From: Loktanella sp. 3ANDIMAR09
Lineage (GTDB): Bacteria > Pseudomonadota > Alphaproteobacteria > Rhodobacterales > Rhodobacteraceae
Reading direction: 5' to 3'
Length of the DNA stretch: 64,000 nt
NCBI RefSeq assembly: GCF_001420005.1
Contig: NZ_LJAK01000015.1
Location: 1 to 64,000 of the forward strand
Part shown: positions 1-64,000 of the stretch, one piece after another
Position numbering within the stretch: the first letter of the stretch is position 1
How the letters are laid out: the number at the start of each line of letters is the position of its first letter
The notes under the pieces: model-generated
Database searches by the model: none
Told to the model about the DNA's origin: nothing
What the model saw: only the letters and a program-made list of their open reading frames with translations
Program-made: the position numbers and the translations under genes

Positions 1-39
1 TCCTCTACGGACCGCCATTTCCAACATTGATCCGCACAT
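1..39 (-). other. possible 5' end of an unidentified gene running off the left edge
   Basis: On the minus strand an ATG at 39 is preceded by GAGGGAAAC and opens 13 codons to the window edge. The fragment is too short to identify, and the open frame may be chance. Nothing else is visible in positions 1-99. Confidence 0.2.
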
Positions 40-99
40 TGTTTCCCTCACACTTGATCAGTGGGATGCGCGAAAAACTGCGATCAGCGGTATGGATTT

Positions 100-176
100 T
101 GGTAGGCCCGGCAGGACTTGAACCCGCAACCAAAGCGTTATGAGCGCTCTGCTCTAACCAATTGAGCTACAGGCCC
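100..176 (-). tRNA. tRNA-Ile2 (anticodon CAT, lysidine type); less likely elongator tRNA-Met
   Basis: The minus strand folds into a full cloverleaf: a seven-pair acceptor stem with G1-U72 wobble, U8, a D-arm with GGTTAGAGC, an anticodon stem with loop CTCATAA, a T-arm with TTCAAGT, and an encoded CCA (100-102). The CAT anticodon lies at 140-142. The C4-G69 and C5-G68 pairs match those of tRNA-Ile2, whose C34 is modified to lysidine by TilS. That favours Ile2 over Met, although many pipelines label such genes Met. Confidence 0.88.
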
Positions 177-185
177 GCTGCAGTC

Positions 186-213
186 TGAATAATCATTCAG
201 ACGAGGCGGTCAA
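186..213 (-). promoter_or_regulatory. putative sigma70 promoter of the tRNA gene
   Basis: The minus strand has TTGACC at 213-208, a 16-base spacer and TATTCA at 191-186, ending nine bases before the tRNA 5' end. A perfect eight-base inverted repeat with a four-base loop (183-202) overlaps the -10 box. The promoter starts just after the stop codon of the upstream secreted-protein gene. Confidence 0.4.
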
Positions 214-216
214 GCG

Positions 217-492
217 TCAGTTCTGGACAGGCGTGCCGATCAGCATCATTGACAGCAACGCGATCATTTCGCGCTCCCGATCCGTCACCACACTTGGGTC
301 GCCATCCAGATCGGCGAGCGCGTGAATGTCATCCAACGTTGTCGGCGCGTCCGAGTAGGACACGGTCTGTGCCACGTCGATATAGGGACCGTCAGCCACA
401 TCCTGCGCGGCCACAAGCGGAACAACCTCTGCCGCGGCGGGGGATGCGAAAACGGCAAATGCCGTAGCGATGGATGCAAAGAATTTATTCAT
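217..492 (-). CDS. small secreted protein of unknown function
   Basis: A 91-residue protein with a clear Sec signal peptide: basic MNK start, hydrophobic stretch to about residue 18, and an AAA cleavage site near residue 21. The mature part is about 70 residues and acidic. It has an Asp-rich stretch (LADLDGDPS) and a C-terminal hydrophobic helix (IALLSMMLIG). I recognise no family. It is divergent from purM and its stop lies a few bases from the tRNA promoter. It is probably a real periplasmic or envelope protein, but function cannot be assigned. Confidence 0.65.
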   Translation of the reverse strand: MNKFFASIATAFAVFASPAAAEVVPLVAAQDVADGPYIDVAQTVSYSDAPTTLDDIHALADLDGDPSVVTDREREMIALLSMMLIGTPVQN

Positions 493-631
493 GACAGGGA
501 TAGAACACCGCCGCGGGTAAAAGGTTTCCTAATGCATGGCAGGAATCCGCTTATTGGCAGGCACGTCATGCTGCGTTGCACAGGCAGGCATCTTCGGTTA
601 CCTCGCAGGCAGAATTTGATGGGGGCGATCC

Positions 632-1672
632 ATGACCAAAAACGGGCTGACATACGCACAGGCTGGCGTTGATATCGATGCAGGCAACGCATTGGTCGAA
701 CGGATCAAACCGGCGGCCAAGCGGACGCAACGGTCCGGTTCGATGGCCGGGCTTGGCGGTTTCGGTGCCTTGTTCGATCTCAAGGGTGCTGGTTATGACG
801 ATCCGATCCTGGTTGCGGCCACTGATGGTGTCGGCACGAAACTGCGGATTGCCATCGACACCGGCAATCTGGACACCATCGGCATCGACCTGGTGGCGAT
901 GTGCGTCAACGATCTGGTCTGCCAAGGGGCAGAACCACTGTTTTTCCTGGATTATTTTGCCACGGGCAAGCTGGATCTGGACGCAGCCACCCGTATCATC
1001 AACGGCATCGCGCAGGGGTGCGAGCTGTCGGGTTGCGCGCTGATCGGCGGCGAGACGGCGGAAATGCCGGGGATGTATCACGGTGGTGATTTCGATCTGG
1101 CGGGTTTCAGCGTCGGGGCCATGGAACGCGGGGCCGACCTGCCTGCAGGCGTGACCGATGGCGATGTGCTGCTGGGTCTGGGCAGTGACGGCGTGCATTC
1201 CAATGGCTATTCGCTGGTGCGCCGGATCGTGGAACACGCAGGGCTGGCATGGTCTGACGATTCCCCCTTTGGAGAGGGCGATCTGGGGGCGGCATTGCTT
1301 GCACCGACCCGGCTCTATGTGAAACCGGCCTTGGCCGCGATCCGCGCGGGTGGCGTGCATGCGCTGGCGCATATCACGGGGGGCGGCCTGACCGAAAACC
1401 TGCCGCGCGTGCTGCCCGATGATCTGGGCGCACAGATCGACCTTGGATCCTGGACGCTGCCACCGGTGTTTGACTGGTTGGCGCGCACCGGCGGCATCGA
1501 AACGTCCGAGATGCTCAAGACATTCAACGCGGGCATCGGCATGGTGCTGGTCGTTGACGCGGCCCGCGCCGAGGCGCTGGAATCGCTGCTGGTCGAACAG
1601 GGCGAACGTGTGCACCGTCTGGGACATGTGACCCCCGGCGCGGGTGTCCGCTACACCGGGACGCTTGCGTGA
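632..1672 (+). CDS. purM: phosphoribosylformylglycinamidine cyclo-ligase
   Basis: AIR synthetase, step 5 of de novo purine synthesis: ATP-dependent ring closure of FGAM to 5-aminoimidazole ribotide in the cytoplasm. At 346 residues it has the usual family length. Visible family blocks are [11 protein letters not shown] at the N-terminus, the DGVGTKL nucleotide-site motif near residue 70, GGETAEMPG near 150, and [12 protein letters not shown] near 250. The ATG at 632 follows a GGGGGCG ribosome site. Its last codons overlap the GTG start of purN (GTGA), so the two are translationally coupled, the standard purMN arrangement. Confidence 0.97.
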
Positions 1673-2265
1673 CACGCGTTGCCCTGCTGATTTCGGGCGG
1701 CGGATCAAACATGGTCGCCCTCGCGCGCGACATGACGGGCGATCATCCGGGGCGCGCGAAACTGGTTTTGTCGAATGTTCCGCAGGCGGGTGGATTGCTC
1801 AAGGCGAGCGCACTGCGCATTCCCACGGCAGTCGTGGATCATCGCGATCACGACGGGCGTCTGCCATTCGAGGCCGCAATCAACGCAGAACTGGAATCTG
1901 CCCGGATCGACCTGATCTGTCTGGCGGGTTTCATGCGGATCCTGACACCGGAATTCACCCATCGCTGGGCCGGCAAGATGCTGAACATCCACCCCTCGCT
2001 GCTGCCCAAATACAAGGGCCTGCACACCCATAAGCGCGCGATCGAGGCCGGCGACACCGAACATGGTGCCAGCGTCCACATGGTCACGGGCGATCTGGAT
2101 GATGGTCCCGTTCTGGGCCAGGCCGTGTTGAGCGTGCGTTCTGACGATACACCCGCAACCCTGGCCGAGCGGGTCCTGCCGCTGGAACATCGTTTGTATC
2201 CGGCGGTGCTGCGTCGGTTCCTGGCGGGGGATAGCACACCGGTGACGATCGACGCGCGGGATTGA
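1669..2265 (+). CDS. purN: phosphoribosylglycinamide formyltransferase
   Basis: GAR transformylase, step 3 of purine synthesis, moving a formyl group from 10-formyl-THF to GAR. It is 198 residues with a GTG start overlapping the purM stop by four bases. Recognisable parts are the N-terminal phosphate loop SGGGSNM, the folate-site block [10 protein letters not shown], the [14 protein letters not shown] segment with its catalytic His, and [15 protein letters not shown] near residue 125. Folate-type PurN rather than formate-dependent PurT. Confidence 0.97.
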
Positions 2266-2347
2266 CCCCGCTTTCCGAATCGTTGGCGATCCCTTAGGCA
2301 GGTGCAACAGTATTTTGCGCCGCAAGGCCGAACAGCCACGAGGCGCC

Positions 2348-3505
2348 ATGCAGACCATCACGACGACGACGGAACTCGCCACCTTTTGTGCAGAGGCGGC
2401 CAAGCGCCCCTATGTGACCGTCGATACGGAATTTTTGCGCGAACGCACGTATTATTCGAAACTGTGCCTTGTGCAGCTGGCCTACCGTGATGCGGCGGGC
2501 GAGGATGCGGTTCTGGTCGATCCACTGGTCGACGGGCTTTCGCTGGAACCGCTGTACGACCTGTTTCGTGATCCCGGTGTGGTCAAGGTGTTCCATGCGG
2601 CACGTCAGGATCTGGAAATCTTTTGGGTCGATGCGCAGCTGATTCCAGCGCCGCTGTTCGACACGCAGGTCGCGGCGATGGTCTGCGGCTATGGCGATCA
2701 GGCCGGATATGAAACGCTTGTGCGCAAGATTTCCAAGGCACAGCTGGACAAATCCAGCCGGTTTACCGACTGGTCGCGCCGCCCGCTGACGGATGCACAA
2801 AAAACCTATGCCTTGGGCGACGTGACCTACCTGCGCGAAATCTACGAGGTGTTGTCGGACCGGTTGCGCAGCACCGGGCGGGAAAAGTGGGTCCAAGAGG
2901 AAATGGCGGTTCTGAACGATCCGGCCACCTACCAGACAAACCCCGATGATGCCTGGCAGCGGGTCAAGACGCGCACGACGTCCGGCCGTTTTTTGGCAAT
3001 CGTCCGCGAACTGGCCCGGTTCCGCGAGGAATACGCCCAGACCCGCGACATCCCACGCAACAGGGTGTTCAAGGACGATGTGCTTGTCGAACTGGCATCC
3101 ACCAAACCGACCGACGAAAAGGACCTGTCGCGGTCCCGCCTTCTGCAACGCGAGGCCCGCAAGGGTGACATCGCCGCGGGTATCCTGGCAGCCGTCAAGG
3201 CAGGGTTGGCCCTGTCCAACGACAGGTTGCCGAAACCGCCCGCCGGGACCGAACGGTTGCAGGTGAACCCGGCGATTGCGGATATGCTGCGGGTGCTGCT
3301 CAAGGCCAAGTCCGAACAGGCCGACGTCGCGCAAAAGCTGATTGCGAATGCAGCCGACCTTGATGCGCTGGCGGCCGGTCAACGCGATCTGCCCGCGCTG
3401 AGGGGCTGGCGCAAAGAGGTTTTCGGTCGTGATGCAATCCTGCTGACCGAAGGCAAGGTCGCGCTGGCAGTCGATGGCGCGCAAGTGGTCACAGTGCCGC
3501 GCTAG
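2348..3505 (+). CDS. rnd: ribonuclease D
   Basis: 3'-5' exoribonuclease that trims tRNA precursors. The start at 2348 gives 385 residues, the usual length; an in-frame ATG at 2315 adds only an unconserved basic leader. DEDD exonuclease motifs are visible: VDTEFLRE near residue 20, a central FHAARQDLE block (Exo II), and DVTYLREIYE with the Tyr of Exo III. An HRDC-like helical domain follows at about residues 210-290 (RFREEYAQTRDIPRNRVFKDD). It stands alone between purN and sufE. Confidence 0.93.
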   Translation: MQTITTTTELATFCAEAAKRPYVTVDTEFLRERTYYSKLCLVQLAYRDAAGEDAVLVDPLVDGLSLEPLYDLFRDPGVVKVFHAARQDLEIFWVDAQLIPAPLFDTQVAAMVCGYGDQAGYETLVRKISKAQLDKSSRFTDWSRRPLTDAQKTYALGDVTYLREIYEVLSDRLRSTGREKWVQEEMAVLNDPATYQTNPDDAWQRVKTRTTSGRFLAIVRELARFREEYAQTRDIPRNRVFKDDVLVELASTKPTDEKDLSRSRLLQREARKGDIAAGILAAVKAGLALSNDRLPKPPAGTERLQVNPAIADMLRVLLKAKSEQADVAQKLIANAADLDALAAGQRDLPALRGWRKEVFGRDAILLTEGKVALAVDGAQVVTVPR

Positions 3506-3556
3506 ACCTTTGGTGCCGCGTTCCCTAGATGGGGAGCAACGGACAAGGAGAAGACA

Positions 3557-3961
3557 ATGGCCACCGAACAATTCGAAGACCTCGTTGATACCTTTGCCTT
3601 TCTTGACGATTGGGAAGACCGCTATCGCCACGTGATCGACATGGGCAAGGCCATGCCGCCGCTGGAAGACGCGCTCAAGGTACCGGCAACCAAGGTGGAC
3701 GGCTGCGCAAGCCAGGTCTGGCTTGTGCCCGCACCCGAGGGTGGCACATTTCATTTTCGCGGTGACAGTGATGCGATGATCGTGCGCGGGCTGATTGCCG
3801 TGTTGGGTGCGCTTTACGACGGTGTCCCGCTGAACGATCTGCACAGCATTGATGCGCGGGCGGAACTGGGCCGTCTGGGGTTGAACGATCACCTGTCCGC
3901 GCAACGGTCCAACGGGTTGCGCGCGATGGTGGAACGGATTCGCGAAACGCCCGTCGGCTAG
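3557..3961 (+). CDS. sufE: SufE-family cysteine desulfurase sulfur acceptor
   Basis: SufE accepts persulfide sulfur from a cysteine desulfurase (SufS type) and passes it on for Fe-S cluster assembly. It is 134 residues, the family size, with the acceptor cysteine in VDGCASQVW near residue 51 and the typical helical C-terminus LSAQRSNGLRAMVERIR. A strong ribosome site (AAGGAGAAGACA) precedes the ATG. It is convergent with the DUF1638 gene, and the two stop codons share one CTAG tetranucleotide (3958-3961). No other suf genes are nearby. Confidence 0.93.
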   Translation: MATEQFEDLVDTFAFLDDWEDRYRHVIDMGKAMPPLEDALKVPATKVDGCASQVWLVPAPEGGTFHFRGDSDAMIVRGLIAVLGALYDGVPLNDLHSIDARAELGRLGLNDHLSAQRSNGLRAMVERIRETPVG

Positions 3962-4587
3962 GCTTGCGCCAAGGCTGTTGCCAGATCGCCGTAGCCCGTG
4001 AACCGCCGCTCGAACATCAGGCCCATCCGCGCGGCGATATGTTCCGCACGACGGGTCAGCTCGGTGTCATCGGTCTGCGCAAGGTAGACCAGGGTTTCGT
4101 AATTGCCGAAATACATGTCCAGCAGGCCGGGATTTCGGTCCAGGCCCAGCGGTTTCCAGACAAAGGCATCGAATTGCCGCGTCAGGAAATCGGTCAGGTA
4201 AAACGCCGTGATTTCGTCGGCATGTTCCGCAAATCGCGTGTTTCCTTCGAAAAAGCTGTAGCAATGGGGCCCTGCGATCATGCGCACGCCCAGCGCATCG
4301 CACGCGGCCTGCAATTGTCCGCCCGTGCCGCAATCGGCGTAGACCACGAAAATCCGGTCGTAATCGGCCTGCCGCGCCGCGACGATGTCCTGCACCGCAG
4401 GCACGATCCGTTCGGGGTGATTATGCCAGATCGCAGGCAGGCATTGCAGATCCAGGTGATCCCAGCCGTTCATGCGCCGCAATGCGATGATTTCATGGGC
4501 CAGCGCGCCGCAGGCCAACAACAGCACTCGACCGGCGCCCGACGGCGCAAGCCCCGCGACGGTCAGATCGGTATCGCGCAGTGTCAC
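3958..4587 (-). CDS. DUF1638 protein linked to corrinoid methyltransfer genes
   Basis: A 209-residue cytoplasmic protein with the DUF1638 core: VLLLACGALAHEI at the N-terminus, a YADCGTGG block in the middle, GPHCYSFFEG, then a C-terminal FGNYETLVYLAQT segment. I take the GTG at 4587 as start because it overlaps the stop of the 51-residue membrane peptide (GTGA) and the conserved region begins immediately after it. A longer in-frame ATG at 4788 would read through that peptide gene in another frame. Position in a corrinoid-protein cluster suggests a role in corrinoid methyl transfer or its reactivation; the biochemical role is inference. Confidence 0.85.
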   Translation of the reverse strand: MTLRDTDLTVAGLAPSGAGRVLLLACGALAHEIIALRRMNGWDHLDLQCLPAIWHNHPERIVPAVQDIVAARQADYDRIFVVYADCGTGGQLQAACDALGVRMIAGPHCYSFFEGNTRFAEHADEITAFYLTDFLTRQFDAFVWKPLGLDRNPGLLDMYFGNYETLVYLAQTDDTELTRRAEHIAARMGLMFERRFTGYGDLATALAQA

Positions 4588-4739
4588 CCGGATCGGCGGG
4601 TCAATACTGTCAGAATCAACGCAACCGTAGACAGGGCCGGCAACAAGGCCCAACCCGTCGAAAAATTGGCGATCCACACTGTCAGGCCCGCCAAGGCGAT
4701 AACGACTACGATCAGAATGGCGAAACGTTGTAGGGGCAC
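4584..4739 (-). CDS. 51-residue single-membrane-domain protein
   Basis: A short frame easily missed by annotation: GTG start at 4739, preceded by CGAGGA with a five-base gap, and 51 codons ending TGA at 4584. The peptide starts MPLQRFAIL and holds two hydrophobic stretches (about residues 7-25 and 29-46) separated by IANFSTGW, ending in basic TRRSG, so it is a small inner-membrane hairpin or one long span. The stop overlaps the GTG of the DUF1638 gene by four bases, strong evidence that it is translated and coupled. Function unknown. Confidence 0.65.
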   Translation of the reverse strand: MPLQRFAILIVVVIALAGLTVWIANFSTGWALLPALSTVALILTVLTRRSG

Positions 4740-4823
4740 GGCAATCCTCGGATAGCTGTTGCTTCATCAGTGAAGACAAAAACAACACCTGTCTAGCCTA
4801 GGTTGCACATATGATAATGCAGT

Positions 4824-5525
4824 TTAGGACAGGCTCGCTTGATTGTGTTTACGCGCCATGAACGTCTTGGCCGTCTCGACCGCGACAGCTGCATCACGAC
4901 AATAGGCGTCGGCACCGATGGCCTTGCCGAACTCTTCGTTCAGGGGGGCACCGCCGACCAGCACGATGTAATCGTCGCGCATGCCTTTTTCGACCATCGT
5001 GTCGATCACGACCTTCATGTAGGGCATTGTCGTTGTCAGAAGGGCGGACATGCCCAGGATGTCGGCACCTTCGGCCTCCAACGCTTCGATATATGCCTCA
5101 ACCGCGTTGTTGATCCCAAGGTCGACAACCTCGAACCCGGCACCTTCCATCATCATGCCGACAAGGTTCTTGCCGATGTCGTGGATGTCGCCCTTGACGG
5201 TGCCAATCACCATCTTGCCCACACGCGGTGCGCCGGTTTCGGCCAGCAGCGGTTTGAGGATGGCCATACCGCCCTTCATCGCGTTGGCGGCAAGAAGAAC
5301 CTCTGGCACGAACAGGATCCCATCACGGAAATCGGCCCCGACGATGGTCATGCCGCCGACCAGTGCCTCGGTCAGGATCTGGTAGGGTTGCCAGCCACGA
5401 TCCAGCAGGATCGTTACACCTTCTTCGATCTCTTCTTTCATGCCGTCATAGAGGTCGTCGAACATCTGCGCGACAAGGTCTTCGTCGTTGAGTTCGGCAA
5501 GGATGATGTCGTCGTCTTCTGACAT
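4824..5525 (-). CDS. B12-binding corrinoid protein of a methyltransferase system
   Basis: A 233-residue corrinoid-carrying protein. Residues 15-95 form the helical cap (MtbC/MetH cap-like: EIEEGVTILLDRGW, EALVGGMTIVGADF, FVPEVLLAANAM). Residues 103-225 form the Rossmann B12-binding domain with GDIHDIGKN at 112-120, whose His115 is the lower cobalt ligand (DxHxxG). It moves methyl groups between a donor methyltransferase and an acceptor such as the Bmt-type homocysteine methyltransferase at 7370-8383. It is upstream of the DUF1638 pair on the same strand and divergent from the radical SAM gene. Partner assignment is inference. Confidence 0.92.
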   Translation of the reverse strand: MSEDDDIILAELNDEDLVAQMFDDLYDGMKEEIEEGVTILLDRGWQPYQILTEALVGGMTIVGADFRDGILFVPEVLLAANAMKGGMAILKPLLAETGAPRVGKMVIGTVKGDIHDIGKNLVGMMMEGAGFEVVDLGINNAVEAYIEALEAEGADILGMSALLTTTMPYMKVVIDTMVEKGMRDDYIVLVGGAPLNEEFGKAIGADAYCRDAAVAVETAKTFMARKHNQASLS

Positions 5526-5641
5526 GGAAGCAATCCCTATGGGCAGTTGATCTGTCTTTGCCTGTATCTATGGCGCGTCATCCGGACTGTCACGGGGTGA
5601 ATTACGACATATCAGGGGTTTGCGCCGACGCAGTTGCGCGT

Positions 5642-5656
5642 GTTCTGTATTTGTTC
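5642..5656 (+). promoter_or_regulatory. LexA-type SOS box, GTTC-N7-GTTC
   Basis: GTTC at 5642-5645 and GTTC at 5653-5656 are separated by exactly seven bases, the direct-repeat LexA operator known in alphaproteobacteria such as Rhodobacter. It lies 12 bases before the ATG of the radical SAM gene and overlaps a possible -35/-10 pair (TTGCGC ... TATGCG), which suits repression. Confidence 0.6.
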
Positions 5657-5668
5657 TATGCGTGAGCA

Positions 5669-6751
5669 ATGGATTTGCCGTCATCACCGCCACGACAGCG
5701 CACACCCGGACGGGCGGCGCTGTCCAATCCCGACAACCGTTTTGACCGGATCACGGCAGAGGGTGTCGATGACGGCTGGCACATGGATGACGACCTGCCG
5801 GTTCTGCGCACATCCGTCACGGACGAGGTGCCGCGCAGCGTCATCACGCGCAACACCTCGCCGGACATCAGCTTTGACCGGTCGATCAATCCGTATCGGG
5901 GCTGCGAACACGGCTGCATTTACTGTTTTGCGCGACCCAGTCACGCCTATCTGGGCCTGTCACCGGGACTGGATTTCGAAACACGGCTGATTGCGCGCCC
6001 CGATGCGCCGGCCCTTCTGGCAAAGGAATTGCGGGCCCGGGCCTATGTGCCGCAGACCATCGCGATCGGGACGAACACCGACCCGTATCAGCCCATTGAA
6101 CGCGATCGCGGAATCATGCGGCAGATCTTGCAGGTCTTGTCCGATTTCAATCACCCCGTGGGCATCGTGACCAAGGGGGCGTTGATCAGTCGCGACATCG
6201 ACATTCTTGCCCCGATGGCGGCCAAGGGGCTGGCGCGGGTCGGAATTTCGATCACGACACTCGACAATGCCACCAGCCGCGCGATGGAACCGCGCGTGCC
6301 GCTGCCGGCGGCGCGGTTGCGCGCGATCCGGCAGTTGACCGACGCCGGGATTGACGTGCGCGTCATGGTATCGCCCATCGTGCCCGCGCTGACCGATCAC
6401 GAAATGGAACGTATCCTTGCGGCGGCGGCAGATGCCGGGGCGGTTGCTGCCAATTCCATCGTATTGCGTCTGCCGCGCGAGGTGTCGGGCCTGTTTCGTG
6501 ACTGGGTGGAACAGACCTATCCTGACCGGGCGGCGCGGATCATGGCACGCGTGCGCGAGCTTCATGGCGGGCAGGATTACGACCCGGCGTTCGGCACGCG
6601 GATGACCGGGCAGGGCGAATGGGCCCGTTTGATCCGGCAACGTTTTGATCTGGCCGCGCGTCGTCTGGGGCTGGCGCGGCATCTGCCACCACTGCGCTGC
6701 GACCTGTTTGCGGTGCCGCCACAGTCGGGCGATCAGCTATCGCTATTTTGA
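5669..6751 (+). CDS. PA0069/Rv2578c-family radical SAM protein (SplB-like)
   Basis: A 360-residue radical SAM enzyme. The Fe-S cluster cysteines sit in GCEHGCIYCF at about residues 76-85, preceded by the family-typical INPYRGCEHG segment. Later blocks are IAIGTNTDPYQPIE, GIVTKGALISRDIDIL and RVMVSPIVPALTDHE. The C-terminus carries FGTRMTGQGEWARLI. This family resembles spore-photoproduct-lyase-type proteins, but its substrate is not established. A LexA-type box just upstream suggests a DNA-damage role. The following methyltransferase gene begins 22 bases downstream and is probably co-transcribed. Confidence 0.9.
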   Translation: MDLPSSPPRQRTPGRAALSNPDNRFDRITAEGVDDGWHMDDDLPVLRTSVTDEVPRSVITRNTSPDISFDRSINPYRGCEHGCIYCFARPSHAYLGLSPGLDFETRLIARPDAPALLAKELRARAYVPQTIAIGTNTDPYQPIERDRGIMRQILQVLSDFNHPVGIVTKGALISRDIDILAPMAAKGLARVGISITTLDNATSRAMEPRVPLPAARLRAIRQLTDAGIDVRVMVSPIVPALTDHEMERILAAAADAGAVAANSIVLRLPREVSGLFRDWVEQTYPDRAARIMARVRELHGGQDYDPAFGTRMTGQGEWARLIRQRFDLAARRLGLARHLPPLRCDLFAVPPQSGDQLSLF

Positions 6752-6773
6752 CGGTCCCGGCTATGCTGCAGGC

Positions 6774-7376
6774 ATGAGCGAGATCTGGACACAGCGTTAC
6801 GACCGGCCCGACTATCTGTTCGGGATGGAACCCACGGAATTTCTGGTCACGGCAACCCACCATGTGCCGCCGACAAATGCGCTGTGTGTTGCGGACGGCG
6901 AGGGGCGGCATTCGGCCTACCTCGCACAGCGCGGGTTTGATGTGACAGCCTTTGACCCCGCACCGACGGCGCTGCAAAAGGCACGTCGTCTGGACGTGGC
7001 AAAGGGTGTCACCGTCGCGCGGCATCAGGCCAGTCTGGATGATTGGGACTGGACGCAGCCCTATGGCGCCGTGGTGGCGATGTTCATCCAGTTCCAGGGA
7101 CCTGAGGCACGTTTGCCCACGTTTGAACGTCTGCGGCAGGCCACCCGGCCCGGCGGCCACGTGATCCTGCAAGGGTTCGCGCCGCGGCAGGTCGATTACG
7201 GCACGGGTGGCCCATCTGATCGCGAAAACATGTACACGACCGAATTTCTGGAACAGCAGTTCGGCGGCTGGACGCTGCACCACCTGCGCGACCATGATGC
7301 ACCCGTCGCGTCAGGACCGGGCCACGATGGTATCGCGGCCCTGGTCGAATTGATTGCGCAAAAACCGGATCAGTGA
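6774..7376 (+). CDS. class I SAM-dependent methyltransferase
   Basis: A 200-residue cytoplasmic methyltransferase starting MSEIWTQRYDR. The SAM-binding motif I region is LCVADGEGRHSAYLAQRGFDVTAFDPAP (about residues 38-65; GEGR rather than the usual GxGxG), followed by motif II around AVVAMFIQF and the post-motif RPGGHVILQGF. This resembles the TehB/UbiE-like small-molecule methyltransferases. The substrate is unknown. It follows the radical SAM gene and converges on bmt with overlapping ends (TCAGTGA, 7370-7376). Confidence 0.85.
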   Translation: MSEIWTQRYDRPDYLFGMEPTEFLVTATHHVPPTNALCVADGEGRHSAYLAQRGFDVTAFDPAPTALQKARRLDVAKGVTVARHQASLDDWDWTQPYGAVVAMFIQFQGPEARLPTFERLRQATRPGGHVILQGFAPRQVDYGTGGPSDRENMYTTEFLEQQFGGWTLHHLRDHDAPVASGPGHDGIAALVELIAQKPDQ

Positions 7377-8383
7377 CGGCGGCGGCCACGACGTTCCGCG
7401 CGCACCGGACCGTTGCCGTCGGTGCCGTCACTCTCGGATGAAAACGCACCCAGTGCAGTCGTGATATCGTCCAGCGACGGGCGGTCGCCCTTGGGCCGGG
7501 TTTCCAGTGCCTCGCGCATGGCGCGCAGATGTTCGGGCGTCGTCCCACAGCACCCGCCGATGATGCGCGCACCACAGTTGCGGGCCAGTTCGGCGTAGTC
7601 GGCCATCAGTTCCGGCGTGCCGTCATAGTGGATATGGCCGTCGTGATATTTCGGGATGCCTGCGTTGCCCTTGGAAATCAGCGGCTGGCCGGGGTCCGCG
7701 TCCGCCATGCCCAGGATCGTGCGCAAGAGGTCAGAGGCACCCGTGCCGCAGTTGGCACCGAATCCCTGCGGCTGGTAATCCAGCTTGGCCACGGATTTCA
7801 CCATGTCGCGGCTGGTCACACCCATCATCGTGCGGCCTGCGGTGTCGAAACTCATGGTGCCGCACCAGGGCATTCCGGCCAGGCGAAACGCCTCGGCGGC
7901 GGCCTTGTATTCCTCGAATGCGGAAATGGTTTCCACCCACAGCACATCGGCGCCACCGGCCTTCAGGCCTTCGGCCTGTTCGTGAAACATCTCGACGGCC
8001 AGTTCATGGGTCAGCGTACCCATCGGCGCCATGATGTCGCCGGTCGGGCCAACCGATCCGGCCACGATGATCGTGCGGTCCGATTTATCGGCCACGTTGC
8101 GACCGATCTCTGCGGCGGCGCGGTTCAGTTCCAGCACACGGTCCTGCGCGTCGTGCAGTTTCAACCGGCTGGCGTTGCCACCAAAGCTGTTGGTCAGGAA
8201 CAGGTCGGACCCTGCGTCCACGGCCCCCTGATACAGCGCCGTGATGCGGTCGGGATGTTCCACGTTCCACATTTCCGGCGCGTCGCCGGACGACAGCCCC
8301 ATGTTGAACAGATTGGTGCCCGTCGCCCCGTCGGCGAGGATCCAGTCACGCTGCGCAAGCAGATCGGCAAAAGCGGTGGTCAT
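7370..8383 (-). CDS. bmt: homocysteine S-methyltransferase (Bmt / MetH N-domain type)
   Basis: A 337-residue enzyme that transfers a methyl group to homocysteine to give methionine. The zinc ligands of the homocysteine methyltransferase fold are Cys212 (GANCGTG) and Cys278-Cys279 (GGCCGTT); DGATGTN near residue 18 is the substrate-side motif. The ATG at 8383 has an AAGGGAACGACC ribosome site. It is usually named betaine-homocysteine methyltransferase, but nearby corrinoid and DUF1638 genes fit the split B12-dependent methionine synthase reported in Rhodobacteraceae. The C-terminus is a short arginine-rich tail. Methyl donor uncertain. Confidence 0.92.
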   Translation of the reverse strand: MTTAFADLLAQRDWILADGATGTNLFNMGLSSGDAPEMWNVEHPDRITALYQGAVDAGSDLFLTNSFGGNASRLKLHDAQDRVLELNRAAAEIGRNVADKSDRTIIVAGSVGPTGDIMAPMGTLTHELAVEMFHEQAEGLKAGGADVLWVETISAFEEYKAAAEAFRLAGMPWCGTMSFDTAGRTMMGVTSRDMVKSVAKLDYQPQGFGANCGTGASDLLRTILGMADADPGQPLISKGNAGIPKYHDGHIHYDGTPELMADYAELARNCGARIIGGCCGTTPEHLRAMREALETRPKGDRPSLDDITTALGAFSSESDGTDGNGPVRAERRGRRRH

Positions 8384-8401
8384 GGTCGTTCCCTTCAATG
8401 C

Positions 8402-8432
8402 AAAAGGGGCACCGGCGTGTGACCGATGCCCC
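8402..8432 (-). terminator. rho-independent terminator of the zeta-inhibitor gene
   Basis: On the minus strand a ten-pair stem (8423-8432 with 8406-8415, one G-U pair) and seven-base loop are followed by TTTT. It lies between the DUF1476 stop and the bmt start, so it may also limit read-through into bmt. Confidence 0.7.
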
Positions 8433-8472
8433 GTTGGCGGTGTTGTATCCGGCACGCGCCGGGGCGGCAATA

Positions 8473-8790
8473 TCAGCCTTGCTCGTCCAGCAGCTGCGCC
8501 TTGGCGGTGGCGGTCAGTTCGGCCATTTTCGCGCGGATTTCGGCATCGCTTGTGTCGTCGCTCAGGTCGGCGCGCACCTTGCGGAACACATCCTCGTCGC
8601 CGGCTTCTTCGAAATCGGCCTTGATGACCTCCTTGGCATAGGCCTCGGCGTCATCGCCGGATTTGCCCATCAGGTCAGCGGCCCACAAACCCAGCAGTTT
8701 GTTGCGGCGCGCCTCGGCCTTGAACTGCATTTCGGCGTCATGGGCGAATTTGTTCTCGAACGCGTTTTCGCGATCTTTCATGCTGGCCAT
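8473..8790 (-). CDS. DUF1476 protein, F1-ATPase zeta-type inhibitor
   Basis: A 105-residue, highly charged, helical, cysteine-free protein with the DUF1476 signature: MKDRENAFENKFAHD at the N-terminus, EARRNKLLGLWAADLMG at about residues 26-42, and VIKADFEEAGDEDVFRKV. In Paracoccus denitrificans this family is the zeta subunit that blocks ATP hydrolysis by the F1FO-ATP synthase through its N-terminal inhibitory region. The atp operon is not in this window. It is divergent from purC across about 130 bases that contain an exact TATAAT on the minus strand (8904-8909). Confidence 0.88.
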   Translation of the reverse strand: MASMKDRENAFENKFAHDAEMQFKAEARRNKLLGLWAADLMGKSGDDAEAYAKEVIKADFEEAGDEDVFRKVRADLSDDTSDAEIRAKMAELTATAKAQLLDEQG

Positions 8791-8922
8791 CGGTCAAACC
8801 CCTGTTTTGTGTTGGCATCGATATAGATATGCGGCCCGACATGCTTGCCCGCAAGGGGGCGGTGTCGTAAGACGCGGCAAAGCGGGCCGTCGTTGTGGCA
8901 CGCATTATACTGCGGGGCACTC

Positions 8923-9684
8923 ATGGCACGTCGTAAACTGGTCTACGAAGGCAAGGCGAAAATTCTGTACGAAGGCCCCGAGCCGGGCACATTCGTGCAG
9001 TATTTCAAGGACGATGCCACCGCCGGAAACGGTGCCAAAAAGGACGTGATCGAGGGCAAGGGCGTGTTGAACAACCGCCTGTCCGAATTCTTTATGACCG
9101 GTTTGGCGAATATCGGCATTCCGACCCATTTCATCCGCCGCCTGAACATGCGCGAACAGCTGATCCGTCAGGTCGAGATCATCCCGCTCGAAGTGATCGT
9201 GCGCAATTTTGCCGCCGGGTCCATGGCCAAGCGTCTGGGCCTGGAAGAAGGCGCTCCACTGCCGCGTCCGATCGTGGAATTCAGCTACAAGGACGACAAG
9301 CTGGGCGATCCGCTGGTGCCCGAGGAATACATCATCGCCTTTGGCTGGGCATCGCAGCAGGACATGGACGACATCGTCAGCATGGCCCTGCGGGTAAACG
9401 ACTATCTGTCAGGTGTCATGTATGGCGTCGGCATCAAGCTGGTGGATTTCAAGATCGAGATCGGTCGCATCTGGGACAATGACTTCATGCGTCTGGTCGT
9501 GGCGGATGAAATCAGCCCTGACAGCTGCCGCCTGTGGGATATCGAATCCGGCCAGAAACTGGACAAGGACGTGTTCCGTCAGGACCTGGGGTCGCTCTCT
9601 GATGCCTACACAGAGGTGGCGCGCCGCCTGGGCGTGTTGCCCAGCAACGTGACCCATCGCCCCAAGCCGACACTGATCAACTAA
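8923..9684 (+). CDS. purC: phosphoribosylaminoimidazole-succinocarboxamide synthase
   Basis: SAICAR synthetase, purine step 8, ATP-dependent ligation of aspartate to CAIR. From the ATG at 8923 it is 253 residues, standard for the short bacterial form. Visible blocks are [10 protein letters not shown] (ATP site) at the N-terminus, [12 protein letters not shown], the [17 protein letters not shown] block near residue 95, and DFKIEIGR / [12 protein letters not shown] in the C-terminal half. A possible -10 (TATACT, 8906-8911) would give a very short leader. It heads the purC-purS-nucleotidase-purQ operon. Confidence 0.97.
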
Positions 9685-9694
9685 GGAATCGCTC

Positions 9695-9925
9695 ATGCTG
9701 GCCAAAGTCTATGTGACGCTGAAAAATGGTGTTCTCGATCCGCAGGGCGAGGCCATCCGCCACGCGCTGGGATCGCTTGGGTTTGACGGCGTGAACGGCG
9801 TGCGTCAGGGCAAGGTCATCGAGCTGGATCTGGCAGATGGCACCACCGAGGCGCAGATCACCGACATGTGCGAACGTCTGCTGGCCAACACCGTGATCGA
9901 ATCCTACAGGATCGAAATCGCCTGA
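9695..9925 (+). CDS. purS: phosphoribosylformylglycinamidine synthase subunit PurS
   Basis: The 76-residue PurS subunit of the three-part FGAM synthase (PurSQL), which channels ammonia between PurQ and PurL. Family marks are the N-terminal VYVTLKNGVLDPQGEAI and the VRQGKVIELD strand in the middle. It has an AAGGAATC ribosome site ten bases after purC. Its stop overlaps the ATG of the nucleotidase gene (TGATG). purL is not in the window. Confidence 0.96.
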   Translation: MLAKVYVTLKNGVLDPQGEAIRHALGSLGFDGVNGVRQGKVIELDLADGTTEAQITDMCERLLANTVIESYRIEIA

Positions 9926-10455
9926 TGCGCATCGCCGTCGACATGGACGAGGTGATCGCCGACACCCATGCGGCGCAACGCGCGGCCTATGCGCAGGCGG
10001 GATTCACCGCGACCGACGCCGATCTGCATGGCAAACGTCTGCGCGATCTGGCCTCGCCGGATGCTGTGCAGCAGGTCCAGTTGCAGATGTCCGAGGGCAC
10101 GTTTTTCGCAAACCTCGATGTCATCGCGGGTGCCGTCGATGCGATGGCGGACCTCTATGCCAGGCACGAGGTGTTCATCGCCACGGCTGCGATGGATTAC
10201 CCCGCATCCTGCGCGCACAAGATCGCCTGGCTTGCCCGGCATTTCCCGTTCATCGCCAAGGACAGGATCGTGCTGTGCGGTGACAAGAGCATCATTAACG
10301 CAGACGTGCTGATCGACGATCACAGCCGTCATTTCACGCATTTCGCAGGGCAGGGTGTCCTGTTCGACGCGCTGCACAACAAGACGACCGATTGGCCGCA
10401 CCGGCTGACGGGTTGGGCCGATGTCCATACCACGCTTGAAAGGATCGCCAGATGA
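9925..10455 (+). CDS. 5'(3')-deoxyribonucleotidase-like HAD phosphatase
   Basis: A 176-residue HAD-superfamily protein of the NT5C type. The catalytic DxD motif is in [10 protein letters not shown] (Asp6, Asp8), the second motif around FIATAAMD, and the acidic motif IV in [11 protein letters not shown] near residue 130. Predicted to remove phosphate from nucleoside monophosphates. It is coupled at both ends (TGATG with purS, ATGA with purQ) and so is expressed within the purine operon, which makes a nucleotide-pool clean-up role plausible. Substrate is inference. Confidence 0.82.
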
Positions 10456-11117
10456 AGGCCGCCGTTCTCGTTTTTCCCGGGTCCAACTGTGACCGCGACA
10501 TGGCCGAGGCGCTGCGCGCCGCGGGGGCCGATGTGCGCATGGTCTGGCACAAGGATGCCGATATCGGCGATGTCGATCTGGTTGCCGTGCCGGGCGGATT
10601 TTCGTTCGGTGACTACCTGCGCTGTGGTGCGATTGCCGCACAATCCCCGGTCTGCGCGGCACTGCGCGCCCATGTGGAACGCGGCGGCTATGCCTTGGGG
10701 GTCTGCAACGGATTTCAGGTGCTGACCGAAACCGGTCTGTTGCCCGGTGCGCTGATGCGCAACGGTGGCCTGACGTTCGTGTGCAAATCCACGCCCCTGC
10801 GCGTGGCCACGACCGACAGCGCATTTACCGAAGGATATGCCGCCGGCGAGACCATCGCATTGCCCGTCGCACATCACGACGGCAATTATTTTGCCGATGC
10901 CGATACGCTGGCGATGCTTGCGGATCAGGACAGGATCGCATTCACCTACGCCGACAATTTCAACGGCAGCCGCAATGACATCGCCGGGATCCTGTCTGAA
11001 AACCGGCGCGTGCTGGGCATGATGCCCCACCCCGAACGGGCCGTGGATGCCGCAACCGGCAGCACGCAGGGCATGGCGCTGTTCAGGGGCCTTGTGCGGC
11101 AACTTGCCGACGCCTGA
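10452..11117 (+). CDS. purQ: phosphoribosylformylglycinamidine synthase subunit PurQ
   Basis: The glutaminase subunit of FGAM synthase, 221 residues. It has the class I glutamine amidotransferase triad: the nucleophile Cys in GVCNGFQVL near residue 86 and His-Glu in [10 protein letters not shown] near residue 193. The N-terminus [13 protein letters not shown] is family-typical. It supplies ammonia to PurL via PurS. The ATG overlaps the preceding stop by four bases. dctB follows after 43 bases. Confidence 0.97.
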
Positions 11118-11160
11118 GCGTCCGCTTGCCGCATGGCGGCGCGCGACATATTTAAGCGTC

Positions 11161-12915
11161 ATGGAAAACGTGACCATTCCGGCCGTCCGGACGGCGCTGA
11201 ACCGCTGGCGTCTGCGTCTTGCGGTCATCGCCCTGTGCCTGCTGGGCGCTGGCACGATCTATGTCACGAACATCCTGCTGACAGAACGGTTCACGGAATC
11301 GACGCGGAACCGGGCCGAGGTGCGTCTGACGCTGTTTGTTGCCAACCTGATGAGCGAGCTACAGCGCAATTCCATCGTACCACAGCTGCTTGCGCGGGAT
11401 CCCGCCCTGATCACGGCGCTGGAAAACGGTGACTTTTCGCTCTCAACCCAGCGCCTGCTGTCTTTTGTCGATGAAATCGGTGCGGCGTCGCTGATGCTGC
11501 TGGACCGTGACGGGCGTGTCGTTGCGGCCACCGATCGCAACCGTCTGGGCGAAAGTTTCCGGTCAGCCCCGCAGTTCGTCAACGCGATGCGCAGCAATAC
11601 CACCGTGTTCACCCGGGGCGAGACAGCACAGGGCGGTTTCAATTTCATCTATTCGCGCAGGCTGGACAACAACGGGTCCAATCTGGGTGCGATCCTCGTG
11701 GCTGTTGATCTGGCCAAGATCGAACGCGGTTGGGTCGGTGTGTCGGATGCCGTCTATGTCGCCGACAGCGAGGGGCGGATCATCCTGTCGACCGAACCGC
11801 GCTGGCGCGGCCAGGAAGAATCGGTCGCCCTTGCCATTGAACCTGCATCGGGTGCCATTGAGCGTGCCTTGCGTGCGACCGAGGAATGGACCGAACTGCC
11901 GATTGACGCCTATTTCAGGGGCGAGGCGGTGTTGCGCCGCGAGGCGCGCGTGCCGTTCCAGGGCTGGCGCATGGTCAGTTTCACCAGCTATGCCAGCGTG
12001 CGCGAACGGGTGAACGGTGTTCTGGCGCTCGAGGTGATGGGATTTGCGATCCTGCTGGCGCTGTTGTTCTGGTATGCCTCGCGCAGGGCCGCGACGCGGG
12101 TGGCGGTCTATGAACAGGAATCCAACGAATTGCGCGCCCTCAACGCAGCACTTCAGCGTGAAATCGCGGCCCGCAAACAGATGGAACGCAGTCTTCAGGT
12201 GGCGGAACAGACGGTCGAACAGACCTCGAAACTGGCGGCCTTGGGCGAAATGTCGGCGGCTGTCAGCCACGAATTGAACCAGCCGCTGGCGGCCATGAAA
12301 ACCTATCTGGCAGGGGCGCGGCTGTTGTTGCAACGCAAACGCCCCGAGGAAACGCTGTCGTCATTCCAGCGCATTGACGACTTGATTGACCGTATGGGCG
12401 CGATCACGCGGCAGCTGAAGTCCTATGCCCGCAAGGGGTCCGACGCGTTCGAGGCGGTCGATGCGCGTGCCGCGGTGTCATCTGCCCTGTCGCTGATGGA
12501 ACCCCAGCTCAAGACGCGCGACGTGGAAATCAGCCGCACGCTTCCCAGTGCACCCGCGCTGATCTACGGGGACCGGTTGCGGCTGGAACAGGTCATCATC
12601 AACCTGTTGCGCAACGCGCTCGACGCCACCAAGACGGCCGAGAATCCGCGCATCGACGTGATCCTCGCCGTGGGTGAAACGGTGACCCTGACGGTGCGGG
12701 ACAACGGGACGGGGATCGAGGATCTCGATGAACTGTTCGAACCATTTTACACAACCAAGCAGGCTGGCGACGGTGTCGGCCTCGGACTTGCGATTTCTTC
12801 GGGGATCGTCAACGACCTCGGGGGGCGCATGATCGCGCGCAACGGGGCACAGGGTGGCGCTGTTTTCGAAGTGCAGTTGCCGCTGCTCAAGTCGGCCCTC
12901 AAGGCCGCAGAATAA
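11161..12915 (+). CDS. dctB: C4-dicarboxylate sensor histidine kinase DctB
   Basis: A 584-residue membrane sensor kinase. A transmembrane segment at about residues 19-40 and another near 290-305 flank a periplasmic double-PAS sensor. A coiled-coil linker follows (SNELRALNAALQREIAARKQM). The phospho-acceptor His is in AVSHELNQPLAAMK, and the ATPase domain has the N-box (INLLRNALDATK), DNGTGIED and GVGLGLAIS. Family role: senses succinate, malate or fumarate and controls C4-dicarboxylate uptake with DctD. The ATG at 11161 is the first start giving a normal N-terminal anchor. dctD starts 10 bases downstream. Confidence 0.9.
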   Translation: MENVTIPAVRTALNRWRLRLAVIALCLLGAGTIYVTNILLTERFTESTRNRAEVRLTLFVANLMSELQRNSIVPQLLARDPALITALENGDFSLSTQRLLSFVDEIGAASLMLLDRDGRVVAATDRNRLGESFRSAPQFVNAMRSNTTVFTRGETAQGGFNFIYSRRLDNNGSNLGAILVAVDLAKIERGWVGVSDAVYVADSEGRIILSTEPRWRGQEESVALAIEPASGAIERALRATEEWTELPIDAYFRGEAVLRREARVPFQGWRMVSFTSYASVRERVNGVLALEVMGFAILLALLFWYASRRAATRVAVYEQESNELRALNAALQREIAARKQMERSLQVAEQTVEQTSKLAALGEMSAAVSHELNQPLAAMKTYLAGARLLLQRKRPEETLSSFQRIDDLIDRMGAITRQLKSYARKGSDAFEAVDARAAVSSALSLMEPQLKTRDVEISRTLPSAPALIYGDRLRLEQVIINLLRNALDATKTAENPRIDVILAVGETVTLTVRDNGTGIEDLDELFEPFYTTKQAGDGVGLGLAISSGIVNDLGGRMIARNGAQGGAVFEVQLPLLKSALKAAE

Positions 12916-12925
12916 GGACTGCAAG

Positions 12926-14266
12926 ATGAACAAGGCCATGAAAATCGCGATTGTCGACGACGAAAAGGACATGCGTCAGTCGATCAGCCAGTGGCTGGCC
13001 CTGTCCGGGTTCGAGACAGAAGCCTATGCCAGCGCAGAGGATGCGCTGAGTGCGCTGACATCCGACTTTCCGGGGATCGTCGTCAGCGATGTGAAAATGC
13101 CCGGTATGGACGGCATGCAGTTCCTGAAGAAATTGCGCGGGGTCGATTCCGCGCTGCCGGTTATCATGATCACCGGCCACGGTGATGTGCCGATGGCGGT
13201 CGAGGCGATGCGCGTGGGTGCATTCGATTTTCTGGAAAAACCGTTCAATCCCGACCGGATGACCGAACTGGCCAAGAAGGCGTGCAATGTCCGCCGCCTG
13301 ACTCTGGACAACCGCGCCCTTCGCAAGGAATTGTCCGACGGCACATCCTTGATGAAAAAGCTGGTCGGGTCCTCTGACGCGATGGAACGTCTCAAGGAGG
13401 ACATTCTGGATCTGGGTCAGGCCGACGGGCATGTCCTGATCGAGGGCGAAACCGGCACCGGCAAGACGCTGGTGGCCCACGCGCTGCATGCGGTCGGTGC
13501 CCGGTCCGCCCGCAAGTTCGTCCTGATTTCCTGCTCTGCACTGGACGAGGACAGCCTGAACCGAAGGCTGTTTGGCCCCGCAGCCGAGGGCGAGCCGATC
13601 CCCGCCATGGAAGAGGCGCGCGGCGGCACGCTGGTGCTGGAGGATATCGAGGCACTGACCCATGCGCAGCAATCGCGTCTGCTGACGGCGATCAACGAAC
13701 AGGGCACGCCCGCGGAAACCCGTCTGGTCGCCATCTGCAACCTGCAGGAACAGGACAAGACCTGCGAAAGCGTGCTTCGCCCGGACCTGTATTACCGGAT
13801 TTCGGCAATGCGGATCGTGGTGCCGCCGCTGCGCCAGCGCGGCGAGGATATCCTGACGCTGTTCACCCATCTGTCCGAACAATTCGCCGAAGAATACGGC
13901 TGCGAGGCACCGCAGGTCAGCGCCCAGGAGGCCGCACAGCTGTTGCAGGCACCCTGGCCGGGCAACGTGCGGCAGTTGATCAATGTGGCCGAACGGGCCG
14001 TGCTGCAAAATCGTCGCGGGTCGGGGTCCATCGCATCGCTGTTGATGACCGACGGGGACGACGACGACGGCAACCGCCCGGCGATGACGACCGAAGGCAA
14101 GCCCCTCAAGGAATTCGTCGAAGCCTTTGAACGCATGCTGATCGACAATACCATGCGCCGCCACAAGGGCAGTATCGTCGCGGTCATGGAAGAGCTATGC
14201 CTGCCGCGCCGGACCTTGAACGAAAAAATGGCCAAGTATCAATTGCAACGGTCGGATTATATCTGA
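12926..14266 (+). CDS. dctD: DctD-type response regulator with altered AAA+ domain
   Basis: A 446-residue NtrC-family regulator: receiver domain (residues 1-120; phospho-Asp in VVSDVKMPGMDG), AAA+ domain (about 145-380) and a Fis-type helix-turn-helix C-terminus. Walker A (GETGTGKT) and the arginine-finger region (RPDLYYRIS) are present. The GAFTGA loop that contacts sigma54 is missing: LFG is followed by PAAEGEPIPAMEEARGG. Walker B reads LEDIE instead of LDEIE. It may therefore activate without sigma54, as known for Rhodobacter capsulatus NtrC. It follows dctB closely; no dctPQM genes are in the window. Confidence 0.88.
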   Translation: MNKAMKIAIVDDEKDMRQSISQWLALSGFETEAYASAEDALSALTSDFPGIVVSDVKMPGMDGMQFLKKLRGVDSALPVIMITGHGDVPMAVEAMRVGAFDFLEKPFNPDRMTELAKKACNVRRLTLDNRALRKELSDGTSLMKKLVGSSDAMERLKEDILDLGQADGHVLIEGETGTGKTLVAHALHAVGARSARKFVLISCSALDEDSLNRRLFGPAAEGEPIPAMEEARGGTLVLEDIEALTHAQQSRLLTAINEQGTPAETRLVAICNLQEQDKTCESVLRPDLYYRISAMRIVVPPLRQRGEDILTLFTHLSEQFAEEYGCEAPQVSAQEAAQLLQAPWPGNVRQLINVAERAVLQNRRGSGSIASLLMTDGDDDDGNRPAMTTEGKPLKEFVEAFERMLIDNTMRRHKGSIVAVMEELCLPRRTLNEKMAKYQLQRSDYI

Positions 14267-14340
14267 ACGCGCGTTGCAACCGGGTCTTGATCGGCGTTGG
14301 CGTCCTTGCTTAATGGACCCAACGACGACAGGAGCACGCC

Positions 14341-14976
14341 ATGCATCGCAGCCTCGCTTTGATTTTCTGCCTGACCGCATTCGCGGGTTGTGGCGGCGAC
14401 AGCACGGAATTTGCGGACCGCTTTGCAATTGACCAGACGACGGCGACCGCTGCCGCAGATGATGCAGAGGATGAGGCAGCCCCGCTTGTGCAGCAGACCG
14501 ATGCCACACGGATCGTGTTGGTGAACGGCACCCCGCGTCCGGCCAATCGCCAGTTTCCGCAAGGCACCGATGCGAGTCAGCTGCGCAGCTTTTCCGCGCC
14601 GGCAGGCACGTTTGATCCCATCGACACGAGTGTGCCCGGATCAGCCAGCTATTCCGGCACCTATTTTGCGGACAAGATCGAGAATATCGACAACGCCGAC
14701 CCCACGCGCTGGGTTTTCACCAAGGCAGAAGGCGCCGTCGTAATCGACGTGGACCTGAACAGCGGACAAATCAGCGGCCGGTCCTCTGACAATCGGCTGG
14801 TCATCGGGCGCGCCGCAAGCCCCATCAACGGGGGCATCGTGGAAGGCGCGGTGGAGTTTGACGGTCTGGTCGGGCCGTTTGACGGAACCGTGACAGCCAG
14901 CGCGATTCAGGCCGATTTTGCCGGTGAAAACGCTGACACGGCCGTTATGGGCCGTTTTGCTGCCACCGCACCCTGA
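14341..14976 (+). CDS. probable lipoprotein with transferrin-binding-like C-terminal region
   Basis: A 211-residue exported protein. The signal peptide ends in FAGC, giving a probable lipidated Cys17 followed by GGDS. A low-complexity acidic linker follows (ATAAADDAEDEAAP). The C-terminal half (about residues 95-208) has alternating short strands with GTYFADK, VDLNSGQISGRSSD and a final GRFAATAP. That pattern resembles the small beta-barrel domain of TbpB-like surface lipoproteins. It has its own ribosome site (ACAGGAGCACGCC). Function unknown; the barrel similarity is by eye. Confidence 0.7.
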   Translation: MHRSLALIFCLTAFAGCGGDSTEFADRFAIDQTTATAAADDAEDEAAPLVQQTDATRIVLVNGTPRPANRQFPQGTDASQLRSFSAPAGTFDPIDTSVPGSASYSGTYFADKIENIDNADPTRWVFTKAEGAVVIDVDLNSGQISGRSSDNRLVIGRAASPINGGIVEGAVEFDGLVGPFDGTVTASAIQADFAGENADTAVMGRFAATAP

Positions 14977-15383
14977 GGCAGGCCAATCCCTGAAACGGCG
15001 CTGCAACTGACGATCATACACTTTGTCGTTGTCTTATGGCCGCCCGCACCCTTATGTATGGCATACGGGTTGTTGCCATGACGCTTTGCGCAAAGGCCCG
15101 GTGAGATTCTCTGTGGGCGGCAGGATGCCACCGCAGCTGATTTGATCCCGCAAACGGATCAGAAAAATGCCCGTTGTCGGTCCCACGGACCTGACCGGGT
15201 GACCTGAACAGGCCCCCCGGGGTCGGAGAAAAACCGCGATGCAACGCGCTAGTGAAAACAGACCGCTTGATGACACCCTCTGGGGTGCAGCGGTCGGCAC
15301 TGCGCGGCACGCCCTTTACAGACATGACATCCTGACAGCCGCCCCACCGGGGTCGGGCATCGGGTGTGATGCGAATGGATACA
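14977..15383 (+). other. long leader region of rne with no gene
   Basis: About 400 bases without a supportable gene. A possible promoter (TTGTCT, 18-base spacer, TATGTA) precedes a structured tract. That tract has a CTTTGCGCAAAG palindrome (15084-15095), a GATCC/GGATC hairpin around 15145-15165, and a CCTG-AA-CAGG hairpin near 15202. RNase E autoregulates through its 5' untranslated region in other bacteria, so this is probably such a leader; that is inference. I compared it with cobalamin riboswitch and SRP RNA signatures and found no match. Confidence 0.45.
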
Positions 15384-18173
15384 ATGCCAAAGAAAATGCT
15401 GATCGACGCCACGCACGCGGAAGAAACCCGCGTCGTCGTGGTGGATGGAAACAAAGTCGAGGAATTTGATTTCGAGAGCCAGTTCAAGCGACAGCTTGCT
15501 GGGAACATCTATCTGGCCAAGGTGACACGGGTTGAACCGTCCTTGCAGGCTGCGTTTGTGGATTACGGTGGCAATCGCCACGGATTCCTCGCGTTCTCGG
15601 AAATCCACGCGGATTATTATCAGATCCCCATCGCGGACCGTCAGGCCCTGATGGAAGAAGAGCGTGCCTACGCCGAAAGCCAGAAAGCCGCCGAAGAAGA
15701 AGAGGAAGCGCCCAAGCCGCGCCGCCGCCGGTCGCGCCGGTCCGCCGCCGAAGACGTGGCAAACGATGATGCCGTCGCGGTCGAGGATGTCGAAATCGCC
15801 GGTATGGAAACCATCGATCTGGACGACGAAGAGGGGTCCAGCCCGATGGAACGTGGCCGCGAAACGCCCCTGGAAACGCCCGCCTCCGATGAGGACATCG
15901 ACGACGAGAACGGCCATGACGACGAAGACGATGGCCCTGATGCCGCCGACAAGGACGACCAGATCGAACAGATCGCGGATGACGACCACGAGGATGTGCG
16001 TCCGGTCCGCAAACCGCGTCCCAAGCGCTACAAGATCCAGGAAGTCATCAAGGTCCGCCAGATCCTGCTGGTACAGGTCGTCAAGGAAGAGCGCGGCAAC
16101 AAGGGTGCTGCACTGACCACCTACCTGTCGCTGGCGGGGCGTTACTGCGTGCTGATGCCCAACACCGCACGCGGTGGTGGCATTTCGCGCAAGATCACCA
16201 ATGCAGCCGACCGCAAGAAGCTGAAGGAAATCGCGAATGAAATGCAGGTGCCGCAGGGCGCTGGCCTGATCATCCGCACCGCCGGCAGCCAACGCACCCG
16301 CACCGAGATCAAGCGCGACTACGAATACCTGCAGCGCATGTGGGAACAGATTCGCGAGCTGACGCTGAAATCCACCGCACCGGCCAAGATCTATGAAGAA
16401 GGCGACCTGATCAAACGCACGATCCGCGATCTTTATTCCAAGGAGATCGACGAGGTCATCGTGGCCGGTAACGACGGCTATCGCACGGCCAAGGACTTCA
16501 TGAAGATGATCATGCCGTCCCATGCGAAAAACGTGAAACTCTACGCCGAACAGATGCCGCTTTATGCGCGCTATCAGGTCGAAAGCTACCTTGCGGGCAT
16601 GTTCAGCCCCACGGTGCAGCTGCCGTCGGGTGGTTACATCGTGATCGGTATCACCGAGGCGCTGGTGGCGATCGACGTCAACTCTGGCCGGGCGACCAAG
16701 GAAGGGTCGATCGAACAGACCGCGCTGAAAACCAACCTGGAGGCCGCGGACGAGGTGGCGCGCCAGTTGCGACTGCGTGACCTTGCGGGCCTGATCGTGA
16801 TCGATTTCATCGACATGGACGAACGCCGCAACAATGCGGCCGTGGAAAAACGGTTCAAGGACCGTCTGAAAAACGACCGGGCGCGTATTCAGGTCGGCCG
16901 GATTTCGGGCTTTGGCCTGATGGAAATGTCACGTCAGCGCCTGCGCCCCGGCATGCTGGAGGCCACGACCCAACCTTGTGTCCATTGCCACGGCACGGGC
17001 CTGTTGCGGTCTGACGACAACGTCGCATTGAACATCATTCGCCAGCTCGAAGAAGAGGGCGTGCGCGGCCGCAGCAAAGAGGTTCTGGTGCGGGCACCCG
17101 TGTCCATTGCCAACTTCCTCATGAATGGCAAACGCGAACATATCGCCGCGATCGAGGGGCGTTATGGCATGGCGGTGCGGGTCGAATGTGACCTGAAACT
17201 GGTGTCGCCCGAATTCGCGATCGACAAGTTCAAGAGTGCGACGCGCGTCGTCCCCGAGGCCGGAACCTTTATTCAGGCCGAATCCGCGATGATCGAGGAC
17301 GAAGACGAGGATATCGTCGAGGAAACACCCGAAGAGGACGAGGCAGAGGCCACGCCGACACAGGCAACGCCCGAGGATGGTGAAGGCCAGCCCCGCAAGA
17401 AGCGTCGCCGTCGCCGTCGGCGCAAGGGCGTTCAGGGAGGTGATGACCGTCAGGATCAGGACGAGAACGGCACCTCTGCTGACGAGGGCGACAGTGACGC
17501 CGCTGACAAGGCTGCGGATCAGCCCGAAACAGAAGACGCCACTGCCGACAAGCCCAAGCGTACCCGGACGCGCAGCCGCCGCCGCAAGGCCGACGACGCG
17601 GATGCACCAGCCGATGCCGTCGCAGCGGATGCACCGCAAACGGACGCAGAGGCCACCACCCCCGAGGCGGAAGAGGCACCCAAGAAGCGGACGCGCAGCC
17701 GGCGCAAACCCGCAGCAAAGGTGACCGAGGCTACTGATGCAACGGATGCTGCGGCAGCAGAGGCACCAGCCGAAGCCGCCCCAACCAATGACGCCGAAGC
17801 CCCGGCTGAAAAGCCAAAGCCCAAGCGTCGCAGCCGCGCCAAAAAGGTCGATCCGGTCGTGGCACCTGCGGATGCAGTCGCAGCAGAGGCCGAAGCAGAG
17901 GTGTCGGCACCCGTGTCAGAGGCCTCCGCGCCGGACGATGCGGCAACCCCTGACGCATCGGCAGAGGCGGCCGAAGCAGCCCCCGAAACCAAGAGTGTTA
18001 CAGATGTGCCCGTGGTGCAGCCTGTGTCCGAAACCACGGCAGAGCCGGAACCCGAACCCGAGGCCACACCACAGGCGGAACCTGTGCAGGCCGAGGCAGA
18101 GGCCGATACGGCTGACGAGAGAGGCGAAGAAAAAAAGCCCCGTCGCAAGGGCTGGTGGTCACTGGGCCGCTAG
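15384..18173 (+). CDS. rne: ribonuclease E
   Basis: A 929-residue endoribonuclease, the core of the RNA degradosome. The N-terminus KKMLIDATHAEETRVVVVDGNKVEEFDFES leads into the S1 domain (AGNIYLAKVTRVEPSLQAAFVDYG). A very acidic insertion of about 110 residues sits inside S1 (about residues 95-205). The catalytic DNase-I-like half includes ALVAIDVNSGRAT and LIVIDFIDMDE. The zinc link is Cys532/Cys535 in QPCVHCHGTG. From residue 640 the protein is a disordered Ala/Glu/Arg-rich scaffold with basic blocks (KKRRRRRRRK). Start 15384 is chosen by family similarity; ATGs at 15369 and 15375 are possible. Confidence 0.95.
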   Translation: MPKKMLIDATHAEETRVVVVDGNKVEEFDFESQFKRQLAGNIYLAKVTRVEPSLQAAFVDYGGNRHGFLAFSEIHADYYQIPIADRQALMEEERAYAESQKAAEEEEEAPKPRRRRSRRSAAEDVANDDAVAVEDVEIAGMETIDLDDEEGSSPMERGRETPLETPASDEDIDDENGHDDEDDGPDAADKDDQIEQIADDDHEDVRPVRKPRPKRYKIQEVIKVRQILLVQVVKEERGNKGAALTTYLSLAGRYCVLMPNTARGGGISRKITNAADRKKLKEIANEMQVPQGAGLIIRTAGSQRTRTEIKRDYEYLQRMWEQIRELTLKSTAPAKIYEEGDLIKRTIRDLYSKEIDEVIVAGNDGYRTAKDFMKMIMPSHAKNVKLYAEQMPLYARYQVESYLAGMFSPTVQLPSGGYIVIGITEALVAIDVNSGRATKEGSIEQTALKTNLEAADEVARQLRLRDLAGLIVIDFIDMDERRNNAAVEKRFKDRLKNDRARIQVGRISGFGLMEMSRQRLRPGMLEATTQPCVHCHGTGLLRSDDNVALNIIRQLEEEGVRGRSKEVLVRAPVSIANFLMNGKREHIAAIEGRYGMAVRVECDLKLVSPEFAIDKFKSATRVVPEAGTFIQAESAMIEDEDEDIVEETPEEDEAEATPTQATPEDGEGQPRKKRRRRRRRKGVQGGDDRQDQDENGTSADEGDSDAADKAADQPETEDATADKPKRTRTRSRRRKADDADAPADAVAADAPQTDAEATTPEAEEAPKKRTRSRRKPAAKVTEATDATDAAAAEAPAEAAPTNDAEAPAEKPKPKRRSRAKKVDPVVAPADAVAAEAEAEVSAPVSEASAPDDAATPDASAEAAEAAPETKSVTDVPVVQPVSETTAEPEPEPEATPQAEPVQAEAEADTADERGEEKKPRRKGWWSLGR

Positions 18174-18200
18174 GGCCGGATCACGATGCACGAGACAAGA

Positions 18201-18225
18201 GGCGGGCCAGATGGCCCGCCTTTTT
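18201..18225 (+). terminator. rho-independent terminator of rne
   Basis: An eight-pair GC stem (GGCGGGCC with GGCCCGCC) with an AGAT loop is followed by TTTTT, 28 bases after the rne stop. Confidence 0.92.
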
Positions 18226-18229
18226 CGTG

Positions 18230-18457
18230 TCAGCCCTTGGCGATGTAGTAGGTCTGCACGGGGCCGTCATCCTCTGACCCGATCAGGCGATGGCCTGCCT
18301 CGGCGCAGAAATGCGGGACATCCACCACCGCCGCCGGATCATCGGCGCGGACGCGCAGGACCTGTCCGGATTGCAGCGGTTGCAGACGCTTGCGCGCCTT
18401 GAGAACGGGCAGGGGACAAAGCAGTCCCACAGCATCAAGATCGGCATCATATTCCAT
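18230..18457 (-). CDS. TusA-family sulfurtransferase
   Basis: A 75-residue TusA-like protein. The acceptor cysteine is in the family motif LDAVGLLCPLPVLKARKRL near residue 15, followed by the small alpha/beta fold with DDPAAVVDVPHFC. Such proteins relay persulfide sulfur for tRNA thiolation, molybdenum cofactor or sulfur metabolism. The ATG at 18457 lacks an obvious ribosome site, but upstream sequence is not family-like. It is divergent from ccdA, a pairing that suggests a redox or sulfur-relay link; this is inference. Confidence 0.88.
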   Translation of the reverse strand: MEYDADLDAVGLLCPLPVLKARKRLQPLQSGQVLRVRADDPAAVVDVPHFCAEAGHRLIGSEDDGPVQTYYIAKG

Positions 18458-18550
18458 GACAATTGGGTATTGCGGATGTTGCAGGTTGTAAACGGTCTCG
18501 TGACGCGGGCAGGGCGTGACGCGGCCGTTGTTCCGGGTTACATCCATGCC

Positions 18551-19306
18551 ATGATCGAACCGTTGACCCTGCTAGACGCGAGCCTGCTGCCTGCAATCCT
18601 GATTGCGGTGACTGCGGGTCTTTTGTCATTCCTCAGTCCTTGTGTGCTGCCCATCGTCCCACCGTATCTGGCCTATATGGGCGGTGTCAGCGTCACGGAC
18701 CTCGATGAAACCGCGGCCGCGCGACGCAAGGTGATGATCGCTGCGGCAATGTTCGTGCTGGGCCTGTCGACGGTCTTTTTGCTGCTCGGGATGGCGTTTT
18801 CGACGCTGGGGCGCGCCTTGCTGCAATGGCAGGGATGGTTCGTGCCGATCGCGGGGATCGTGGTGATGATCTTTGGCGCGCATTTCATCGGCGTGTTCCG
18901 CATCGGGTTTCTGGACCGCGAGGCGCGGATGGACACGGGCAGTCAGGGCGGCAGCGCGCTTGGCGCCTATGTTCTGGGTCTGGCCTTTGCCTTTGGCTGG
19001 ACACCCTGTCTGGGCCCCATTCTGGGTACGATCCTTGGCCTTGCGGCATCAGAGGCGAGCACCAGCCGTGGCACGGTGTTGCTGGCGGCCTATGCGGCAG
19101 GGCTTGGGATTCCGTTTTTGCTGGTGGCCGCGTTCTTTCCTCGGCTCAAGGGGCCGATGGCCTGGATGAAGCGTCACATGGACCGCATCGAACGCACATC
19201 GGGTCTGCTATTGTGGACCGTCGGGTTGATGATGGTGACGGGGCAATTCACGGCATTCAGTTTCTGGTTGCTGGAACGTTTCCCCGCGCTCGCCGCGATC
19301 GGGTGA
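18551..19306 (+). CDS. cytochrome c biogenesis protein CcdA
   Basis: A 251-residue inner-membrane protein with six predicted transmembrane helices. The redox cysteines are in FLSPCVLPIVPPYLAYMGG (helix 1) and GWTPCLGPILGTILG (helix 4). CcdA passes electrons from cytoplasmic thioredoxin to periplasmic thiol proteins used in haem attachment to c-type cytochromes. The start at 18551 is the first that leaves a normal N-terminus before helix 1. It is followed 61 bases later by the hydrolase-P450 pair. Confidence 0.93.
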   Translation: MIEPLTLLDASLLPAILIAVTAGLLSFLSPCVLPIVPPYLAYMGGVSVTDLDETAAARRKVMIAAAMFVLGLSTVFLLLGMAFSTLGRALLQWQGWFVPIAGIVVMIFGAHFIGVFRIGFLDREARMDTGSQGGSALGAYVLGLAFAFGWTPCLGPILGTILGLAASEASTSRGTVLLAAYAAGLGIPFLLVAAFFPRLKGPMAWMKRHMDRIERTSGLLLWTVGLMMVTGQFTAFSFWLLERFPALAAIG

Positions 19307-19367
19307 TTTTTCTTAATTTCGCCGCCATTGCGTGTCACACTTGCGCAAACAGCGACGGGCATCGTCC

Positions 19368-20594
19368 ATGACACAGGCAGATCGACAAGTTCGGACGCGC
19401 CGGGTTTTCTACATTCCCGGCTATGACCCGATCCATGCCCGACGCTACCGCGAGCTGTATCGCACCGAAGGGCGCGCGCAGGCGGACATCAGCGGCTATG
19501 ATCTGACGCTCAGTCCCAAACCCAAGGGCAAGACCTATGGCTGGCGCGTGGCCGCCCGGATCGAGGGCGCCGACGTCAGCGCCGAGGTAGACGTGCTGGT
19601 ATGGTCGGACATCGTGCGCGACAGCATGTCGAACACGATCCCCGCGACCTACGCGCAATTGGTGCGCACGGCCTGGACCTATATTGCCAGCGGCGCATTG
19701 GGACGATTGATGAAACTGCGCAAGGGGCCGGTGATTGCGGCCCTGTATCCCGTCGGGATGCTGCTGCTGCAACTGCTTATCGCGCTTGGCCTTGGTGCGC
19801 TGGCCGGCTGGCTTGCGGCCCTCGTTCTGCCCTTGGGACGCGGCTGGGACACCATGACAGGCTTTGCCGTGCTGACGGTGGTGACGGCCTTGATCCTGCG
19901 CTGGTTCAAGTCGCGTGACGGCAGGCTCTTTGCCTATTATCTGATGCACGACTACAGCTATTCCGCCCGCTGGGGCGGCGCAAATCCCGCACCGCTTGAA
20001 ACCCGGATGGCCAAATTTGCCGACATTATCGCGCAGGCGCTGACGGATGATGTGGACGAGGTGCTTGTCGTCGGCCATTCGTCGGGCGCACATCTGGGCG
20101 TGTCGATCCTGGCCGATCTGATCCATGACGGACGCGTGCCCGCACGCGGTCCGGTCCTGTCGTTTCTGACCCTGGGACAGGTGGTCCCCATGGTCAGTTT
20201 TCTGCCCGATGCACATCGGCTGCGGGCCGATCTGCAATTCCTGAGCGAGCAGGACGTCGCTTGGGTCGATGTGACGGCGCCGGGGGACGGTTGCGCATTC
20301 GCGCTGTGCGATCCTGTGGCCGTATCGGGGGTCGCCACGCCGGCGCAACGCTGGCCGCTTGTGATTTCCGCAGCCTTTACCCAGACCCTGTCAGAGGCCC
20401 GCTGGGCCGAACTGCGCTGGCAATTCTTTCGGCTGCATTTTCAATATCTCTGCGCCTTTGACCGGCCTGGCGACTATGATTATTTCCGCATCACCGCCGG
20501 GCCGCAGACGCTGGGTGCCCGGTTTCGGGGGCGCAATCCGTCGGCCTCGCGGATGACGCAATCCGTGTCGAAATACACGTCAATCGCGGCATGA
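19368..20594 (+). CDS. membrane-anchored alpha/beta-hydrolase-like protein
   Basis: A 408-residue protein of no named family that I recognise. The N-terminal block RRVFYIPGYDP looks like a first hydrolase strand. Two transmembrane stretches lie at about residues 122-156 and 164-180. The nucleophile-elbow motif GHSSG (Ser238) sits in EVLVVGHSSGAHLGVSIL, as in serine hydrolases. The acid and His residues cannot be placed with confidence. Its stop overlaps the ATG of the cytochrome P450 gene (ATGA), so the two are co-translated and probably act together, perhaps on a lipid-like substrate; that is inference. Confidence 0.7.
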   Translation: MTQADRQVRTRRVFYIPGYDPIHARRYRELYRTEGRAQADISGYDLTLSPKPKGKTYGWRVAARIEGADVSAEVDVLVWSDIVRDSMSNTIPATYAQLVRTAWTYIASGALGRLMKLRKGPVIAALYPVGMLLLQLLIALGLGALAGWLAALVLPLGRGWDTMTGFAVLTVVTALILRWFKSRDGRLFAYYLMHDYSYSARWGGANPAPLETRMAKFADIIAQALTDDVDEVLVVGHSSGAHLGVSILADLIHDGRVPARGPVLSFLTLGQVVPMVSFLPDAHRLRADLQFLSEQDVAWVDVTAPGDGCAFALCDPVAVSGVATPAQRWPLVISAAFTQTLSEARWAELRWQFFRLHFQYLCAFDRPGDYDYFRITAGPQTLGARFRGRNPSASRMTQSVSKYTSIAA

Positions 20595-21949
20595 CCCAGC
20601 CGGTCAAACCTGCCAGCCGCCCGGACAAGGTATCGCTGTGGCGCTACATGCGTCTGTTCCGCGCCGATATCCTGTCGGCCCAGCCTGCCAAATTGTATCG
20701 CGCCTGGATGGCCGAATTTCGCACGCCGTTTTTCCGCAGCTACATGATCAACGATCCCGCGCTGATTGATCTGGTCCTCAGGGAACGTCCTGACGATTTT
20801 CCAAAATCAGAACGGATCGGCGCAGGTCTGCGGCCGCTGTTGGGAAATTCGGTGTTCCTGACCAACGGAGCGACCTGGAAACGGCAACGCCGGATCATTG
20901 ATCCCGCATTCGAAGGCGGGCGCCTGCGCGACAGTTTTGCCGCGATGCATGCCGCGGGGCAGGCCGCCGTCGCACGTCTGGCACCGCTGGCCGACGGTCG
21001 GCCACAGGACATCGAACCTGAAACCAGCCACGCGGCGGCTGACGTCATTTTTCGGACGTTGTTTTCGATTCCGATCGACGACCAGGTCGCGACAGAAGTC
21101 TTTGACGAGTTTCGCCGCTATCAACGCAGCCAGCCGATCCTGAACCTTGCGGCCTTTGTTCCCGGTCCACTCTGGATGCCACGGTTCTTCAAGTCGGACA
21201 CGCGGCGCACGGCGCAGCGGATCAGGGCGTTGATTACCGGGCTTACGCAGGACCGGCTGAGTGCGATTGCCGCGGGCCATGCGCCTGATGATCTGGCGAC
21301 CAAGATCATGACGACCGCTGACCCCGAAACCGGCGAAACCTTTGATCTGGATGAAATGGTGGATCAGGTCGCGATCTTTTTCCTGGCCGGACATGAAACG
21401 TCGGCCGCGGCGCTGGCCTGGACCCTGTATCTGCTGGCGTTGAACCCCGACTGGCAGGACCGGGTCGCCACCGAGGCGCGGACCTGGGATGGCAGTTTTT
21501 CATCCCTATCGTCCCTGCGCGATACCCGTGACGTTTTCCGAGAGGCGCTTCGCCTCTACCCGCCAGTGCCGATGATGGTGCGCCAGACAACAACGCCAGA
21601 GGTGTTTCGGGACCGCCCCGTGCGGCCCGGTTCGCAGGTGGTCCTGTCACCGTGGCACCTGCACCGTCAGACACGGATCTGGGACCGCCCCGATGATTTC
21701 GATCCGGCCCGCTGGCAGACCAAGGACGGCAAAGCGCAACAGCGACTGGCCTATATGCCGTTTTCCGCAGGACCCCGTGTCTGCACGGGTGCGGGTTTTG
21801 CCATGCTCGAAGGTGTTGTCATTCTGGCGCAACTGCTGCGCGCCTATCGCTTTGACCTTGTCCCGGATCGTCTGCCCGTGCCGGTCGCGCATCTGACGGT
21901 CAGGACCCGTTCAGGCATGTGGCTGCGAATCACGCAACGCAGTGATTGA
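20591..21949 (+). CDS. cytochrome P450
   Basis: A 452-residue haem monooxygenase. It has the I-helix oxygen-activation motif AGHETSA near residue 265, the K-helix ExxR in REALRLYPP, and the haem ligand loop FSAGPRVCTGAGF with its Cys near residue 400. There is no signal peptide or membrane anchor, so it is a soluble bacterial P450 that needs separate ferredoxin and reductase partners, none of which are adjacent. It is translationally coupled to the upstream hydrolase-like gene. Overall pattern resembles fatty-acid or terpenoid oxidising groups, but the substrate cannot be set. Confidence 0.93.
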   Translation: MTQPVKPASRPDKVSLWRYMRLFRADILSAQPAKLYRAWMAEFRTPFFRSYMINDPALIDLVLRERPDDFPKSERIGAGLRPLLGNSVFLTNGATWKRQRRIIDPAFEGGRLRDSFAAMHAAGQAAVARLAPLADGRPQDIEPETSHAAADVIFRTLFSIPIDDQVATEVFDEFRRYQRSQPILNLAAFVPGPLWMPRFFKSDTRRTAQRIRALITGLTQDRLSAIAAGHAPDDLATKIMTTADPETGETFDLDEMVDQVAIFFLAGHETSAAALAWTLYLLALNPDWQDRVATEARTWDGSFSSLSSLRDTRDVFREALRLYPPVPMMVRQTTTPEVFRDRPVRPGSQVVLSPWHLHRQTRIWDRPDDFDPARWQTKDGKAQQRLAYMPFSAGPRVCTGAGFAMLEGVVILAQLLRAYRFDLVPDRLPVPVAHLTVRTRSGMWLRITQRSD

Positions 21950-22095
21950 TCGCAGGCGGGCGACAATCTGCGGGCAGGGGGCGCATTGCCACCGATCCGT
22001 GACCAGCGATAGGACGAAATTGCATAAATCGTGACATCTTGCTGCCACAGATCCTAGTGTCGCACGGGCGACCACGCAGGATCGGAACACGCAAA

Positions 22096-22239
22096 ATGCC
22101 ATATCAGACCAGTCAAAAGCCGGGCGTCATGTCGCGTTTTGCGGCCTGGCTGCGCTGTATTGCAAATCCCGTTTCGCAAGACGTGCCGACCGTGCCGCAA
22201 TCTGCACGCCGCAAACCCGACACGTATCCGCGCCGCTAA
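22096..22239 (+). CDS. possible 47-residue protein
   Basis: A short basic frame starting MPYQTSQKPG with an amphipathic centre (FAAWLRCIANPV) and basic end (KPDTYPRR). The nearest ribosome-like AGGA is about 14 bases upstream, which is far. Its TAA overlaps the end of the ribbon-helix-helix gene on the other strand by four bases. It could be real or chance; comparison across related genomes would settle it. Confidence 0.3.
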   Translation: MPYQTSQKPGVMSRFAAWLRCIANPVSQDVPTVPQSARRKPDTYPRR

Positions 22240-22469
22240 CCCGTTCTGGATTGCAGGTCGGTCAGGACAGCCACCCGGATGGCGGAGGCCAGTCCCACAT
22301 CCCCCCTCACGGCGTCGATTTCGGCAGCCAGTGCATTCAGCGCCAGACCCCGTTCCTGCGCCAAGGCACGAAACGCATCCCAGAATTCCCGTTCCAATGA
22401 CACGCTGGTTCTGTGGCCGCGCAATGTCAGTGAATGCTTGATCGGTCGTCCGGCGGGGGGGTTACTCAT
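22236..22469 (-). CDS. ribbon-helix-helix domain protein
   Basis: A 77-residue DNA-binding-type protein. The ribbon is in RTSVSLEREFWDAFRALAQERG and the two helices follow (LNALAAEIDAV, LASAIRVAVLTDL). This matches the RHH_4 type often seen near fumC in Rhodobacterales. The ATG at 22469 overlaps the end of the DUF4169 gene by eight bases, so they form one transcript with fumC or a downstream unit. Target genes unknown; autoregulation is possible. Confidence 0.8.
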   Translation of the reverse strand: MSNPPAGRPIKHSLTLRGHRTSVSLEREFWDAFRALAQERGLALNALAAEIDAVRGDVGLASAIRVAVLTDLQSRTG

Positions 22470-22644
22470 CTTCGAACTGTGACTGGTCCAGGCGCTGTCT
22501 GGCCTGTTCGGCTTGTGCTGCTTCCAGCAAACGCTGCGCCTTGGTCCGTCCGAACTTGACCGCGTTCTGATCTGCCTCGGCCTTTTCCTCGGCACGGCTG
22601 CGTTTCTTGCGGACCTGATTGAGTGAGATAACCTTGGGCGTCAT
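22462..22644 (-). CDS. DUF4169 family protein
   Basis: A 60-residue very charged helical protein starting MTPKVISLNQVRKKRSRAEE, matching DUF4169: a conserved VxxLNxxRKxR start and a KFGRTKAQR middle. It has no cysteine and no membrane segment. It lies between fumC and the ribbon-helix-helix gene on the same strand, the order usual in Rhodobacteraceae. Function unknown. Confidence 0.8.
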   Translation of the reverse strand: MTPKVISLNQVRKKRSRAEEKAEADQNAVKFGRTKAQRLLEAAQAEQARQRLDQSQFEDE

Positions 22645-22761
22645 GCGTGGAATCCTGTGACAGATGAGATCCCACGGTGCCAAGTTGCGCCTGCCCGGAC
22701 AAGAGATCGCCGCGCAAATTTCCCTGCGCGGCGGTGAATTGTTTGCTTGACGACGACGCGA

Positions 22762-24153
22762 TTATTTCGGGCCGATCATGTCCTCGGGGCGCACCACACG
22801 GTCAAAGGTTTCGGCATCGACAAAGCCGAGTGCGATGGCCTCTTGCTTGAGGGTCGTGCCGTTCTTGTGCGCGGTCTTGGCCACCGTGGTGGCATTGTCA
22901 TAGCCGATTTCGGGGGCCAATGCAGTCACCAGCATCAGGGATTCGCGCATCAGTTTTTCGATCCGGTCCCGGTCGGCCCGGATGCCTGCCACGCAATTGT
23001 CGGTGAACGCCACGGCGCTGTCGCCCAGCAGTTGCATGGATTGCAACACGTTGTAGGCCATCATGGGTTTCATCACGTTCAGCTCGAAATGGCCCTGCGA
23101 ACCGGCGAATCCGACGGCCGCGTCATTGCCCATGACATGGGCGCAGACCTGTGTGATCGCCTCGACCTGCGTGGGGTTCACCTTGCCCGGCATGATCGAC
23201 GACCCCGGTTCGTTTTCGGGCAACATCAGCTCTCCCAGACCGCAGCGGGGGCCGGACCCCAACATGCGAATGTCACAGGCGATTTTATAGATGCTGGCCG
23301 CGACGCCGCGCAGCGCGCCGGACATTTCGACCAGTGCATCATGGGCGGCCAGCGCCTCGAACTTGTTGGGGGCCGTGACAAAAGGCAGGCCGGTGATGTC
23401 CGCGATATTGGCAGCGACCGTTTCGCCCCAACCCTTTGGCGTGTTCAGACCGGTGCCGACTGCAGTGCCGCCCTGTGCCAGTTCATAGATCGCGGGCAGG
23501 GCGGCCTTGATGCGGCGGATACCCATGGCGACCTGATGCACGTAGCCGGAAAATTCCTGACCCAGTGTCAGCGGTGTCGCATCCATCGTATGGGTGCGGC
23601 CGATCTTGATGATGTCGTTGAATTCCGCCTGCTTTGCCTCCAGCGCCTTGTGCAGATGTTCCAGACCCGGCAGCAGCACGTCATGGGCGGTGCGGGCCAC
23701 GGCGATATGCATCGCGGTCGGAAAGGTATCGTTGGACGACTGGCCCATATTGCAATGATCGTTGGGGTGAACGGGTGTTTTCGACCCGATCTCACCACCC
23801 AGAATTTCGATCGCGCGGTTGCTGATGACTTCGTTGGCATTCATGTTCGACTGGGTGCCGGACCCGGTCTGCCAGACGACGAGCGGGAAATGGTCGTCCA
23901 GTTTGCCTGCCACGACTTCTGATGCGGCCGCGATCATGGCGTCGGCCAGCGTCTTGTCCAGTTTGCCACGGGCAAGGTTGGCCTGCGCACAGGCTTGCTT
24001 GATCACACCCAGCGCGCGCACGATGGCGACGGGCTGTTTTTCCCAGCCGATGGGAAAATTCATCAACGAACGCTGTGTCTGTGCGCCCCAATAGCGGTCT
24101 GCGGCGACCTCCAGCGGGCCAAAGCTGTCGGTTTCGGTGCGTGTCTTGGTCAT
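22762..24153 (-). CDS. fumC: class II fumarate hydratase
   Basis: Fumarase C interconverts fumarate and malate in the TCA cycle; iron-independent homotetramer. 463 residues, standard length. The family signature [13 protein letters not shown] lies near residue 315 with the catalytic Ser loop, [13 protein letters not shown] near residue 100, and TSSNDTFPT-like [12 protein letters not shown] near 140. The ATG at 24153 begins [19 protein letters not shown]4169 and RHH genes follow on the same strand; sspB is upstream. Confidence 0.97.
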
Positions 24154-24213
24154 GTCGGGCCTCCCGGTCAAATGGTTGCCCTTCAGTAGCGTGACCTTAC
24201 GCGCGCATCAATC

Positions 24214-24696
24214 TTACTTGCGAAACTTGTCGAGGCTGACGACCTCTGCGGCCGGGCGGGGGGCGTCCTCGGCGTCTGGTTCGACCAGCTCATCCATCGG
24301 TGCCTCGTCGTCATCGTCATCGTCGTGATCGATGTCAGAGGCCTGCGTTTCGAACCGCAGACCGAATTCGACCGAAGGATCGGCAAATGTCGTGATCGCG
24401 TCGTAGGGGATATACAGCGGTTCGGGCACGTTTCCGAACGACAGCGTCACGGCGAAACCCTCTTCCGAGACGTCGAGGTTGTCGAACCAGTGCTGCATGA
24501 TGATCGTCATGTCGCCGGGATAGCGGTCCGACAGGTGGTCGGCCATTTCCACATCCGGGTGCAGCGTGTCAAAGGTGATGATGAACCGATGATCGCCGGG
24601 CAATTTGCCGGTTTTCTGAACGTCGGCCAACACGTCGCGGATCAGTGTCCGCATCGCACGGTGCATCAGATTTCCGTAGTCGATCTTTTGTGACAT
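24214..24696 (-). CDS. sspB: SspB-type ClpXP adaptor protein
   Basis: A 160-residue alpha-type SspB that tethers ssrA-tagged proteins to the ClpXP protease. Residues 1-115 form the substrate-binding domain (LMHRAMRTLIRDVL, HRFIITFDT, YPGDMTIIMQHWFDNL, FGNVPEPLYIPYDAITTFADPSV). An acidic flexible linker follows (DHDDDDDDE), and the extreme C-terminus VVSLDKFRK is the ClpX-docking XB motif. The ssrA gene, which encodes its substrate tag, is under 1 kb upstream on the same strand. Confidence 0.93.
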   Translation of the reverse strand: MSQKIDYGNLMHRAMRTLIRDVLADVQKTGKLPGDHRFIITFDTLHPDVEMADHLSDRYPGDMTIIMQHWFDNLDVSEEGFAVTLSFGNVPEPLYIPYDAITTFADPSVEFGLRFETQASDIDHDDDDDDEAPMDELVEPDAEDAPRPAAEVVSLDKFRK

Positions 24697-24759
24697 CTGG
24701 CCGCCCTTCGATTTGCCTAGGGTCAGCATATCGTATTCGTGGGCGAGTAAAAGGCCGAC

Positions 24760-25401
24760 CTAACCGATGATTTGCGCCAATTCGCGGATAATCTTGGCAC
24801 GGATTGCGCGCGGATAATCGCTGTGTCGTCGGGCGGTCATGACGAATCCGTCGCGTGTTATGACCTGTTCGCGGTAAAAGTTCGTGATGGCCAGGCCCAT
24901 GGATTCAATGGCAATCGCATTGATCGTGATGCCATCGCGTTCGGCCTGTCTGCGGGCGGCGCCGATATCACCGATGGCGTTCGGTGTCCCGTCGCCCGAA
25001 ATATCGATGACCCGGCGCTTGCAGTCCGCCACCGCGTCAAAGTTGCGCAGCGAAAACAGGATTGCCTGTGCCGGTGCGGTATCCGACAACACGAACCTGC
25101 GGTCTTGTGTGCGTGCACGGTCCGACAACTTTGCCGCGTCATTTGCCGTGCGGATACGCGTCCATGGAATGACCACCGACTGGCGGTCGATCCCCGACCA
25201 TTGCACCACCGAAATGGCGGATTGCCCCTGCACCAGCGCGTCAATGATATCGGGATCGGTCAGCGCATCGGCCAGACCGTCCGTTTGCAAACGGTATTCC
25301 GCCACATCCACCGAATTGCTGACGTCAATCGTCAGCATCAGGGCCGTGTCACAGGCCAGCACCGGAAAGGGCAACAGAGCGAATAAGAGCGCGCGCAACA
25401 T
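24760..25401 (-). CDS. DUF1194 protein with von Willebrand A-type fold, exported
   Basis: A 213-residue exported protein. The signal peptide is MLRALLFALLPFPVLA, cleaved before CDTALML. The metal-site motif DVSNS (DxSxS) begins the VWA-like fold (LMLTIDVSNSVD). Typical DUF1194 blocks follow: VVQWSGIDRQSVVIPWTRI and RRVIDISGDGTPN (the Asp-containing strand). Such proteins are thought to bind a divalent metal and a partner protein; no partner is obvious here. It lies between ssrA and sspB on the same strand. Confidence 0.85.
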   Translation of the reverse strand: MLRALLFALLPFPVLACDTALMLTIDVSNSVDVAEYRLQTDGLADALTDPDIIDALVQGQSAISVVQWSGIDRQSVVIPWTRIRTANDAAKLSDRARTQDRRFVLSDTAPAQAILFSLRNFDAVADCKRRVIDISGDGTPNAIGDIGAARRQAERDGITINAIAIESMGLAITNFYREQVITRDGFVMTARRHSDYPRAIRAKIIRELAQIIG

Positions 25402-25437
25402 CACGCCAGCGTGGCGCAGCGCGCATGGCAAAGCAAC

Positions 25438-25477
25438 AAAAAGGGAAAGGTGCAGGTTTCTGTTGCCAGGTACCTGC
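25438..25477 (-). terminator. probable terminator of ssrA
   Basis: On the minus strand GCAGGT and ACCTGC arms (25477-25452 span) form a hairpin, and a T-rich tract ending in TTTTT follows at 25442-25438. It lies at the end of the tmRNA sequence and before the DUF1194 gene. Confidence 0.6.
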
Positions 25478-25759
25478 GGACCCCGCCCAAGGCTGCTAGG
25501 CCAGGGGACTTAAGGTTTCGGTGTTAGGTACCGCTTACGCGGCAACTGCGACCGGAGCATGGTTGTCATTTGCAACTATACAATTTGTACCGATAACGGT
25601 GGTAACTCACCGAGACAAAGCAAACCCCTTTAGACGTTCGTCGATCCTGTTTCGGCCCCATCGCTGGCAAATGACCAGATGTTGGTGGAGCCGCCGGGTA
25701 CCGCCCCCGGGTCCGATCCGCTTATTACGAGCGCGTTTATGTCCATAGTCCCGAAGGAC
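25452..25759 (-). ncRNA. ssrA: tmRNA, circularly permuted two-piece form; tag ANDNHAPVAVAA
   Basis: The minus strand carries the acceptor piece first (about 25759-25683, ending GGCTCCACCA), then a short intervening segment, then the coding piece from 25659. The coding piece starts GGGGCCGA and pairs with CGGCTCC of the acceptor to form the tRNA-like acceptor stem. This order is the permuted arrangement typical of alphaproteobacteria. The tag reading frame is 25573-25535: A N D N H A P V A V A A then TAA. The tag rescues stalled ribosomes and marks products for ClpXP. Exact processed ends are approximate. Confidence 0.93.
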
Positions 25760-25765
25760 ACCCCT

Positions 25766-25794
25766 TAGATAGGGGGGCCTTCGGGCTGTGGCAA
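25766..25794 (-). promoter_or_regulatory. sigma70 promoter of ssrA
   Basis: TTGCCA (25794-25789), a 17-base spacer and TATCTA (25771-25766) on the minus strand form a near-consensus promoter. It starts five bases after the livM stop, so ssrA does not depend on liv transcription. An eight-base inverted repeat (CCCGAAGG/CCTTCGGG, 25750-25785) spans the -10 box and start region. Confidence 0.7.
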
Positions 25795-25798
25795 GGGG

Positions 25799-27130
25799 TC
25801 ACTTTTCGGGCAGGATCCCGCGTGGGCTGAACCGCAGGATCAGCAGCAAAACGGTGCCCATCACCAGGAAACGCATCTGCGGCGCGGAATTGACCAGGTT
25901 GGCCTTGAACGCGCTGTCATCGCTCATCCAGGCGGTGGCCCAGATCATCAGGTCGGGTCCGTATTCACCCACGGCCACCCACAGCCACCAGATCAGCATA
26001 CCACCCAGCACAGAGCCAAAGTTGTTGCCGGACCCGCCGACGATGACCATCACCCAGACAAGGAACGTGAACCGCAGCGGCTGGTATGCGGCCGGTGTCA
26101 GCTGACCATCCAGCGTTGTCATCATTGCGCCCGCCAGCCCGCAGATGGCCGAACCGATGATGAACACCTGCAGATGCCGCGCGGTGACGTTCTTGCCCAT
26201 GGCGCGGGCGGCCACCTCGTTGTCGCGGATCGCACGCATCATGCGGCCCCAGGGGCTGTGCAGTGCGCGCTGCGCAAGGATGAGCAACACGATCAGGAAT
26301 GCCGCGAACAGGCCGGAATACAGCAGCTTGACCCAGAGGGTAGAGGCAAGCGTCGGGTCCAGCCCCAGATCGGTGACCGTAGCCACGAAATCCGGATCTG
26401 CCTGAAGATCTGTCTCGTAGGGGACAGGGCGCGGCAGGCCGATGACGTTCATGACGCCCCGGCTCATCCAGTTTTCGTTTTTCAGGATCGCGATGATGAT
26501 TTCCGCAATGCCCAGCGTGGCAATCGCCAGATAGTCGGACCGCAGACCCAGTGCCGTCTTGCCGATGATCCAGGCCGCACCCGCGGCCAGCATCCCGCCG
26601 ACAGGCCAGGCGATGACGGCCATGATCGGCCAGTCCCGACCGGAATCACCGCCAAAGTTCAGACCACCCAGAAAACCGGTGCTGGCGGGGTTCACCGCCT
26701 CGATCGCCTGCACGCCAGCGTCAAACACACTGCGGAACAGGAAAAATCCGACGATCCCAAGGACGACCATCGCAATCACCCGGACACGCCCGGCGGTGCG
26801 TTTGTAAACAGCGATCAGACCCGCGATCACGGCGGCACCAATGGCCAGCGCGCCCAGCACCTGACCGCCACCGGCAGCCCATGCCTCGGGGACGGGGGGC
26901 ATCGAAATCAGCACCGCGGCCAGACCGCCCAGTGCCACGAACCCCATGACGCCGACGTTGAACAGCCCGGCGAGGCCCCATTGCAGGTTCACCCCCAGCG
27001 CCATGATCGCCGAAATCAGCCCGTAGTTGACGATGATCAACGCGAGGTTCCAGTTGTCCAGAACGCCGGTGCCCACGATCAGGGCCACGACAAGGCCCGC
27101 GAAAAGGCCGGTGCGCAATGTATCGGTCAT
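25799..27130 (-). CDS. livM: branched-chain amino acid ABC transporter permease LivM
   Basis: A 443-residue inner-membrane permease with about ten hydrophobic segments. The permease signature is near the C-terminus (GRMMRAIRDNEVAARAMGKN). It is longer than the E. coli protein because of a central loop (about residues 120-150, ending before WPIMAVIAWPVGG). The start overlaps the livH stop by four bases. It is the last gene of the liv cluster and forms the translocation pore with LivH. Confidence 0.93.
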   Translation of the reverse strand: MTDTLRTGLFAGLVVALIVGTGVLDNWNLALIIVNYGLISAIMALGVNLQWGLAGLFNVGVMGFVALGGLAAVLISMPPVPEAWAAGGGQVLGALAIGAAVIAGLIAVYKRTAGRVRVIAMVVLGIVGFFLFRSVFDAGVQAIEAVNPASTGFLGGLNFGGDSGRDWPIMAVIAWPVGGMLAAGAAWIIGKTALGLRSDYLAIATLGIAEIIIAILKNENWMSRGVMNVIGLPRPVPYETDLQADPDFVATVTDLGLDPTLASTLWVKLLYSGLFAAFLIVLLILAQRALHSPWGRMMRAIRDNEVAARAMGKNVTARHLQVFIIGSAICGLAGAMMTTLDGQLTPAAYQPLRFTFLVWVMVIVGGSGNNFGSVLGGMLIWWLWVAVGEYGPDLMIWATAWMSDDSAFKANLVNSAPQMRFLVMGTVLLLILRFSPRGILPEK

Positions 27131-28137
27131 ATGGATTGCCCCTTGAACAGTCCGGTCGGCCGGAACAACAAAACGATGATCAGAATGATAAAGCTGACGG
27201 CGAACTTGTAGTCACCGCTCAGCAGCTGCACGAGGCCCTCTGGCGCCATGCTGTCAGGCAGCCAGTAGGTCAGCACCTTTTTCAGCGGATAGGTCACCGT
27301 CACCTCGGCAAAGGCGATCAGGAAACCGCCGACGATCGCACCCTTTGGGTTGCCGATCCCGCCGACGATCGCGGCCGCGAACATGGGCAGTAGCAGCTGG
27401 AAATAGGTGAAAGCCTTGAACGATTTGTCGAGGCCGTAGAGCACACCCGCCGTGGTTGCCAGTGCGCCGACCAGCAGCCAGGTCACACGCACCACGCGGT
27501 CGGGGTCGATGCCGGACAGCAGGGCCAGATCCTCGTTGTCGGAAAAGGCGCGCATGGATTTGCCGGTGCGTGTCTTGTTCAGAAACCAGAACAGCGCGGT
27601 CATGACGATCACGGCGGTGACCAGCGTGATGGCCTGCGTCGTCCGGATGGCCAGACCTTCGTCCAGACCTGTCATGTCGCGGAACTGGCGTACCGTGATC
27701 AGGAAACGTTCCCCATCTGCGAACTGGATGTCGCGGACACCGAAAAACACGCGCGTCAGGCCGTTCATGACGAACATCACACCCAGCGACACAATCACGA
27801 GGATCACGGGCTTTGCCTTTTGTTCGCGGTAGAATTTGTAGACCAGCCAATCGGTTACCAGCAGGATCACACCTGTGGCCGCAATCCCGACAGGCAGGGC
27901 GAGCAAGGCGGTCGGCAGTGGTCCCAGCGTGATGCCGAATGCCACCAGCACCGCCGTCAGCTTGATCGTGATGCCTGTCCCCAGCGCCATCGTGTCGCCG
28001 TGGGCAAAGTTGGAAAACCGCAAGATTGCATATACCAGCGTGATCCCCAGCGCCCCAAGTGCAAGCTGTGCGCCGTAGGCCGCCGCCGGTATGATCACAA
28101 AGTTCGTCAAAAAGACGAGACCGTTCAGAAAGTCCAT
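27127..28137 (-). CDS. livH: branched-chain amino acid ABC transporter permease LivH
   Basis: A 336-residue permease. The N-terminal ALGALGITLVYAILRFSNFAHGD is highly typical of LivH, and GKSMRAFSDNEDLALLSGIDPDRV is the cytoplasmic coupling loop that contacts the ATPases. Eight or nine transmembrane segments are apparent. It pairs with LivM. The ATG at 28137 is 62 bases downstream of the livF stop; the genes run G-F-H-M on the minus strand. Confidence 0.94.
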   Translation of the reverse strand: MDFLNGLVFLTNFVIIPAAAYGAQLALGALGITLVYAILRFSNFAHGDTMALGTGITIKLTAVLVAFGITLGPLPTALLALPVGIAATGVILLVTDWLVYKFYREQKAKPVILVIVSLGVMFVMNGLTRVFFGVRDIQFADGERFLITVRQFRDMTGLDEGLAIRTTQAITLVTAVIVMTALFWFLNKTRTGKSMRAFSDNEDLALLSGIDPDRVVRVTWLLVGALATTAGVLYGLDKSFKAFTYFQLLLPMFAAAIVGGIGNPKGAIVGGFLIAFAEVTVTYPLKKVLTYWLPDSMAPEGLVQLLSGDYKFAVSFIILIIVLLFRPTGLFKGQSI

Positions 28138-28199
28138 TCAATATCCCCCAGTCCGGCCGCGATACGCGGGCACGGTGGTCGTCAAGATCAATGCGGGCA

Positions 28200-29024
28200 T
28201 CACCCGCCCAAGAAGCTGCGGCGCACTTCGTCGTCGGCCAACAGTTCCTTGCCAGTGCCGGTATGCGCGTTCGCGCCCTGCACCAAAACGTAGGCTTTGT
28301 CAGCGATTTCAAGCGCTTGGCGTGCGTTCTGTTCCACCATCAGGATCGGGATGCCAGTGCGGGCCACCTCGATGATGCGGTCAAAGAGTTCATCCATGAC
28401 GATCGGACTGACGCCGGCGGTCGGTTCGTCCAGCATCAGAACCTTGGGCTGTGTCATCAATGCACGTCCCACGGCGACCTGCTGACGCTGACCACCCGAC
28501 AATTCACCCGCAGGCTGGTTCCGCTTTTCCTTGAGGATGGGAAACAGGTCATACACCTTGGTCATCGTATCGCGGAAATCATCGCGCCGGATGAACGCAC
28601 CCATTTCCAGGTTTTCCTCGACGGTCATCGAGGTAAAGATGTTGTGGGTCTGCGGCACGAACCCCATGCCCTTGATCACGCGGTCCTGCGGGGTCAGCGC
28701 GGTGATATCCTCGCCGTCCAGCATCACGTGGCCCGAGCGCACGTCAAGCATGCCGAACATCGCCTTCATCGCGGTGGATTTGCCGGCACCGTTGGGGCCG
28801 ACGATCACGGCGATTTCGCCCGGATCAACGGCAATGGTGCAGCTGTGCAGGATGTCGGGTCCCTTGCCGTAGCCACCTGTCATGGCCTCGCCGATCAGGA
28901 ACGCCTTGCTGTTTGTCGGCACAGCCTTGCCGCCCTTGCGGACGGTCTGCGTCGTGCTGCCGCCGGGTTTGGTGATCGACCGGTCCTTGTTGCCGCGGTC
29001 ATCCTGGTACGCGTTGTCACTCAT
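28200..29024 (-). CDS. livF: branched-chain amino acid ABC transporter ATPase LivF
   Basis: A 274-residue ABC ATPase: Walker A GPNGAGKST near residue 80, signature LSGGQRQQVAVGRAL, Walker B VLMLDEPTAG followed by VSPIVMDELF, and the switch His absent as usual for this short subfamily. An unusual basic, low-complexity N-terminal extension of about 40 residues ([15 protein letters not shown]) precedes the ATPase core. The ATG overlaps the livG stop by four bases, so both ATPases are co-translated. Confidence 0.94.
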   Translation of the reverse strand: MSDNAYQDDRGNKDRSITKPGGSTTQTVRKGGKAVPTNSKAFLIGEAMTGGYGKGPDILHSCTIAVDPGEIAVIVGPNGAGKSTAMKAMFGMLDVRSGHVMLDGEDITALTPQDRVIKGMGFVPQTHNIFTSMTVEENLEMGAFIRRDDFRDTMTKVYDLFPILKEKRNQPAGELSGGQRQQVAVGRALMTQPKVLMLDEPTAGVSPIVMDELFDRIIEVARTGIPILMVEQNARQALEIADKAYVLVQGANAHTGTGKELLADDEVRRSFLGG

Positions 29025-29806
29025 GCTGTGGCCACCTGATCCTTATTTTTCAGACCCGTGCCCAGATAGGCTTCGATCACCTGTTCGTTGGCCTTGATCT
29101 CGTCCAGCGTGCCCTCGGCCAGCACCTTGCCCTCGGCCATGCAGATCACGGGGTCGCAGAGGCGGCCGATGAAATCCATGTCGTGTTCGATCACGACAAA
29201 AGTATAGCCGCGCTCGCGGTTCAGACGCTGGATCGCGTCACCGATGGTATTGAGCAGCGTGCGGTTCACGCCTGCGCCGACCTCGTCCAGAAACACGATC
29301 CGGGCGTCGACCATCATGGTGCGCCCCAGTTCCAGCAATTTCTTTTGTCCGCCAGAGATTTGTCCGGCCTTGTGATCGGCTAGATGGGTGATGGTCAGAA
29401 ATTCCAGCACCTCGTCGGCCTTGGCCCGCAGGGCGCGTTCCTCGTCAGCGATGCGTTTACGCCCGAACCACGTGTTCCACAGCGTCTCGCCCGCCTGATT
29501 GCCCGGCACCATCATCAGGTTCTCGCGGCAGGTCATCGACGAAAACTCATGCGCGATCTGGAACGTGCGCAGCAGCCCCTTGTGGAACAATTCATGCGGC
29601 GGCAGGCCGGTGATATCCTCGCCTGCCATGGTCACGCGCCCCGACGTTGGTTCAAGAACGCCCGCGATCACATTGAATAGCGTGGTTTTTCCGGCACCGT
29701 TTGGACCGATCAGCCCGGTGATCGATCCTTCACGGATCGTCAGGCTTGCCCCGTCCACGGCGTGAAAACCACCAAAGGTCTTCACGAGATTTTCGACAAC
29801 GATCAT
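29021..29806 (-). CDS. livG: branched-chain amino acid ABC transporter ATPase LivG
   Basis: A 261-residue ABC ATPase with Walker [10 protein letters not shown], signature [13 protein letters not shown], Walker [11 protein letters not shown] (Val where Pro is usual) and switch His in [10 protein letters not shown]. The C-terminal [21 protein letters not shown] is family-typical. It forms the ATPase heterodimer with LivF. The start is separated from livJ by a GC-rich hairpin. Confidence 0.94.
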
Positions 29807-29826
29807 TGATTTTCAATCCGTTGGGT

Positions 29827-29852
29827 GCCCCGGCGCGCGATGGCGCCGGGGC
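29827..29852 (-). terminator. GC-rich hairpin between livJ and livG
   Basis: A ten-pair perfect stem with a six-base loop, ten bases after the livJ stop and without a T-run. It is more likely a partial terminator or a 3' stabiliser of the abundant livJ mRNA than a full stop, because livGFHM follow on the same strand. Confidence 0.55.
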
Positions 29853-29862
29853 AGGTCAGGTT

Positions 29863-31059
29863 TTATCGGAAGTTGACGGTGACGATTTCGCCGTCCTGGA
29901 TCTCGATCTCGCGGTAGTTGCCTGCGGATTCGCCTGCACCGATGAGTTCCACCGCCGTGGCACCGACATAGTCGATGTCTTCGCCAGCCTTCAGCAGTTC
30001 AATCGCCTTGGCCAGCTCACCGGGGAAAATCTCGGTGCCGGGGGCGTTGGCGACATTCATGACTTCGCCCATGAAATCAGCGGACTGGTTGGAACCCGCT
30101 GCTTCCATGGCGAGCATGATCAGCGCTGCTGCGTCATAGCTTTCGGGTGCGAATGCGCCCGTGCCGTCGAAATCAGCTTCGGCTGCCAGGGCCTGGAACA
30201 TTTCAGCGCCTGCGCTGTCGGTGCCGGGGAACTGACCGAACGATCCGTTCAGCGCGTCACCGATGTCGTCAACCAGCTGCTGACCGACCATGCCGTCGGG
30301 CAGGACGAAGGTGTCGAATGCGCCCGTGTCGATCGAGTTCTGGATGATGCCCTTGCCGCCCTGGTCGGTGTAACCGGCCACGACCAGAACCTCGCCACCG
30401 GCGGCTGCCAGTGCTGCGACCTCGGACGAATAGTCGCCTTTGCCGTCCTCGTGTGCGGCCGAAATCGTGACGGTGCCGCCGGATTCCTCGAATGCCGCCT
30501 GGAACGCGTCAGCCAGACCCTTGCCGTAGTCGTTGTTGGTATAGGTCAGCGCGACTTCGGTGATGCCGCGATCGTTCAGGATCTCGGTCATCACGACACC
30601 CTGACGGGCATCCGACGGTGCGGTACGGAAGAACAGACCGTCATCCTCTGCGGTGGACAGACCGGGCGAAGTGGCGGAGGGCGAAATCATCACGACACCG
30701 TTCGGGCGTGCGACGTTTTGCAGGATCGCACCCGTCACACCGGAACAATCGGCGCCCATGATGGCGTTCACGCCGTCACCGGTGACCAGACCTTCGGCTG
30801 CGGCGGTGGCTGCACCGGCGTCGATGCAGGTGGAATCCGCGCGGATGCCTGTCACGGTCGCGCCGTCCAGCAGGGTGCCGGCTGCGTTGACTTCGGCGAT
30901 GGCCAGTTCAGCGCCAGCGCCCATGGCGGGGGTGATGGATTCCAGCGGGCCGGTAAAGCCCAGCACGATCCCGATCTTGACGTCGCCCGTATGCGCGGCG
31001 GCAAAGGCCTGACCGGCAAACAGGGCGGTGGCCGCGGTGGCCATCATCAGATGTTTCAT
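29863..31059 (-). CDS. branched-chain amino acid ABC transporter substrate-binding protein
   Basis: A 398-residue periplasmic binding protein (Peripla_BP_6 type). Signal peptide MKHLMMATAATALFAGQAFA is followed by VKIGIVLGFTGPLESITPAMGAGAELAIAEVNAAG. ADCSGVTGAILQN and a disulfide-ready Cys pair fit the family, as do YTNNDYGKGLADAFQ and LVVAGYTDQGG in the lobe hinge. It feeds the LivGFHM transporter. A strong ribosome site (TTAGGGAGTTACCA) precedes the ATG. A palindrome lies 75-92 bases upstream. Confidence 0.93.
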   Translation of the reverse strand: MKHLMMATAATALFAGQAFAAAHTGDVKIGIVLGFTGPLESITPAMGAGAELAIAEVNAAGTLLDGATVTGIRADSTCIDAGAATAAAEGLVTGDGVNAIMGADCSGVTGAILQNVARPNGVVMISPSATSPGLSTAEDDGLFFRTAPSDARQGVVMTEILNDRGITEVALTYTNNDYGKGLADAFQAAFEESGGTVTISAAHEDGKGDYSSEVAALAAAGGEVLVVAGYTDQGGKGIIQNSIDTGAFDTFVLPDGMVGQQLVDDIGDALNGSFGQFPGTDSAGAEMFQALAAEADFDGTGAFAPESYDAAALIMLAMEAAGSNQSADFMGEVMNVANAPGTEIFPGELAKAIELLKAGEDIDYVGATAVELIGAGESAGNYREIEIQDGEIVTVNFR

Positions 31060-31133
31060 TGGTAACTCCCTAACGTTTTTGTTGTTGGTGGACGCAGATT
31101 AGCAGGCGCGTTGCAGAAAGAAAGCGCCAACCG

Positions 31134-31151
31134 GCAGGTCGTTCGACCTGC
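31134..31151. promoter_or_regulatory. perfect palindrome upstream of livJ, candidate operator
   Basis: GCAGGTCG and CGACCTGC arms flank a two-base centre, giving an 18-base perfect inverted repeat. It sits about 11 bases upstream of a possible livJ -35 (TTTCTT, 16-base spacer, TAATCT on the minus strand), where activators bind. The surrounding 204 bases (31060-31263) hold no gene. Confidence 0.5.
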
Positions 31152-31263
31152 AAAACCAGTCGCGCCGGGTCAAAATCGCGACTTTGCGACATGACGCAAC
31201 CTTGAGTTGATTTGCGAGGCGCCCACTGCCGCTACGTCATCGCGGACAAGAGAATCGCACGCC

Positions 31264-32265
31264 CTAGGGCGCTGTCCGCGCCGCATGCGATCCGCGTTCG
31301 CGGTAGGGCGTCGTGTCGTAATGGGCCCGGTAGCATTTGGAGAAATGCGACGGCGATGCAAAACCGCAGGCCAATGCGACATTGATTACCGTCATGTCGG
31401 TCTGCATCAGCAGATTGCGCGCCTTGGCCAGCCGCAACTCCATGTAATACCGCTTGGGGCTGCGCGACAGATAACGCCGGAACAGCCGTTCCAGCTGGCG
31501 CGTCGACATCCCCACCTCCTTGGCCAATTGTGCGGGGCTGATCGGGTCCTCGATATTCTGTTCCATCAGCTTGATGACGCGCGACAGTTTCGGGTGCCTG
31601 ACGCCGATCCGGGTGGGGATCGACAGGCGCTGCGTGTCCTGATCGGTCCGGATCGACGAATAAATCAGGATATCGGCGACATTGTTGGCCAATTCCTCGC
31701 CGTGGTCATCCGCAATCAGCTTGAGCATCAGGTCGATGGATGCGGTGCCCCCCGCAGTCGTGATGCGGTTGCCGTCTATGACGAATACGGACCGGGTCAG
31801 GTCGACCTCCTCGAATTCCTCGATAAAGCTGTCCTGGTTTTCCCAGTGGATCGTTGCGCGTTTGCCATCCAGCAGGCCCGCCCGCGCCATGGTATAGCCT
31901 GCGGTGCACAGGCCCGCGACGGGCAGGCCGCGCCGGGCCTCCTTGCGCAGCCAGTTCAACACACGCTTTGTCGTGGCTTCCTGAATCTCGAGCCCGCCAC
32001 ACAACATGATCGTGTCGTCACGGTCCAGTTCAGACAGATCACCGTTCACCGTGAACACGCAGCCGTTGGAACAGGTCGCGCTGACACCGCCCTCGGCCAG
32101 CAACGACCAGCTATAGAGTTGTCGTCCGGCGGTCATGTTGGCGATCCGCAGGCTTTCGATGGCGGCGGAAAAACAGAGCATCGTGAACTGATCCAGCAGG
32201 ACAAACACGAAATGCCGGGGCCGCTGTTCGGCTGCGACTGCACGGGGGGATGATGATGGTGGCAT
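31264..32265 (-). CDS. GlxA-type AraC-family transcriptional regulator
   Basis: A 333-residue regulator with an N-terminal DJ-1/PfpI-like domain (HFVFVLLDQFTMLCFSAAIESLR, GGLEIQEATTK, VAGLCTAGYTMARAG with the Cys elbow) and a C-terminal AraC helix-turn-helix pair (LAKEVGMSTRQLERLFRRYL; VINVALACGFASPSHFSKCYR). The start at 32265 is chosen because GGAG lies seven bases before it; an ATG six bases upstream would be only one base from GGAG. It is upstream of livJ on the same strand and divergent from the DAHP synthase. In related bacteria this type (GbdR-like) controls betaine or carnitine use; the target here is unknown. Confidence 0.88.
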   Translation of the reverse strand: MPPSSSPRAVAAEQRPRHFVFVLLDQFTMLCFSAAIESLRIANMTAGRQLYSWSLLAEGGVSATCSNGCVFTVNGDLSELDRDDTIMLCGGLEIQEATTKRVLNWLRKEARRGLPVAGLCTAGYTMARAGLLDGKRATIHWENQDSFIEEFEEVDLTRSVFVIDGNRITTAGGTASIDLMLKLIADDHGEELANNVADILIYSSIRTDQDTQRLSIPTRIGVRHPKLSRVIKLMEQNIEDPISPAQLAKEVGMSTRQLERLFRRYLSRSPKRYYMELRLAKARNLLMQTDMTVINVALACGFASPSHFSKCYRAHYDTTPYRERGSHAARTAP

Positions 32266-32343
32266 GACCATACTCCGAAAAACGCCTTGGGCGGACCAAA
32301 CGCTACTAATCGCCCGGAAACAAGTGCCGCAGCGACATTTGCA

Positions 32344-32372
32344 TTGGACCTCTGGGGGTCCCACGTTATAAG
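32344..32372 (+). promoter_or_regulatory. sigma70 promoter of the DAHP synthase gene
   Basis: TTGGAC (32344-32349), exactly 17 bases, then TATAAG (32367-32372). A GGACC/GGTCC inverted repeat lies between the boxes. The start site would be about 40 bases before the ATG. Confidence 0.65.
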
Positions 32373-32417
32373 CCGCGTCCGACAGCAAGAACCCGGATTG
32401 CCGGGGAAGGGGAAACG

Positions 32418-33788
32418 ATGAGCACTTGGACCAAATCTGACTGGCGCAGCAAACCACGCGTACAGATGCCCGATTATACCGACGCCGCCGCACTGCAGGC
32501 CGTCGAGGCAAAGCTGGCCAGCTATCCCCCGCTGGTCTTTGCCGGCGAGGCCCGCCGTCTGCGCAGTCACCTGGCCAAGGTCAGCCGTGGCGAGGCGTTT
32601 CTCTTGCAGGGCGGCGATTGCGCCGAAAGCTTTGCCGAATTCAGCGCCGACACGATCCGCGACACGTTCAAGGTGATGTTGCAGATGGCGATGGTCCTGA
32701 CCTACGGAGCCAAGGTGCCCGTGGTCAAGGTCGGGCGCATGGCAGGCCAGATGGCCAAGCCGCGCAGCGCCCCCACCGAAACCGTCAGCGGCGTGGAACT
32801 GCCCAGCTACCGCGGTGACATCATCAACGGGTTCGATTTCACGCCCGACAGCCGGATCCCTGATCCTGCACGGATGGAACAGGCCTATCTGCAGGCGGCG
32901 GCATCGCTGAACCTGCTGCGTGCCTTTTCCACGGGCGGCTATGCTGACGTGCATCAGGTTCATCAATGGACGCTGGGGTTCACCGATGCGCCGGAGGCCG
33001 AAAAATATCGCGAACTGGCCAGCCGTATCAGCGATACGCTGGATTTCATGAATGCCGCCGGTCTGACGACCGACCGCAATCACGAATTGCAGACCGTCGA
33101 ATTCTACACCAGCCACGAGGCGTTGCTGCTGGAATACGAAGAGGCGCTGACCCGCGTGGACAGCACATCCGGCAACATGCTGGCAGGGTCCGGTCACATG
33201 ATCTGGATCGGTGACCGCACGCGTCAGCCCGACGGCGCGCATGTCGAATACTGCAAGGGCGTGATGAACCCCATCGGCCTGAAATGTGGTCCGACGATGA
33301 CCTCTGGTCACCTCAAGGCGCTGATGGCCTCGCTGAACCCGAACAACGAGGCCGGTCGCCTGACGCTGATCGCACGCTTTGGCGCGGGCCAGGTTGGTGA
33401 ACACCTGCCGCGCCTGATCAAGGCCGTCGAGGAAGAAGGCGCAAACGTCGTCTGGACCTGTGACCCGATGCACGGCAACACGATCAAATCCTCGACCGGC
33501 TACAAGACCCGTCCGTTCGAAAGCGTGCTGCGTGAGGTCACCGAATTCTTTGGTGTGCATAACGCCGAAGGCACGATCCCCGGCGGTGTCCATTTCGAGA
33601 TGACCGGCAAGGACGTGACCGAATGCACCGGTGGCGTGCGTGCCGTGACCGACGAGGATCTGTCGGATCGTTATCACACGGCCTGCGATCCGCGCCTGAA
33701 CGCCAGCCAGTCGCTGGAACTGGCGTTCCTTGTGGCCGAACAGCTCAGCAATCGTCGCACCGCATTGGCCGACGCCAAGGCCAGCTGA
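32418..33788 (+). CDS. class II 3-deoxy-7-phosphoheptulonate synthase
   Basis: First enzyme of the shikimate pathway: PEP plus erythrose-4-phosphate to DAHP. The 456-residue class II (plant/mycobacterial) form. Family blocks: [14 protein letters not shown] near residue 60 with the metal Cys, [34 protein letters not shown]-type [26 protein letters not shown] with a metal His, and [15 protein letters not shown]. It is monocistronic between a promoter and a terminator. Confidence 0.96.
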
Positions 33789-33812
33789 TCGCGCGCACCA
33801 ATGACTGCGAGG

Positions 33813-33838
33813 GGGGCACCGGATCGGTGCCCCTTTTT
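33813..33838 (+). terminator. rho-independent terminator of the DAHP synthase gene
   Basis: A perfect nine-pair stem (GGGGCACCG with CGGTGCCCC), three-base loop GAT, then TTTTT. The T-run touches the stop codon of the convergent PAS gene. Confidence 0.92.
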
Positions 33839-34467
33839 CATGAGCGGGTATTGTCCACGACCAGACGCAAGCCCGGCTGCACAGGATCGCTGGCGCGGCT
33901 GTCGGCAAACTGCCTGCCCAGCACCTGACGCCGGATCGCCGGTGCTGCGGCCACGTCCCACCGCAAACCGGACCTTGTCCGTGTGTCGTGACTGACGATC
34001 GCACCCATGATCTTGGTCACCTGACCCGTCGCATCCGCCAAGGGCAGCGCCAGCACATACCCACGCACCGGATGCCGGCTAAACCGACGGGCTCCGATCA
34101 GCGGCACGCCAAGGATCGCAGGATCGGCCAGGCAGTCCTGCATCAGCGCAACCACCCGCGCGCCAGCGTCATCGGTGAAAAAGCACCCCACCGACATGCC
34201 GCGCGGATCGAATCCCATACCATCATGCAATGCCTGACCCGCCACGCGGATGCGCAAGGCATCGAGGCCGGTCTGCTGCGCGACAAAGGCATGGGGCAAT
34301 GCCGCATGCAGCGCCAGCGGGTCGATATCCGCATGGCGCGGCACGGGGCTGGTGCGGCTGATGGTGCGCCAATCCGCCTCGAGCACGGATAACAGCCGCG
34401 CGGCCTGCGGTGACAGGTGCGCCAAGGGATCAGGCGAGGGTCCGGCAGGGGGTGGAACAGGGTGCAT
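33838..34467 (-). CDS. PAS domain protein (PAS_5 type)
   Basis: A 209-residue soluble protein matching the PAS_5 family common in alphaproteobacteria. The core runs from DWRTISRTSPVPRHADIDP through LRIRVAGQALHDGMGFDPRGMSVGCFF, RRFSRHPVRGYVLALPLADATG and a final basic tail. There is no output domain. The proline-rich first 15 residues are probably disordered. Divergent from yicC. Role unknown; such single-PAS proteins may sense redox or small ligands. Confidence 0.78.
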   Translation of the reverse strand: MHPVPPPAGPSPDPLAHLSPQAARLLSVLEADWRTISRTSPVPRHADIDPLALHAALPHAFVAQQTGLDALRIRVAGQALHDGMGFDPRGMSVGCFFTDDAGARVVALMQDCLADPAILGVPLIGARRFSRHPVRGYVLALPLADATGQVTKIMGAIVSHDTRTRSGLRWDVAAAPAIRRQVLGRQFADSRASDPVQPGLRLVVDNTRS

Positions 34468-34642
34468 GGCGGCAATCCGGTGACAAAAACGTGGCAGAAT
34501 TAAGGAAAGCTTAACCCCGAAAGGCGTGATGCTTCATCCAAAATAGGATCAGACGGTTAACAGCCGCCCGCCCGCGCGCCGCCCCTTGTCCCCCCGGCGC
34601 TGGAAACGTTACATGGGCCGGTAACGACCTGACAGGACGACC

Positions 34643-35533
34643 ATGACCCATTCGATGACTGCTTTTGCGACCCGGACCGGACATTCCGATGCGGGGCGGT
34701 GGGAATGGACCCTGCGATCCGTGAACGGCCGCACGTTGGACCTGCGGATGTACCTGCCGGACGGTTGCGACCGCCTGGAAACCACCCTTCGGACGGCCCT
34801 GCGCAAGGCATTGCATCGTGGCACGGTCACCGTGACGCTGACCTGCCGGATGGATCAGGGCCAGGGTGGTCGTGACATTGATCCCGACCGGTTGGACACC
34901 GTGTTGCGCGCGCTGGATCAGGTACAGGACCGTGCGTTTTCCTTGGGCGTCACGCTGGGGCAGCCCACTGCCGCCGACGTGTTGCTGCAACCCGGCGTGC
35001 TGGAGGCCGGTTCAGCGGGTGCCGCATCCGATGACCTGATCGCTGCGGCCACCACGGCAATCGGCCCGCTGTTGGCGGATCTGACCGCGATGCGCGCCCA
35101 GGAAGGCACGGCATTGCAGAAACTGATCTGCGCGCAACTTGACACCGTCAAGGACCAGATCGAGGCCGCCCGCGCCCTGCTGCCCGAACGCGAAAAAGAC
35201 GCCCGCCGCGCCCTGCGCGACGCCTATGCCCGGGTGATGGGGGAAATAACCGACACAGACGGCGCCCGCCTGACGCAGGAATTGGCGCTGATCGCGGTGA
35301 AACAGGACGTGACCGAAGAGCTGGACAGGCTGAACACGCATCTGGTCGCGGCATGGGACCTGATGGACGAAGACGGCCCCGTCGGCCGCAAGCTGGATTT
35401 CATCATCCAGGAAATGCTGCGCGAGGCGAATACCTTGTGTTCAAAATCCCAGAATGCCGCGCTCTCGGGTATTGGCATCACGATCAAGACCGCGCTGGAA
35501 CAGATGCGCGAACAAGTTCAGAATGTGGAGTGA
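34643..35533 (+). CDS. YicC/YloC family endoribonuclease
   Basis: A 296-residue protein of the YicC family, now known as an endoribonuclease. N-terminal MTAFATRTGHSDAGRWEWTLRSVNGRTLDLR and C-terminal GRKLDFIIQEMLREANTLCSKSQN are the two conserved blocks (YicC_N and DUF1732). It is next to gmk, the usual order. The stop is shared with the start region of gmk. Confidence 0.92.
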   Translation: MTHSMTAFATRTGHSDAGRWEWTLRSVNGRTLDLRMYLPDGCDRLETTLRTALRKALHRGTVTVTLTCRMDQGQGGRDIDPDRLDTVLRALDQVQDRAFSLGVTLGQPTAADVLLQPGVLEAGSAGAASDDLIAAATTAIGPLLADLTAMRAQEGTALQKLICAQLDTVKDQIEAARALLPEREKDARRALRDAYARVMGEITDTDGARLTQELALIAVKQDVTEELDRLNTHLVAAWDLMDEDGPVGRKLDFIIQEMLREANTLCSKSQNAALSGIGITIKTALEQMREQVQNVE

Positions 35534-35536
35534 GTG

Positions 35537-36178
35537 ATGATGCGTCGTGGCCTGCTGATCATCCTGTCCTCGCCCTCGGGTGCGGGTAAATCGACCCTCG
35601 CCAAACGGCTTATGACATGGGACGACACGCTGCGGTTTTCGGTGTCGGCCACCACGCGCCAGCCCCGCGCGGGCGAGGTGGACGGCGCCGATTATCATTT
35701 CGTGTCAGAGGCCGAATTCCGCCGCCTTGTGGATGATCGTGGCATGCTCGAACACGCCCGTGTCTTCGAAAATTACTACGGCAGCCCCAAGGCGCCCGTG
35801 CAGGCCGCCATCGAGACGGGGCGCGACGTATTGTTCGACATCGACTGGCAGGGCGCACAGCAGATCAGCAATTCCGACCTGCAGGATTCGGTGCTGTCGA
35901 TCTTTATCCTGCCGCCGTCGATCACCGAATTGCACCGCCGTCTGGTCAGCCGCGGGCAGGATGGGCCCGAGGTGATCGCCAAACGGATGCGCAAGAGTTG
36001 GGACGAAATCAGCCATTGGGACGGTTATGATTACGTGCTGGTCAATGACGATCTGGACGAAACCGAGGACCGTCTGAAAACCATCATCAGCGCCGAACGC
36101 CTGCGCCGTGCGCAACAGCCCGGTCTGCTGGATGTGGTGCGCCGCCTGCAATCCGAATTCGAGGAACGCCCGCTATGA
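35537..36178 (+). CDS. gmk: guanylate kinase
   Basis: Converts GMP to GDP with ATP. 213 residues from the ATG at 35537, which has GGAG six bases upstream; GTG at 35534 and ATG at 35540 are alternatives. The P-loop is [10 protein letters not shown] near residue 12; GMP-site blocks are [21 protein letters not shown] and [14 protein letters not shown]; the lid has [17 protein letters not shown]. It overlaps the carbonic anhydrase-like gene (ATGA). Confidence 0.95.
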
Positions 36179-36699
36179 CACTTTACGCACTCAATGATGT
36201 CCGCCCGACGCTGGGGGACGCGGTCTGGATTGCCCCCGGCGCGCATGTCATGGGTCGGGTCGATCTGGGGGACCGCGTGAACATCTGGTTCAACGTCACG
36301 ATCCGGGGCGACAACGACCCCATCATCATCGGCGCCGACAGCAACATCCAGGAAAATGCCGTCCTGCACAACGATCCCGGTTTTCCGCTGACCGTTGGGC
36401 AGGGTTGCACCATCGGCCACAAGGCGATGCTGCACGGCTGCACCATCGGCGACAACACCATGATCGGGATGGGGGCGACCGTGCTGAACGGTGCCGTGAT
36501 CGGCAAGAATTGCCTGATCGGCGCGGGCGCACTGATCACCGAAGGCAAGACCATCCCCGATGGCAGTCTGGTCATGGGGGCCCCCGGCAAGGTGGTGCGC
36601 CAGCTGGATGACACCGCCATCGCGGGCCTGCGCCTGTCGGCCCGCCATTACGTCGAAAACGCGGCCCGTTTTGCCCGCGATCTGAAGGAAATCGAATGA
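36175..36699 (+). CDS. gamma carbonic anhydrase family protein
   Basis: A 174-residue left-handed beta-helix protein with hexapeptide repeats through residues 15-150 ([25 protein letters not shown]). The metal-site His residues are in [16 protein letters not shown] and LHG. A C-terminal amphipathic helix ([14 protein letters not shown]) is typical. It may be a carbonic anhydrase or a CaiE/PaaY-like hydrolase; the family is not always active. It is coupled on both sides (ATGA overlaps). Confidence 0.9.
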
Positions 36700-37886
36700 C
36701 ACGTCCTACCTCTATCGTGCGCCGCACCAGCTGGCCCACATCCGTCTCGCGGCCCGTCGTGACGCCGCTGCAACCCAGTGTCGTCTATTCGTCACCCGAT
36801 CCCGATGCGCTGGATGCGCAATATGCCGACGCCTCTGGCTATACCTATGCCCGCGAGGGGCACCCGAACGCGCAGGTTCTGGCCGAAAAGATCGACATGC
36901 TGGAATCCGTTGATCCCGCATCCGGCGGCGGGATCATCACCGGGTCGGGAATGTCCGCGATCGGCGCTGTATTTCTGGGCGTGCTCAAGGCGGGCGATCA
37001 CGTGCTGGGCGGTGACCAGCTTTATGGTCGATCCTTGCGGCTGATGACGCAAGACCTGCCGCGTCTGGGAATCGAAACCTCGCTGGCGGACCCCACGGAC
37101 CTGGCCGCGATGGAGGCCGCATTGCGCCCCAACACCCGCATGATCCTGGTCGAGGTGGTATCGAACCCCACGATCCGCGTGGCCGACATGGAAGGGATCG
37201 TGAAACTGGCCCGTGACCGCGGCATACTGCTGATGGTGGACAATACCTTTACCACGCCAGCCGCCTATCAGCCGCTGGTGGCGGGTGCCGACATCACGAT
37301 TCATTCGGTGACCAAGCTGCTGGCGGGCCATTCGGATGCGACCCTGGGCTATGTCGGGACCAATGATCCGGACCTGCGGCGCCAGATCAACGATGCCAAT
37401 GTGACCTGGGGCATGACGCCCAGCCCGTTCGATTGCTGGCTGGCGGAACGGGGGCTTCATTCTTTCCACCTGCGCCACCGCGCGACACAGGACAATGCCA
37501 CCCGGCTGGCCGATGCGCTGGCAGGCATGCCCGGCGTGACCAAGGTTCTTTATCCCACGCGCGCTGACCATCCCGACCATAACCGCGCCGTGGCACTGCT
37601 GGGCGGGCAGGGCGGGCATATGCTGTCCTTTGTGCTGGACGGCGGGCGTGAGGCGGCGAATGCGCTGACCCGGGCCGCCCCCAACATCGCATTTGCGCCG
37701 ACGCTGGGGGATATCGGCACAACGCTGTCGCATCCGCCGTCATCATCGCATCGCGGATTGACGCCCGAGGGGCGTGCCGCACTGGGCATCAGCGAAGGAT
37801 TCTTTCGCGTGTCGGTCGGGGTCGAGGATGCCGACCTGCTGATTTCCGAACTGGGTGCCGCCGTCGCGGCCGCAACCCAAGGGTAG
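36696..37886 (+). CDS. metC: trans-sulfuration PLP enzyme, probably cystathionine beta-lyase
   Basis: A 396-residue fold-type I PLP enzyme of the Cys/Met metabolism family. YTYAREGHPN and SGMSAIGAVFLG mark the N-terminal part; DNTFTTPAAYQPLVAGADITIHSVTKLLAGHSD contains the PLP-binding Lys near residue 208; the C-terminal block SLGDIGTT-type TLGDIGTTLSHPPSSSH is present. Family members split cystathionine to homocysteine or act as gamma-lyases. Beta-lyase is most likely from the bacterial group; not certain. It is coupled to the upstream gene, and phoR follows 6 bases later. Confidence 0.82.
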   Translation: MTRPTSIVRRTSWPTSVSRPVVTPLQPSVVYSSPDPDALDAQYADASGYTYAREGHPNAQVLAEKIDMLESVDPASGGGIITGSGMSAIGAVFLGVLKAGDHVLGGDQLYGRSLRLMTQDLPRLGIETSLADPTDLAAMEAALRPNTRMILVEVVSNPTIRVADMEGIVKLARDRGILLMVDNTFTTPAAYQPLVAGADITIHSVTKLLAGHSDATLGYVGTNDPDLRRQINDANVTWGMTPSPFDCWLAERGLHSFHLRHRATQDNATRLADALAGMPGVTKVLYPTRADHPDHNRAVALLGGQGGHMLSFVLDGGREAANALTRAAPNIAFAPTLGDIGTTLSHPPSSSHRGLTPEGRAALGISEGFFRVSVGVEDADLLISELGAAVAAATQG

Positions 37887-37892
37887 GGGGCC

Positions 37893-38915
37893 ATGACCCG
37901 TCTGATCCCCGTCGATGCCCTGCCGATCCCGGTGATGCTGATCGACGCGGATCAGATGGTGGGTGCCGTCAGTCCTGCCTTGACGGCCCTGTTGGGGCCG
38001 AAACTGGTGGGGCGCCATTTCATCACCGCCTTGCGTCAACCCACCCTGCTGGAGGCGATCGAGACCGTGATGCAATCCGGCGCACCGGGCAGATCGCAAT
38101 ACCTTGGGCGCGATGGTGCGCGGGACACGACCTGGGATGTGACCATCGTACCCGAGGGACGCAGCGTGATCCTGACCTTTGAGGATCGGACCGCGGCACA
38201 GGACGTCGGACAATTGCGCCGGGATTTCGTGGCCAATGTCAGTCACGAGCTGCGCACGCCGCTGACAGCGCTTCAGGGGTTCATCGAAACGCTGCGCGGT
38301 GCCGCCCGCGACGACCCAAAGGCCCGCGAACGGTTCTTGGGAATCATGGAACGTGAAACCACGCGGATGACCCAGCTTGTCACCGACCTTTTGTCGCTGT
38401 CGCGGGTCGAGGAGGCGGAACGCCTGCGCCCCAATACGGCCGTCAATCTGGGGGCATTGATCGCAGGCACGCTTGAAGATCTGGGCCCGATCATCACGGA
38501 TTCGGGGATGAAGGTGACCCTGGAGGACAACAGCGCGGGCGTGCACGTGCTGGGCGATTCCGACCAGTTGCGGCAGGTCATCGCCAACCTGGTGCAAAAC
38601 GCGCTGAAATACGGGGCCGACGGCGAAAAGGTCGAAATTACCGTCGATCCGCCGGCAGCCTTTCGCAAATTGCGCGGGTTGGGGCTGGCGTTTCATGTGC
38701 GCGATCATGGTCCCGGTATCGCCGCCCACCATCTGCCGCGCCTGACCGAGCGATTCTACCGCGTCGATTCTCACAGGGCGCGCGGGCAGGGTGGCACAGG
38801 ACTGGGATTGGCCATCGTCAAACACATCCTGAACCGTCACCGCGGGCGATTGCATATCGCCAGTACCGTTGGATCAGGCACAACCTGTACCGTGGTTCTG
38901 CCGCTTGCGGACTAA
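37893..38915 (+). CDS. phoR: phosphate-regulon sensor histidine kinase PhoR, soluble form
   Basis: A 340-residue histidine kinase. A PAS-like domain (residues 1-100: PIPVMLIDADQMVGAVSPAL) is followed by HisKA with the phospho-His in RRDFVANVSHELRTPLTAL, then the ATPase domain (ANLVQNALKYGAD, DHGPGIAAHHL, GTGLGLAIVKHIL). There is no transmembrane segment, unlike the 431-residue E. coli protein with two. It would need PstSCAB-PhoU for membrane contact. Followed by a Pho box and pst operon. Confidence 0.9.
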   Translation: MTRLIPVDALPIPVMLIDADQMVGAVSPALTALLGPKLVGRHFITALRQPTLLEAIETVMQSGAPGRSQYLGRDGARDTTWDVTIVPEGRSVILTFEDRTAAQDVGQLRRDFVANVSHELRTPLTALQGFIETLRGAARDDPKARERFLGIMERETTRMTQLVTDLLSLSRVEEAERLRPNTAVNLGALIAGTLEDLGPIITDSGMKVTLEDNSAGVHVLGDSDQLRQVIANLVQNALKYGADGEKVEITVDPPAAFRKLRGLGLAFHVRDHGPGIAAHHLPRLTERFYRVDSHRARGQGGTGLGLAIVKHILNRHRGRLHIASTVGSGTTCTVVLPLAD

Positions 38916-38932
38916 ATCCGCGATTTCGGCCC

Positions 38933-38961
38933 CTGTCATATTACTTTTACATAACTGTCAC
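38933..38961 (+). promoter_or_regulatory. Pho box, three seven-base repeats, upstream of pstS
   Basis: CTGTCAT (38933), CTTTTAC (38944) and CTGTCAC (38955) are spaced exactly 11 bases apart, matching PhoB binding sites. The outer repeats are near-perfect and the middle one weaker. The pstS ATG is 84 bases downstream. Confidence 0.88.
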
Positions 38962-39044
38962 AAAAGCGTTGTGCGGGCCGATTAGCAGGGCCGCGACGGG
39001 GGCGTAGGAAACGCCATCCGCATATGACTGACAGGAGCAAAAAT

Positions 39045-40076
39045 ATGTCGTTCATCAAACTGGCCACCTCTGCCGTTGCCATCGCTGCCGCATCCGCCGC
39101 CACCGCCCAATCCCGTGACAACGTGCAGGTTGCAGGCTCGTCCACCGTGCTGCCCTATGCCACGATCGTAGCCGAACTGTTCGGCGAGAACTTTGATTTT
39201 CCGACACCCGTCGTCGAATCCGGCGGATCTTCCGCTGGTCTGAAGCGTTTCTGTGAAGGCGTTGGCGAAAACACCGTCGACATCGCGAACGCATCCCGCG
39301 CGATCCGCCCCGCAGAGATCGAGGAATGCGCTGCAAACGGCGTGACCGACATCATGGAAGTCCGCATCGGTTATGATGGCATCGTGTTCGCCAGCCAGAC
39401 CGACGGTCCGGCATTCACCGAATTCACCCCGACACAGTGGTACAACGCACTGGCCGCCGAGCTGCCCGTCGACGGTGCCATGGTTGCCAACCCGAACACC
39501 AACTGGTCGCAGGTTGACGCCGCACTGCCCGACGCCGACATCATGACATTCATCCCCGGCACCAAGCACGGCACCCGTGAAGTGTTCGAGGAAAAAGTCA
39601 TCCTGCAGGGCTGCGAAGACAGCGGTGCCATGGCTGCGATCATGGAAATCAACGGCGGTGACGAAGATGCTGCCGAATCCGCATGCATGGCGATCCGCAC
39701 CGACGGCATGTCCGTGGACATCGACGGCGACTACACCGAAACGCTGGCTCGCATCGACGCGAACCCCAACGGTGTCGGCGTCTTTGGTCTGGCGTTCTAC
39801 GAAAACAACACCAGCGTCCTGAAGGTCGCCACCATGAACGGTGTCGAACCCACGACGGAAACCATCTCGGCTGGTGATTACCCCGTGTCCCGCCCGCTGT
39901 TTTTCTACGTCAAGAAGGCGCATATCGGCGTGATCCCCGGTGTGAAGGAATACGCAGAGTTCTTCGTGTCTGACGACATGGCAGGCCCCGACGGCCCGCT
40001 GGCCGAATACGGCCTGGTGTCCGACCCCGAGCTGGCCACCACCCAGGCCGCGATCGCTGACGAAACCACGATGTAA
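39045..40076 (+). CDS. pstS: phosphate ABC transporter substrate-binding protein PstS
   Basis: A 343-residue periplasmic phosphate-binding protein. Signal peptide MSFIKLATSAVAIAAASAATA is followed by the phosphate-loop block VQVAGSSTVLPYA. Further ligand regions are ESGGSSAGLKRFCEG and PGTKHGTREVFEEK. It has ribosome site ACAGGAGC. Under PhoB control through the upstream Pho box. A strong hairpin after the stop separates it from pstC. Confidence 0.96.
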   Translation: MSFIKLATSAVAIAAASAATAQSRDNVQVAGSSTVLPYATIVAELFGENFDFPTPVVESGGSSAGLKRFCEGVGENTVDIANASRAIRPAEIEECAANGVTDIMEVRIGYDGIVFASQTDGPAFTEFTPTQWYNALAAELPVDGAMVANPNTNWSQVDAALPDADIMTFIPGTKHGTREVFEEKVILQGCEDSGAMAAIMEINGGDEDAAESACMAIRTDGMSVDIDGDYTETLARIDANPNGVGVFGLAFYENNTSVLKVATMNGVEPTTETISAGDYPVSRPLFFYVKKAHIGVIPGVKEYAEFFVSDDMAGPDGPLAEYGLVSDPELATTQAAIADETTM

Positions 40077-40097
40077 GTTTGCGCAAACGCATGTTAC

Positions 40098-40126
40098 GAC
40101 CGGGGGCAGGGCCGCTGCCCCCGGTC
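40098..40126 (+). terminator. hairpin between pstS and pstC
   Basis: A perfect 12-pair GC-rich stem with a five-base loop, 21 bases after the pstS stop and followed only by ATTT. It probably attenuates or stabilises so that pstS mRNA exceeds pstCAB. Confidence 0.65.
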
Positions 40127-40151
40127 ATTTGAACGAAGTGAAAGCTGCCAC

Positions 40152-41357
40152 ATGTCGCTGACGTTGCCCCTTTTGTTTATTGCCGCACTCAGCGTCGGGG
40201 GGTTCTTTATCGCCCGCAGTCGTGCACAAAGCGCCGCTGGCGGTGATATTCGCAAACTGGCGTCCCTGCCGCGCCAGCACGGGCTGAACACAGCCCTGTC
40301 CACCGCCATTCCTGCGCTGTTCGCCATTCTGGCTTGGCTCTTTGCCGCGCGCCTGCTCAGCTACCGTGATGCTGCACCGATCTGGGTGCCGCTGGCCATC
40401 ATGTTGATTGCGACACTGGGTTTCATCCTGTCGATCATGCGCGTATCGGTCACGTTCCGGGCCCGCACCGCCGCCGAGGGATGGATCCGCAGCCTGCTGA
40501 TCGGTGCCTCTGTCATCGCTATTCTGACCACGGTGGGCATCGTGTTTTCGATGCTGTTCGAATCGATCAACTTTTTCAGCCAGTATCGCTGGCAGGATTT
40601 CTTTTTCTCGACGAATTGGGCACCCAACTTTCGCGGCAATTCCGATCTGGGCATCCTGCCACTGCTCTGGGGCACATTGTACATCAGCGTCATCGCCCTG
40701 ATCTTTGCCGTGCCGATCGGTCTGTTCGCCGCTGTCTACCTCAGCGAATATGCCAGCCGCCGGACCCGCAGCGTGTTCAAACCGCTGATCGAGATCCTCG
40801 CCGGTATTCCGACCATCGTTTACGGTCTGTTTGCGCTGGTCACCGTGGGCCCGTTCCTGCGCGACTACTTTGCCCAGCCGACCGGTTTTGGCGACAGCGC
40901 GTCGTCGGTGATGACCGCCGGTCTGGTCATGGGCATCATGCTGATCCCCTTTGTATCGTCACTGTCCGACGACATCATCAACGCCGTGCCGCAATCCCTG
41001 CGTGACGGTAGCTTGGGATTGGGTTCGACCCATTCGGAAACTATCCGTCAGGTTGTCCTGCCGGCCGCATTGCCCGGCATTGTCGGCGCCATCCTGCTGG
41101 CCGCATCCCGCGCCATCGGCGAGACAATGATCGTGGTGCTGGGGGCAGGGGCCGCGGCCCGGCTGGACCTGAACCCATTCGAGGCGATGACAACCGTGAC
41201 CGTCAAGATCGTCAGCCAGCTGACCGGTGACACGGATTTCGCATCCCCCGAAACACTCGTTGCATTCGCACTGGGCCTGACCTTGTTTGTCATCACCCTC
41301 GCGCTGAATGTCCTCGCCCTCTACATCGTGCGCCGCTACCGGGAGCAATACGAATGA
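40152..41357 (+). CDS. pstC: phosphate ABC transporter permease PstC
   Basis: A 401-residue permease. An extended N-terminal section with an extra two or three helices (residues 1-130) is not found in E. coli PstC. The permease core includes LLWGTLYISVIALIFAVPIGLFAAVYLSEYA and GSTHSETIRQVVLPAALPGIVGAILLAASRAIGET, the conserved ABC coupling region. It pairs with PstA. The stop overlaps the pstA ATG by four bases. Confidence 0.94.
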   Translation: MSLTLPLLFIAALSVGGFFIARSRAQSAAGGDIRKLASLPRQHGLNTALSTAIPALFAILAWLFAARLLSYRDAAPIWVPLAIMLIATLGFILSIMRVSVTFRARTAAEGWIRSLLIGASVIAILTTVGIVFSMLFESINFFSQYRWQDFFFSTNWAPNFRGNSDLGILPLLWGTLYISVIALIFAVPIGLFAAVYLSEYASRRTRSVFKPLIEILAGIPTIVYGLFALVTVGPFLRDYFAQPTGFGDSASSVMTAGLVMGIMLIPFVSSLSDDIINAVPQSLRDGSLGLGSTHSETIRQVVLPAALPGIVGAILLAASRAIGETMIVVLGAGAAARLDLNPFEAMTTVTVKIVSQLTGDTDFASPETLVAFALGLTLFVITLALNVLALYIVRRYREQYE

Positions 41358-42676
41358 CCTCGAAATCCCTGCTGACCGAAGACAAGCGGACCAAGGCGCG
41401 TAACGCGGCAGAACGCCGGTTCAAATCTTACGGTGTCGCGGCCATCGCAGTTGCCATGATGGCGCTTGCGATCCTGCTGACCAGCGTGATCGTCAAGGGG
41501 ATCGGCGCATTCAGCCAGACCTATGTGACCATCGACATCACCCTTCCTGCTGACCGGCTGGACAAGGACGGTAACCGCGATCCTGCCGAAATGGCGGGCG
41601 TGACAACCATCGGCTATGCCTCTGTCCTGCGCGACGGTTTGATCGACACGCTGGCCGCCGCCGGGATCGAAACCGAGGTCAGCGACCGCGACATCGGCGA
41701 CATGATTTCCAAGGAGGCATCGGCCACGGTTCGCAACCGCGTGCTGGCGAATCCGGACCTGATTGGCGAGACGGTCAATTTCAACCTGCTGGCCGACGGG
41801 CGGATCGACGGGTTTTTCAAAGGCCGCGTGACGATGGAAACCGCATCGCGCGACCAGAACGTCAGCCCCGAACAACTGGTCCTGGCCGAACAGATGGCCG
41901 AGGCGGGCATTATCGAGACCCGCATCAACTGGGCGTTTCTGTCGCTGCCCGATGCATCTGACCAAAGACCAGAGGCCGCAGGGCTGGGTGTGGCAATCCT
42001 GGGATCGCTTTACATGATGATCGTGGTGCTGGTGCTGGCGCTGCCCATTGCGGTTGCGGCGTCCATCTACCTCGAGGAATTTGCCCCGAAAAACCGCTGG
42101 ACCGATATCATCGAGGTCAATATCGCGAACCTCGCGGCTGTTCCGTCCATCGTTTACGGGATCCTTGGCCTTGCGATTTTCATCAACTTCATGGAATTCA
42201 ACCAATCCTCGCCGCTGGTTGGGGGGCTGGTGCTGACCTTGATGACCTTGCCTACGATCATCATCTCGACACGCGCCGCGTTGAAATCGGTGCCGCCGTC
42301 GATCCGGGATGCGGCATTGGGTGTCGGCGCGTCAAAAATGCAATCGGTGTTTCACCACGTGCTGCCGCTGGCCGCACCGGGCATCCTGACGGGCACGATC
42401 ATCGGTCTGGCGCAGGCGCTGGGTGAAACCGCACCGCTGCTGCTGATCGGCATGGTGGCCTTTGTGCGGGATTATCCGCAGGCCTTTTCCGACAGCGCCG
42501 GCCTGTTCGGAGACCCGTCAACCGCACTGCCCGTGCAAATCTACAACTGGACGCAGCGATCCGACCCGGCCTTTGTCGAACGGGCCCAGGGTGCGATCAT
42601 CGTGCTGCTGGTGTTCCTGCTGATCATGAACGCCGCCGCCATCATCCTGCGCCGCAAATTCGAACGCCGTTGGTAA
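41354..42676 (+). CDS. pstA: phosphate ABC transporter permease PstA
   Basis: A 440-residue permease. Residues 1-200 form a DUF3333-type N-terminal region: a helix (VAAIAVAMMALAILLTSVIVKGI) followed by a large exported-side domain up to LLADGRIDGFFKGRV. The permease core follows from AILGSLYMMIVVLVLALPIAVAASIYLEEFA with coupling block GASKMQSVFHHVLPLAAPGILTGTIIGLAQALGET. pstB starts three bases after the stop. Confidence 0.94.
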   Translation: MTSKSLLTEDKRTKARNAAERRFKSYGVAAIAVAMMALAILLTSVIVKGIGAFSQTYVTIDITLPADRLDKDGNRDPAEMAGVTTIGYASVLRDGLIDTLAAAGIETEVSDRDIGDMISKEASATVRNRVLANPDLIGETVNFNLLADGRIDGFFKGRVTMETASRDQNVSPEQLVLAEQMAEAGIIETRINWAFLSLPDASDQRPEAAGLGVAILGSLYMMIVVLVLALPIAVAASIYLEEFAPKNRWTDIIEVNIANLAAVPSIVYGILGLAIFINFMEFNQSSPLVGGLVLTLMTLPTIIISTRAALKSVPPSIRDAALGVGASKMQSVFHHVLPLAAPGILTGTIIGLAQALGETAPLLLIGMVAFVRDYPQAFSDSAGLFGDPSTALPVQIYNWTQRSDPAFVERAQGAIIVLLVFLLIMNAAAIILRRKFERRW

Positions 42677-42679
42677 GCC

Positions 42680-43459
42680 ATGAAAGACACCTCAATGACC
42701 AAGAACATCAAGATCTCGGCGAACAATATCGACGTTTATTACGGCGAAAAACACGCGATCAAGGACGTGTCCGTCCAGATCGAGGACAAGACCGTCACGG
42801 CCTTTATCGGACCCTCGGGCTGCGGCAAGTCAACGTTTCTGCGGTGCATCAACCGGATGAACGACACGATTGATATCGCGCGTGTCACAGGCCACATCGC
42901 CATCGACGGCGAGGATATCTATGATCCCCGCGTTGATCCCGTACAGCTGCGCGCCAAGGTCGGCATGGTGTTCCAGAAACCGAACCCCTTTCCAAAGTCC
43001 ATCTATGACAACGTGGCCTATGGCCCGAAAATCCATGGCCTGTCCCGCAACAAGGCCGAGCTGGACGAGATCGTTGAAAAATCCCTGCGTCGCGGTGCCC
43101 TGTGGGAAGAGGTCAAGGACCGTCTGCACGAACCGGGCACCGGCCTGTCGGGTGGCCAGCAGCAACGCCTGTGCATCGCACGCGCTGTCGCGACGGAACC
43201 AGAGGTTCTGCTGATGGATGAGCCGTGCAGTGCGCTGGACCCCATCGCCACGGCCCAGGTCGAGGAACTGATCGACGAACTGCGCCAAAGCTTTTCGGTG
43301 GTGATCGTGACCCACTCGATGCAGCAGGCTGCGCGGGTCAGTCAGAAAACCGCGTTTTTCCATCTCGGCAACATGGTTGAATACGACGAGACGGACAAAA
43401 TCTTTACCAACCCCGAAGACCCGCGCACCGAGAGCTATATCTCGGGCCGGATCGGATAA
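42680..43459 (+). CDS. pstB: phosphate ABC transporter ATP-binding protein PstB
   Basis: A 259-residue ABC ATPase with Walker [10 protein letters not shown], signature [14 protein letters not shown], Walker [14 protein letters not shown] and switch His in [20 protein letters not shown] and the ending TEKIFTNP-like [21 protein letters not shown] are PstB-specific. ATG at 42680 or 42695 could be the start; neither has a strong ribosome site. It powers PstCA and takes part in signalling phosphate status to PhoR. Confidence 0.96.
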
Positions 43460-43471
43460 GGAGCGGCGACC

Positions 43472-44185
43472 ATGAGCGATCAACAACACATTTCATCGGC
43501 CTACGACCGCGACCTAGAAGAGATCACGACACTGATCATGAAAATGGGTGGCATGGTCGAGGCGGCGATCCTGCAGACCGCCGAGGCGATGGCGACCCGC
43601 GATCTGGAGCTGGCCGAAAAGGTCCGCAACGGTGACAAGGCCATCGACGCGCTGGAAATCGAGATCAACGATTCCGCGGCACGCACCATTGCCCTGCGTG
43701 CGCCGGTCTCCAAGGACCTGCGGTCCATCCTGACGGTGCTGCGGCTGGCGGCCTCGCTTGAACGGATCGGCGATTATGCAAAGAACATCGCCAAACGCAC
43801 GTCGGTCCTGATCGACATGCCGGTCATCAGCGGGTCCGAAGTCGCGCTGAAACGCATGGCCCGCGAGGTGCAGGGCATGTTGAACGACACGCTGGATGCC
43901 TACATCCGCGGCGATGCCGAACTGGCCGAGGACGTGCGCCAGCACGACCAGGATGTCGATCAGATGTACAACGCGCTGTTCCGCGAATTCCTGACCTTCA
44001 TGATGGAAGACCCGCGCAACATCACCGCCTGCATGCATCTGCATTTCATGGCCAAGAACATCGAGCGCATGGGCGATCTGACGACCAATATGGCAGAACA
44101 GGTGATCTATCTGGTCACCGGTGACATGCCGGACGAGGCGCGTCCAAAGTCAGACCGCACGGCCTATACCACGGAACCGGAATGA
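43472..44185 (+). CDS. phoU: phosphate signalling regulator PhoU
   Basis: A 237-residue all-helical protein with two PhoU repeats. Each carries metal-binding acid residues (ALEIEINDSAARTIALRAPVSKDLR in the first, MQD-like MYNALFREFLTFMMEDPRNITACMHLHFMAKNIERMGD in the second). It relays transporter state to PhoR to switch PhoB off. Ribosome site AAGGAGCGGCG. Confidence 0.96.
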   Translation: MSDQQHISSAYDRDLEEITTLIMKMGGMVEAAILQTAEAMATRDLELAEKVRNGDKAIDALEIEINDSAARTIALRAPVSKDLRSILTVLRLAASLERIGDYAKNIAKRTSVLIDMPVISGSEVALKRMAREVQGMLNDTLDAYIRGDAELAEDVRQHDQDVDQMYNALFREFLTFMMEDPRNITACMHLHFMAKNIERMGDLTTNMAEQVIYLVTGDMPDEARPKSDRTAYTTEPE

Positions 44186-44188
44186 CCC

Positions 44189-44875
44189 ATGTCCACCCAG
44201 CCGCATGTCCTAGTCGTCGAAGATGAACACGCGATCCGCGAGGTTCTGACCTATAACCTCGAGGCAGAGGGTTTCCGTGTGTCGGGGGCCGCCGACGGTG
44301 AAGAGGCGATGATGGTCGTCGCAGAGGACCCGCCGGACGTCATGGTTCTGGACTGGATGTTGCCGCGTGTGACCGGGATCGAGGTCTGTCGCCGGATCAA
44401 GATGGACCCCGCGACCCGGTCTGTGGGGATCATCATGCTGTCGGCCCGCACCGAGGAGGTGGACCGCGTGCGCGGTCTGGAAACCGGCGCGGATGATTAT
44501 GTGACAAAACCCTATTCCATGTCGGAAATGATGGCGCGGGTCCGGTCGCAATTGCGTCGCGTCCGGCCCACATCCGTGGGGCAGGTTCTGGTGTATGAGG
44601 ATATTCTGCTGGACGCGGAAACGCACCGCGCCACGCGCGACGGCAATGCCCTGAAACTGGGTCCGACCGAATTCAGGCTCTTGTCCACGCTGATGGAAAA
44701 ACCCGGTCGTGTCTGGTCACGCGATCAATTGCTGGACCGGGTCTGGGGTCGTGATATCTATGTTGATACCCGCACCGTGGACGTCCACGTGGGGCGTCTG
44801 CGCAAGGTGCTGACCGCCGAAGGCGGGACTGACCCAGTGCGCACCGTCCGCGGGGCGGGATACGCACTGGGGTAG
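44189..44875 (+). CDS. phoB: phosphate regulon response regulator PhoB
   Basis: A 228-residue OmpR-class regulator. The receiver phospho-Asp is in VMVLDWMLP, with the conserved Lys in DYVTKPYS. The winged-helix DNA-binding domain follows from LKLGPTEFRLL to YVDTRTVDVHVGRLRKVL. It follows phoU after three bases. It converges on gnd with a six-base gap and no visible terminator. Confidence 0.96.
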   Translation: MSTQPHVLVVEDEHAIREVLTYNLEAEGFRVSGAADGEEAMMVVAEDPPDVMVLDWMLPRVTGIEVCRRIKMDPATRSVGIIMLSARTEEVDRVRGLETGADDYVTKPYSMSEMMARVRSQLRRVRPTSVGQVLVYEDILLDAETHRATRDGNALKLGPTEFRLLSTLMEKPGRVWSRDQLLDRVWGRDIYVDTRTVDVHVGRLRKVLTAEGGTDPVRTVRGAGYALG

Positions 44876-44881
44876 GGCGGT

Positions 44882-46282
44882 TCAATCCGCCCAGGGTCCA
44901 TGGAAATCGGTCCCGTCGCGATCCAGCCGCGTGAAACCATGGCGCCCGAAATAATCGCGCTGCCCCTGGATCATGTCGGCCGTGCCACGGGCCGTGCGCA
45001 TGGCATCGAAATACGCAAGCCCCGATGACAGCGCAGGCATCGGCAGCCCATGCAATGCCGCCTGTGCCACGACCTGTCGCAGCGCCATGTGATTTTCCCC
45101 AAGATCACCGGCGAACCGTTTGGAAAACATCAGGTTTTCATCAGGATTTTCTGTCAGCGCCGTTGCCATGTCGTCCAGCATCACGGACCGGATGATACAG
45201 CCCGCGCGCCAGACCCGGGCAATGTCCGGCAGCGGCAGTGCCCAGCCGAAATCGTCAGAGGCACGCGTGATCATGTCGAAACCCTGCGCATAGCACAGGA
45301 TCTTGCCCGCGATCAGCGCCTGTTCCAACTGGTCGATCTCCAGCGCGCCGTTCAGGCTGACGGGCGCTGCGCCAAAGAGGTCCTGACCCTGCGCGCGCAA
45401 CTCGGTCCGGGCCGAGATGTTGCGCGCGGCAACGGCCGCTTCGATGGCCGGAACGGGGGCTGCGAGGTGCTGCGCCTCGATCGCAGTCCAGCGGCCCGTG
45501 CCTTTTTGCCCAGCCGCATCGCGGATCACGCTGAGCAGCGGCGCACCGGTCAAACTGTCACTGGCAGCCGCGACCTTGTGTGAAATCTCGATCAGATAGG
45601 ATGCCAGCGGGCCATTGTTCCATGTGGCGAAAACATCGGAAATCTGGGTATGATCCAGCCCAATGCCATCGCGCATCACGCCGTAAACCTCTGCAATCAT
45701 TTGCATATCGGCGTATTCGATACCGTTGTGCACGGCCTTGACGAAATGACCTGCGCCCGCCTGACCCATCCATGTCGCACAGGCTGTCCCGTCGTGTTGC
45801 GCGGCAATTGCGGTCAGGATGTGCGCCACACGGTCCCAGGCCTCGCGCGGGCCACCACCCATGATGGACGGGCCATGGCGCGCACCATCTTCGCCACCGG
45901 ATACGCCAATCCCCAGAAAGGGCTTGCCATCAGCCTCGGCCGCGCGGCGATTGGTGTCGTGAAAATTCGCGTTTCCAGCGTCGATGATCAGATCATCGTC
46001 GTCCAGCAACGGGCGCAGCGCAGCGATCTGCTGATCGACAGGATCGCCGGCGGGCACCATCAGAATGATGGTGCGCGGTGTTGCGATGGCAGCAACAAAA
46101 TCCTTCAGATTTTCCGTTGGGGTGATCCGCTGTGCCAGATCACCGGCATCCTTGGCGAAATCACGCGTGACCTGCGTCGTGCGATTGAACACCGCGATGT
46201 CGAAACCCTTGTCAGCGATGTTCAACGCAAGGGCAGCACCCATGGTACCCAGACCCAACAGGCCGATTTCTGACTTGCTCAT
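44882..46282 (-). CDS. gnd: 6-phosphogluconate dehydrogenase, decarboxylating
   Basis: Oxidative pentose phosphate enzyme: 6-phosphogluconate to ribulose-5-phosphate, CO2 and NADPH. 466 residues from the ATG at 46282, which has GGAGG eight bases upstream. The N-terminal Rossmann motif is GLLGLGTMGAALALN; ILMVPAGDPVDQQI and GVSGGEDGARHGPSIMGGG carry substrate residues; VKAVHNGIEYADMQ has the catalytic Lys. It stands alone, convergent with phoB. Confidence 0.96.
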   Translation of the reverse strand: MSKSEIGLLGLGTMGAALALNIADKGFDIAVFNRTTQVTRDFAKDAGDLAQRITPTENLKDFVAAIATPRTIILMVPAGDPVDQQIAALRPLLDDDDLIIDAGNANFHDTNRRAAEADGKPFLGIGVSGGEDGARHGPSIMGGGPREAWDRVAHILTAIAAQHDGTACATWMGQAGAGHFVKAVHNGIEYADMQMIAEVYGVMRDGIGLDHTQISDVFATWNNGPLASYLIEISHKVAAASDSLTGAPLLSVIRDAAGQKGTGRWTAIEAQHLAAPVPAIEAAVAARNISARTELRAQGQDLFGAAPVSLNGALEIDQLEQALIAGKILCYAQGFDMITRASDDFGWALPLPDIARVWRAGCIIRSVMLDDMATALTENPDENLMFSKRFAGDLGENHMALRQVVAQAALHGLPMPALSSGLAYFDAMRTARGTADMIQGQRDYFGRHGFTRLDRDGTDFHGPWAD

Positions 46283-46501
46283 GCCAGCCTCCATTTTTCA
46301 ATTGGGGTCTGTATAGTCACCGACACGGCAAAGGCCAGTCGGCCGCAAGCACATGATCGTTTGCTTGTAATTGGTATTATGTAATTAAAGGAGCGGATCA
46401 AATCCCGGTCCGTTGCTGTAATCCGCCAACCAAAGCACCGTCACCGCTTCTCATCCGTGCAAAGCACACTAGTGTCATTCTGGTAGTTGCAGGAAATGGT
46501 T

Positions 46502-47164
46502 ATGGCACGCGGACGTCGCACATTCGGAATCGTTGGACTTGGTATCTTTGGACGGGCTGTCGCGAACGAGCTGACACGCTTTGGCAACCACGTCATCGGA
46601 ATTGACACCAACCCGCAAGCCGTGAGCGACATGGTCGACACCTTGACGCAAACCATGATCGTCGATGCCCGCGACGAGACGGCATTGCGCGAGGCCGGCA
46701 TGGGCGATTGCGATGTTGTTCTGGTCGCCATGGGCAGCGATCTGGAGGCATCGATCCTGGCGGTGATGAATCTCAAACTGATTGGTGTGCGGACGGTCTG
46801 GGCCAAGGCCCGTACCAAGACCCATCACCGCATCCTGTCAAAACTGGGCGTCGACCGGGTCATCCATCCCGAACACGAGGTCGGACAGCACATCGCACAG
46901 GTCATGCACAATCCGCTGGTGCGCGACTACGTGAGCCTCGGCAATGGGTATCATGTGGTGAATTTCCGCATCCCAGAGAGCCTCGAGGATCGCAAGCTCG
47001 AAGATCTGAGCCACACCAAGGAGCATAATCTGCGCTGTGTCGGTGTCATGCGCGGCACCGAATTTCTAGGCCATGACGGCAACAGCCTGACCCTGCAACC
47101 CGATGATTTACTGTTGCTTTTGGGTACCCGGACCGATTTGCGCGCCTTCGCCGAGAGTCTGTGA
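46502..47164 (+). CDS. ktrA: potassium uptake regulatory subunit, KtrA/TrkA type
   Basis: A 220-residue single-unit RCK protein: an N-terminal NAD/ATP-binding RCK_N domain with GLGIFGRAVANEL and a DARDETALREAGMGDCDVVLVAMG block, and a C-terminal RCK_C domain (residues 135-220). Its half length compared with E. coli TrkA (458) marks it as KtrA-like. The ATG at 46502 has AGGA eight bases upstream; ATGs at 46487 and 46496 are possible. The stop overlaps the ktrB start (TGATG). The 219 bases upstream hold no gene. Confidence 0.88.
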   Translation: MARGRRTFGIVGLGIFGRAVANELTRFGNHVIGIDTNPQAVSDMVDTLTQTMIVDARDETALREAGMGDCDVVLVAMGSDLEASILAVMNLKLIGVRTVWAKARTKTHHRILSKLGVDRVIHPEHEVGQHIAQVMHNPLVRDYVSLGNGYHVVNFRIPESLEDRKLEDLSHTKEHNLRCVGVMRGTEFLGHDGNSLTLQPDDLLLLLGTRTDLRAFAESL

Positions 47165-48525
47165 TGCCGTCATCGCCGCTTCAGCGTCGTGGACGGTTCG
47201 GCCTGCGCAGTTTCCGTATGCCGCCACCGGCGACCCTGTGTCTGATCTATCTGTCTTCAATCATCGTTGGGGCGGGTCTGCTGTCCCTGCCCTTTGCCAC
47301 CGCGCCAGACGTGGACATTGGCCTGATGACGGCGGTGTTCATTTCGACCTCGGCAGTCACGGTGACAGGCCTGTCGACAGTCGACGTCGGCGCAACCTTC
47401 AGCTTGTTCGGCGAGGTCGTGATTGCCGCCCTGATCCAGCTTGGCGGTCTGGGGCTGATGACCTTTGCCGTTATGGTCCTGTCCGCGCTTGGTATCCCGG
47501 TCGGTATGCCGCAACGCCTGATCCTGCGCGAGGATCTGGGCCAGACCACGTTGAACAATCTGACGGTGTTGGTGCGGATCATTCTGGTTGTCGCACTGAC
47601 CTGCGAACTGCTGGCGACATGCATCCTCAGCTTTGTTTTCATACCGGAATTCGGCGTGGCCCACGGCATGTGGCTGGCGCTGTTCCACGCCATTTCAGCA
47701 TTCAACAACGCAGGTTTTTCGCTGCTGCCGACCGGGCTTGTGCCTTATGTCGCCGATCCGATCGTGAATATCGTCATTCCGGTGCTGTTCATTCTGGGTG
47801 GTCTGGGATTCGTCGTGGTGGGCGACATTTATCAAAAACGGTCGTGGCAACGCCTGACACTGCACTCGAAATTGATGCTGTCAGGATCGGCCTGCCTGAT
47901 CGTGTTTGGTTTTGTCACCTTTGCGCTGCTGGAATGGACCAATCCGGGGACATTGGGCGCCCTGCCCTCGTCCGGTCAGCGGCTGTGGGCATCGTGGTTT
48001 CAGGCCGTCACGCCGCGTACCGCCGGTTTCAATACGCTGGACACAGGCGCCATGCATGACAGCACCACGATGTTGACCATGCTGCTGATGTTCGTCGGCG
48101 GTGGCAGCACCTCGACCGCGGGCGGGATCAAGGTCACGACGCTGATCGTGCTGATCGTTGCGACGATTGCGTTCTTCCGCAGAACCTCCGGGCTGAACAT
48201 CTTTGGCCGATCACTCAAGATGGAAGAAGTGATGAAGGTCCTGGCCCTGACCACCGTCAGCATGATCCTTGTGTTTGTCGGCCTGTTTTTCGTGTCGATT
48301 TCGCATGACGGTGAATTTCTCGACCTCGCCTTCGAGGTCGTTTCGGCCTTTGGCACAGTCGGCTTGTCGCGCGGTGCGACGGCTGAATTGGACGGCATCG
48401 GTTTGTCGTTCATCATGCTGATGATGTTCGCAGGGCGGGTCGGACCGCTGGCGCTTGGGTTTTTCCTCGCGACACGCAGCGCACCGCGGGTCAAATTCGC
48501 ACCGGGCCAGATCTATCTGGGCTAA
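47164..48525 (+). CDS. ktrB: potassium uptake transporter membrane subunit, KtrB/TrkH type
   Basis: A 453-residue membrane protein with about ten helices built of four pore units. Selectivity-filter-like loops: STSAVTVTGLSTVD, SAFNNAGFSLLP, TPRTAGFNTLD, SAFGTVGLSRGAT. GGGSTSTAGGIK is the conserved intramembrane loop. It works with the KtrA ring. The ATG at 47164 overlaps the ktrA stop; a GTG three bases earlier is also possible. Confidence 0.92.
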   Translation: MPSSPLQRRGRFGLRSFRMPPPATLCLIYLSSIIVGAGLLSLPFATAPDVDIGLMTAVFISTSAVTVTGLSTVDVGATFSLFGEVVIAALIQLGGLGLMTFAVMVLSALGIPVGMPQRLILREDLGQTTLNNLTVLVRIILVVALTCELLATCILSFVFIPEFGVAHGMWLALFHAISAFNNAGFSLLPTGLVPYVADPIVNIVIPVLFILGGLGFVVVGDIYQKRSWQRLTLHSKLMLSGSACLIVFGFVTFALLEWTNPGTLGALPSSGQRLWASWFQAVTPRTAGFNTLDTGAMHDSTTMLTMLLMFVGGGSTSTAGGIKVTTLIVLIVATIAFFRRTSGLNIFGRSLKMEEVMKVLALTTVSMILVFVGLFFVSISHDGEFLDLAFEVVSAFGTVGLSRGATAELDGIGLSFIMLMMFAGRVGPLALGFFLATRSAPRVKFAPGQIYLG

Positions 48526-48550
48526 GGCACCCTGCCCCGGTCATGAAAAT

Positions 48551-48574
48551 GGCCCCGCACTTGCGTGCGAGGCC
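48551..48574. terminator. bidirectional terminator-like hairpin between ktrB and the repeat-protein gene
   Basis: A ten-pair stem with one mismatch-type wobble (GGCCCCGCAC with GTGCGAGGCC) and TTGC loop. It is followed by AATTT on the plus side and ATTTTC on the minus side, so it can serve both convergent genes. Confidence 0.7.
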
Positions 48575-48599
48575 AATTTCTCCGGTTGAGGATCGCCGA

Positions 48600-50594
48600 T
48601 CAGATCACGATCGGTTCGAGGTCGAAGAAATCGCGATATGCGTTGTCCAGATCCGCTGCGGTTGCAAAGGACGTGGTGCCGTTGCCCTCTGCGTCGTATT
48701 CGGTCACGCGGAACTGCCAGCTGTTGCTTTCGTTGCCGTCGAACTGAACCCGCGCTGTCTTGGCGTTTGCATCGTCGAACAGGACCAGGATTTCATCGCC
48801 TGTATCGTATGTCGTCAGTTTGGAATCGACCCGACCTGCGTCATCATGCTGGATCTCGATCATGTCCCACTTGAAGCCGGTGCCATCGGCGCTGATGTCG
48901 GTGGTGATGCGGCTCGCGATGTCACCGTCCTCGGCATAGGTCTGGACGACCTGCTTGTCGTTGCTCAGCGTTTTCGACACCTCGGACAGATACAGCTCAC
49001 CACCCGAATCCTCGGCATAGGTCTTGGACAGTTCGGCCACGTAGACGCCCGTGCCGCTGGCCGGACCGTCCTGCGTTGTCGAAACCGCCGTCAGCTCTCC
49101 GTCGGTATAGGTGTAGCTTGTCGATTTGACGTTGCCGTTGTCGTAGGTGGTCTGGTGCTGCGTCAGGTTGCCCGCGGCATCATAGGTTTTCGCCACTTCG
49201 GACCAGGACTGTGTGCTGTCCGTGCCGCTGGCATCGGTCACGACCGAAGACGTACGCAGGCCGGTGGTCGTGTCAAAGCTGTTGACCGAGGTCACGCCGT
49301 CGTCCTTGACCAATGTGGTGGCGGACAGATCGCCATCCGCGTCATAATCACGGGTGATCGTGGCAAAGGATTTGCTGTCGGACACATCGGCGCGGACGTA
49401 TTGCGCGATGGAACCATCCTCGTTGTAGGTCCGGCTGATCGTATCGCTGTTGTCCATCGTCGTGACCGACGAAATGCGGTCGCCATCGGCGGCGTAGGTG
49501 GTCACGATGCTGTCGTAGGACCGTGTATCGGCTGCCGTGCCGTCTTCACCATCGGTGAATTCATGGCGGCTCAGGACACCCTCGGTATAGGTCTTGGTCA
49601 CGCTGGTGCCATTGTCATAGACGATCGCATCGCCCGTCTTTTCGCCCTCAACGAATGTCACGGTCTTGCTGGCCCATGCTTCGGCCGCGCCATCCGTCGA
49701 ACCGTCGGTCAGCGTGGTCGAGGTCAGCACACCCGCGACATAGGTATCCAGTTGAACCACGCCCTCCACGTCGGTCTTTTGGTCGGACAGCATGACGCCT
49801 GTCGCATCGAATGTCTGGGTCCGGCTGCTGCCGTCGTCATTGATCTGCGCGCGCGAGATGACGTTGCCTTCTGCATTCATCGTCTCGGTGATCGAGAGCC
49901 AGGAATAGACATCACCCAGATCGTTCTGCACGGCGTCCGTCATGTAGGTGGTGCCGTCCGTGGTCGCGTAGGTTTCAACGCGTTCCAGTCCGTTGTCGTA
50001 TTCATAGGTGATCTGCTGGACGTTGCCCTCACTATCGTAGTCGGTCGTGATCGTGCTGTAGCTGGAGGTATTGTCCTCGCCGGTGGCATCGGTACGGACG
50101 CGCTGGATCAATGTGCCGTCCGCCGCTGTCGTTTCCTGCACGGACGATCCGTCATCCAGTTGCGTCAGAACCGTGGTGCGACCGGTTTCCGTGTCCAGCG
50201 TCGTAGAGATGGTGGACCAGTCAGCCTGGCTGGGGTCGGCGTCGGTGCGCAGGGTCGACACAACGGTGCCCGACGCGTCGTAGCTATCGACAACCGACTG
50301 ACCGTTATCGAAAATCGTCGTCTTGGTCACGGGCAGCGATGCGCCTGACGAGGTATCGTAGATCACCTCGATGCTGGACCAGCTGTTGACGTTCTGCGCA
50401 TCGACGGACAGCCTGCGCGTCAGACCGATGTCGTCACGGTCATCGGTGATGACCAGACCGGACGTCGGTTTCGACGACACGTCATAGGTCGTCGTGCGGC
50501 TGGTTTCGACGCCGTCGGTCCGTGTGATGACGATGGTGTTCCAGTTGGACAGGTTGTCAGGGTCGGTGCGGGTTTCAGTGGTAATGGTTGGCAT
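48600..50594 (-). CDS. tandem-repeat protein of unknown function, acidic and cysteine-free
   Basis: A 664-residue protein beginning MPTITTETRTDPDN, start fixed by AGGAG eight bases before the ATG at 50594. It consists of about 12 tandem units of roughly 50 residues. Each unit opens with an aromatic residue (W, Y or F) in a pattern like SYSTITTDYDSEGN, continues with a YDNG-like turn (TTYDNGN, YEYDNGL, IVYDNGT) and ends with TD-rich turns. It contains no Cys, is rich in Asp, Thr, Ser and Gly, and lacks a signal peptide. YD/RHS-like beta-strand repeats are the nearest pattern. The C-terminus (AYRDFFDLEPIVI) could be a type I secretion signal. Real function unknown. Confidence 0.75.
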   Translation of the reverse strand: MPTITTETRTDPDNLSNWNTIVITRTDGVETSRTTTYDVSSKPTSGLVITDDRDDIGLTRRLSVDAQNVNSWSSIEVIYDTSSGASLPVTKTTIFDNGQSVVDSYDASGTVVSTLRTDADPSQADWSTISTTLDTETGRTTVLTQLDDGSSVQETTAADGTLIQRVRTDATGEDNTSSYSTITTDYDSEGNVQQITYEYDNGLERVETYATTDGTTYMTDAVQNDLGDVYSWLSITETMNAEGNVISRAQINDDGSSRTQTFDATGVMLSDQKTDVEGVVQLDTYVAGVLTSTTLTDGSTDGAAEAWASKTVTFVEGEKTGDAIVYDNGTSVTKTYTEGVLSRHEFTDGEDGTAADTRSYDSIVTTYAADGDRISSVTTMDNSDTISRTYNEDGSIAQYVRADVSDSKSFATITRDYDADGDLSATTLVKDDGVTSVNSFDTTTGLRTSSVVTDASGTDSTQSWSEVAKTYDAAGNLTQHQTTYDNGNVKSTSYTYTDGELTAVSTTQDGPASGTGVYVAELSKTYAEDSGGELYLSEVSKTLSNDKQVVQTYAEDGDIASRITTDISADGTGFKWDMIEIQHDDAGRVDSKLTTYDTGDEILVLFDDANAKTARVQFDGNESNSWQFRVTEYDAEGNGTTSFATAADLDNAYRDFFDLEPIVI

Positions 50595-50660
50595 TTTCAG
50601 CTCCTCGATCAAATCCTCGAGAGCCGGGATAGGTGCCAAATGTGTTCTGATTTGGAAAAC

Positions 50661-50673
50661 ATTAATGATTAAT
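50661..50673. promoter_or_regulatory. AT-rich palindrome upstream of the repeat-protein gene
   Basis: ATTAAT-G-ATTAAT, a perfect 13-base inverted repeat in a low-GC island about 70 bases upstream of the repeat-protein ATG. It could be a protein-binding site or promoter element. No factor can be named. Confidence 0.3.
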
Positions 50674-50754
50674 TTCGTTCATTGGTGATGGCCCGCCGCG
50701 TGATTTGCCACAATCCGTGGCATTGCAGTGGCAAGGTCCCTACCCCCCAAACGC

Positions 50755-50779
50755 AAAAGGCCCCGCAAATTGCGGGGCC
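50755..50779 (-). terminator. rho-independent terminator of tsf
   Basis: An eight-pair stem (GGCCCCGC with GCGGGGCC), five-base loop, and TTTT on the minus strand, about 23 bases after the tsf stop. Confidence 0.9.
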
Positions 50780-50801
50780 TTTCGTCAGATCCCGAACGGG
50801 A

Positions 50802-51674
50802 TCACTTGTTCATTTTTGCCACTTCTGCGGCAAAGTCTTCTTTCTCGATTTCGATGCCTTCGCCGACTTCCAGACGCTGGAACGCGGTGATGGTCACGCC
50901 GGCTTCTTCGGCGGCCTTGGCCACGGTCAGGTCGGGGTTCACGACGAATGCCTGACCCAACAGCGTGGATTCAGCCAGGAACTTTGCCATGCGGCCGACG
51001 ATCATCTTTTCGATGACGGCCTCGGGCTTGCCGGATTCGCGCGCGATGTCCATCTGGACCTGCTTTTCCTTTTCGACGATCGCCGGGTCCAGATCAGCCT
51101 CGCTCAGGGCGGCGGGGTTTGCCGCAGCGATGTGCATCGCGACCTGACGGCCGAACGCCTCGTTGTCGCCGTCCATGGCCACCAGAACGCCGATGCTGCC
51201 CATGCCGGGTGCAACCGAGTTATGGACATAGGACACGACAGTGCTGCCGTTGACGGTCGCCATGCGACGCACGGACATGTTTTCACCGATCACGGCGACG
51301 GCGTCGGTCACGGTCTGCTCGACGGTCTTGCCGTCGACTTCGGTCGCCTTGAGCGCGTCGACATCATCAACGGTCACGGCTGCCGTTGCGATCTTGCCGA
51401 CCATTTTCTGGAAATCAGCGTTTTTCGCGACGAAATCGGTTTCCGAGTTCACTTCGACGGCGACGCCCTTGCCACCTTCGGTTGCCACGGCAACCAGACC
51501 TTCGGCGGCGGTGCGGCCGGATTTCTTGGCGGCCTTGGCCAGACCCTTGGTGCGCAGCCAGTCAACCGCGGCTTCCATGTCGCCGTTGGTTTCGGTCAGC
51601 GCCTTCTTGGCGTCCATCATGCCCGCGCCAGTCGTGTCGCGAAGCTCTTTTACCTGTGCTGCAGTAACAGCCAT
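50802..51674 (-). CDS. tsf: translation elongation factor Ts
   Basis: Nucleotide exchange factor for EF-Tu. 290 residues. N-terminal UBA-like domain [28 protein letters not shown], core motif [13 protein letters not shown] near residue 75, then dimerisation subdomains and [10 protein letters not shown]. The ATG at 51674 has AGGAG nine bases upstream. It follows rpsB, the standard order, after a GC-rich hairpin. Confidence 0.96.
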
Positions 51675-51757
51675 GATCATTCTCCTGATATATTCGGGAC
51701 CGGGCCAGGGCGTGCGCACAGCACGGCCCGGGCCCTTGGTCTGGTGCAGGTTGTCTC

Positions 51758-51780
51758 ACCCGGGCATGACGCCCGGGTGA
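51758..51780 (-). other. GC-rich hairpin in the rpsB-tsf intergenic region
   Basis: A perfect nine-pair stem (CACCCGGGC with GCCCGGGTG) eight bases after the rpsB stop, without a T-run. It may be a processing or attenuation site setting S2 and EF-Ts levels. Confidence 0.5.
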
Positions 51781-51788
51781 CGCAAGGC

Positions 51789-52580
51789 TCAGGCCTCTGC
51801 GGCAGCTTCTTCGCTGGCGGCGGCAGCAGCTGCGGCATCTTCTTCTGCCATCAGCTCTTCCATGGCACCCATGTCGACGCCTGCTGCACCCAGCTGGGCC
51901 TGCATGCCGTCAAGGGCAGCACGGGCAGCCAGATCACAGTACAGCTGGATCGCGCGGGCTGCGTCGTCGTTGCCGGGGATGACATAGTCGACACCCTTGG
52001 GCGAGCAGTTGGTGTCGACGACAGCAACCACAGGGATACCCAGCTTCTGTGCTTCGAGAATAGCGAGGTCTTCCTTGTTGACGTCGATGACGAACAACAG
52101 GTCGGGCACGCCGCCCATTTCGCGGATACCGCCCAGCGACGCTTGCAGTTTGCCCTGCTCACGTTCCATGCCCAGACGCTCTTTCTTGGTCAGGCCGGCA
52201 AAGCCGTTCTCGGACGCTTCGTCGATCTGCTTGAGGCGGTTGATCGACTGGGAGACGGTCTGCCAGTTGGTCAGCGTGCCGCCCAGCCAGCGGTGGTTCA
52301 TGTAGAACTGCGCGGATTTCTCTGCAGCGTCCTTGATGGGGTTCTGTGCCTGACGCTTGGTGCCGACGAACAGCACGCGGCCGCCCTTGGCAACCGTGTC
52401 ACGCACGACTTGCAGCGCCTGGTCCAGCATCGGGACGGTCTGCGTCAGGTCCATGATGTGAATGCCGTTGCGCGCGCCATAGATGAAGGGCGACATGCGC
52501 GGGTTCCAGCGTGCGGTCTGGTGGCCGAAGTGAACGCCAGCTTCAAGCAGCTGACGCATGGAGAACTCGGGAAGAGCCAT
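51789..52580 (-). CDS. rpsB: 30S ribosomal protein S2
   Basis: 263 residues, with the S2 signature blocks [24 protein letters not shown] at the N-terminus and [28 protein letters not shown] in the second half. The C-terminus is an Ala/Glu-rich tail, longer than in E. coli by about 20 residues. The ATG at 52580 has AAGGATAAG upstream, directly after the closing arm of a long leader stem. Confidence 0.97.
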
Positions 52581-52594
52581 GGTCTTATCCTTTT

Positions 52595-52715
52595 CCGGTT
52601 TAGCCTCAGCGGGGGTATCAGACCGAATGGTCCAACCGGTGGATCGTTTGGGATTTCTCCCCAACCGACCCGCCCCCGCCTGCGGGATACGTGCGCGTCC
52701 CTTAGGCTAAACCGG
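52595..52715 (-). promoter_or_regulatory. structured mRNA leader of rpsB, possible S2 autoregulatory site
   Basis: Two exact 12-base inverted arms (52715-52704 and 52606-52595) enclose about 97 bases and end just before the ribosome site. Nested inside are seven-base arms GCGGGGG/CCCCCGC (52679-52673 with 52615-52609). S2 represses its own mRNA in other bacteria; that this fold does so here is inference. Confidence 0.55.
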
Positions 52716-52730
52716 CACAGGCCGCAACCC

Positions 52731-54065
52731 TCAAAGGAATACGCGTTCCACCACCCAGTAAATCGCAACGATCGCGATCAGGACCGACGCCGGCTGGGCA
52801 ACGATATCAGAATAGCTGTCATAGCGCCCGACGTTCACGGCCACCGCACACAGGCCCAGCAGCACCGCGAATGTCGCCATCACGGGCAGCAGGTCACCGG
52901 TCCAGCCCGGCGCATAGGCCGCCAGCGGCACCAGCATGGCCAGCAGCACGACAACCGCCAACAAATAGGCAGCCGCCGCCGTAATGCTGCGCGTGCCAGC
53001 CGCACTGTAGTCCTGCGCCTTGTAGACGCAGAGAAACGCCAGCGCGATCACGGACAACTGACCGATCTCGACCCCGATGTTGAACCCGATCAGCGCAGGC
53101 ACGAACTGGCCCTCGGGCAATCCGAATTCGGCCAACACCGATGCAAAGCCCAGACCATGCAACAGGCCAAAGCCAAAAATGATGACCGGCCGCCAGGGCG
53201 ACAGCCCGCGTGAAAACAGGTTCTCGATGGCGACATAGGCAATGGACAGCGCGATCAGCGGTTCCACGATGCTGGCCGGCGCGGTGACATAGCCCAGCGC
53301 GGCAAGCGCCAGCGTGATCGTATGCGCCAGCGTGAACGCCGACACCTGCCACAGCAGCGGTGCCAGCCGGGTGGACAGGAAAAACAGCCCCAGCACGAAC
53401 AGGATATGGTCCAGACCCAGCGGCACGATGTGATCGAACCCGGTCGGGATATAGCTGAAAAACGTAGCCACCGTCCCCTTGGCGTTGCCGCCGCCCAGCG
53501 CGATCACATCAGACGTGGCACCACCCTGCAGAAACGCGTCATAGGGTTGATCCACGCCCTGCTGACGCAGTACCAGCCCACCATAGCTGCGATCCCAGCC
53601 GACGGTGACGCTGTCCGCACCGCCAGGCAGATCTGCCGCGAACACAAAGGTCGACAGGCGCGGCACCTCCGGGTCATCCACCGGTTCCGTCGTCACCGAT
53701 TCCAGCACAAGCGGCAGCGCCTGCCCATTCGCCATCACCATGATACCTTCGGCCATGGTGGGGAAAAACGCCGTGAATTCTGCCGCGATCTCTTGTGGGG
53801 GCAGCGCGCGCAGCGCGTCGTAGCGTGCGGCCTGCGGGGCGGTGTCGGTATCCGTCACCGCGCTTTTGTCGATCCCGGCCAGAAAACCCTCGATGTTGGC
53901 ATCGACGGAAAACGTCAGCCTGTCACCATCGCGCGTCATGTCGGCGATGGCAGGCAGCACCTCGTGGGCGCGCAGCGGTGACGCCAGCGTGATGAACACC
54001 AGCGCCAGACTTGACAACAAGCCCAGAAACAACACCCTCGGGCCAGTAAATAAGGAACTCGTCAT
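52731..54065 (-). CDS. HupE/UreJ_2-type membrane protein
   Basis: 444 residues. Signal peptide MTSSLFTGPRVLFLGLLSSLALVFITLASPLRA is cut before HEVLPAIADM, so the mature protein starts with His. Residues 35-200 form an exported domain. Then about seven helices follow with the family motif FDHIVPLGLDHILFVLGLFF and HTITLALAALG, GFGLLHGLGFA. HupE/UreJ proteins are linked to nickel or other metal handling. The ATG at 54065 shares CATG with the divergent DUF4198 gene. GTG at 54035 is an alternative start. Confidence 0.82.
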   Translation of the reverse strand: MTSSLFTGPRVLFLGLLSSLALVFITLASPLRAHEVLPAIADMTRDGDRLTFSVDANIEGFLAGIDKSAVTDTDTAPQAARYDALRALPPQEIAAEFTAFFPTMAEGIMVMANGQALPLVLESVTTEPVDDPEVPRLSTFVFAADLPGGADSVTVGWDRSYGGLVLRQQGVDQPYDAFLQGGATSDVIALGGGNAKGTVATFFSYIPTGFDHIVPLGLDHILFVLGLFFLSTRLAPLLWQVSAFTLAHTITLALAALGYVTAPASIVEPLIALSIAYVAIENLFSRGLSPWRPVIIFGFGLLHGLGFASVLAEFGLPEGQFVPALIGFNIGVEIGQLSVIALAFLCVYKAQDYSAAGTRSITAAAAYLLAVVVLLAMLVPLAAYAPGWTGDLLPVMATFAVLLGLCAVAVNVGRYDSYSDIVAQPASVLIAIVAIYWVVERVFL

Positions 54066-54867
54066 GCGCAGTATCGTCCTCGCTCTTGCACTTATCGCCG
54101 GTCCGGTATCGGCCCACGAACTCTGGCTTGAGCCAGAGGATTTCACCATAGCGCCCGAAGCTACGATGACGGTCGAGATTGTCAACGGCTCGGACTTTGT
54201 CGGGCAGTCATTGCCCTATCTGCCGCAGCGGTTTGCCGCATTCATGAACTTTACGCCAGAGGGCGCATCAAACGTGCCGGGCCGGATCGGTGACCAACCT
54301 GCCGTCCAGTCCCAACCCCCGGCCGAAGGGCTGAACGTTCTGGCCTATCAGTCACGCGAAAATCTGGTGACCTACAATGACTGGCAGACCATCCTTGATT
54401 TTGTGGAACACAAGGACCTGACGGGCTTTCTCGAGGCGCATGCCGCGCGCGGCTTTGCCCAAGAGCCGTTTACCGAAATCTATTCGCGCTATTCCAAATC
54501 ACTCATCGGTGTGGGCAATGCCCAAGGGTCTGACCAGCGCACCGGGCTGGAAACCGAGATCGTGGCCCTGACCAACCCCTATACAGACGATCTGTCGGAC
54601 GGGATGCGGTTTCAGTTGTGGTATCGTGATGCGCCCCGCGCCAACGTCCGGTTCGAGGTGTTCGACCGCGCCCCCGACGGTCGCGTGACACAGACATTCT
54701 ACGTCACCGATGCGCAAGGAATGGTCAGTGTTCCGGTCCAGCCGGGTCATGACTACATGGCCGATGCGGTGCTGATCCGCGAACCCAGCCAACGACTGGC
54801 CGAGGCAAACAACGCCGCGTGGGAAACGCTGTGGGCAAACATGACATGGGGCACTCCCGCGCCCTGA
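54064..54867 (+). CDS. DUF4198 exported protein
   Basis: A 267-residue periplasmic protein. Signal peptide MRSIVLALALIAGPVSA ends just before HELWLEPEDF, giving an N-terminal His. Conserved DUF4198 features: AHELWLEP, a central ESRENLVTYNDW-like YQSRENLVTY, and a C-terminal beta domain (MRFQLWYRDAPRANVRFEVFDR, VPVQPGHDYMADAV). Family members lie near metal transporters. The ribosome site AAGGAACTCGTC fixes this start, as no later start keeps the signal peptide. Divergent from the HupE-like gene with which it shares its start tetranucleotide. Confidence 0.85.
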   Translation: MRSIVLALALIAGPVSAHELWLEPEDFTIAPEATMTVEIVNGSDFVGQSLPYLPQRFAAFMNFTPEGASNVPGRIGDQPAVQSQPPAEGLNVLAYQSRENLVTYNDWQTILDFVEHKDLTGFLEAHAARGFAQEPFTEIYSRYSKSLIGVGNAQGSDQRTGLETEIVALTNPYTDDLSDGMRFQLWYRDAPRANVRFEVFDRAPDGRVTQTFYVTDAQGMVSVPVQPGHDYMADAVLIREPSQRLAEANNAAWETLWANMTWGTPAP

Positions 54868-54906
54868 CGGCTTGCGCATGTCTGCGACCCGCGCCACAAG
54901 CGGGAC

Positions 54907-55800
54907 ATGACACAGACACCTGATATCCTGTGCATCGGTTCCGTCCTGTGGGACGTGATCGGTCGCACTGCCAGCCACATGCGCGCCGGGTCCGATGTGC
55001 CCGGCCGCATCAGCCGCATCCCCGGTGGCGTCGCCATGAATATCGCGATGACGCTGAAACGCTTTGGCCTGCAACCGGCCCTGCTGTCGGTTGTGGGACG
55101 CGACGCACAGGGCAACGCCCTGATCGACGAGGCGCAATCACTGGGATTGATCTGCGATCACCTCTACCGGTCGGACGACCTGCCCACCGACATCTACATG
55201 GCGATCGAGGCCGCCAACGGCCTGATCGCCGCCATCGCCGATGCCCATTCGCTCGAGGCTGCGGGGGACAAGATCCTGCGCCCACTCGCTGACGGCAGGC
55301 TGGGCCGTGCAGATGCGCCCTTTGCCGGGTCCATCGCGTTGGACGGCAACCTGACCGAAGAATTGTTGCGCACCATCGCCACGTCACCGCTGTTTGCGGC
55401 CGCTGACCTGCGCGTGGCCCCTGCTTCGCCGGGCAAGGCGGAACGCCTGCTGGCGCTGATCGGCCACCCGTCCGCCACGCTCTACGTCAACCTCGAAGAA
55501 GCAGGACTGCTGTGCCAGACCGCATTCGACGACAGCGCCGCCGCCGCCCGCGCCCTGATTGCCCGTGGCGCGCACCGTGTGCTGGTGACCGACGGTGGCG
55601 ACGCCGCGTCAGAGGCGCTGGGCGATGACGTCATCACCGCAGCGCCGCCACCTGTTCTGGTCACCCGCGTGACAGGCGCTGGCGACACCTTCATGGCCGC
55701 GCATATTGCGTCCGAACGGCAGGGGCTTGATCGTCCTGCCTCACTTGCCCGCGCGCTTCAGGCCGCGGCAACCTACGTTTCCGGAGACACCCCCCTATGA
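54907..55800 (+). CDS. psuK: PfkB-family kinase, probable pseudouridine kinase
   Basis: A 297-residue ribokinase-type kinase. N-terminal DILCIGSVLWDVIGRT and GGVAMNIAMTLKRFG form the substrate side; the anion hole and catalytic Asp lie in TRVTGAGDTFMAAHI near the C-terminus. It is coupled to psuG by an ATGA overlap, which identifies it as the pseudouridine kinase (pseudouridine to its 5'-phosphate). No pseudouridine transporter is next to it. Confidence 0.9.
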   Translation: MTQTPDILCIGSVLWDVIGRTASHMRAGSDVPGRISRIPGGVAMNIAMTLKRFGLQPALLSVVGRDAQGNALIDEAQSLGLICDHLYRSDDLPTDIYMAIEAANGLIAAIADAHSLEAAGDKILRPLADGRLGRADAPFAGSIALDGNLTEELLRTIATSPLFAAADLRVAPASPGKAERLLALIGHPSATLYVNLEEAGLLCQTAFDDSAAAARALIARGAHRVLVTDGGDAASEALGDDVITAAPPPVLVTRVTGAGDTFMAAHIASERQGLDRPASLARALQAAATYVSGDTPL

Positions 55801-56708
55801 CATCCCCCATCCCCATGGCCTATTCCGCCGAGGTCGCCGCTGCACTGGAGGCCGGCACACCGCTGGTCGCCCTTGAAAGCACGATCATCACGCACGGGAT
55901 GCCGTTTCCGCAGAACGTCGAAACCGCGCGTCTGGTCGAACAGGACGTCCGCGACGCAGGTGCCACACCCGCGACTATCGCGGTGCTGGACGGCACGTTG
56001 CACATCGGGCTCGAGGATGCGGAACTGGACCAGCTGGGTCAGGCCGAAGGTGTTGCCAAACTGTCCCGCGCTGACCTGCCTGCCTGCATCGCACTGGGTG
56101 GCACCGGGGCCACGACGGTGGCCGCCACCATGATCGCGGCGCATCTGGCGGGAATCGCGGTGTTCGCCACAGGCGGTATCGGTGGCGTGCATCGCGGCTG
56201 GGAAACCTCGCTGGATATTTCCGCCGACCTTCAGGAACTGGCACAGACCCCCGTCACGGTCGTGGCCGCCGGGGCCAAGGCGATTCTCGATCTGCCCGCG
56301 ACGTTCGAGGTGCTGGAAACGCTGGGTGTGCCGGTCATCGCCTATGGTCAGGACCACCTGCCCGCCTTTTGGTCGGCCACATCCGACATGGTGGCGCCTT
56401 TGCGCATGGACAGCGCCCGCGAAATCGCCACAGCACAGGTGGTGCGCAACCGCATGGGCCTGCCCGGCGGCCAGTTGGTCTGCAACCCGATCCCGGCCGA
56501 GGCCGAAATTCCCGCAGACACGCTGGCACCAATCATCGCGCAGGCGCTGGCCGACGCCCAGGCCGAAGGGATCGCCGCCAAAGGTGTGACGCCCTTTCTG
56601 CTGGGGCGCATCTTTGATCTGACCGACGGCAAGTCACTGGATGCGAATATCGCGCTGGTGCGCAACAACGCGCGTCTTGCCGCCGCCATCGCGGCCCATC
56701 TGGTCTGA
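55797..56708 (+). CDS. psuG: pseudouridine-5'-phosphate glycosidase
   Basis: Splits pseudouridine-5'-phosphate into uracil and ribose-5-phosphate. 303 residues, with N-terminal VALESTIITHGMPFPQN, the block DGTLHIGL, GGTGATTVAATM, TGGIGGVHRG, and RMGLPGGQLVCNPIP in the C-terminal half. Together with PsuK it salvages pseudouridine from RNA turnover. Confidence 0.95.
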   Translation: MTSPIPMAYSAEVAAALEAGTPLVALESTIITHGMPFPQNVETARLVEQDVRDAGATPATIAVLDGTLHIGLEDAELDQLGQAEGVAKLSRADLPACIALGGTGATTVAATMIAAHLAGIAVFATGGIGGVHRGWETSLDISADLQELAQTPVTVVAAGAKAILDLPATFEVLETLGVPVIAYGQDHLPAFWSATSDMVAPLRMDSAREIATAQVVRNRMGLPGGQLVCNPIPAEAEIPADTLAPIIAQALADAQAEGIAAKGVTPFLLGRIFDLTDGKSLDANIALVRNNARLAAAIAAHLV

Positions 56709-56845
56709 TCACTGCCAGGCCCGCGGGCAGTCTGCTGCGCGATTGCTCACAAGACGGGGCAATCGCACAGCGATGGTCTGTGTCGCTTGTGCCGCAACAG
56801 GGTGCGGCATAAGTGTAGCGTATCCCCACATGCGGAAGGCGGACC

Positions 56846-57565
56846 ATGCCCCTCGACACCGATCCACTGATCCAGCCACCCCGCAAACCGGGGATCATTG
56901 GTCGGCTGCGCAGCAATTTCATCGCAGGTCTGGTGATCATCGCCCCCATCGCGCTGACGCTGTGGCTGATATATTCCGTTGTGGGTCTGATCGACGGCTG
57001 GGTCTGGCCGTTCGTACCCGACCAATATCAACCCAACGCGCTGCTGAACCGTTGGTTCGGATCGCCGGACGGGCCGCCCATCACGATGGACGTGCGCGGC
57101 GTCGGCGTCGTGATCTTTCTGGTGTTCACTGTCATCATCGGCTGGCTGGGCAAGGGGTTTCTGGGCCGCAGCGTGCTGCGCATCGCCGAACGGCTGGTCG
57201 ACCGGATGCCGGTCATCAGGTCCGTTTACAACGGTGCAAAGCAAATCGCGGAAACCGTGTTTTCCCAGCGCGACACATCCTTCGATCAGGCCTGCCTGAT
57301 CGAATACCCGCGCAAGGGCATCTGGGCCGTCGCCTTTGTTTCGACCGACGCCAAGGGCGAGGTGCAGGCAAAACTGCCCGGTGAGGACATCATCACCGTC
57401 TTTTTGCCGACCACCCCGAACCCCACGTCGGGTTTCCTGCTGTTCCTGCCGCGCCGCGACATCATCGTGCTGGACATGAGCGTCGAGGCCGCGGCCAAGC
57501 TCGTGATTTCGGCGGGTCTGGTCTATCCGCAGGATCTGCCGGTCAAACAGGCCCCCGAGGCGTGA
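56846..57565 (+). CDS. DUF502 membrane protein
   Basis: A 239-residue inner-membrane protein with two N-terminal transmembrane segments (residues 21-45 IAGLVIIAPIALTLWLIYSVVGL and 85-108). A soluble domain follows with the conserved DUF502 blocks MPVIRSVYNGAKQIAETVF and GFLLFLPRRDIIVLDMSVEAAAKLVISAGLV. Function unknown; in many alphaproteobacteria it lies next to recG or transport genes. The next gene starts at an overlapping GTG. Confidence 0.9.
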   Translation: MPLDTDPLIQPPRKPGIIGRLRSNFIAGLVIIAPIALTLWLIYSVVGLIDGWVWPFVPDQYQPNALLNRWFGSPDGPPITMDVRGVGVVIFLVFTVIIGWLGKGFLGRSVLRIAERLVDRMPVIRSVYNGAKQIAETVFSQRDTSFDQACLIEYPRKGIWAVAFVSTDAKGEVQAKLPGEDIITVFLPTTPNPTSGFLLFLPRRDIIVLDMSVEAAAKLVISAGLVYPQDLPVKQAPEA

Positions 57566-58164
57566 TTGCAGCCGGGCTGACCGGCTTTGCCACCGGGTTT
57601 TCGCTGATCCTCGCCATCGGTGCGCAAAATGCCTTCGTGTTGCGGCAGGGTCTGGCGCGCGCGCATGTGTTCTGGCTGTGCCTGCTGTGCGCGACCTCGG
57701 ACGCGATCCTGATCAGCGCGGGCGTGCTGGGGTTCGCCGCCATCACCGAAGCATGGCCCGCGTTGCCCCGCGTCATGGCGCTGGCTGGGGCGGCATTTCT
57801 GTTTGTCTACGGGCTGACGCGGTTCATCGCGGCATGGCGAGGCGACTACGAAATGGTGCTGTCAGGCCGGACATTGGCCCTGTGGCCCACATTGGCGACC
57901 GCCGCCGCCTTTACCTGGCTCAATCCGCACGTCTATCTTGATACGCTGGGGCTGGTGGGGGCCTATTCCACCAATTTCCCCGCCTCCGTGGACAAGGCAG
58001 CATTCGGCGCGGGGGCAGTGCTGGCCTCTTATGTGTTTTTCTTTTCGCTTGGATACGGGGCGCGATTCCTGCGTCCCGTGATGCAATCCGCGCGTGCCTG
58101 GCGTATTCTGGATGCGTTGATCGGCCTCGTGATGTGGGCGTTGGCGATCAAGCTGATCAGTTGA
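57562..58164 (+). CDS. LysE/ArgO family amino-acid exporter
   Basis: A 200-residue inner-membrane protein with five or six helices. The family signature GFSLILAIGAQNAFVLRQG begins at residue 12, and AFTWLNPHVYLDTLGLVG is the typical second block. It exports basic amino acids such as arginine or lysine in relatives. It starts with GTG overlapping the DUF502 stop (GTGA). Substrate not set. Its end overlaps the convergent patatin gene. Confidence 0.9.
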   Translation: MIAAGLTGFATGFSLILAIGAQNAFVLRQGLARAHVFWLCLLCATSDAILISAGVLGFAAITEAWPALPRVMALAGAAFLFVYGLTRFIAAWRGDYEMVLSGRTLALWPTLATAAAFTWLNPHVYLDTLGLVGAYSTNFPASVDKAAFGAGAVLASYVFFFSLGYGARFLRPVMQSARAWRILDALIGLVMWALAIKLIS

Positions 58165-59188
58165 ACATCGCTGCCAGATCGACGGTGCTGCGCTGGTTCA
58201 GGTCGTCCTTGTGATCCGCCAGAAACGCATCCGCCGCCGCCCGTCCCGCCGCCTTGAGCCGGGCGAGGATGACCGGTTGCGGGATCGTCTTGGTCGCCAC
58301 GTTCAGGGTGTTCATCAGCGCGTCATCCTCGATCATGTGGATGTTCGCGGCCTTCATCGTGCCGCGTTGCAACGCGCCTTGCGCCAGGAGCCGCTGGACA
58401 AAGGCCACGGCCCGCAGTTCCCCCAGCAACGACGTGTTGAACCCGATTTCGTTGATCCGGTTGCTGATCGCCTCGGCGGTCTTTGGCACGTCGGCCCGCA
58501 CCAGCGGATTGATGTTCACGATCACGATGTCATCGGGCAATGCGGGCTGATACAGCGGAAACAGCGCCGGATTGCCAGTATAGCCACCATCCCAATAGGC
58601 CTCGACCCGGCCGGTTTTCGGATCGGGGATCTCGACCGCCTGGAACAGTGTGGGCAGACAGGCCGAGGCCATCAGCGCCTCTGGTGTCAGCTCTGCCGCG
58701 CTAAAGACACGGATCTTGCCGGTGCGGACATTGGTCGCCCCCACGAACAGCGCAGGGCCGGTGTCGCTGCAAATATCGTCGAACCGCATGTCGCGGACGA
58801 TCCGCGCCAGCGGATTGGCAAAGATATCACCATAGAGGTAAGGCGAGGTCATGCGCGCCACCGCATCAAAGGCCATATAGGCGGGTGACACCGCCGTCGT
58901 GGCCGCAATCACCCCGGCCGCCGGACCCAATGCCTGCAACCAGGCCTGCGCATCAGGTGCATTGACTGCGCCGACCTGTTCCCAGAACCAATCCAGATTG
59001 GCCCGCGCCGCATCGCGCCCACCCCGGACCATGCCGGCCTTGAATGCAGCACCATTCAGCGCCCCGGCCGAGGTGCCGGTAATGGCCGCCACCTCGATGT
59101 CGTCTTCGTCCAGGATGCGGTCGAGCACACCCCAGGTGAACGCGCCATGCGCGCCACCGCCCTGCAGTGCGAGGTTGATCCGCTTCAC
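58157..59188 (-). CDS. patatin-like phospholipase family protein
   Basis: A 343-residue serine hydrolase of the patatin fold. Oxyanion loop QGGGAHGAFTWG (residues 9-20), nucleophile Ser40 in GTSAG, and catalytic Asp near residue 198 in YWDGGYTGN complete the dyad. A GTG start overlaps the 3-hydroxybutyrate dehydrogenase stop (GTGA). Patatin-like enzymes cleave lipids, and some act as polyhydroxybutyrate depolymerases; the neighbour makes that an attractive guess, not a proof. Confidence 0.88.
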   Translation of the reverse strand: MKRINLALQGGGAHGAFTWGVLDRILDEDDIEVAAITGTSAGALNGAAFKAGMVRGGRDAARANLDWFWEQVGAVNAPDAQAWLQALGPAAGVIAATTAVSPAYMAFDAVARMTSPYLYGDIFANPLARIVRDMRFDDICSDTGPALFVGATNVRTGKIRVFSAAELTPEALMASACLPTLFQAVEIPDPKTGRVEAYWDGGYTGNPALFPLYQPALPDDIVIVNINPLVRADVPKTAEAISNRINEIGFNTSLLGELRAVAFVQRLLAQGALQRGTMKAANIHMIEDDALMNTLNVATKTIPQPVILARLKAAGRAAADAFLADHKDDLNQRSTVDLAAMFN

Positions 59189-59964
59189 AGCGCCGTCCAG
59201 CCGCCATCCACGCTGATGGTGGTGCCGGTGATCTGTGCGGCATGATCCGAACACAGGAAAACCGTGGTGCCGCCGATCTGTTCCACGGTGGCAAATTCCT
59301 TGGACGGCTGACGGTCCAGGATCACCTTCTCCTTGGCCTCCTCCTCGGTCATGTCATATTTCTTGGCGGTGTCGGGTATCTGGGCCTCGACCAGCGGGGT
59401 CAGCACGTAGCCCGGACAGATGGCATTGGCGGTGATGTCCTCCTTGGCGGTTTCCAGGGCCGTCACCTTGGTCAGACCGACGACGCCGTGTTTGGCGGCG
59501 ACATAGGCGGATTTGTAGGGCGATGCGGTCAGGCCGTGCGCACTGGCGATATTCACCACCCGTCCCCACCCTGCCTTGCGCATCATCGGCAGCGCGGCTG
59601 CCGTGGTATGGAACGCGCTGGACATGTTGATGGCGATGATTGCGTCCCATTTCGCGGTCGGAAAATCCTCGATTGGATCGACGTGCTGGATGCCCGCGTT
59701 GTTGACCAGAATATCGCAGGCACCGGCCTGCGCGATCAGGTCACGGCAGGCGTCGGCCTTGCTCATGTCGGCGCTGATGTAGCGCACGGTTGTGTCGAAC
59801 TCGGCTGCCATGTCGGCGGCCAGCTGGTGATCCTCGGCGTCATCGGTGTAGGAATTCAGCACCACCGATGCCCCTGCCTCGGCCAGGCTGCGTGCGACTC
59901 CCAACCCGATCCCGGAATTCGATCCTGTCACGACGGCGGTCTTGCCGGTCAATGGCCTATTCAT
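59185..59964 (-). CDS. 3-hydroxybutyrate dehydrogenase
   Basis: A 259-residue short-chain dehydrogenase oxidising (R)-3-hydroxybutyrate to acetoacetate with NAD. NAD motif TGSNSGIGLGVA at residue 12, NNAGIQHVDPIEDF (the GIQHV is typical of this enzyme), catalytic SAYVAAKHG with Tyr and Lys, and ICPGYVLTPLVEAQI. The ATG at 59964 is preceded by GAGGGAATCACC. First of a two-gene unit with the patatin. Confidence 0.93.
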   Translation of the reverse strand: MNRPLTGKTAVVTGSNSGIGLGVARSLAEAGASVVLNSYTDDAEDHQLAADMAAEFDTTVRYISADMSKADACRDLIAQAGACDILVNNAGIQHVDPIEDFPTAKWDAIIAINMSSAFHTTAAALPMMRKAGWGRVVNIASAHGLTASPYKSAYVAAKHGVVGLTKVTALETAKEDITANAICPGYVLTPLVEAQIPDTAKKYDMTEEEAKEKVILDRQPSKEFATVEQIGGTTVFLCSDHAAQITGTTISVDGGWTAL

Positions 59965-60341
59965 GGTGATTCCCTCATCCATTTTGCAGTTGCAGCAAAG
60001 ATAATGCGCCCATGCAACAGAACCAAGTCCGCGATGCCGAACCGCAAAGTGAGTCTTTTGCGCCTCACCCTCAAAGACTTTTGCAAAAAGGGCGAATCGG
60101 CGGGTTGCCGGATGATTCGCCACCCGCTAAACCCGTTGCAACAGCTGCCTCAGACCAAAAAAAACCCCGGCCGAAGCCGGGGTGTAGTTATTGAGGCAGG
60201 TTTCATACAGGCAAGAAACCTATCGAGCAGTGACCCCTGTATAGGAGATTCTGCGCCGGGGTGGAAGCTAAAAGTTTGAATTAGCTGGAAACCCTCTTTA
60301 GCAATATCTGCAACAATAGGTTTCGAACGGGGACAACCAGC
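59965..60341. other. intergenic region with candidate minus-strand small RNA
   Basis: A 377-base gap between divergent genes. It contains a strong minus-strand terminator (60157-60182). Upstream of that on the same strand is an ATACAGG/CCTGTAT inverted repeat around 60207-60244, a pattern expected for a small RNA of about 100-170 bases. No protein frame is convincing. I found no clear promoter. Confidence 0.35.
60157..60182 (-). terminator. rho-independent terminator with eight T, orphan
   Basis: Stem CCCCGGC with GCCGGGG, tetraloop TTCG and then TTTTTTTT on the minus strand. No annotated minus-strand gene lies immediately to the right; the next gene on that side is on the plus strand. Confidence 0.85.
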
Positions 60342-62147
60342 ATGAGCAGACTATTTTCCGCAACCACAGCACTGGCACTCGCCTGGGCTGCGACAGGGGC
60401 AATGGCCGACAGTCACGGAATTGCGATGTATGGTGAACCCGCCCTGCCCGCAGGTTTCGAACATTTCCCCTATGCAAATCCCGATGCCCCCACGGGTGGC
60501 CGGATCGTCACGGCAGAGGTCGGCACCTTTGACAGCCTCAATCCCTATATCCAAAAGGGATCGGTGCCCTGGCAACTGCGCTATCTCATCGGCGAAAGCC
60601 TGATGGTCCGCAGTCTGGACGAACCCTTCACCCTCTACGGTCAGCTTGCGTCGGGCGTACAGACCGCAGACGACCGGTCATGGGTCGAATTTACCCTGAA
60701 CCCCGCCGCCAGATTTTCGGACGGCAGCCCGGTCACGGTCGAAGACGTGATTTGGTCGTTTGAAATCCTCGGCACCCAAGGCCACGGTCGCTACCGTGGT
60801 TTTTGGGGAAAGGTCGCAAGCCTGGAAGAAGTATCGCCCGGCACGATCCGGTTCACATTCAACACCGAAGACCGCGAACTTGCCCTGCTGGCCGGCATGC
60901 GCCCCATCCTGAAAAAGGCACAATGGGACGGCGTGGATTTCGCTGAATCCGGTATCGACATCGTGCCGATCACATCGGGTCCCTACGTGATCGACGATTT
61001 CGAGGTTGGCCGCTTCGTGTCGTTCAAGCGCAATCCCGACTATTGGGGGGCCGATGTGCTGCCGACCGAGGCGGGCTTGCACAATCTTGATGAAATCCGG
61101 CTGGAATTCTTTGGTGACGAAACCGCAGCATTCGAGGCGTTCAAGACCGGAGAGGTCAATTCCAACCGCGAATTCAACGTCGCCCGTTGGGACAGCCAGT
61201 ATGATTTCCCGGCAGCACAAGCAGGCGATGTGGTCAAATCCATCCTGCCGCACGCACGTCCATCGGGCATGACGGGTTTCGTCATGAACAGCCGCCAGCC
61301 ACAGTTTGCGGACTGGCGTGTGCGCGACGCCTTGCTGCACGCGTTCAATTTCGAATTCATCAATGAAACCATGACCGGCAGTGCGCAGCCGCGCATCACC
61401 TCCTATTGGTCGAATTCACCGCTGGGCATGGCTGACGGTCCGGCAACCGGTCGCGTGGCGGAACTTCTTGCACCCTTTGCGGATGATCTGCTGCCCGGCG
61501 CGCTGGACGGCTATACCCTGCCCGTGTCGGACGGAACCGAACGCAACCGCGCCGGCACCGCAGCCGCATTGGCCCAGATGGAGGCCGCAGGCTATACCAT
61601 CCAGAACGGTGTGATGTCGGACGCGAACGGCAATCCGTTCAGCTTTGAAATCCTGCTGGAAACCGGTGCTTCCGAAAATCAGGCCATCATCGACATGTAC
61701 ACCCAGTCGCTGGGACGCATCGGGATCACGCCGACGATCAGCGTGGTGGACGGCGCCCAGTACAAGGAACGGACCGACGCGCTTGATTTCGACATGACAT
61801 ACTACCGTGTCGGCCTGTCGCTTTCGCCCGGGAACGAACAATATTTCTATTTTGGTCAGGCCACAGCCGACGAACCGGGCACACGCAACCTGATGGGGAT
61901 CAAATCCGACGCCGTCGATACCATGATCGGCAACCTGCTCACCTCTGAATCCCAGGATGACTTTGTCGCATCGGTCAAGGCGCTGGACCGCATCCTGACC
62001 AGTGGGCGCTACGTGATCCCGATCTACCAGTGGAACATCAGCCGGATCGCCCATGCCAAGGAGCTGAGCTATCCCGAAACACTGCCGATCTTTGGCGACT
62101 GGCCCGGCTGGCAGCCGGACGTCTGGTGGTGGAACGCGGCGGAATGA
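60342..62147 (+). CDS. extracellular peptide-binding protein, family 5 (YejA-like)
   Basis: A 601-residue periplasmic solute-binding protein. Signal peptide MSRLFSATTALALAWAATGAMA is followed by the family 5 core: DAPTGGRIVTAEVGTFDSLNPYI, LTLNPAARFSDGSPVTVEDVIWSFE-like block near residue 120, RNPDYWG and VRDALLHAFNFEFIN. It looks like the YejA group that feeds peptides or microcin C to YejBEF. No permease or ATPase gene follows, so it is an orphan or serves a distant transporter. The stop overlaps the next start (ATGA). Confidence 0.9.
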   Translation: MSRLFSATTALALAWAATGAMADSHGIAMYGEPALPAGFEHFPYANPDAPTGGRIVTAEVGTFDSLNPYIQKGSVPWQLRYLIGESLMVRSLDEPFTLYGQLASGVQTADDRSWVEFTLNPAARFSDGSPVTVEDVIWSFEILGTQGHGRYRGFWGKVASLEEVSPGTIRFTFNTEDRELALLAGMRPILKKAQWDGVDFAESGIDIVPITSGPYVIDDFEVGRFVSFKRNPDYWGADVLPTEAGLHNLDEIRLEFFGDETAAFEAFKTGEVNSNREFNVARWDSQYDFPAAQAGDVVKSILPHARPSGMTGFVMNSRQPQFADWRVRDALLHAFNFEFINETMTGSAQPRITSYWSNSPLGMADGPATGRVAELLAPFADDLLPGALDGYTLPVSDGTERNRAGTAAALAQMEAAGYTIQNGVMSDANGNPFSFEILLETGASENQAIIDMYTQSLGRIGITPTISVVDGAQYKERTDALDFDMTYYRVGLSLSPGNEQYFYFGQATADEPGTRNLMGIKSDAVDTMIGNLLTSESQDDFVASVKALDRILTSGRYVIPIYQWNISRIAHAKELSYPETLPIFGDWPGWQPDVWWWNAAE

Positions 62148-62272
62148 ACCTGCGCATCCTGTTGTTGCTGGCGGTCGTGGCCGCCAGCGCATGCACACCG
62201 GTACGCATCGTCGGCAACACCGCCATTGGTGCAGGGCAAGTTGCACTTGGGGCCGCTGACATCGTGATCTGA
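62144..62272 (+). CDS. tiny lipoprotein, 42 residues
   Basis: A 42-residue protein beginning MNLRILLLLAVVAASAC. A hydrophobic core and AASAC at residues 13-17 suggest a lipobox with Cys17 as acylation site, although Ala at the -3 position is weaker than Leu. The rest (TPVRIVGNTAIGAGQVALGAADIVI) is Gly/Ala-rich and could form a membrane-facing helix. The ATGA overlap with the peptide-binding gene argues that it is translated and part of the same unit. Function unknown. Confidence 0.62.
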   Translation: MNLRILLLLAVVAASACTPVRIVGNTAIGAGQVALGAADIVI

Positions 62273-62566
62273 CCCCGGGCCAAGGATCGAGTGAGACACA
62301 GCTGCGTGCGGTTGACGGGTTGCGGTTGCACTTGTGATCCATGCAGCCTATGCGTGCCGTTCATTGACCAGCTCAACGGACCGGCTGTCACCCATGACTG
62401 CCGCGTTTGCCGGGTTTCACCCGGCCGACGTGATAATCCTTTTGGTGACGCACCACGCCGGACCGCAGTGACCGGATCGTTCTGTCCACGCTTTGCGCGA
62501 ACGGAACGGAACTGAAACGTCCGCCGACGGTTGGTCCCGTAACGACACAATTCAAGGAGTTTTCAC
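62273..62566. other. intergenic region with a weak hairpin and a stress promoter
   Basis: No gene is supportable here. A GCCGGGT-TTC-ACCCGGC hairpin (62409-62425) is followed by CCTTTT after 13 bases, a possible weak terminator of the peptide-binding unit. An EcfG-type promoter lies at 62508-62532. A plus-strand open frame here has no ribosome site and unusual Cys content. Confidence 0.45.
62508..62532 (+). promoter_or_regulatory. EcfG-type general stress promoter
   Basis: GGAAC (62508-62512), a 16-base spacer, then GGTT (62529-62532), matching the alphaproteobacterial EcfG consensus GGAAC-N16/17-CGTT in all but one base. The start site would be about 28 bases before the CsbD-like ATG. Confidence 0.6.
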
Positions 62567-62911
62567 ATGCAATGGAGAGACGTTTCCGATAACTGGACCG
62601 CATACATCCCCCGCATTCTGACGCAGTGGCCCGGCCTGAACGAGGCAGAGGTCCAAAGCCTTGACGGCGACCAGGATGCCTTTATCGACTATCTGTCCAA
62701 ATCCAAGGGCGAGGACCGCGTCGCAGCCCAGATGGAACTGGCCGACTGGCTGATGGGCGGAGAGCCGATCGATGTCACCATGGATGCGCAAAATGACAAC
62801 GCGCAGATCCTGTCCAGCGCGGAAAACGTCCCCGCAGGCGAAGACACGCTGTCCGACGATGCGAAATTCGGCGCTGAAAACGCCAATGCGACCCCCGTCG
62901 GCCGCACCTGA
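62567..62911 (+). CDS. CsbD-like stress protein
   Basis: A 114-residue acidic protein. The N-terminal 65 residues have the spacing of the CsbD family: MQWRDVSDNW (compare MNWDxxxGxW), a WPGLNEAEV helix start, and a GDQDAFIDYLSKSKG block ending with ELADWLMGG. The C-terminal half is Asp/Asn/Glu-rich and probably disordered. It has a strong ribosome site (AAGGAG) and an EcfG-type promoter, fitting a stress-induced protein. Biochemical role unknown. Confidence 0.65.
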   Translation: MQWRDVSDNWTAYIPRILTQWPGLNEAEVQSLDGDQDAFIDYLSKSKGEDRVAAQMELADWLMGGEPIDVTMDAQNDNAQILSSAENVPAGEDTLSDDAKFGAENANATPVGRT

Positions 62912-62920
62912 TCGACAATG

Positions 62921-62945
62921 CAGGGCCGGACATGTTCCGGCCCTG
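62921..62945 (+). terminator. terminator-like hairpin after the CsbD-like gene
   Basis: A perfect ten-pair stem (CAGGGCCGGA with TCCGGCCCTG) and five-base loop, nine bases after the stop. There is no T-run, so termination may be partial or assisted. The remaining bases to 63131 show nothing. Confidence 0.5.
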
Positions 62946-63131
62946 ACGCATTGTGCAGTTGATCCCGGCACAGGATCAATCAGCCCCCCAGATAACACCC
63001 GATCCGCCAAAACCGCCCGTCCCGATCCGGGGCCTGCGGTCTTTCATGTTGCGTCAGACCTGCTAGACCGTGCAGGCGTTCGCGCATACAGAATTCACGG
63101 TGCCATCCGCGCCCAGACTGGGAGACCCGCC

Positions 63132-63776
63132 ATGGTCAAGCTTGATATCATGTCAGATCCGATTTGCCCGTGGTGCTATATCGGCAAGGCAAATCTGTTT
63201 GCAGCGCTGGCACAGGTTCCGGATCATCCGTTTGTGCTGGAATGGCATCCGTTCCAGCTGAACCCGGACATGCCCACAGCCGGCATGGACCGCCGCACCT
63301 ATCTGGAAACGAAATTCGGCGGCAAGGAGGGCGCGGTCAAGGCCTATGCCCCCGTCGTCGAACACGCGCAAAAGGCCGGTCTGACGATCAATTTCGACGC
63401 CATGACCCGCACGCCCAACACGCTGGATGCCCACCGCCTGATCCATTGGGCGGGCATCGAACAGCGCCAGACCTTTGTGGTGGACCTGTTGTTCAAGGCC
63501 TATTTCGTGGATGGCCGCGATATTGGCGACCACGAGGTGCTGACCGACATCGCCGATACCGCTGAAATGGACGCGAGCGTGGTGGGCAAGCTCTTGGCGT
63601 CGGACGCCGACGCAGACGACATCCGCAAGCGTGACGCACACAGCCGCGAAATGGGGGTCAGCGCCGTGCCGACGTTCATCGTGGCCAACCAGCACGCGGT
63701 TCCCGGCGCTCTGCCGGTTGACACCTGGGTTCAGATCATCACCGACCTGCAAAAAGCGATCGCTGCGGACGCCTGA
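63132..63776 (+). CDS. DsbA-family oxidoreductase, FrnE type
   Basis: A 214-residue thioredoxin-fold protein with an all-helical insertion. The redox motif CPWC is in MSDPICPWCYIGKANLF near residue 11; no signal peptide, so cytoplasmic. WHPFQLNPDMP and GVSAVPTFIVANQHAVPGAL with the cis-Pro are typical of FrnE/YwbO proteins. They act on disulfides and on polyketide or stress targets. The ATG at 63132 follows GGAGACCCGCC. Substrate unknown. Confidence 0.9.
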   Translation: MVKLDIMSDPICPWCYIGKANLFAALAQVPDHPFVLEWHPFQLNPDMPTAGMDRRTYLETKFGGKEGAVKAYAPVVEHAQKAGLTINFDAMTRTPNTLDAHRLIHWAGIEQRQTFVVDLLFKAYFVDGRDIGDHEVLTDIADTAEMDASVVGKLLASDADADDIRKRDAHSREMGVSAVPTFIVANQHAVPGALPVDTWVQIITDLQKAIAADA

Positions 63777-63792
63777 CGGCATCCGCACCGCT

Positions 63793-64000
63793 TCAGGACT
63801 TGGCCTGCGCCACCTTGGCCAGCTTGGCCGCCAGATCGCGTGCGATATTGAACGCACCCTGCACCTTGGCCTTTTCCTTGGACCAGTCCTGCATGACCAC
63901 GATCTTGTTGTCCTTGACCTTGGCCTGCCCCTTGTAGTCACCGATGAATTCGACCAGCCCTGCGGGATTGGCGAACTTGTCGTTGTGGAACCGGATCGTG
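63793..64000 (-). CDS. mfd: transcription-repair coupling factor, C-terminal end (partial)
   Basis: The last 68 residues of a minus-strand gene running off the right edge: ...IRFHNDKFANPAGLVEFI and DNKIVVMQDW, ending with a basic tail (AKLAKVAQAKS). The FHNDKFANPAGLVEFI segment matches the RNA-polymerase-recruiting factor Mfd, in the C-terminal domain that keeps the ATPase closed. Too little is visible to check the helicase motifs, so the assignment rests on this end. Confidence 0.68.
   Translation of the reverse strand, partial: TIRFHNDKFANPAGLVEFIGDYKGQAKVKDNKIVVMQDWSKEKAKVQGAFNIARDLAAKLAKVAQAKS

What the first reader, a model, noticed from the sequence alone, without database searches (positions are those of the whole stretch)
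48600..50594. Unclassified cysteine-free tandem-repeat protein (about 12 units of about 50 residues)
The sequence shows aromatic-led repeat units with a YDNG-like turn running through the whole protein. It has no Cys, a strong Asp/Thr/Ser bias and no signal peptide, in an otherwise housekeeping neighbourhood between ktrB and tsf. The nearest known pattern is YD/RHS-type beta repeats, but core domains of those toxins are absent. A type I-exported surface protein is one guess.
Basis: partly seen in the sequence, partly recalled or inferred. Interest (0 to 1): 0.7.

Follow-up and report, generated by a model that had tools for sequence, protein, structure and literature searches.

The report
Undescribed repeat module of exported proteins
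A marine bacterium carries a conserved protein built only of about twelve copies of an undescribed repeat of about 50 residues; relatives of this repeat cap the tail ends of large proteins of the type that bacteria export, so it is probably an exported surface or matrix protein, though that has not been tested.

Summary
The minus strand at 48600-50594 encodes a 664-aa Cys-free protein of 12 diverged units of 46-75 residues. A profile made from 15 units of four other proteins scores it 154.5 bits; the best of 500 shuffles scores 9.6. Pfam, NCBIfam, PHROGs and PDB sequence searches give no accepted match. The gene is under purifying selection (dN/dS 0.08 and 0.18) and present in 3 of 9 genus genomes, each time beside tsf. 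Related arrays occur in 23 of 394 genomes of the family, own genome included. I examined 37 array-bearing frames; in 15 the array ends within 8 residues of the C-terminus, and 11 of those 15 carry RTX calcium repeats over Pfam's cut-off. In one genome an array gene lies directly beside type I secretion genes hlyB and hlyD. Best reading: an undescribed module of type I-exported proteins, here standing alone. Against it: no linked secretion genes at the window gene, an inconclusive C-terminal signal, one giant with the array at its N-terminus, and no fold prediction (tool off).

The parts
48600..50594 (-). Stand-alone array protein, 664 aa (P0001), ATG start at 50594, TGA stop
   Evidence: dN/dS 0.076 and 0.177
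50601..50606 (-). GAGGAG ribosome-binding site, 6 nt before the ATG
   Evidence: read by eye
50403..50564 (-). repeat unit 1 (residues 11-64); 78% identical to the G299 orthologue, second most conserved unit
50241..50402 (-). repeat unit 2 (65-118)
50082..50240 (-). repeat unit 3 (119-171)
49923..50081 (-). repeat unit 4 (172-224)
49698..49922 (-). repeat unit 5 with an extra half unit (225-299, 75 residues)
49539..49697 (-). repeat unit 6 (300-352)
49389..49538 (-). repeat unit 7 (353-402)
49227..49388 (-). repeat unit 8 (403-456)
49074..49226 (-). repeat unit 9 (457-507)
48897..49073 (-). repeat unit 10 (508-566), degenerate: only a weak 17-residue hit
48741..48896 (-). repeat unit 11 (567-618); most conserved unit, 81% identical to G299
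48603..48740 (-). terminal half unit (619-645) and C-terminal tail ending DFFDLEPIVI; candidate type I secretion signal (inferred)
48550..48575 (-). terminator-like hairpin just after the stop codon
   Evidence: sequence
50759..50779 (-). terminator-like GC-rich hairpin after tsf, which separates tsf from the array gene
   Evidence: read by eye; the scan did not list it

Best explanation
The gene encodes a stand-alone version of an undescribed repeat module of about 49 residues: conserved D1, an aromatic at 8 (mostly W), Y-D-x-x-G, D-[DN]-G and [FY]-x-x-G. The module belongs to proteins of the kind exported by type I secretion, in the family of the window genome and, rarely, outside it. Shown: the repeat, its spread, its purifying selection, and its place at the C-terminal end of many RTX, serralysin-type and cadherin-like proteins. 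Inferred: each unit forms about four antiparallel beta strands joined by Asp/Gly turns, giving a long acidic beta-rod. Also inferred: the protein is exported without a signal peptide by one of the genome's own PrtD/HlyB-type systems through its C-terminal end, folds outside (possibly with Ca2+), and acts in the cell surface or matrix rather than as an enzyme.
For: Homology of the units to those of other array proteins (154.5 bits against at most 9.6 in shuffles). In 15 of 37 array frames the array ends 0-8 residues before the C-terminus; 11 of these 15 carry HemolysinCabind over its cut-off. Four frames are serralysin-type (Peptidase_M10_C over cut-off). Unlike N-terminal parts share a similar terminal half unit. 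In G504 the array gene is followed on the same strand, 68 bases on, by an HlyB-type transporter (TIGR01846, 930.9 bits against cut-off 725.55) and then HlyD (TIGR01843, 336.0 against 208.65). Own genome: two listed PrtD transporters over the cut-off and 83 RTX repeat matches. Array regions hold 3 Cys in 11,528 residues. P0001 has no Cys, pI 4.05. Its last 20 residues score 4 on composition features of RTX ends; 2 of 114 background frames reach that once array frames are taken out of the background (4 of 122 with them in; features from passages of PMC8861453). dN/dS is low.
Against: No listed type I transporter lies on the contig of the window gene; PrtD transporters are in 21 of 21 genomes tested, with or without the array, so their presence does not discriminate. 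The last two residues, VI, miss the [FLI][VAI] motif, and its stand-alone relatives score 0 to 4 on the same 20-residue test. The array is N-terminal in G078 (residues 57-385 of a 6401-residue frame) and is followed by 599, 255, 171 and 121 residues in L131, L133, L126 and L132; L133 is the very frame beside hlyB and hlyD. 16 of the 29 Pfam-scanned frames show no RTX repeat over the cut-off (some scanned in part). No structure was predicted, so beta strands are inferred from the turn pattern.
Confidence: 0.55

Rival explanations
1. A cytosolic or cell-bound protein: the stand-alone arrays lost export and serve inside the cell as a beta scaffold, while only the RTX-fused arrays are exported.
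For: No linked secretion genes seen near the window gene; ends of stand-alone arrays do not match the published motif in most cases and several score low. Housekeeping neighbours TrkA, TrkH, EF-Ts and S2.
Against: Array regions are almost Cys-free (3 of 11,528 residues) and the protein is very acidic (pI 4.05), both usual in exported RTX proteins (recalled; passages of PMC3034196 say so for some classes). The terminal half unit resembles that of RTX-fused arrays.
Confidence: 0.25
2. A derived RHS/YD-repeat protein that forms a shell or wraps a cargo.
For: Sub-threshold RHS_repeat match (15.8 bits against 22); profile-profile probability 79% over 27 columns.
Against: Period about 49, not about 21; a profile of RHS repeats gives only marginal hits in the fetched frames (3 frames, E 0.0016, 0.007 and 0.061), and the array profile gives one marginal hit among RHS frames (15.3 bits). 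No core or toxin domain was found: the whole protein is array.
Confidence: 0.1
3. A remnant of a larger RTX gene that has lost its other domains and is decaying.
For: Arrays elsewhere are often the tails of larger proteins; 6 of 9 genus genomes have no match.
Against: dN/dS 0.076 and 0.177, a good ribosome-binding site and own terminator-like hairpin, full-length orthologues in two other genus genomes, and a stand-alone relative beside tsf in another genus.
Confidence: 0.05
4. A MORN_2-type (YwqK-like) repeat protein.
For: Sub-threshold MORN_2 match: 19 bits in the window protein, 27.8 and 28.1 in G001 and G146, against a cut-off of 29.6.
Against: No scanned array frame is listed over the cut-off; the unit of 49 with a leading Trp and near-invariant Asp differs from the 22-residue MORN_2 model. 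A MORN_2 match over the cut-off was found in 0 of 100 family genomes, but that search scores single short matches.
Confidence: 0.05

Closest known systems
RTX exoproteins (HemolysinCabind, PF00353) exported by type I secretion
   Same: The array module is fused to such proteins, mostly on their C-terminal side; acidic, Asp/Gly turns, nearly no Cys, no N-terminal signal seen
   Different: The window protein has no nonapeptide RTX repeat; the unit is about 49 residues with aromatics, not 9 with GGxGxD
RHS/YD repeats (PF05593)
   Same: YDxxG turn; distant profile similarity
   Different: Period about 49 against about 21, below the Pfam cut-off, no RHS core or C-terminal toxin
MORN_2 (PF07661)
   Same: Aromatic-x-x-G turns, weak matches
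   Different: Below cut-off; longer unit with Trp and near-invariant Asp
Leisingera sp. S132 plasmid protein WP_260018815.1 (Ig-like domain-containing protein)
   Same: Named protein with a matching stretch near its C-terminal end (34.4% identity over 27% of the query; the match stops about 90 residues before the end)
   Different: About 3,000 residues long and annotated for Ig-like domains; the array itself is not annotated
Serralysin-type proteases (Peptidase_M10_C, PF08548)
   Same: Four relatives carry this array behind the protease and RTX parts
   Different: The window protein has no protease part

Membership tests
RHS/YD repeat (PF05593) | Match over Pfam's gathering score | tested here: not met
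   15.8 bits against 22
RHS/YD repeat (PF05593) | Repeat period of about 21 residues | tested here: not met
   period 49 in regular arrays, units of 46-75 in P0001; neighbouring RHS matches are often about 63 bases apart
RHS/YD repeat (PF05593) | Profile similarity | tested here: inconclusive
   hhalign probability 79%, P 1.6e-5, 27 columns
MORN_2 (PF07661) | Match over Pfam's gathering score | tested here: not met
   19 bits against 29.6
RTX protein | GGxGxDxUx nonapeptide repeats | tested here: not met
   no HemolysinCabind match listed for P0001 up to E 10
Type I secretion substrate | C-terminal, uncleaved secretion signal | tested here: inconclusive
   C20 composition score reached by 2 of 114 background frames (4 of 122, which still held array frames); [FLI][VAI] ending absent
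Type I secretion substrate | Linked HlyB/HlyD/TolC genes | tested here: inconclusive
   none listed on the contig of the window gene; HlyB and HlyD directly beside the array gene of G504; TolC not looked for
Type I secretion substrate | Found outside the cell | not testable with these tools
   needs proteomics or a reporter fusion
The 49-residue repeat family described here | Score against a profile made without the window protein | tested here: met
   154.5 bits, E 9.9e-48; shuffles at most 9.6 bits

The most novel reading that the evidence does not exclude
The array is a portable export module: its terminal half unit (aromatic, mostly W, then x6-[YF]-[DN]-x-x-G, then a short run to the end) is itself the type I secretion signal and replaces the usual RTX ending. 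It has been moved onto proteases, a Hint-like protein, adhesin giants and, as in the window, onto nothing at all. Repeats with Asp turns then fold on the outside and pull the chain through.
Probability: 0.25. Interest if true: 0.65.

Novelty: new variant of a known kind. Interest (0 to 1): 0.45.

Why it matters
An undescribed repeat, without an accepted family of its own in the Pfam and NCBIfam copies searched, marks the ends of many giant proteins of the exported kind in a large group of marine bacteria. It gives a handle for finding further type I substrates that lack RTX repeats, and a testable idea of what the C-terminal export signal is in them.

Tried and rejected
Tandem DNA repeats: none in the gene. 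PHROGs and PDB sequence searches: no relevant match. Phage and viral relatives: no phage match, none confirmed in two viral scans (with relatives as queries); a phage origin is not supported. Plasmids: one record only, Leisingera. Presence of PrtD as a discriminator: rejected, since 21 of 21 genomes have it. Shifted self-alignments for folding: overlapping segments collapsed onto themselves; non-overlapping ones aligned, but folding was switched off. An operon with tsf: unlikely, a hairpin lies between (read by eye). Other ABC-like hits near arrays (8 frames): besides L133 only L124 was scanned further, and it is an ABC-F type protein; the other six were not taken as secretion genes and not scanned. 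One Pfam match over its cut-off does lie inside an array (PmbA_TldD_3rd in G065, 22.5 bits against 22, 27 of 220 profile positions); I take it as chance. Literature: searches listed no paper whose title or abstract start names this repeat; I saw passages of PMC8861453 and PMC3034196, the rest only as search listings with abstract starts.

Weak points of my own counts. Background frames were chosen by length and may include frames that are not genes; the background Cys value (1.85%) is therefore not a proteome value. The first background held array frames; one search takes 8 of them out. The profile used for searches was iterated and includes window units; only one search is free of them. The 37 frames include three orthologues of one gene, frames cut at the edge of a stretch, and a short frame (L135). 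8 of the 37 were not scanned with Pfam, and five (G065, G073, G078, G284, L139) only in part or cut by the stretch.

Full report
What is there. The minus strand at 48600-50594 encodes a 664-residue protein that starts at an ATG behind a GAGGAG site (by eye) and is followed by a terminator-like hairpin. It lies between trkH (convergent) and tsf (same strand, with a hairpin of its own after it, by eye); TrkA, TrkH, EF-Ts and S2 were confirmed by Pfam. It has no Cys, much Thr, Asp and Ser, pI 4.05.

Is the repeat real? Self-comparison peaks at 54 and 51 residues. A profile from 15 units of four other proteins, with no window unit in it, scores 154.5 bits; the best of 500 shuffles scores 9.6 and the reversed protein is not reported. 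The iterated profile lets twelve units be laid out by hand, 46 to 75 residues long; they share 27% identity on average. In more regular relatives the spacing is 49 (G065, G284, and most units of G286, G262 and G163). The strongest positions of the iterated profile are D1 (model probability 0.99), G41 (0.95), G19 (0.90), D29 (0.88), G31 (0.85), W8 (0.84) and F or Y at 38 (0.47 and 0.44).

Is the gene alive? Orthologues are 96% and 65% identical over nearly full length in two other genomes of the genus, G297 and G299. G297 is very probably Loktanella sp. DSM 29012, which a separate search named at 96% on a contig of the same length, 489,318 bases. dN/dS is 0.076 and 0.177, against 0.029 and 0.060 for tsf.

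Where it sits. Of 9 genus genomes 3 have it, each time just downstream of tsf. In the window genome and G297 trkH is on its other side; in G299 no trkH match was found within the fetched 15 kb. In the other 6 genus genomes a TrkH-like frame lies directly next to tsf, roughly 100-235 bases away (read from frames). In another genus, G340, a stand-alone array of 566 residues also lies just downstream of tsf (tsf 80% identical) and rpsB; it is 28% identical to P0001 over 423 residues, and the alignments run almost to both C-termini. So the place beside tsf is shared across two genera: it is old with losses, or was re-used.

Known families. For P0001 Pfam gives only sub-threshold MORN_2 and RHS_repeat; NCBIfam none, PHROGs and PDB nothing of use. 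A profile of RHS repeats made here resembles the array profile weakly: 79% probability over 27 columns, but only marginal cross hits. It is a distant cousin at most. Inside the arrays of relatives, one Pfam match passes its cut-off (PmbA_TldD_3rd in G065, 22.5 bits against 22, a short piece of the profile), which I take as chance.

Where else it occurs. A protein search found it in 13 of 295 family genomes; an alignment of 22 two-unit segments in 23 of 394 and in 6 of 398 of the phylum, three of these outside the family; own genome counted each time, and the draws overlap. I looked at 37 array-bearing frames. In 15 of 37 the array ends within 8 residues of the C-terminus. Of the 29 scanned with Pfam (five in part or cut), 13 carry RTX repeats over the cut-off, 4 the serralysin C-terminal domain, and 5 cadherin-like or Ig-like domains, with overlap between these groups. 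One frame, G081a, has Hint-like and RTX matches under the cut-offs. The rest are arrays alone or with parts that no model matched over its cut-off. Twenty C-terminal ends that I chose and aligned (the 15 within 8 residues plus 5 stand-alone ones) share a terminal half unit; 5 of these 20 have the [FLI][VAI] ending. Exceptions to the C-terminal place: the array is N-terminal in G078, and 599, 255, 171 and 121 residues follow it in four others.

Link to secretion. In G504 the array-bearing frame (2640 aa, array followed by 255 residues) is followed by an HlyB-type transporter and an HlyD adaptor on the same strand. The window gene has no such neighbours among the listed matches. Its genome has two listed PrtD transporters over the cut-off and 83 RTX repeat matches, but all 21 genomes tested have PrtD. 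By features named in passages of PMC8861453 the last 20 residues look moderately like an RTX end (score 4; 2 of 114 background frames reach it), without the last-two motif. Nine RTX frames of the own genome score from -5 to 8 on the same test, so the test separates poorly.

How it probably works (inferred). Strands between the Asp/Gly turns make an acidic beta-rod. Low Cys and an unfolded state in the cytosol would suit type I export; the C-terminal end would be recognised; folding outside, perhaps with Ca2+, would follow, as described for RTX repeats (PMC3034196 passages). Function is then structural: surface layer, matrix or adhesion. Confidence 0.55 for the whole reading; the repeat family itself is close to certain.

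Limits. No fold could be predicted, so the beta structure is not tested. All evidence of export is by kinship.

Noticed in passing
L128:7140-11304 (G127): Three successive frames of 421, 442 and 463 residues, each with array units and similar ends (VLYTVV, ILYTLA, VMTVFV): a tandem family of array genes.
   Followed up: partly
L034:5929-10691 (G286): A stand-alone array lies directly behind a sugar transferase and a polysaccharide biosynthesis gene on the same strand, which hints at a role at the cell surface.
   Followed up: partly
L172 and L176 (own genome, C2 and C15 outside the window): Two RTX frames end in a similar basic stretch (A-x3-L-x2-HEA-x-LL) instead of the usual hydrophobic RTX ending.
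   Followed up: no
window 48543-50348 + and 50682-53213 +: Long open frames (601 and 843 aa) antisense to the array gene and to tsf-rpsB; likely shadows of codon usage in GC-rich DNA.
   Followed up: no
L025-L027 (G065 C6): A Cys-free open frame of more than 9,000 residues in the fetched stretch, with cadherin-like and RTX domains, ends in 12 array units, several nearly identical, so its array probably grew recently.
   Followed up: partly
L028:15004 onward (G078 C37): A 6401-residue frame carries the array near its N-terminus, followed by Ig-like and cadherin-like domains: the one clear exception of that kind among the 37 frames.
   Followed up: partly
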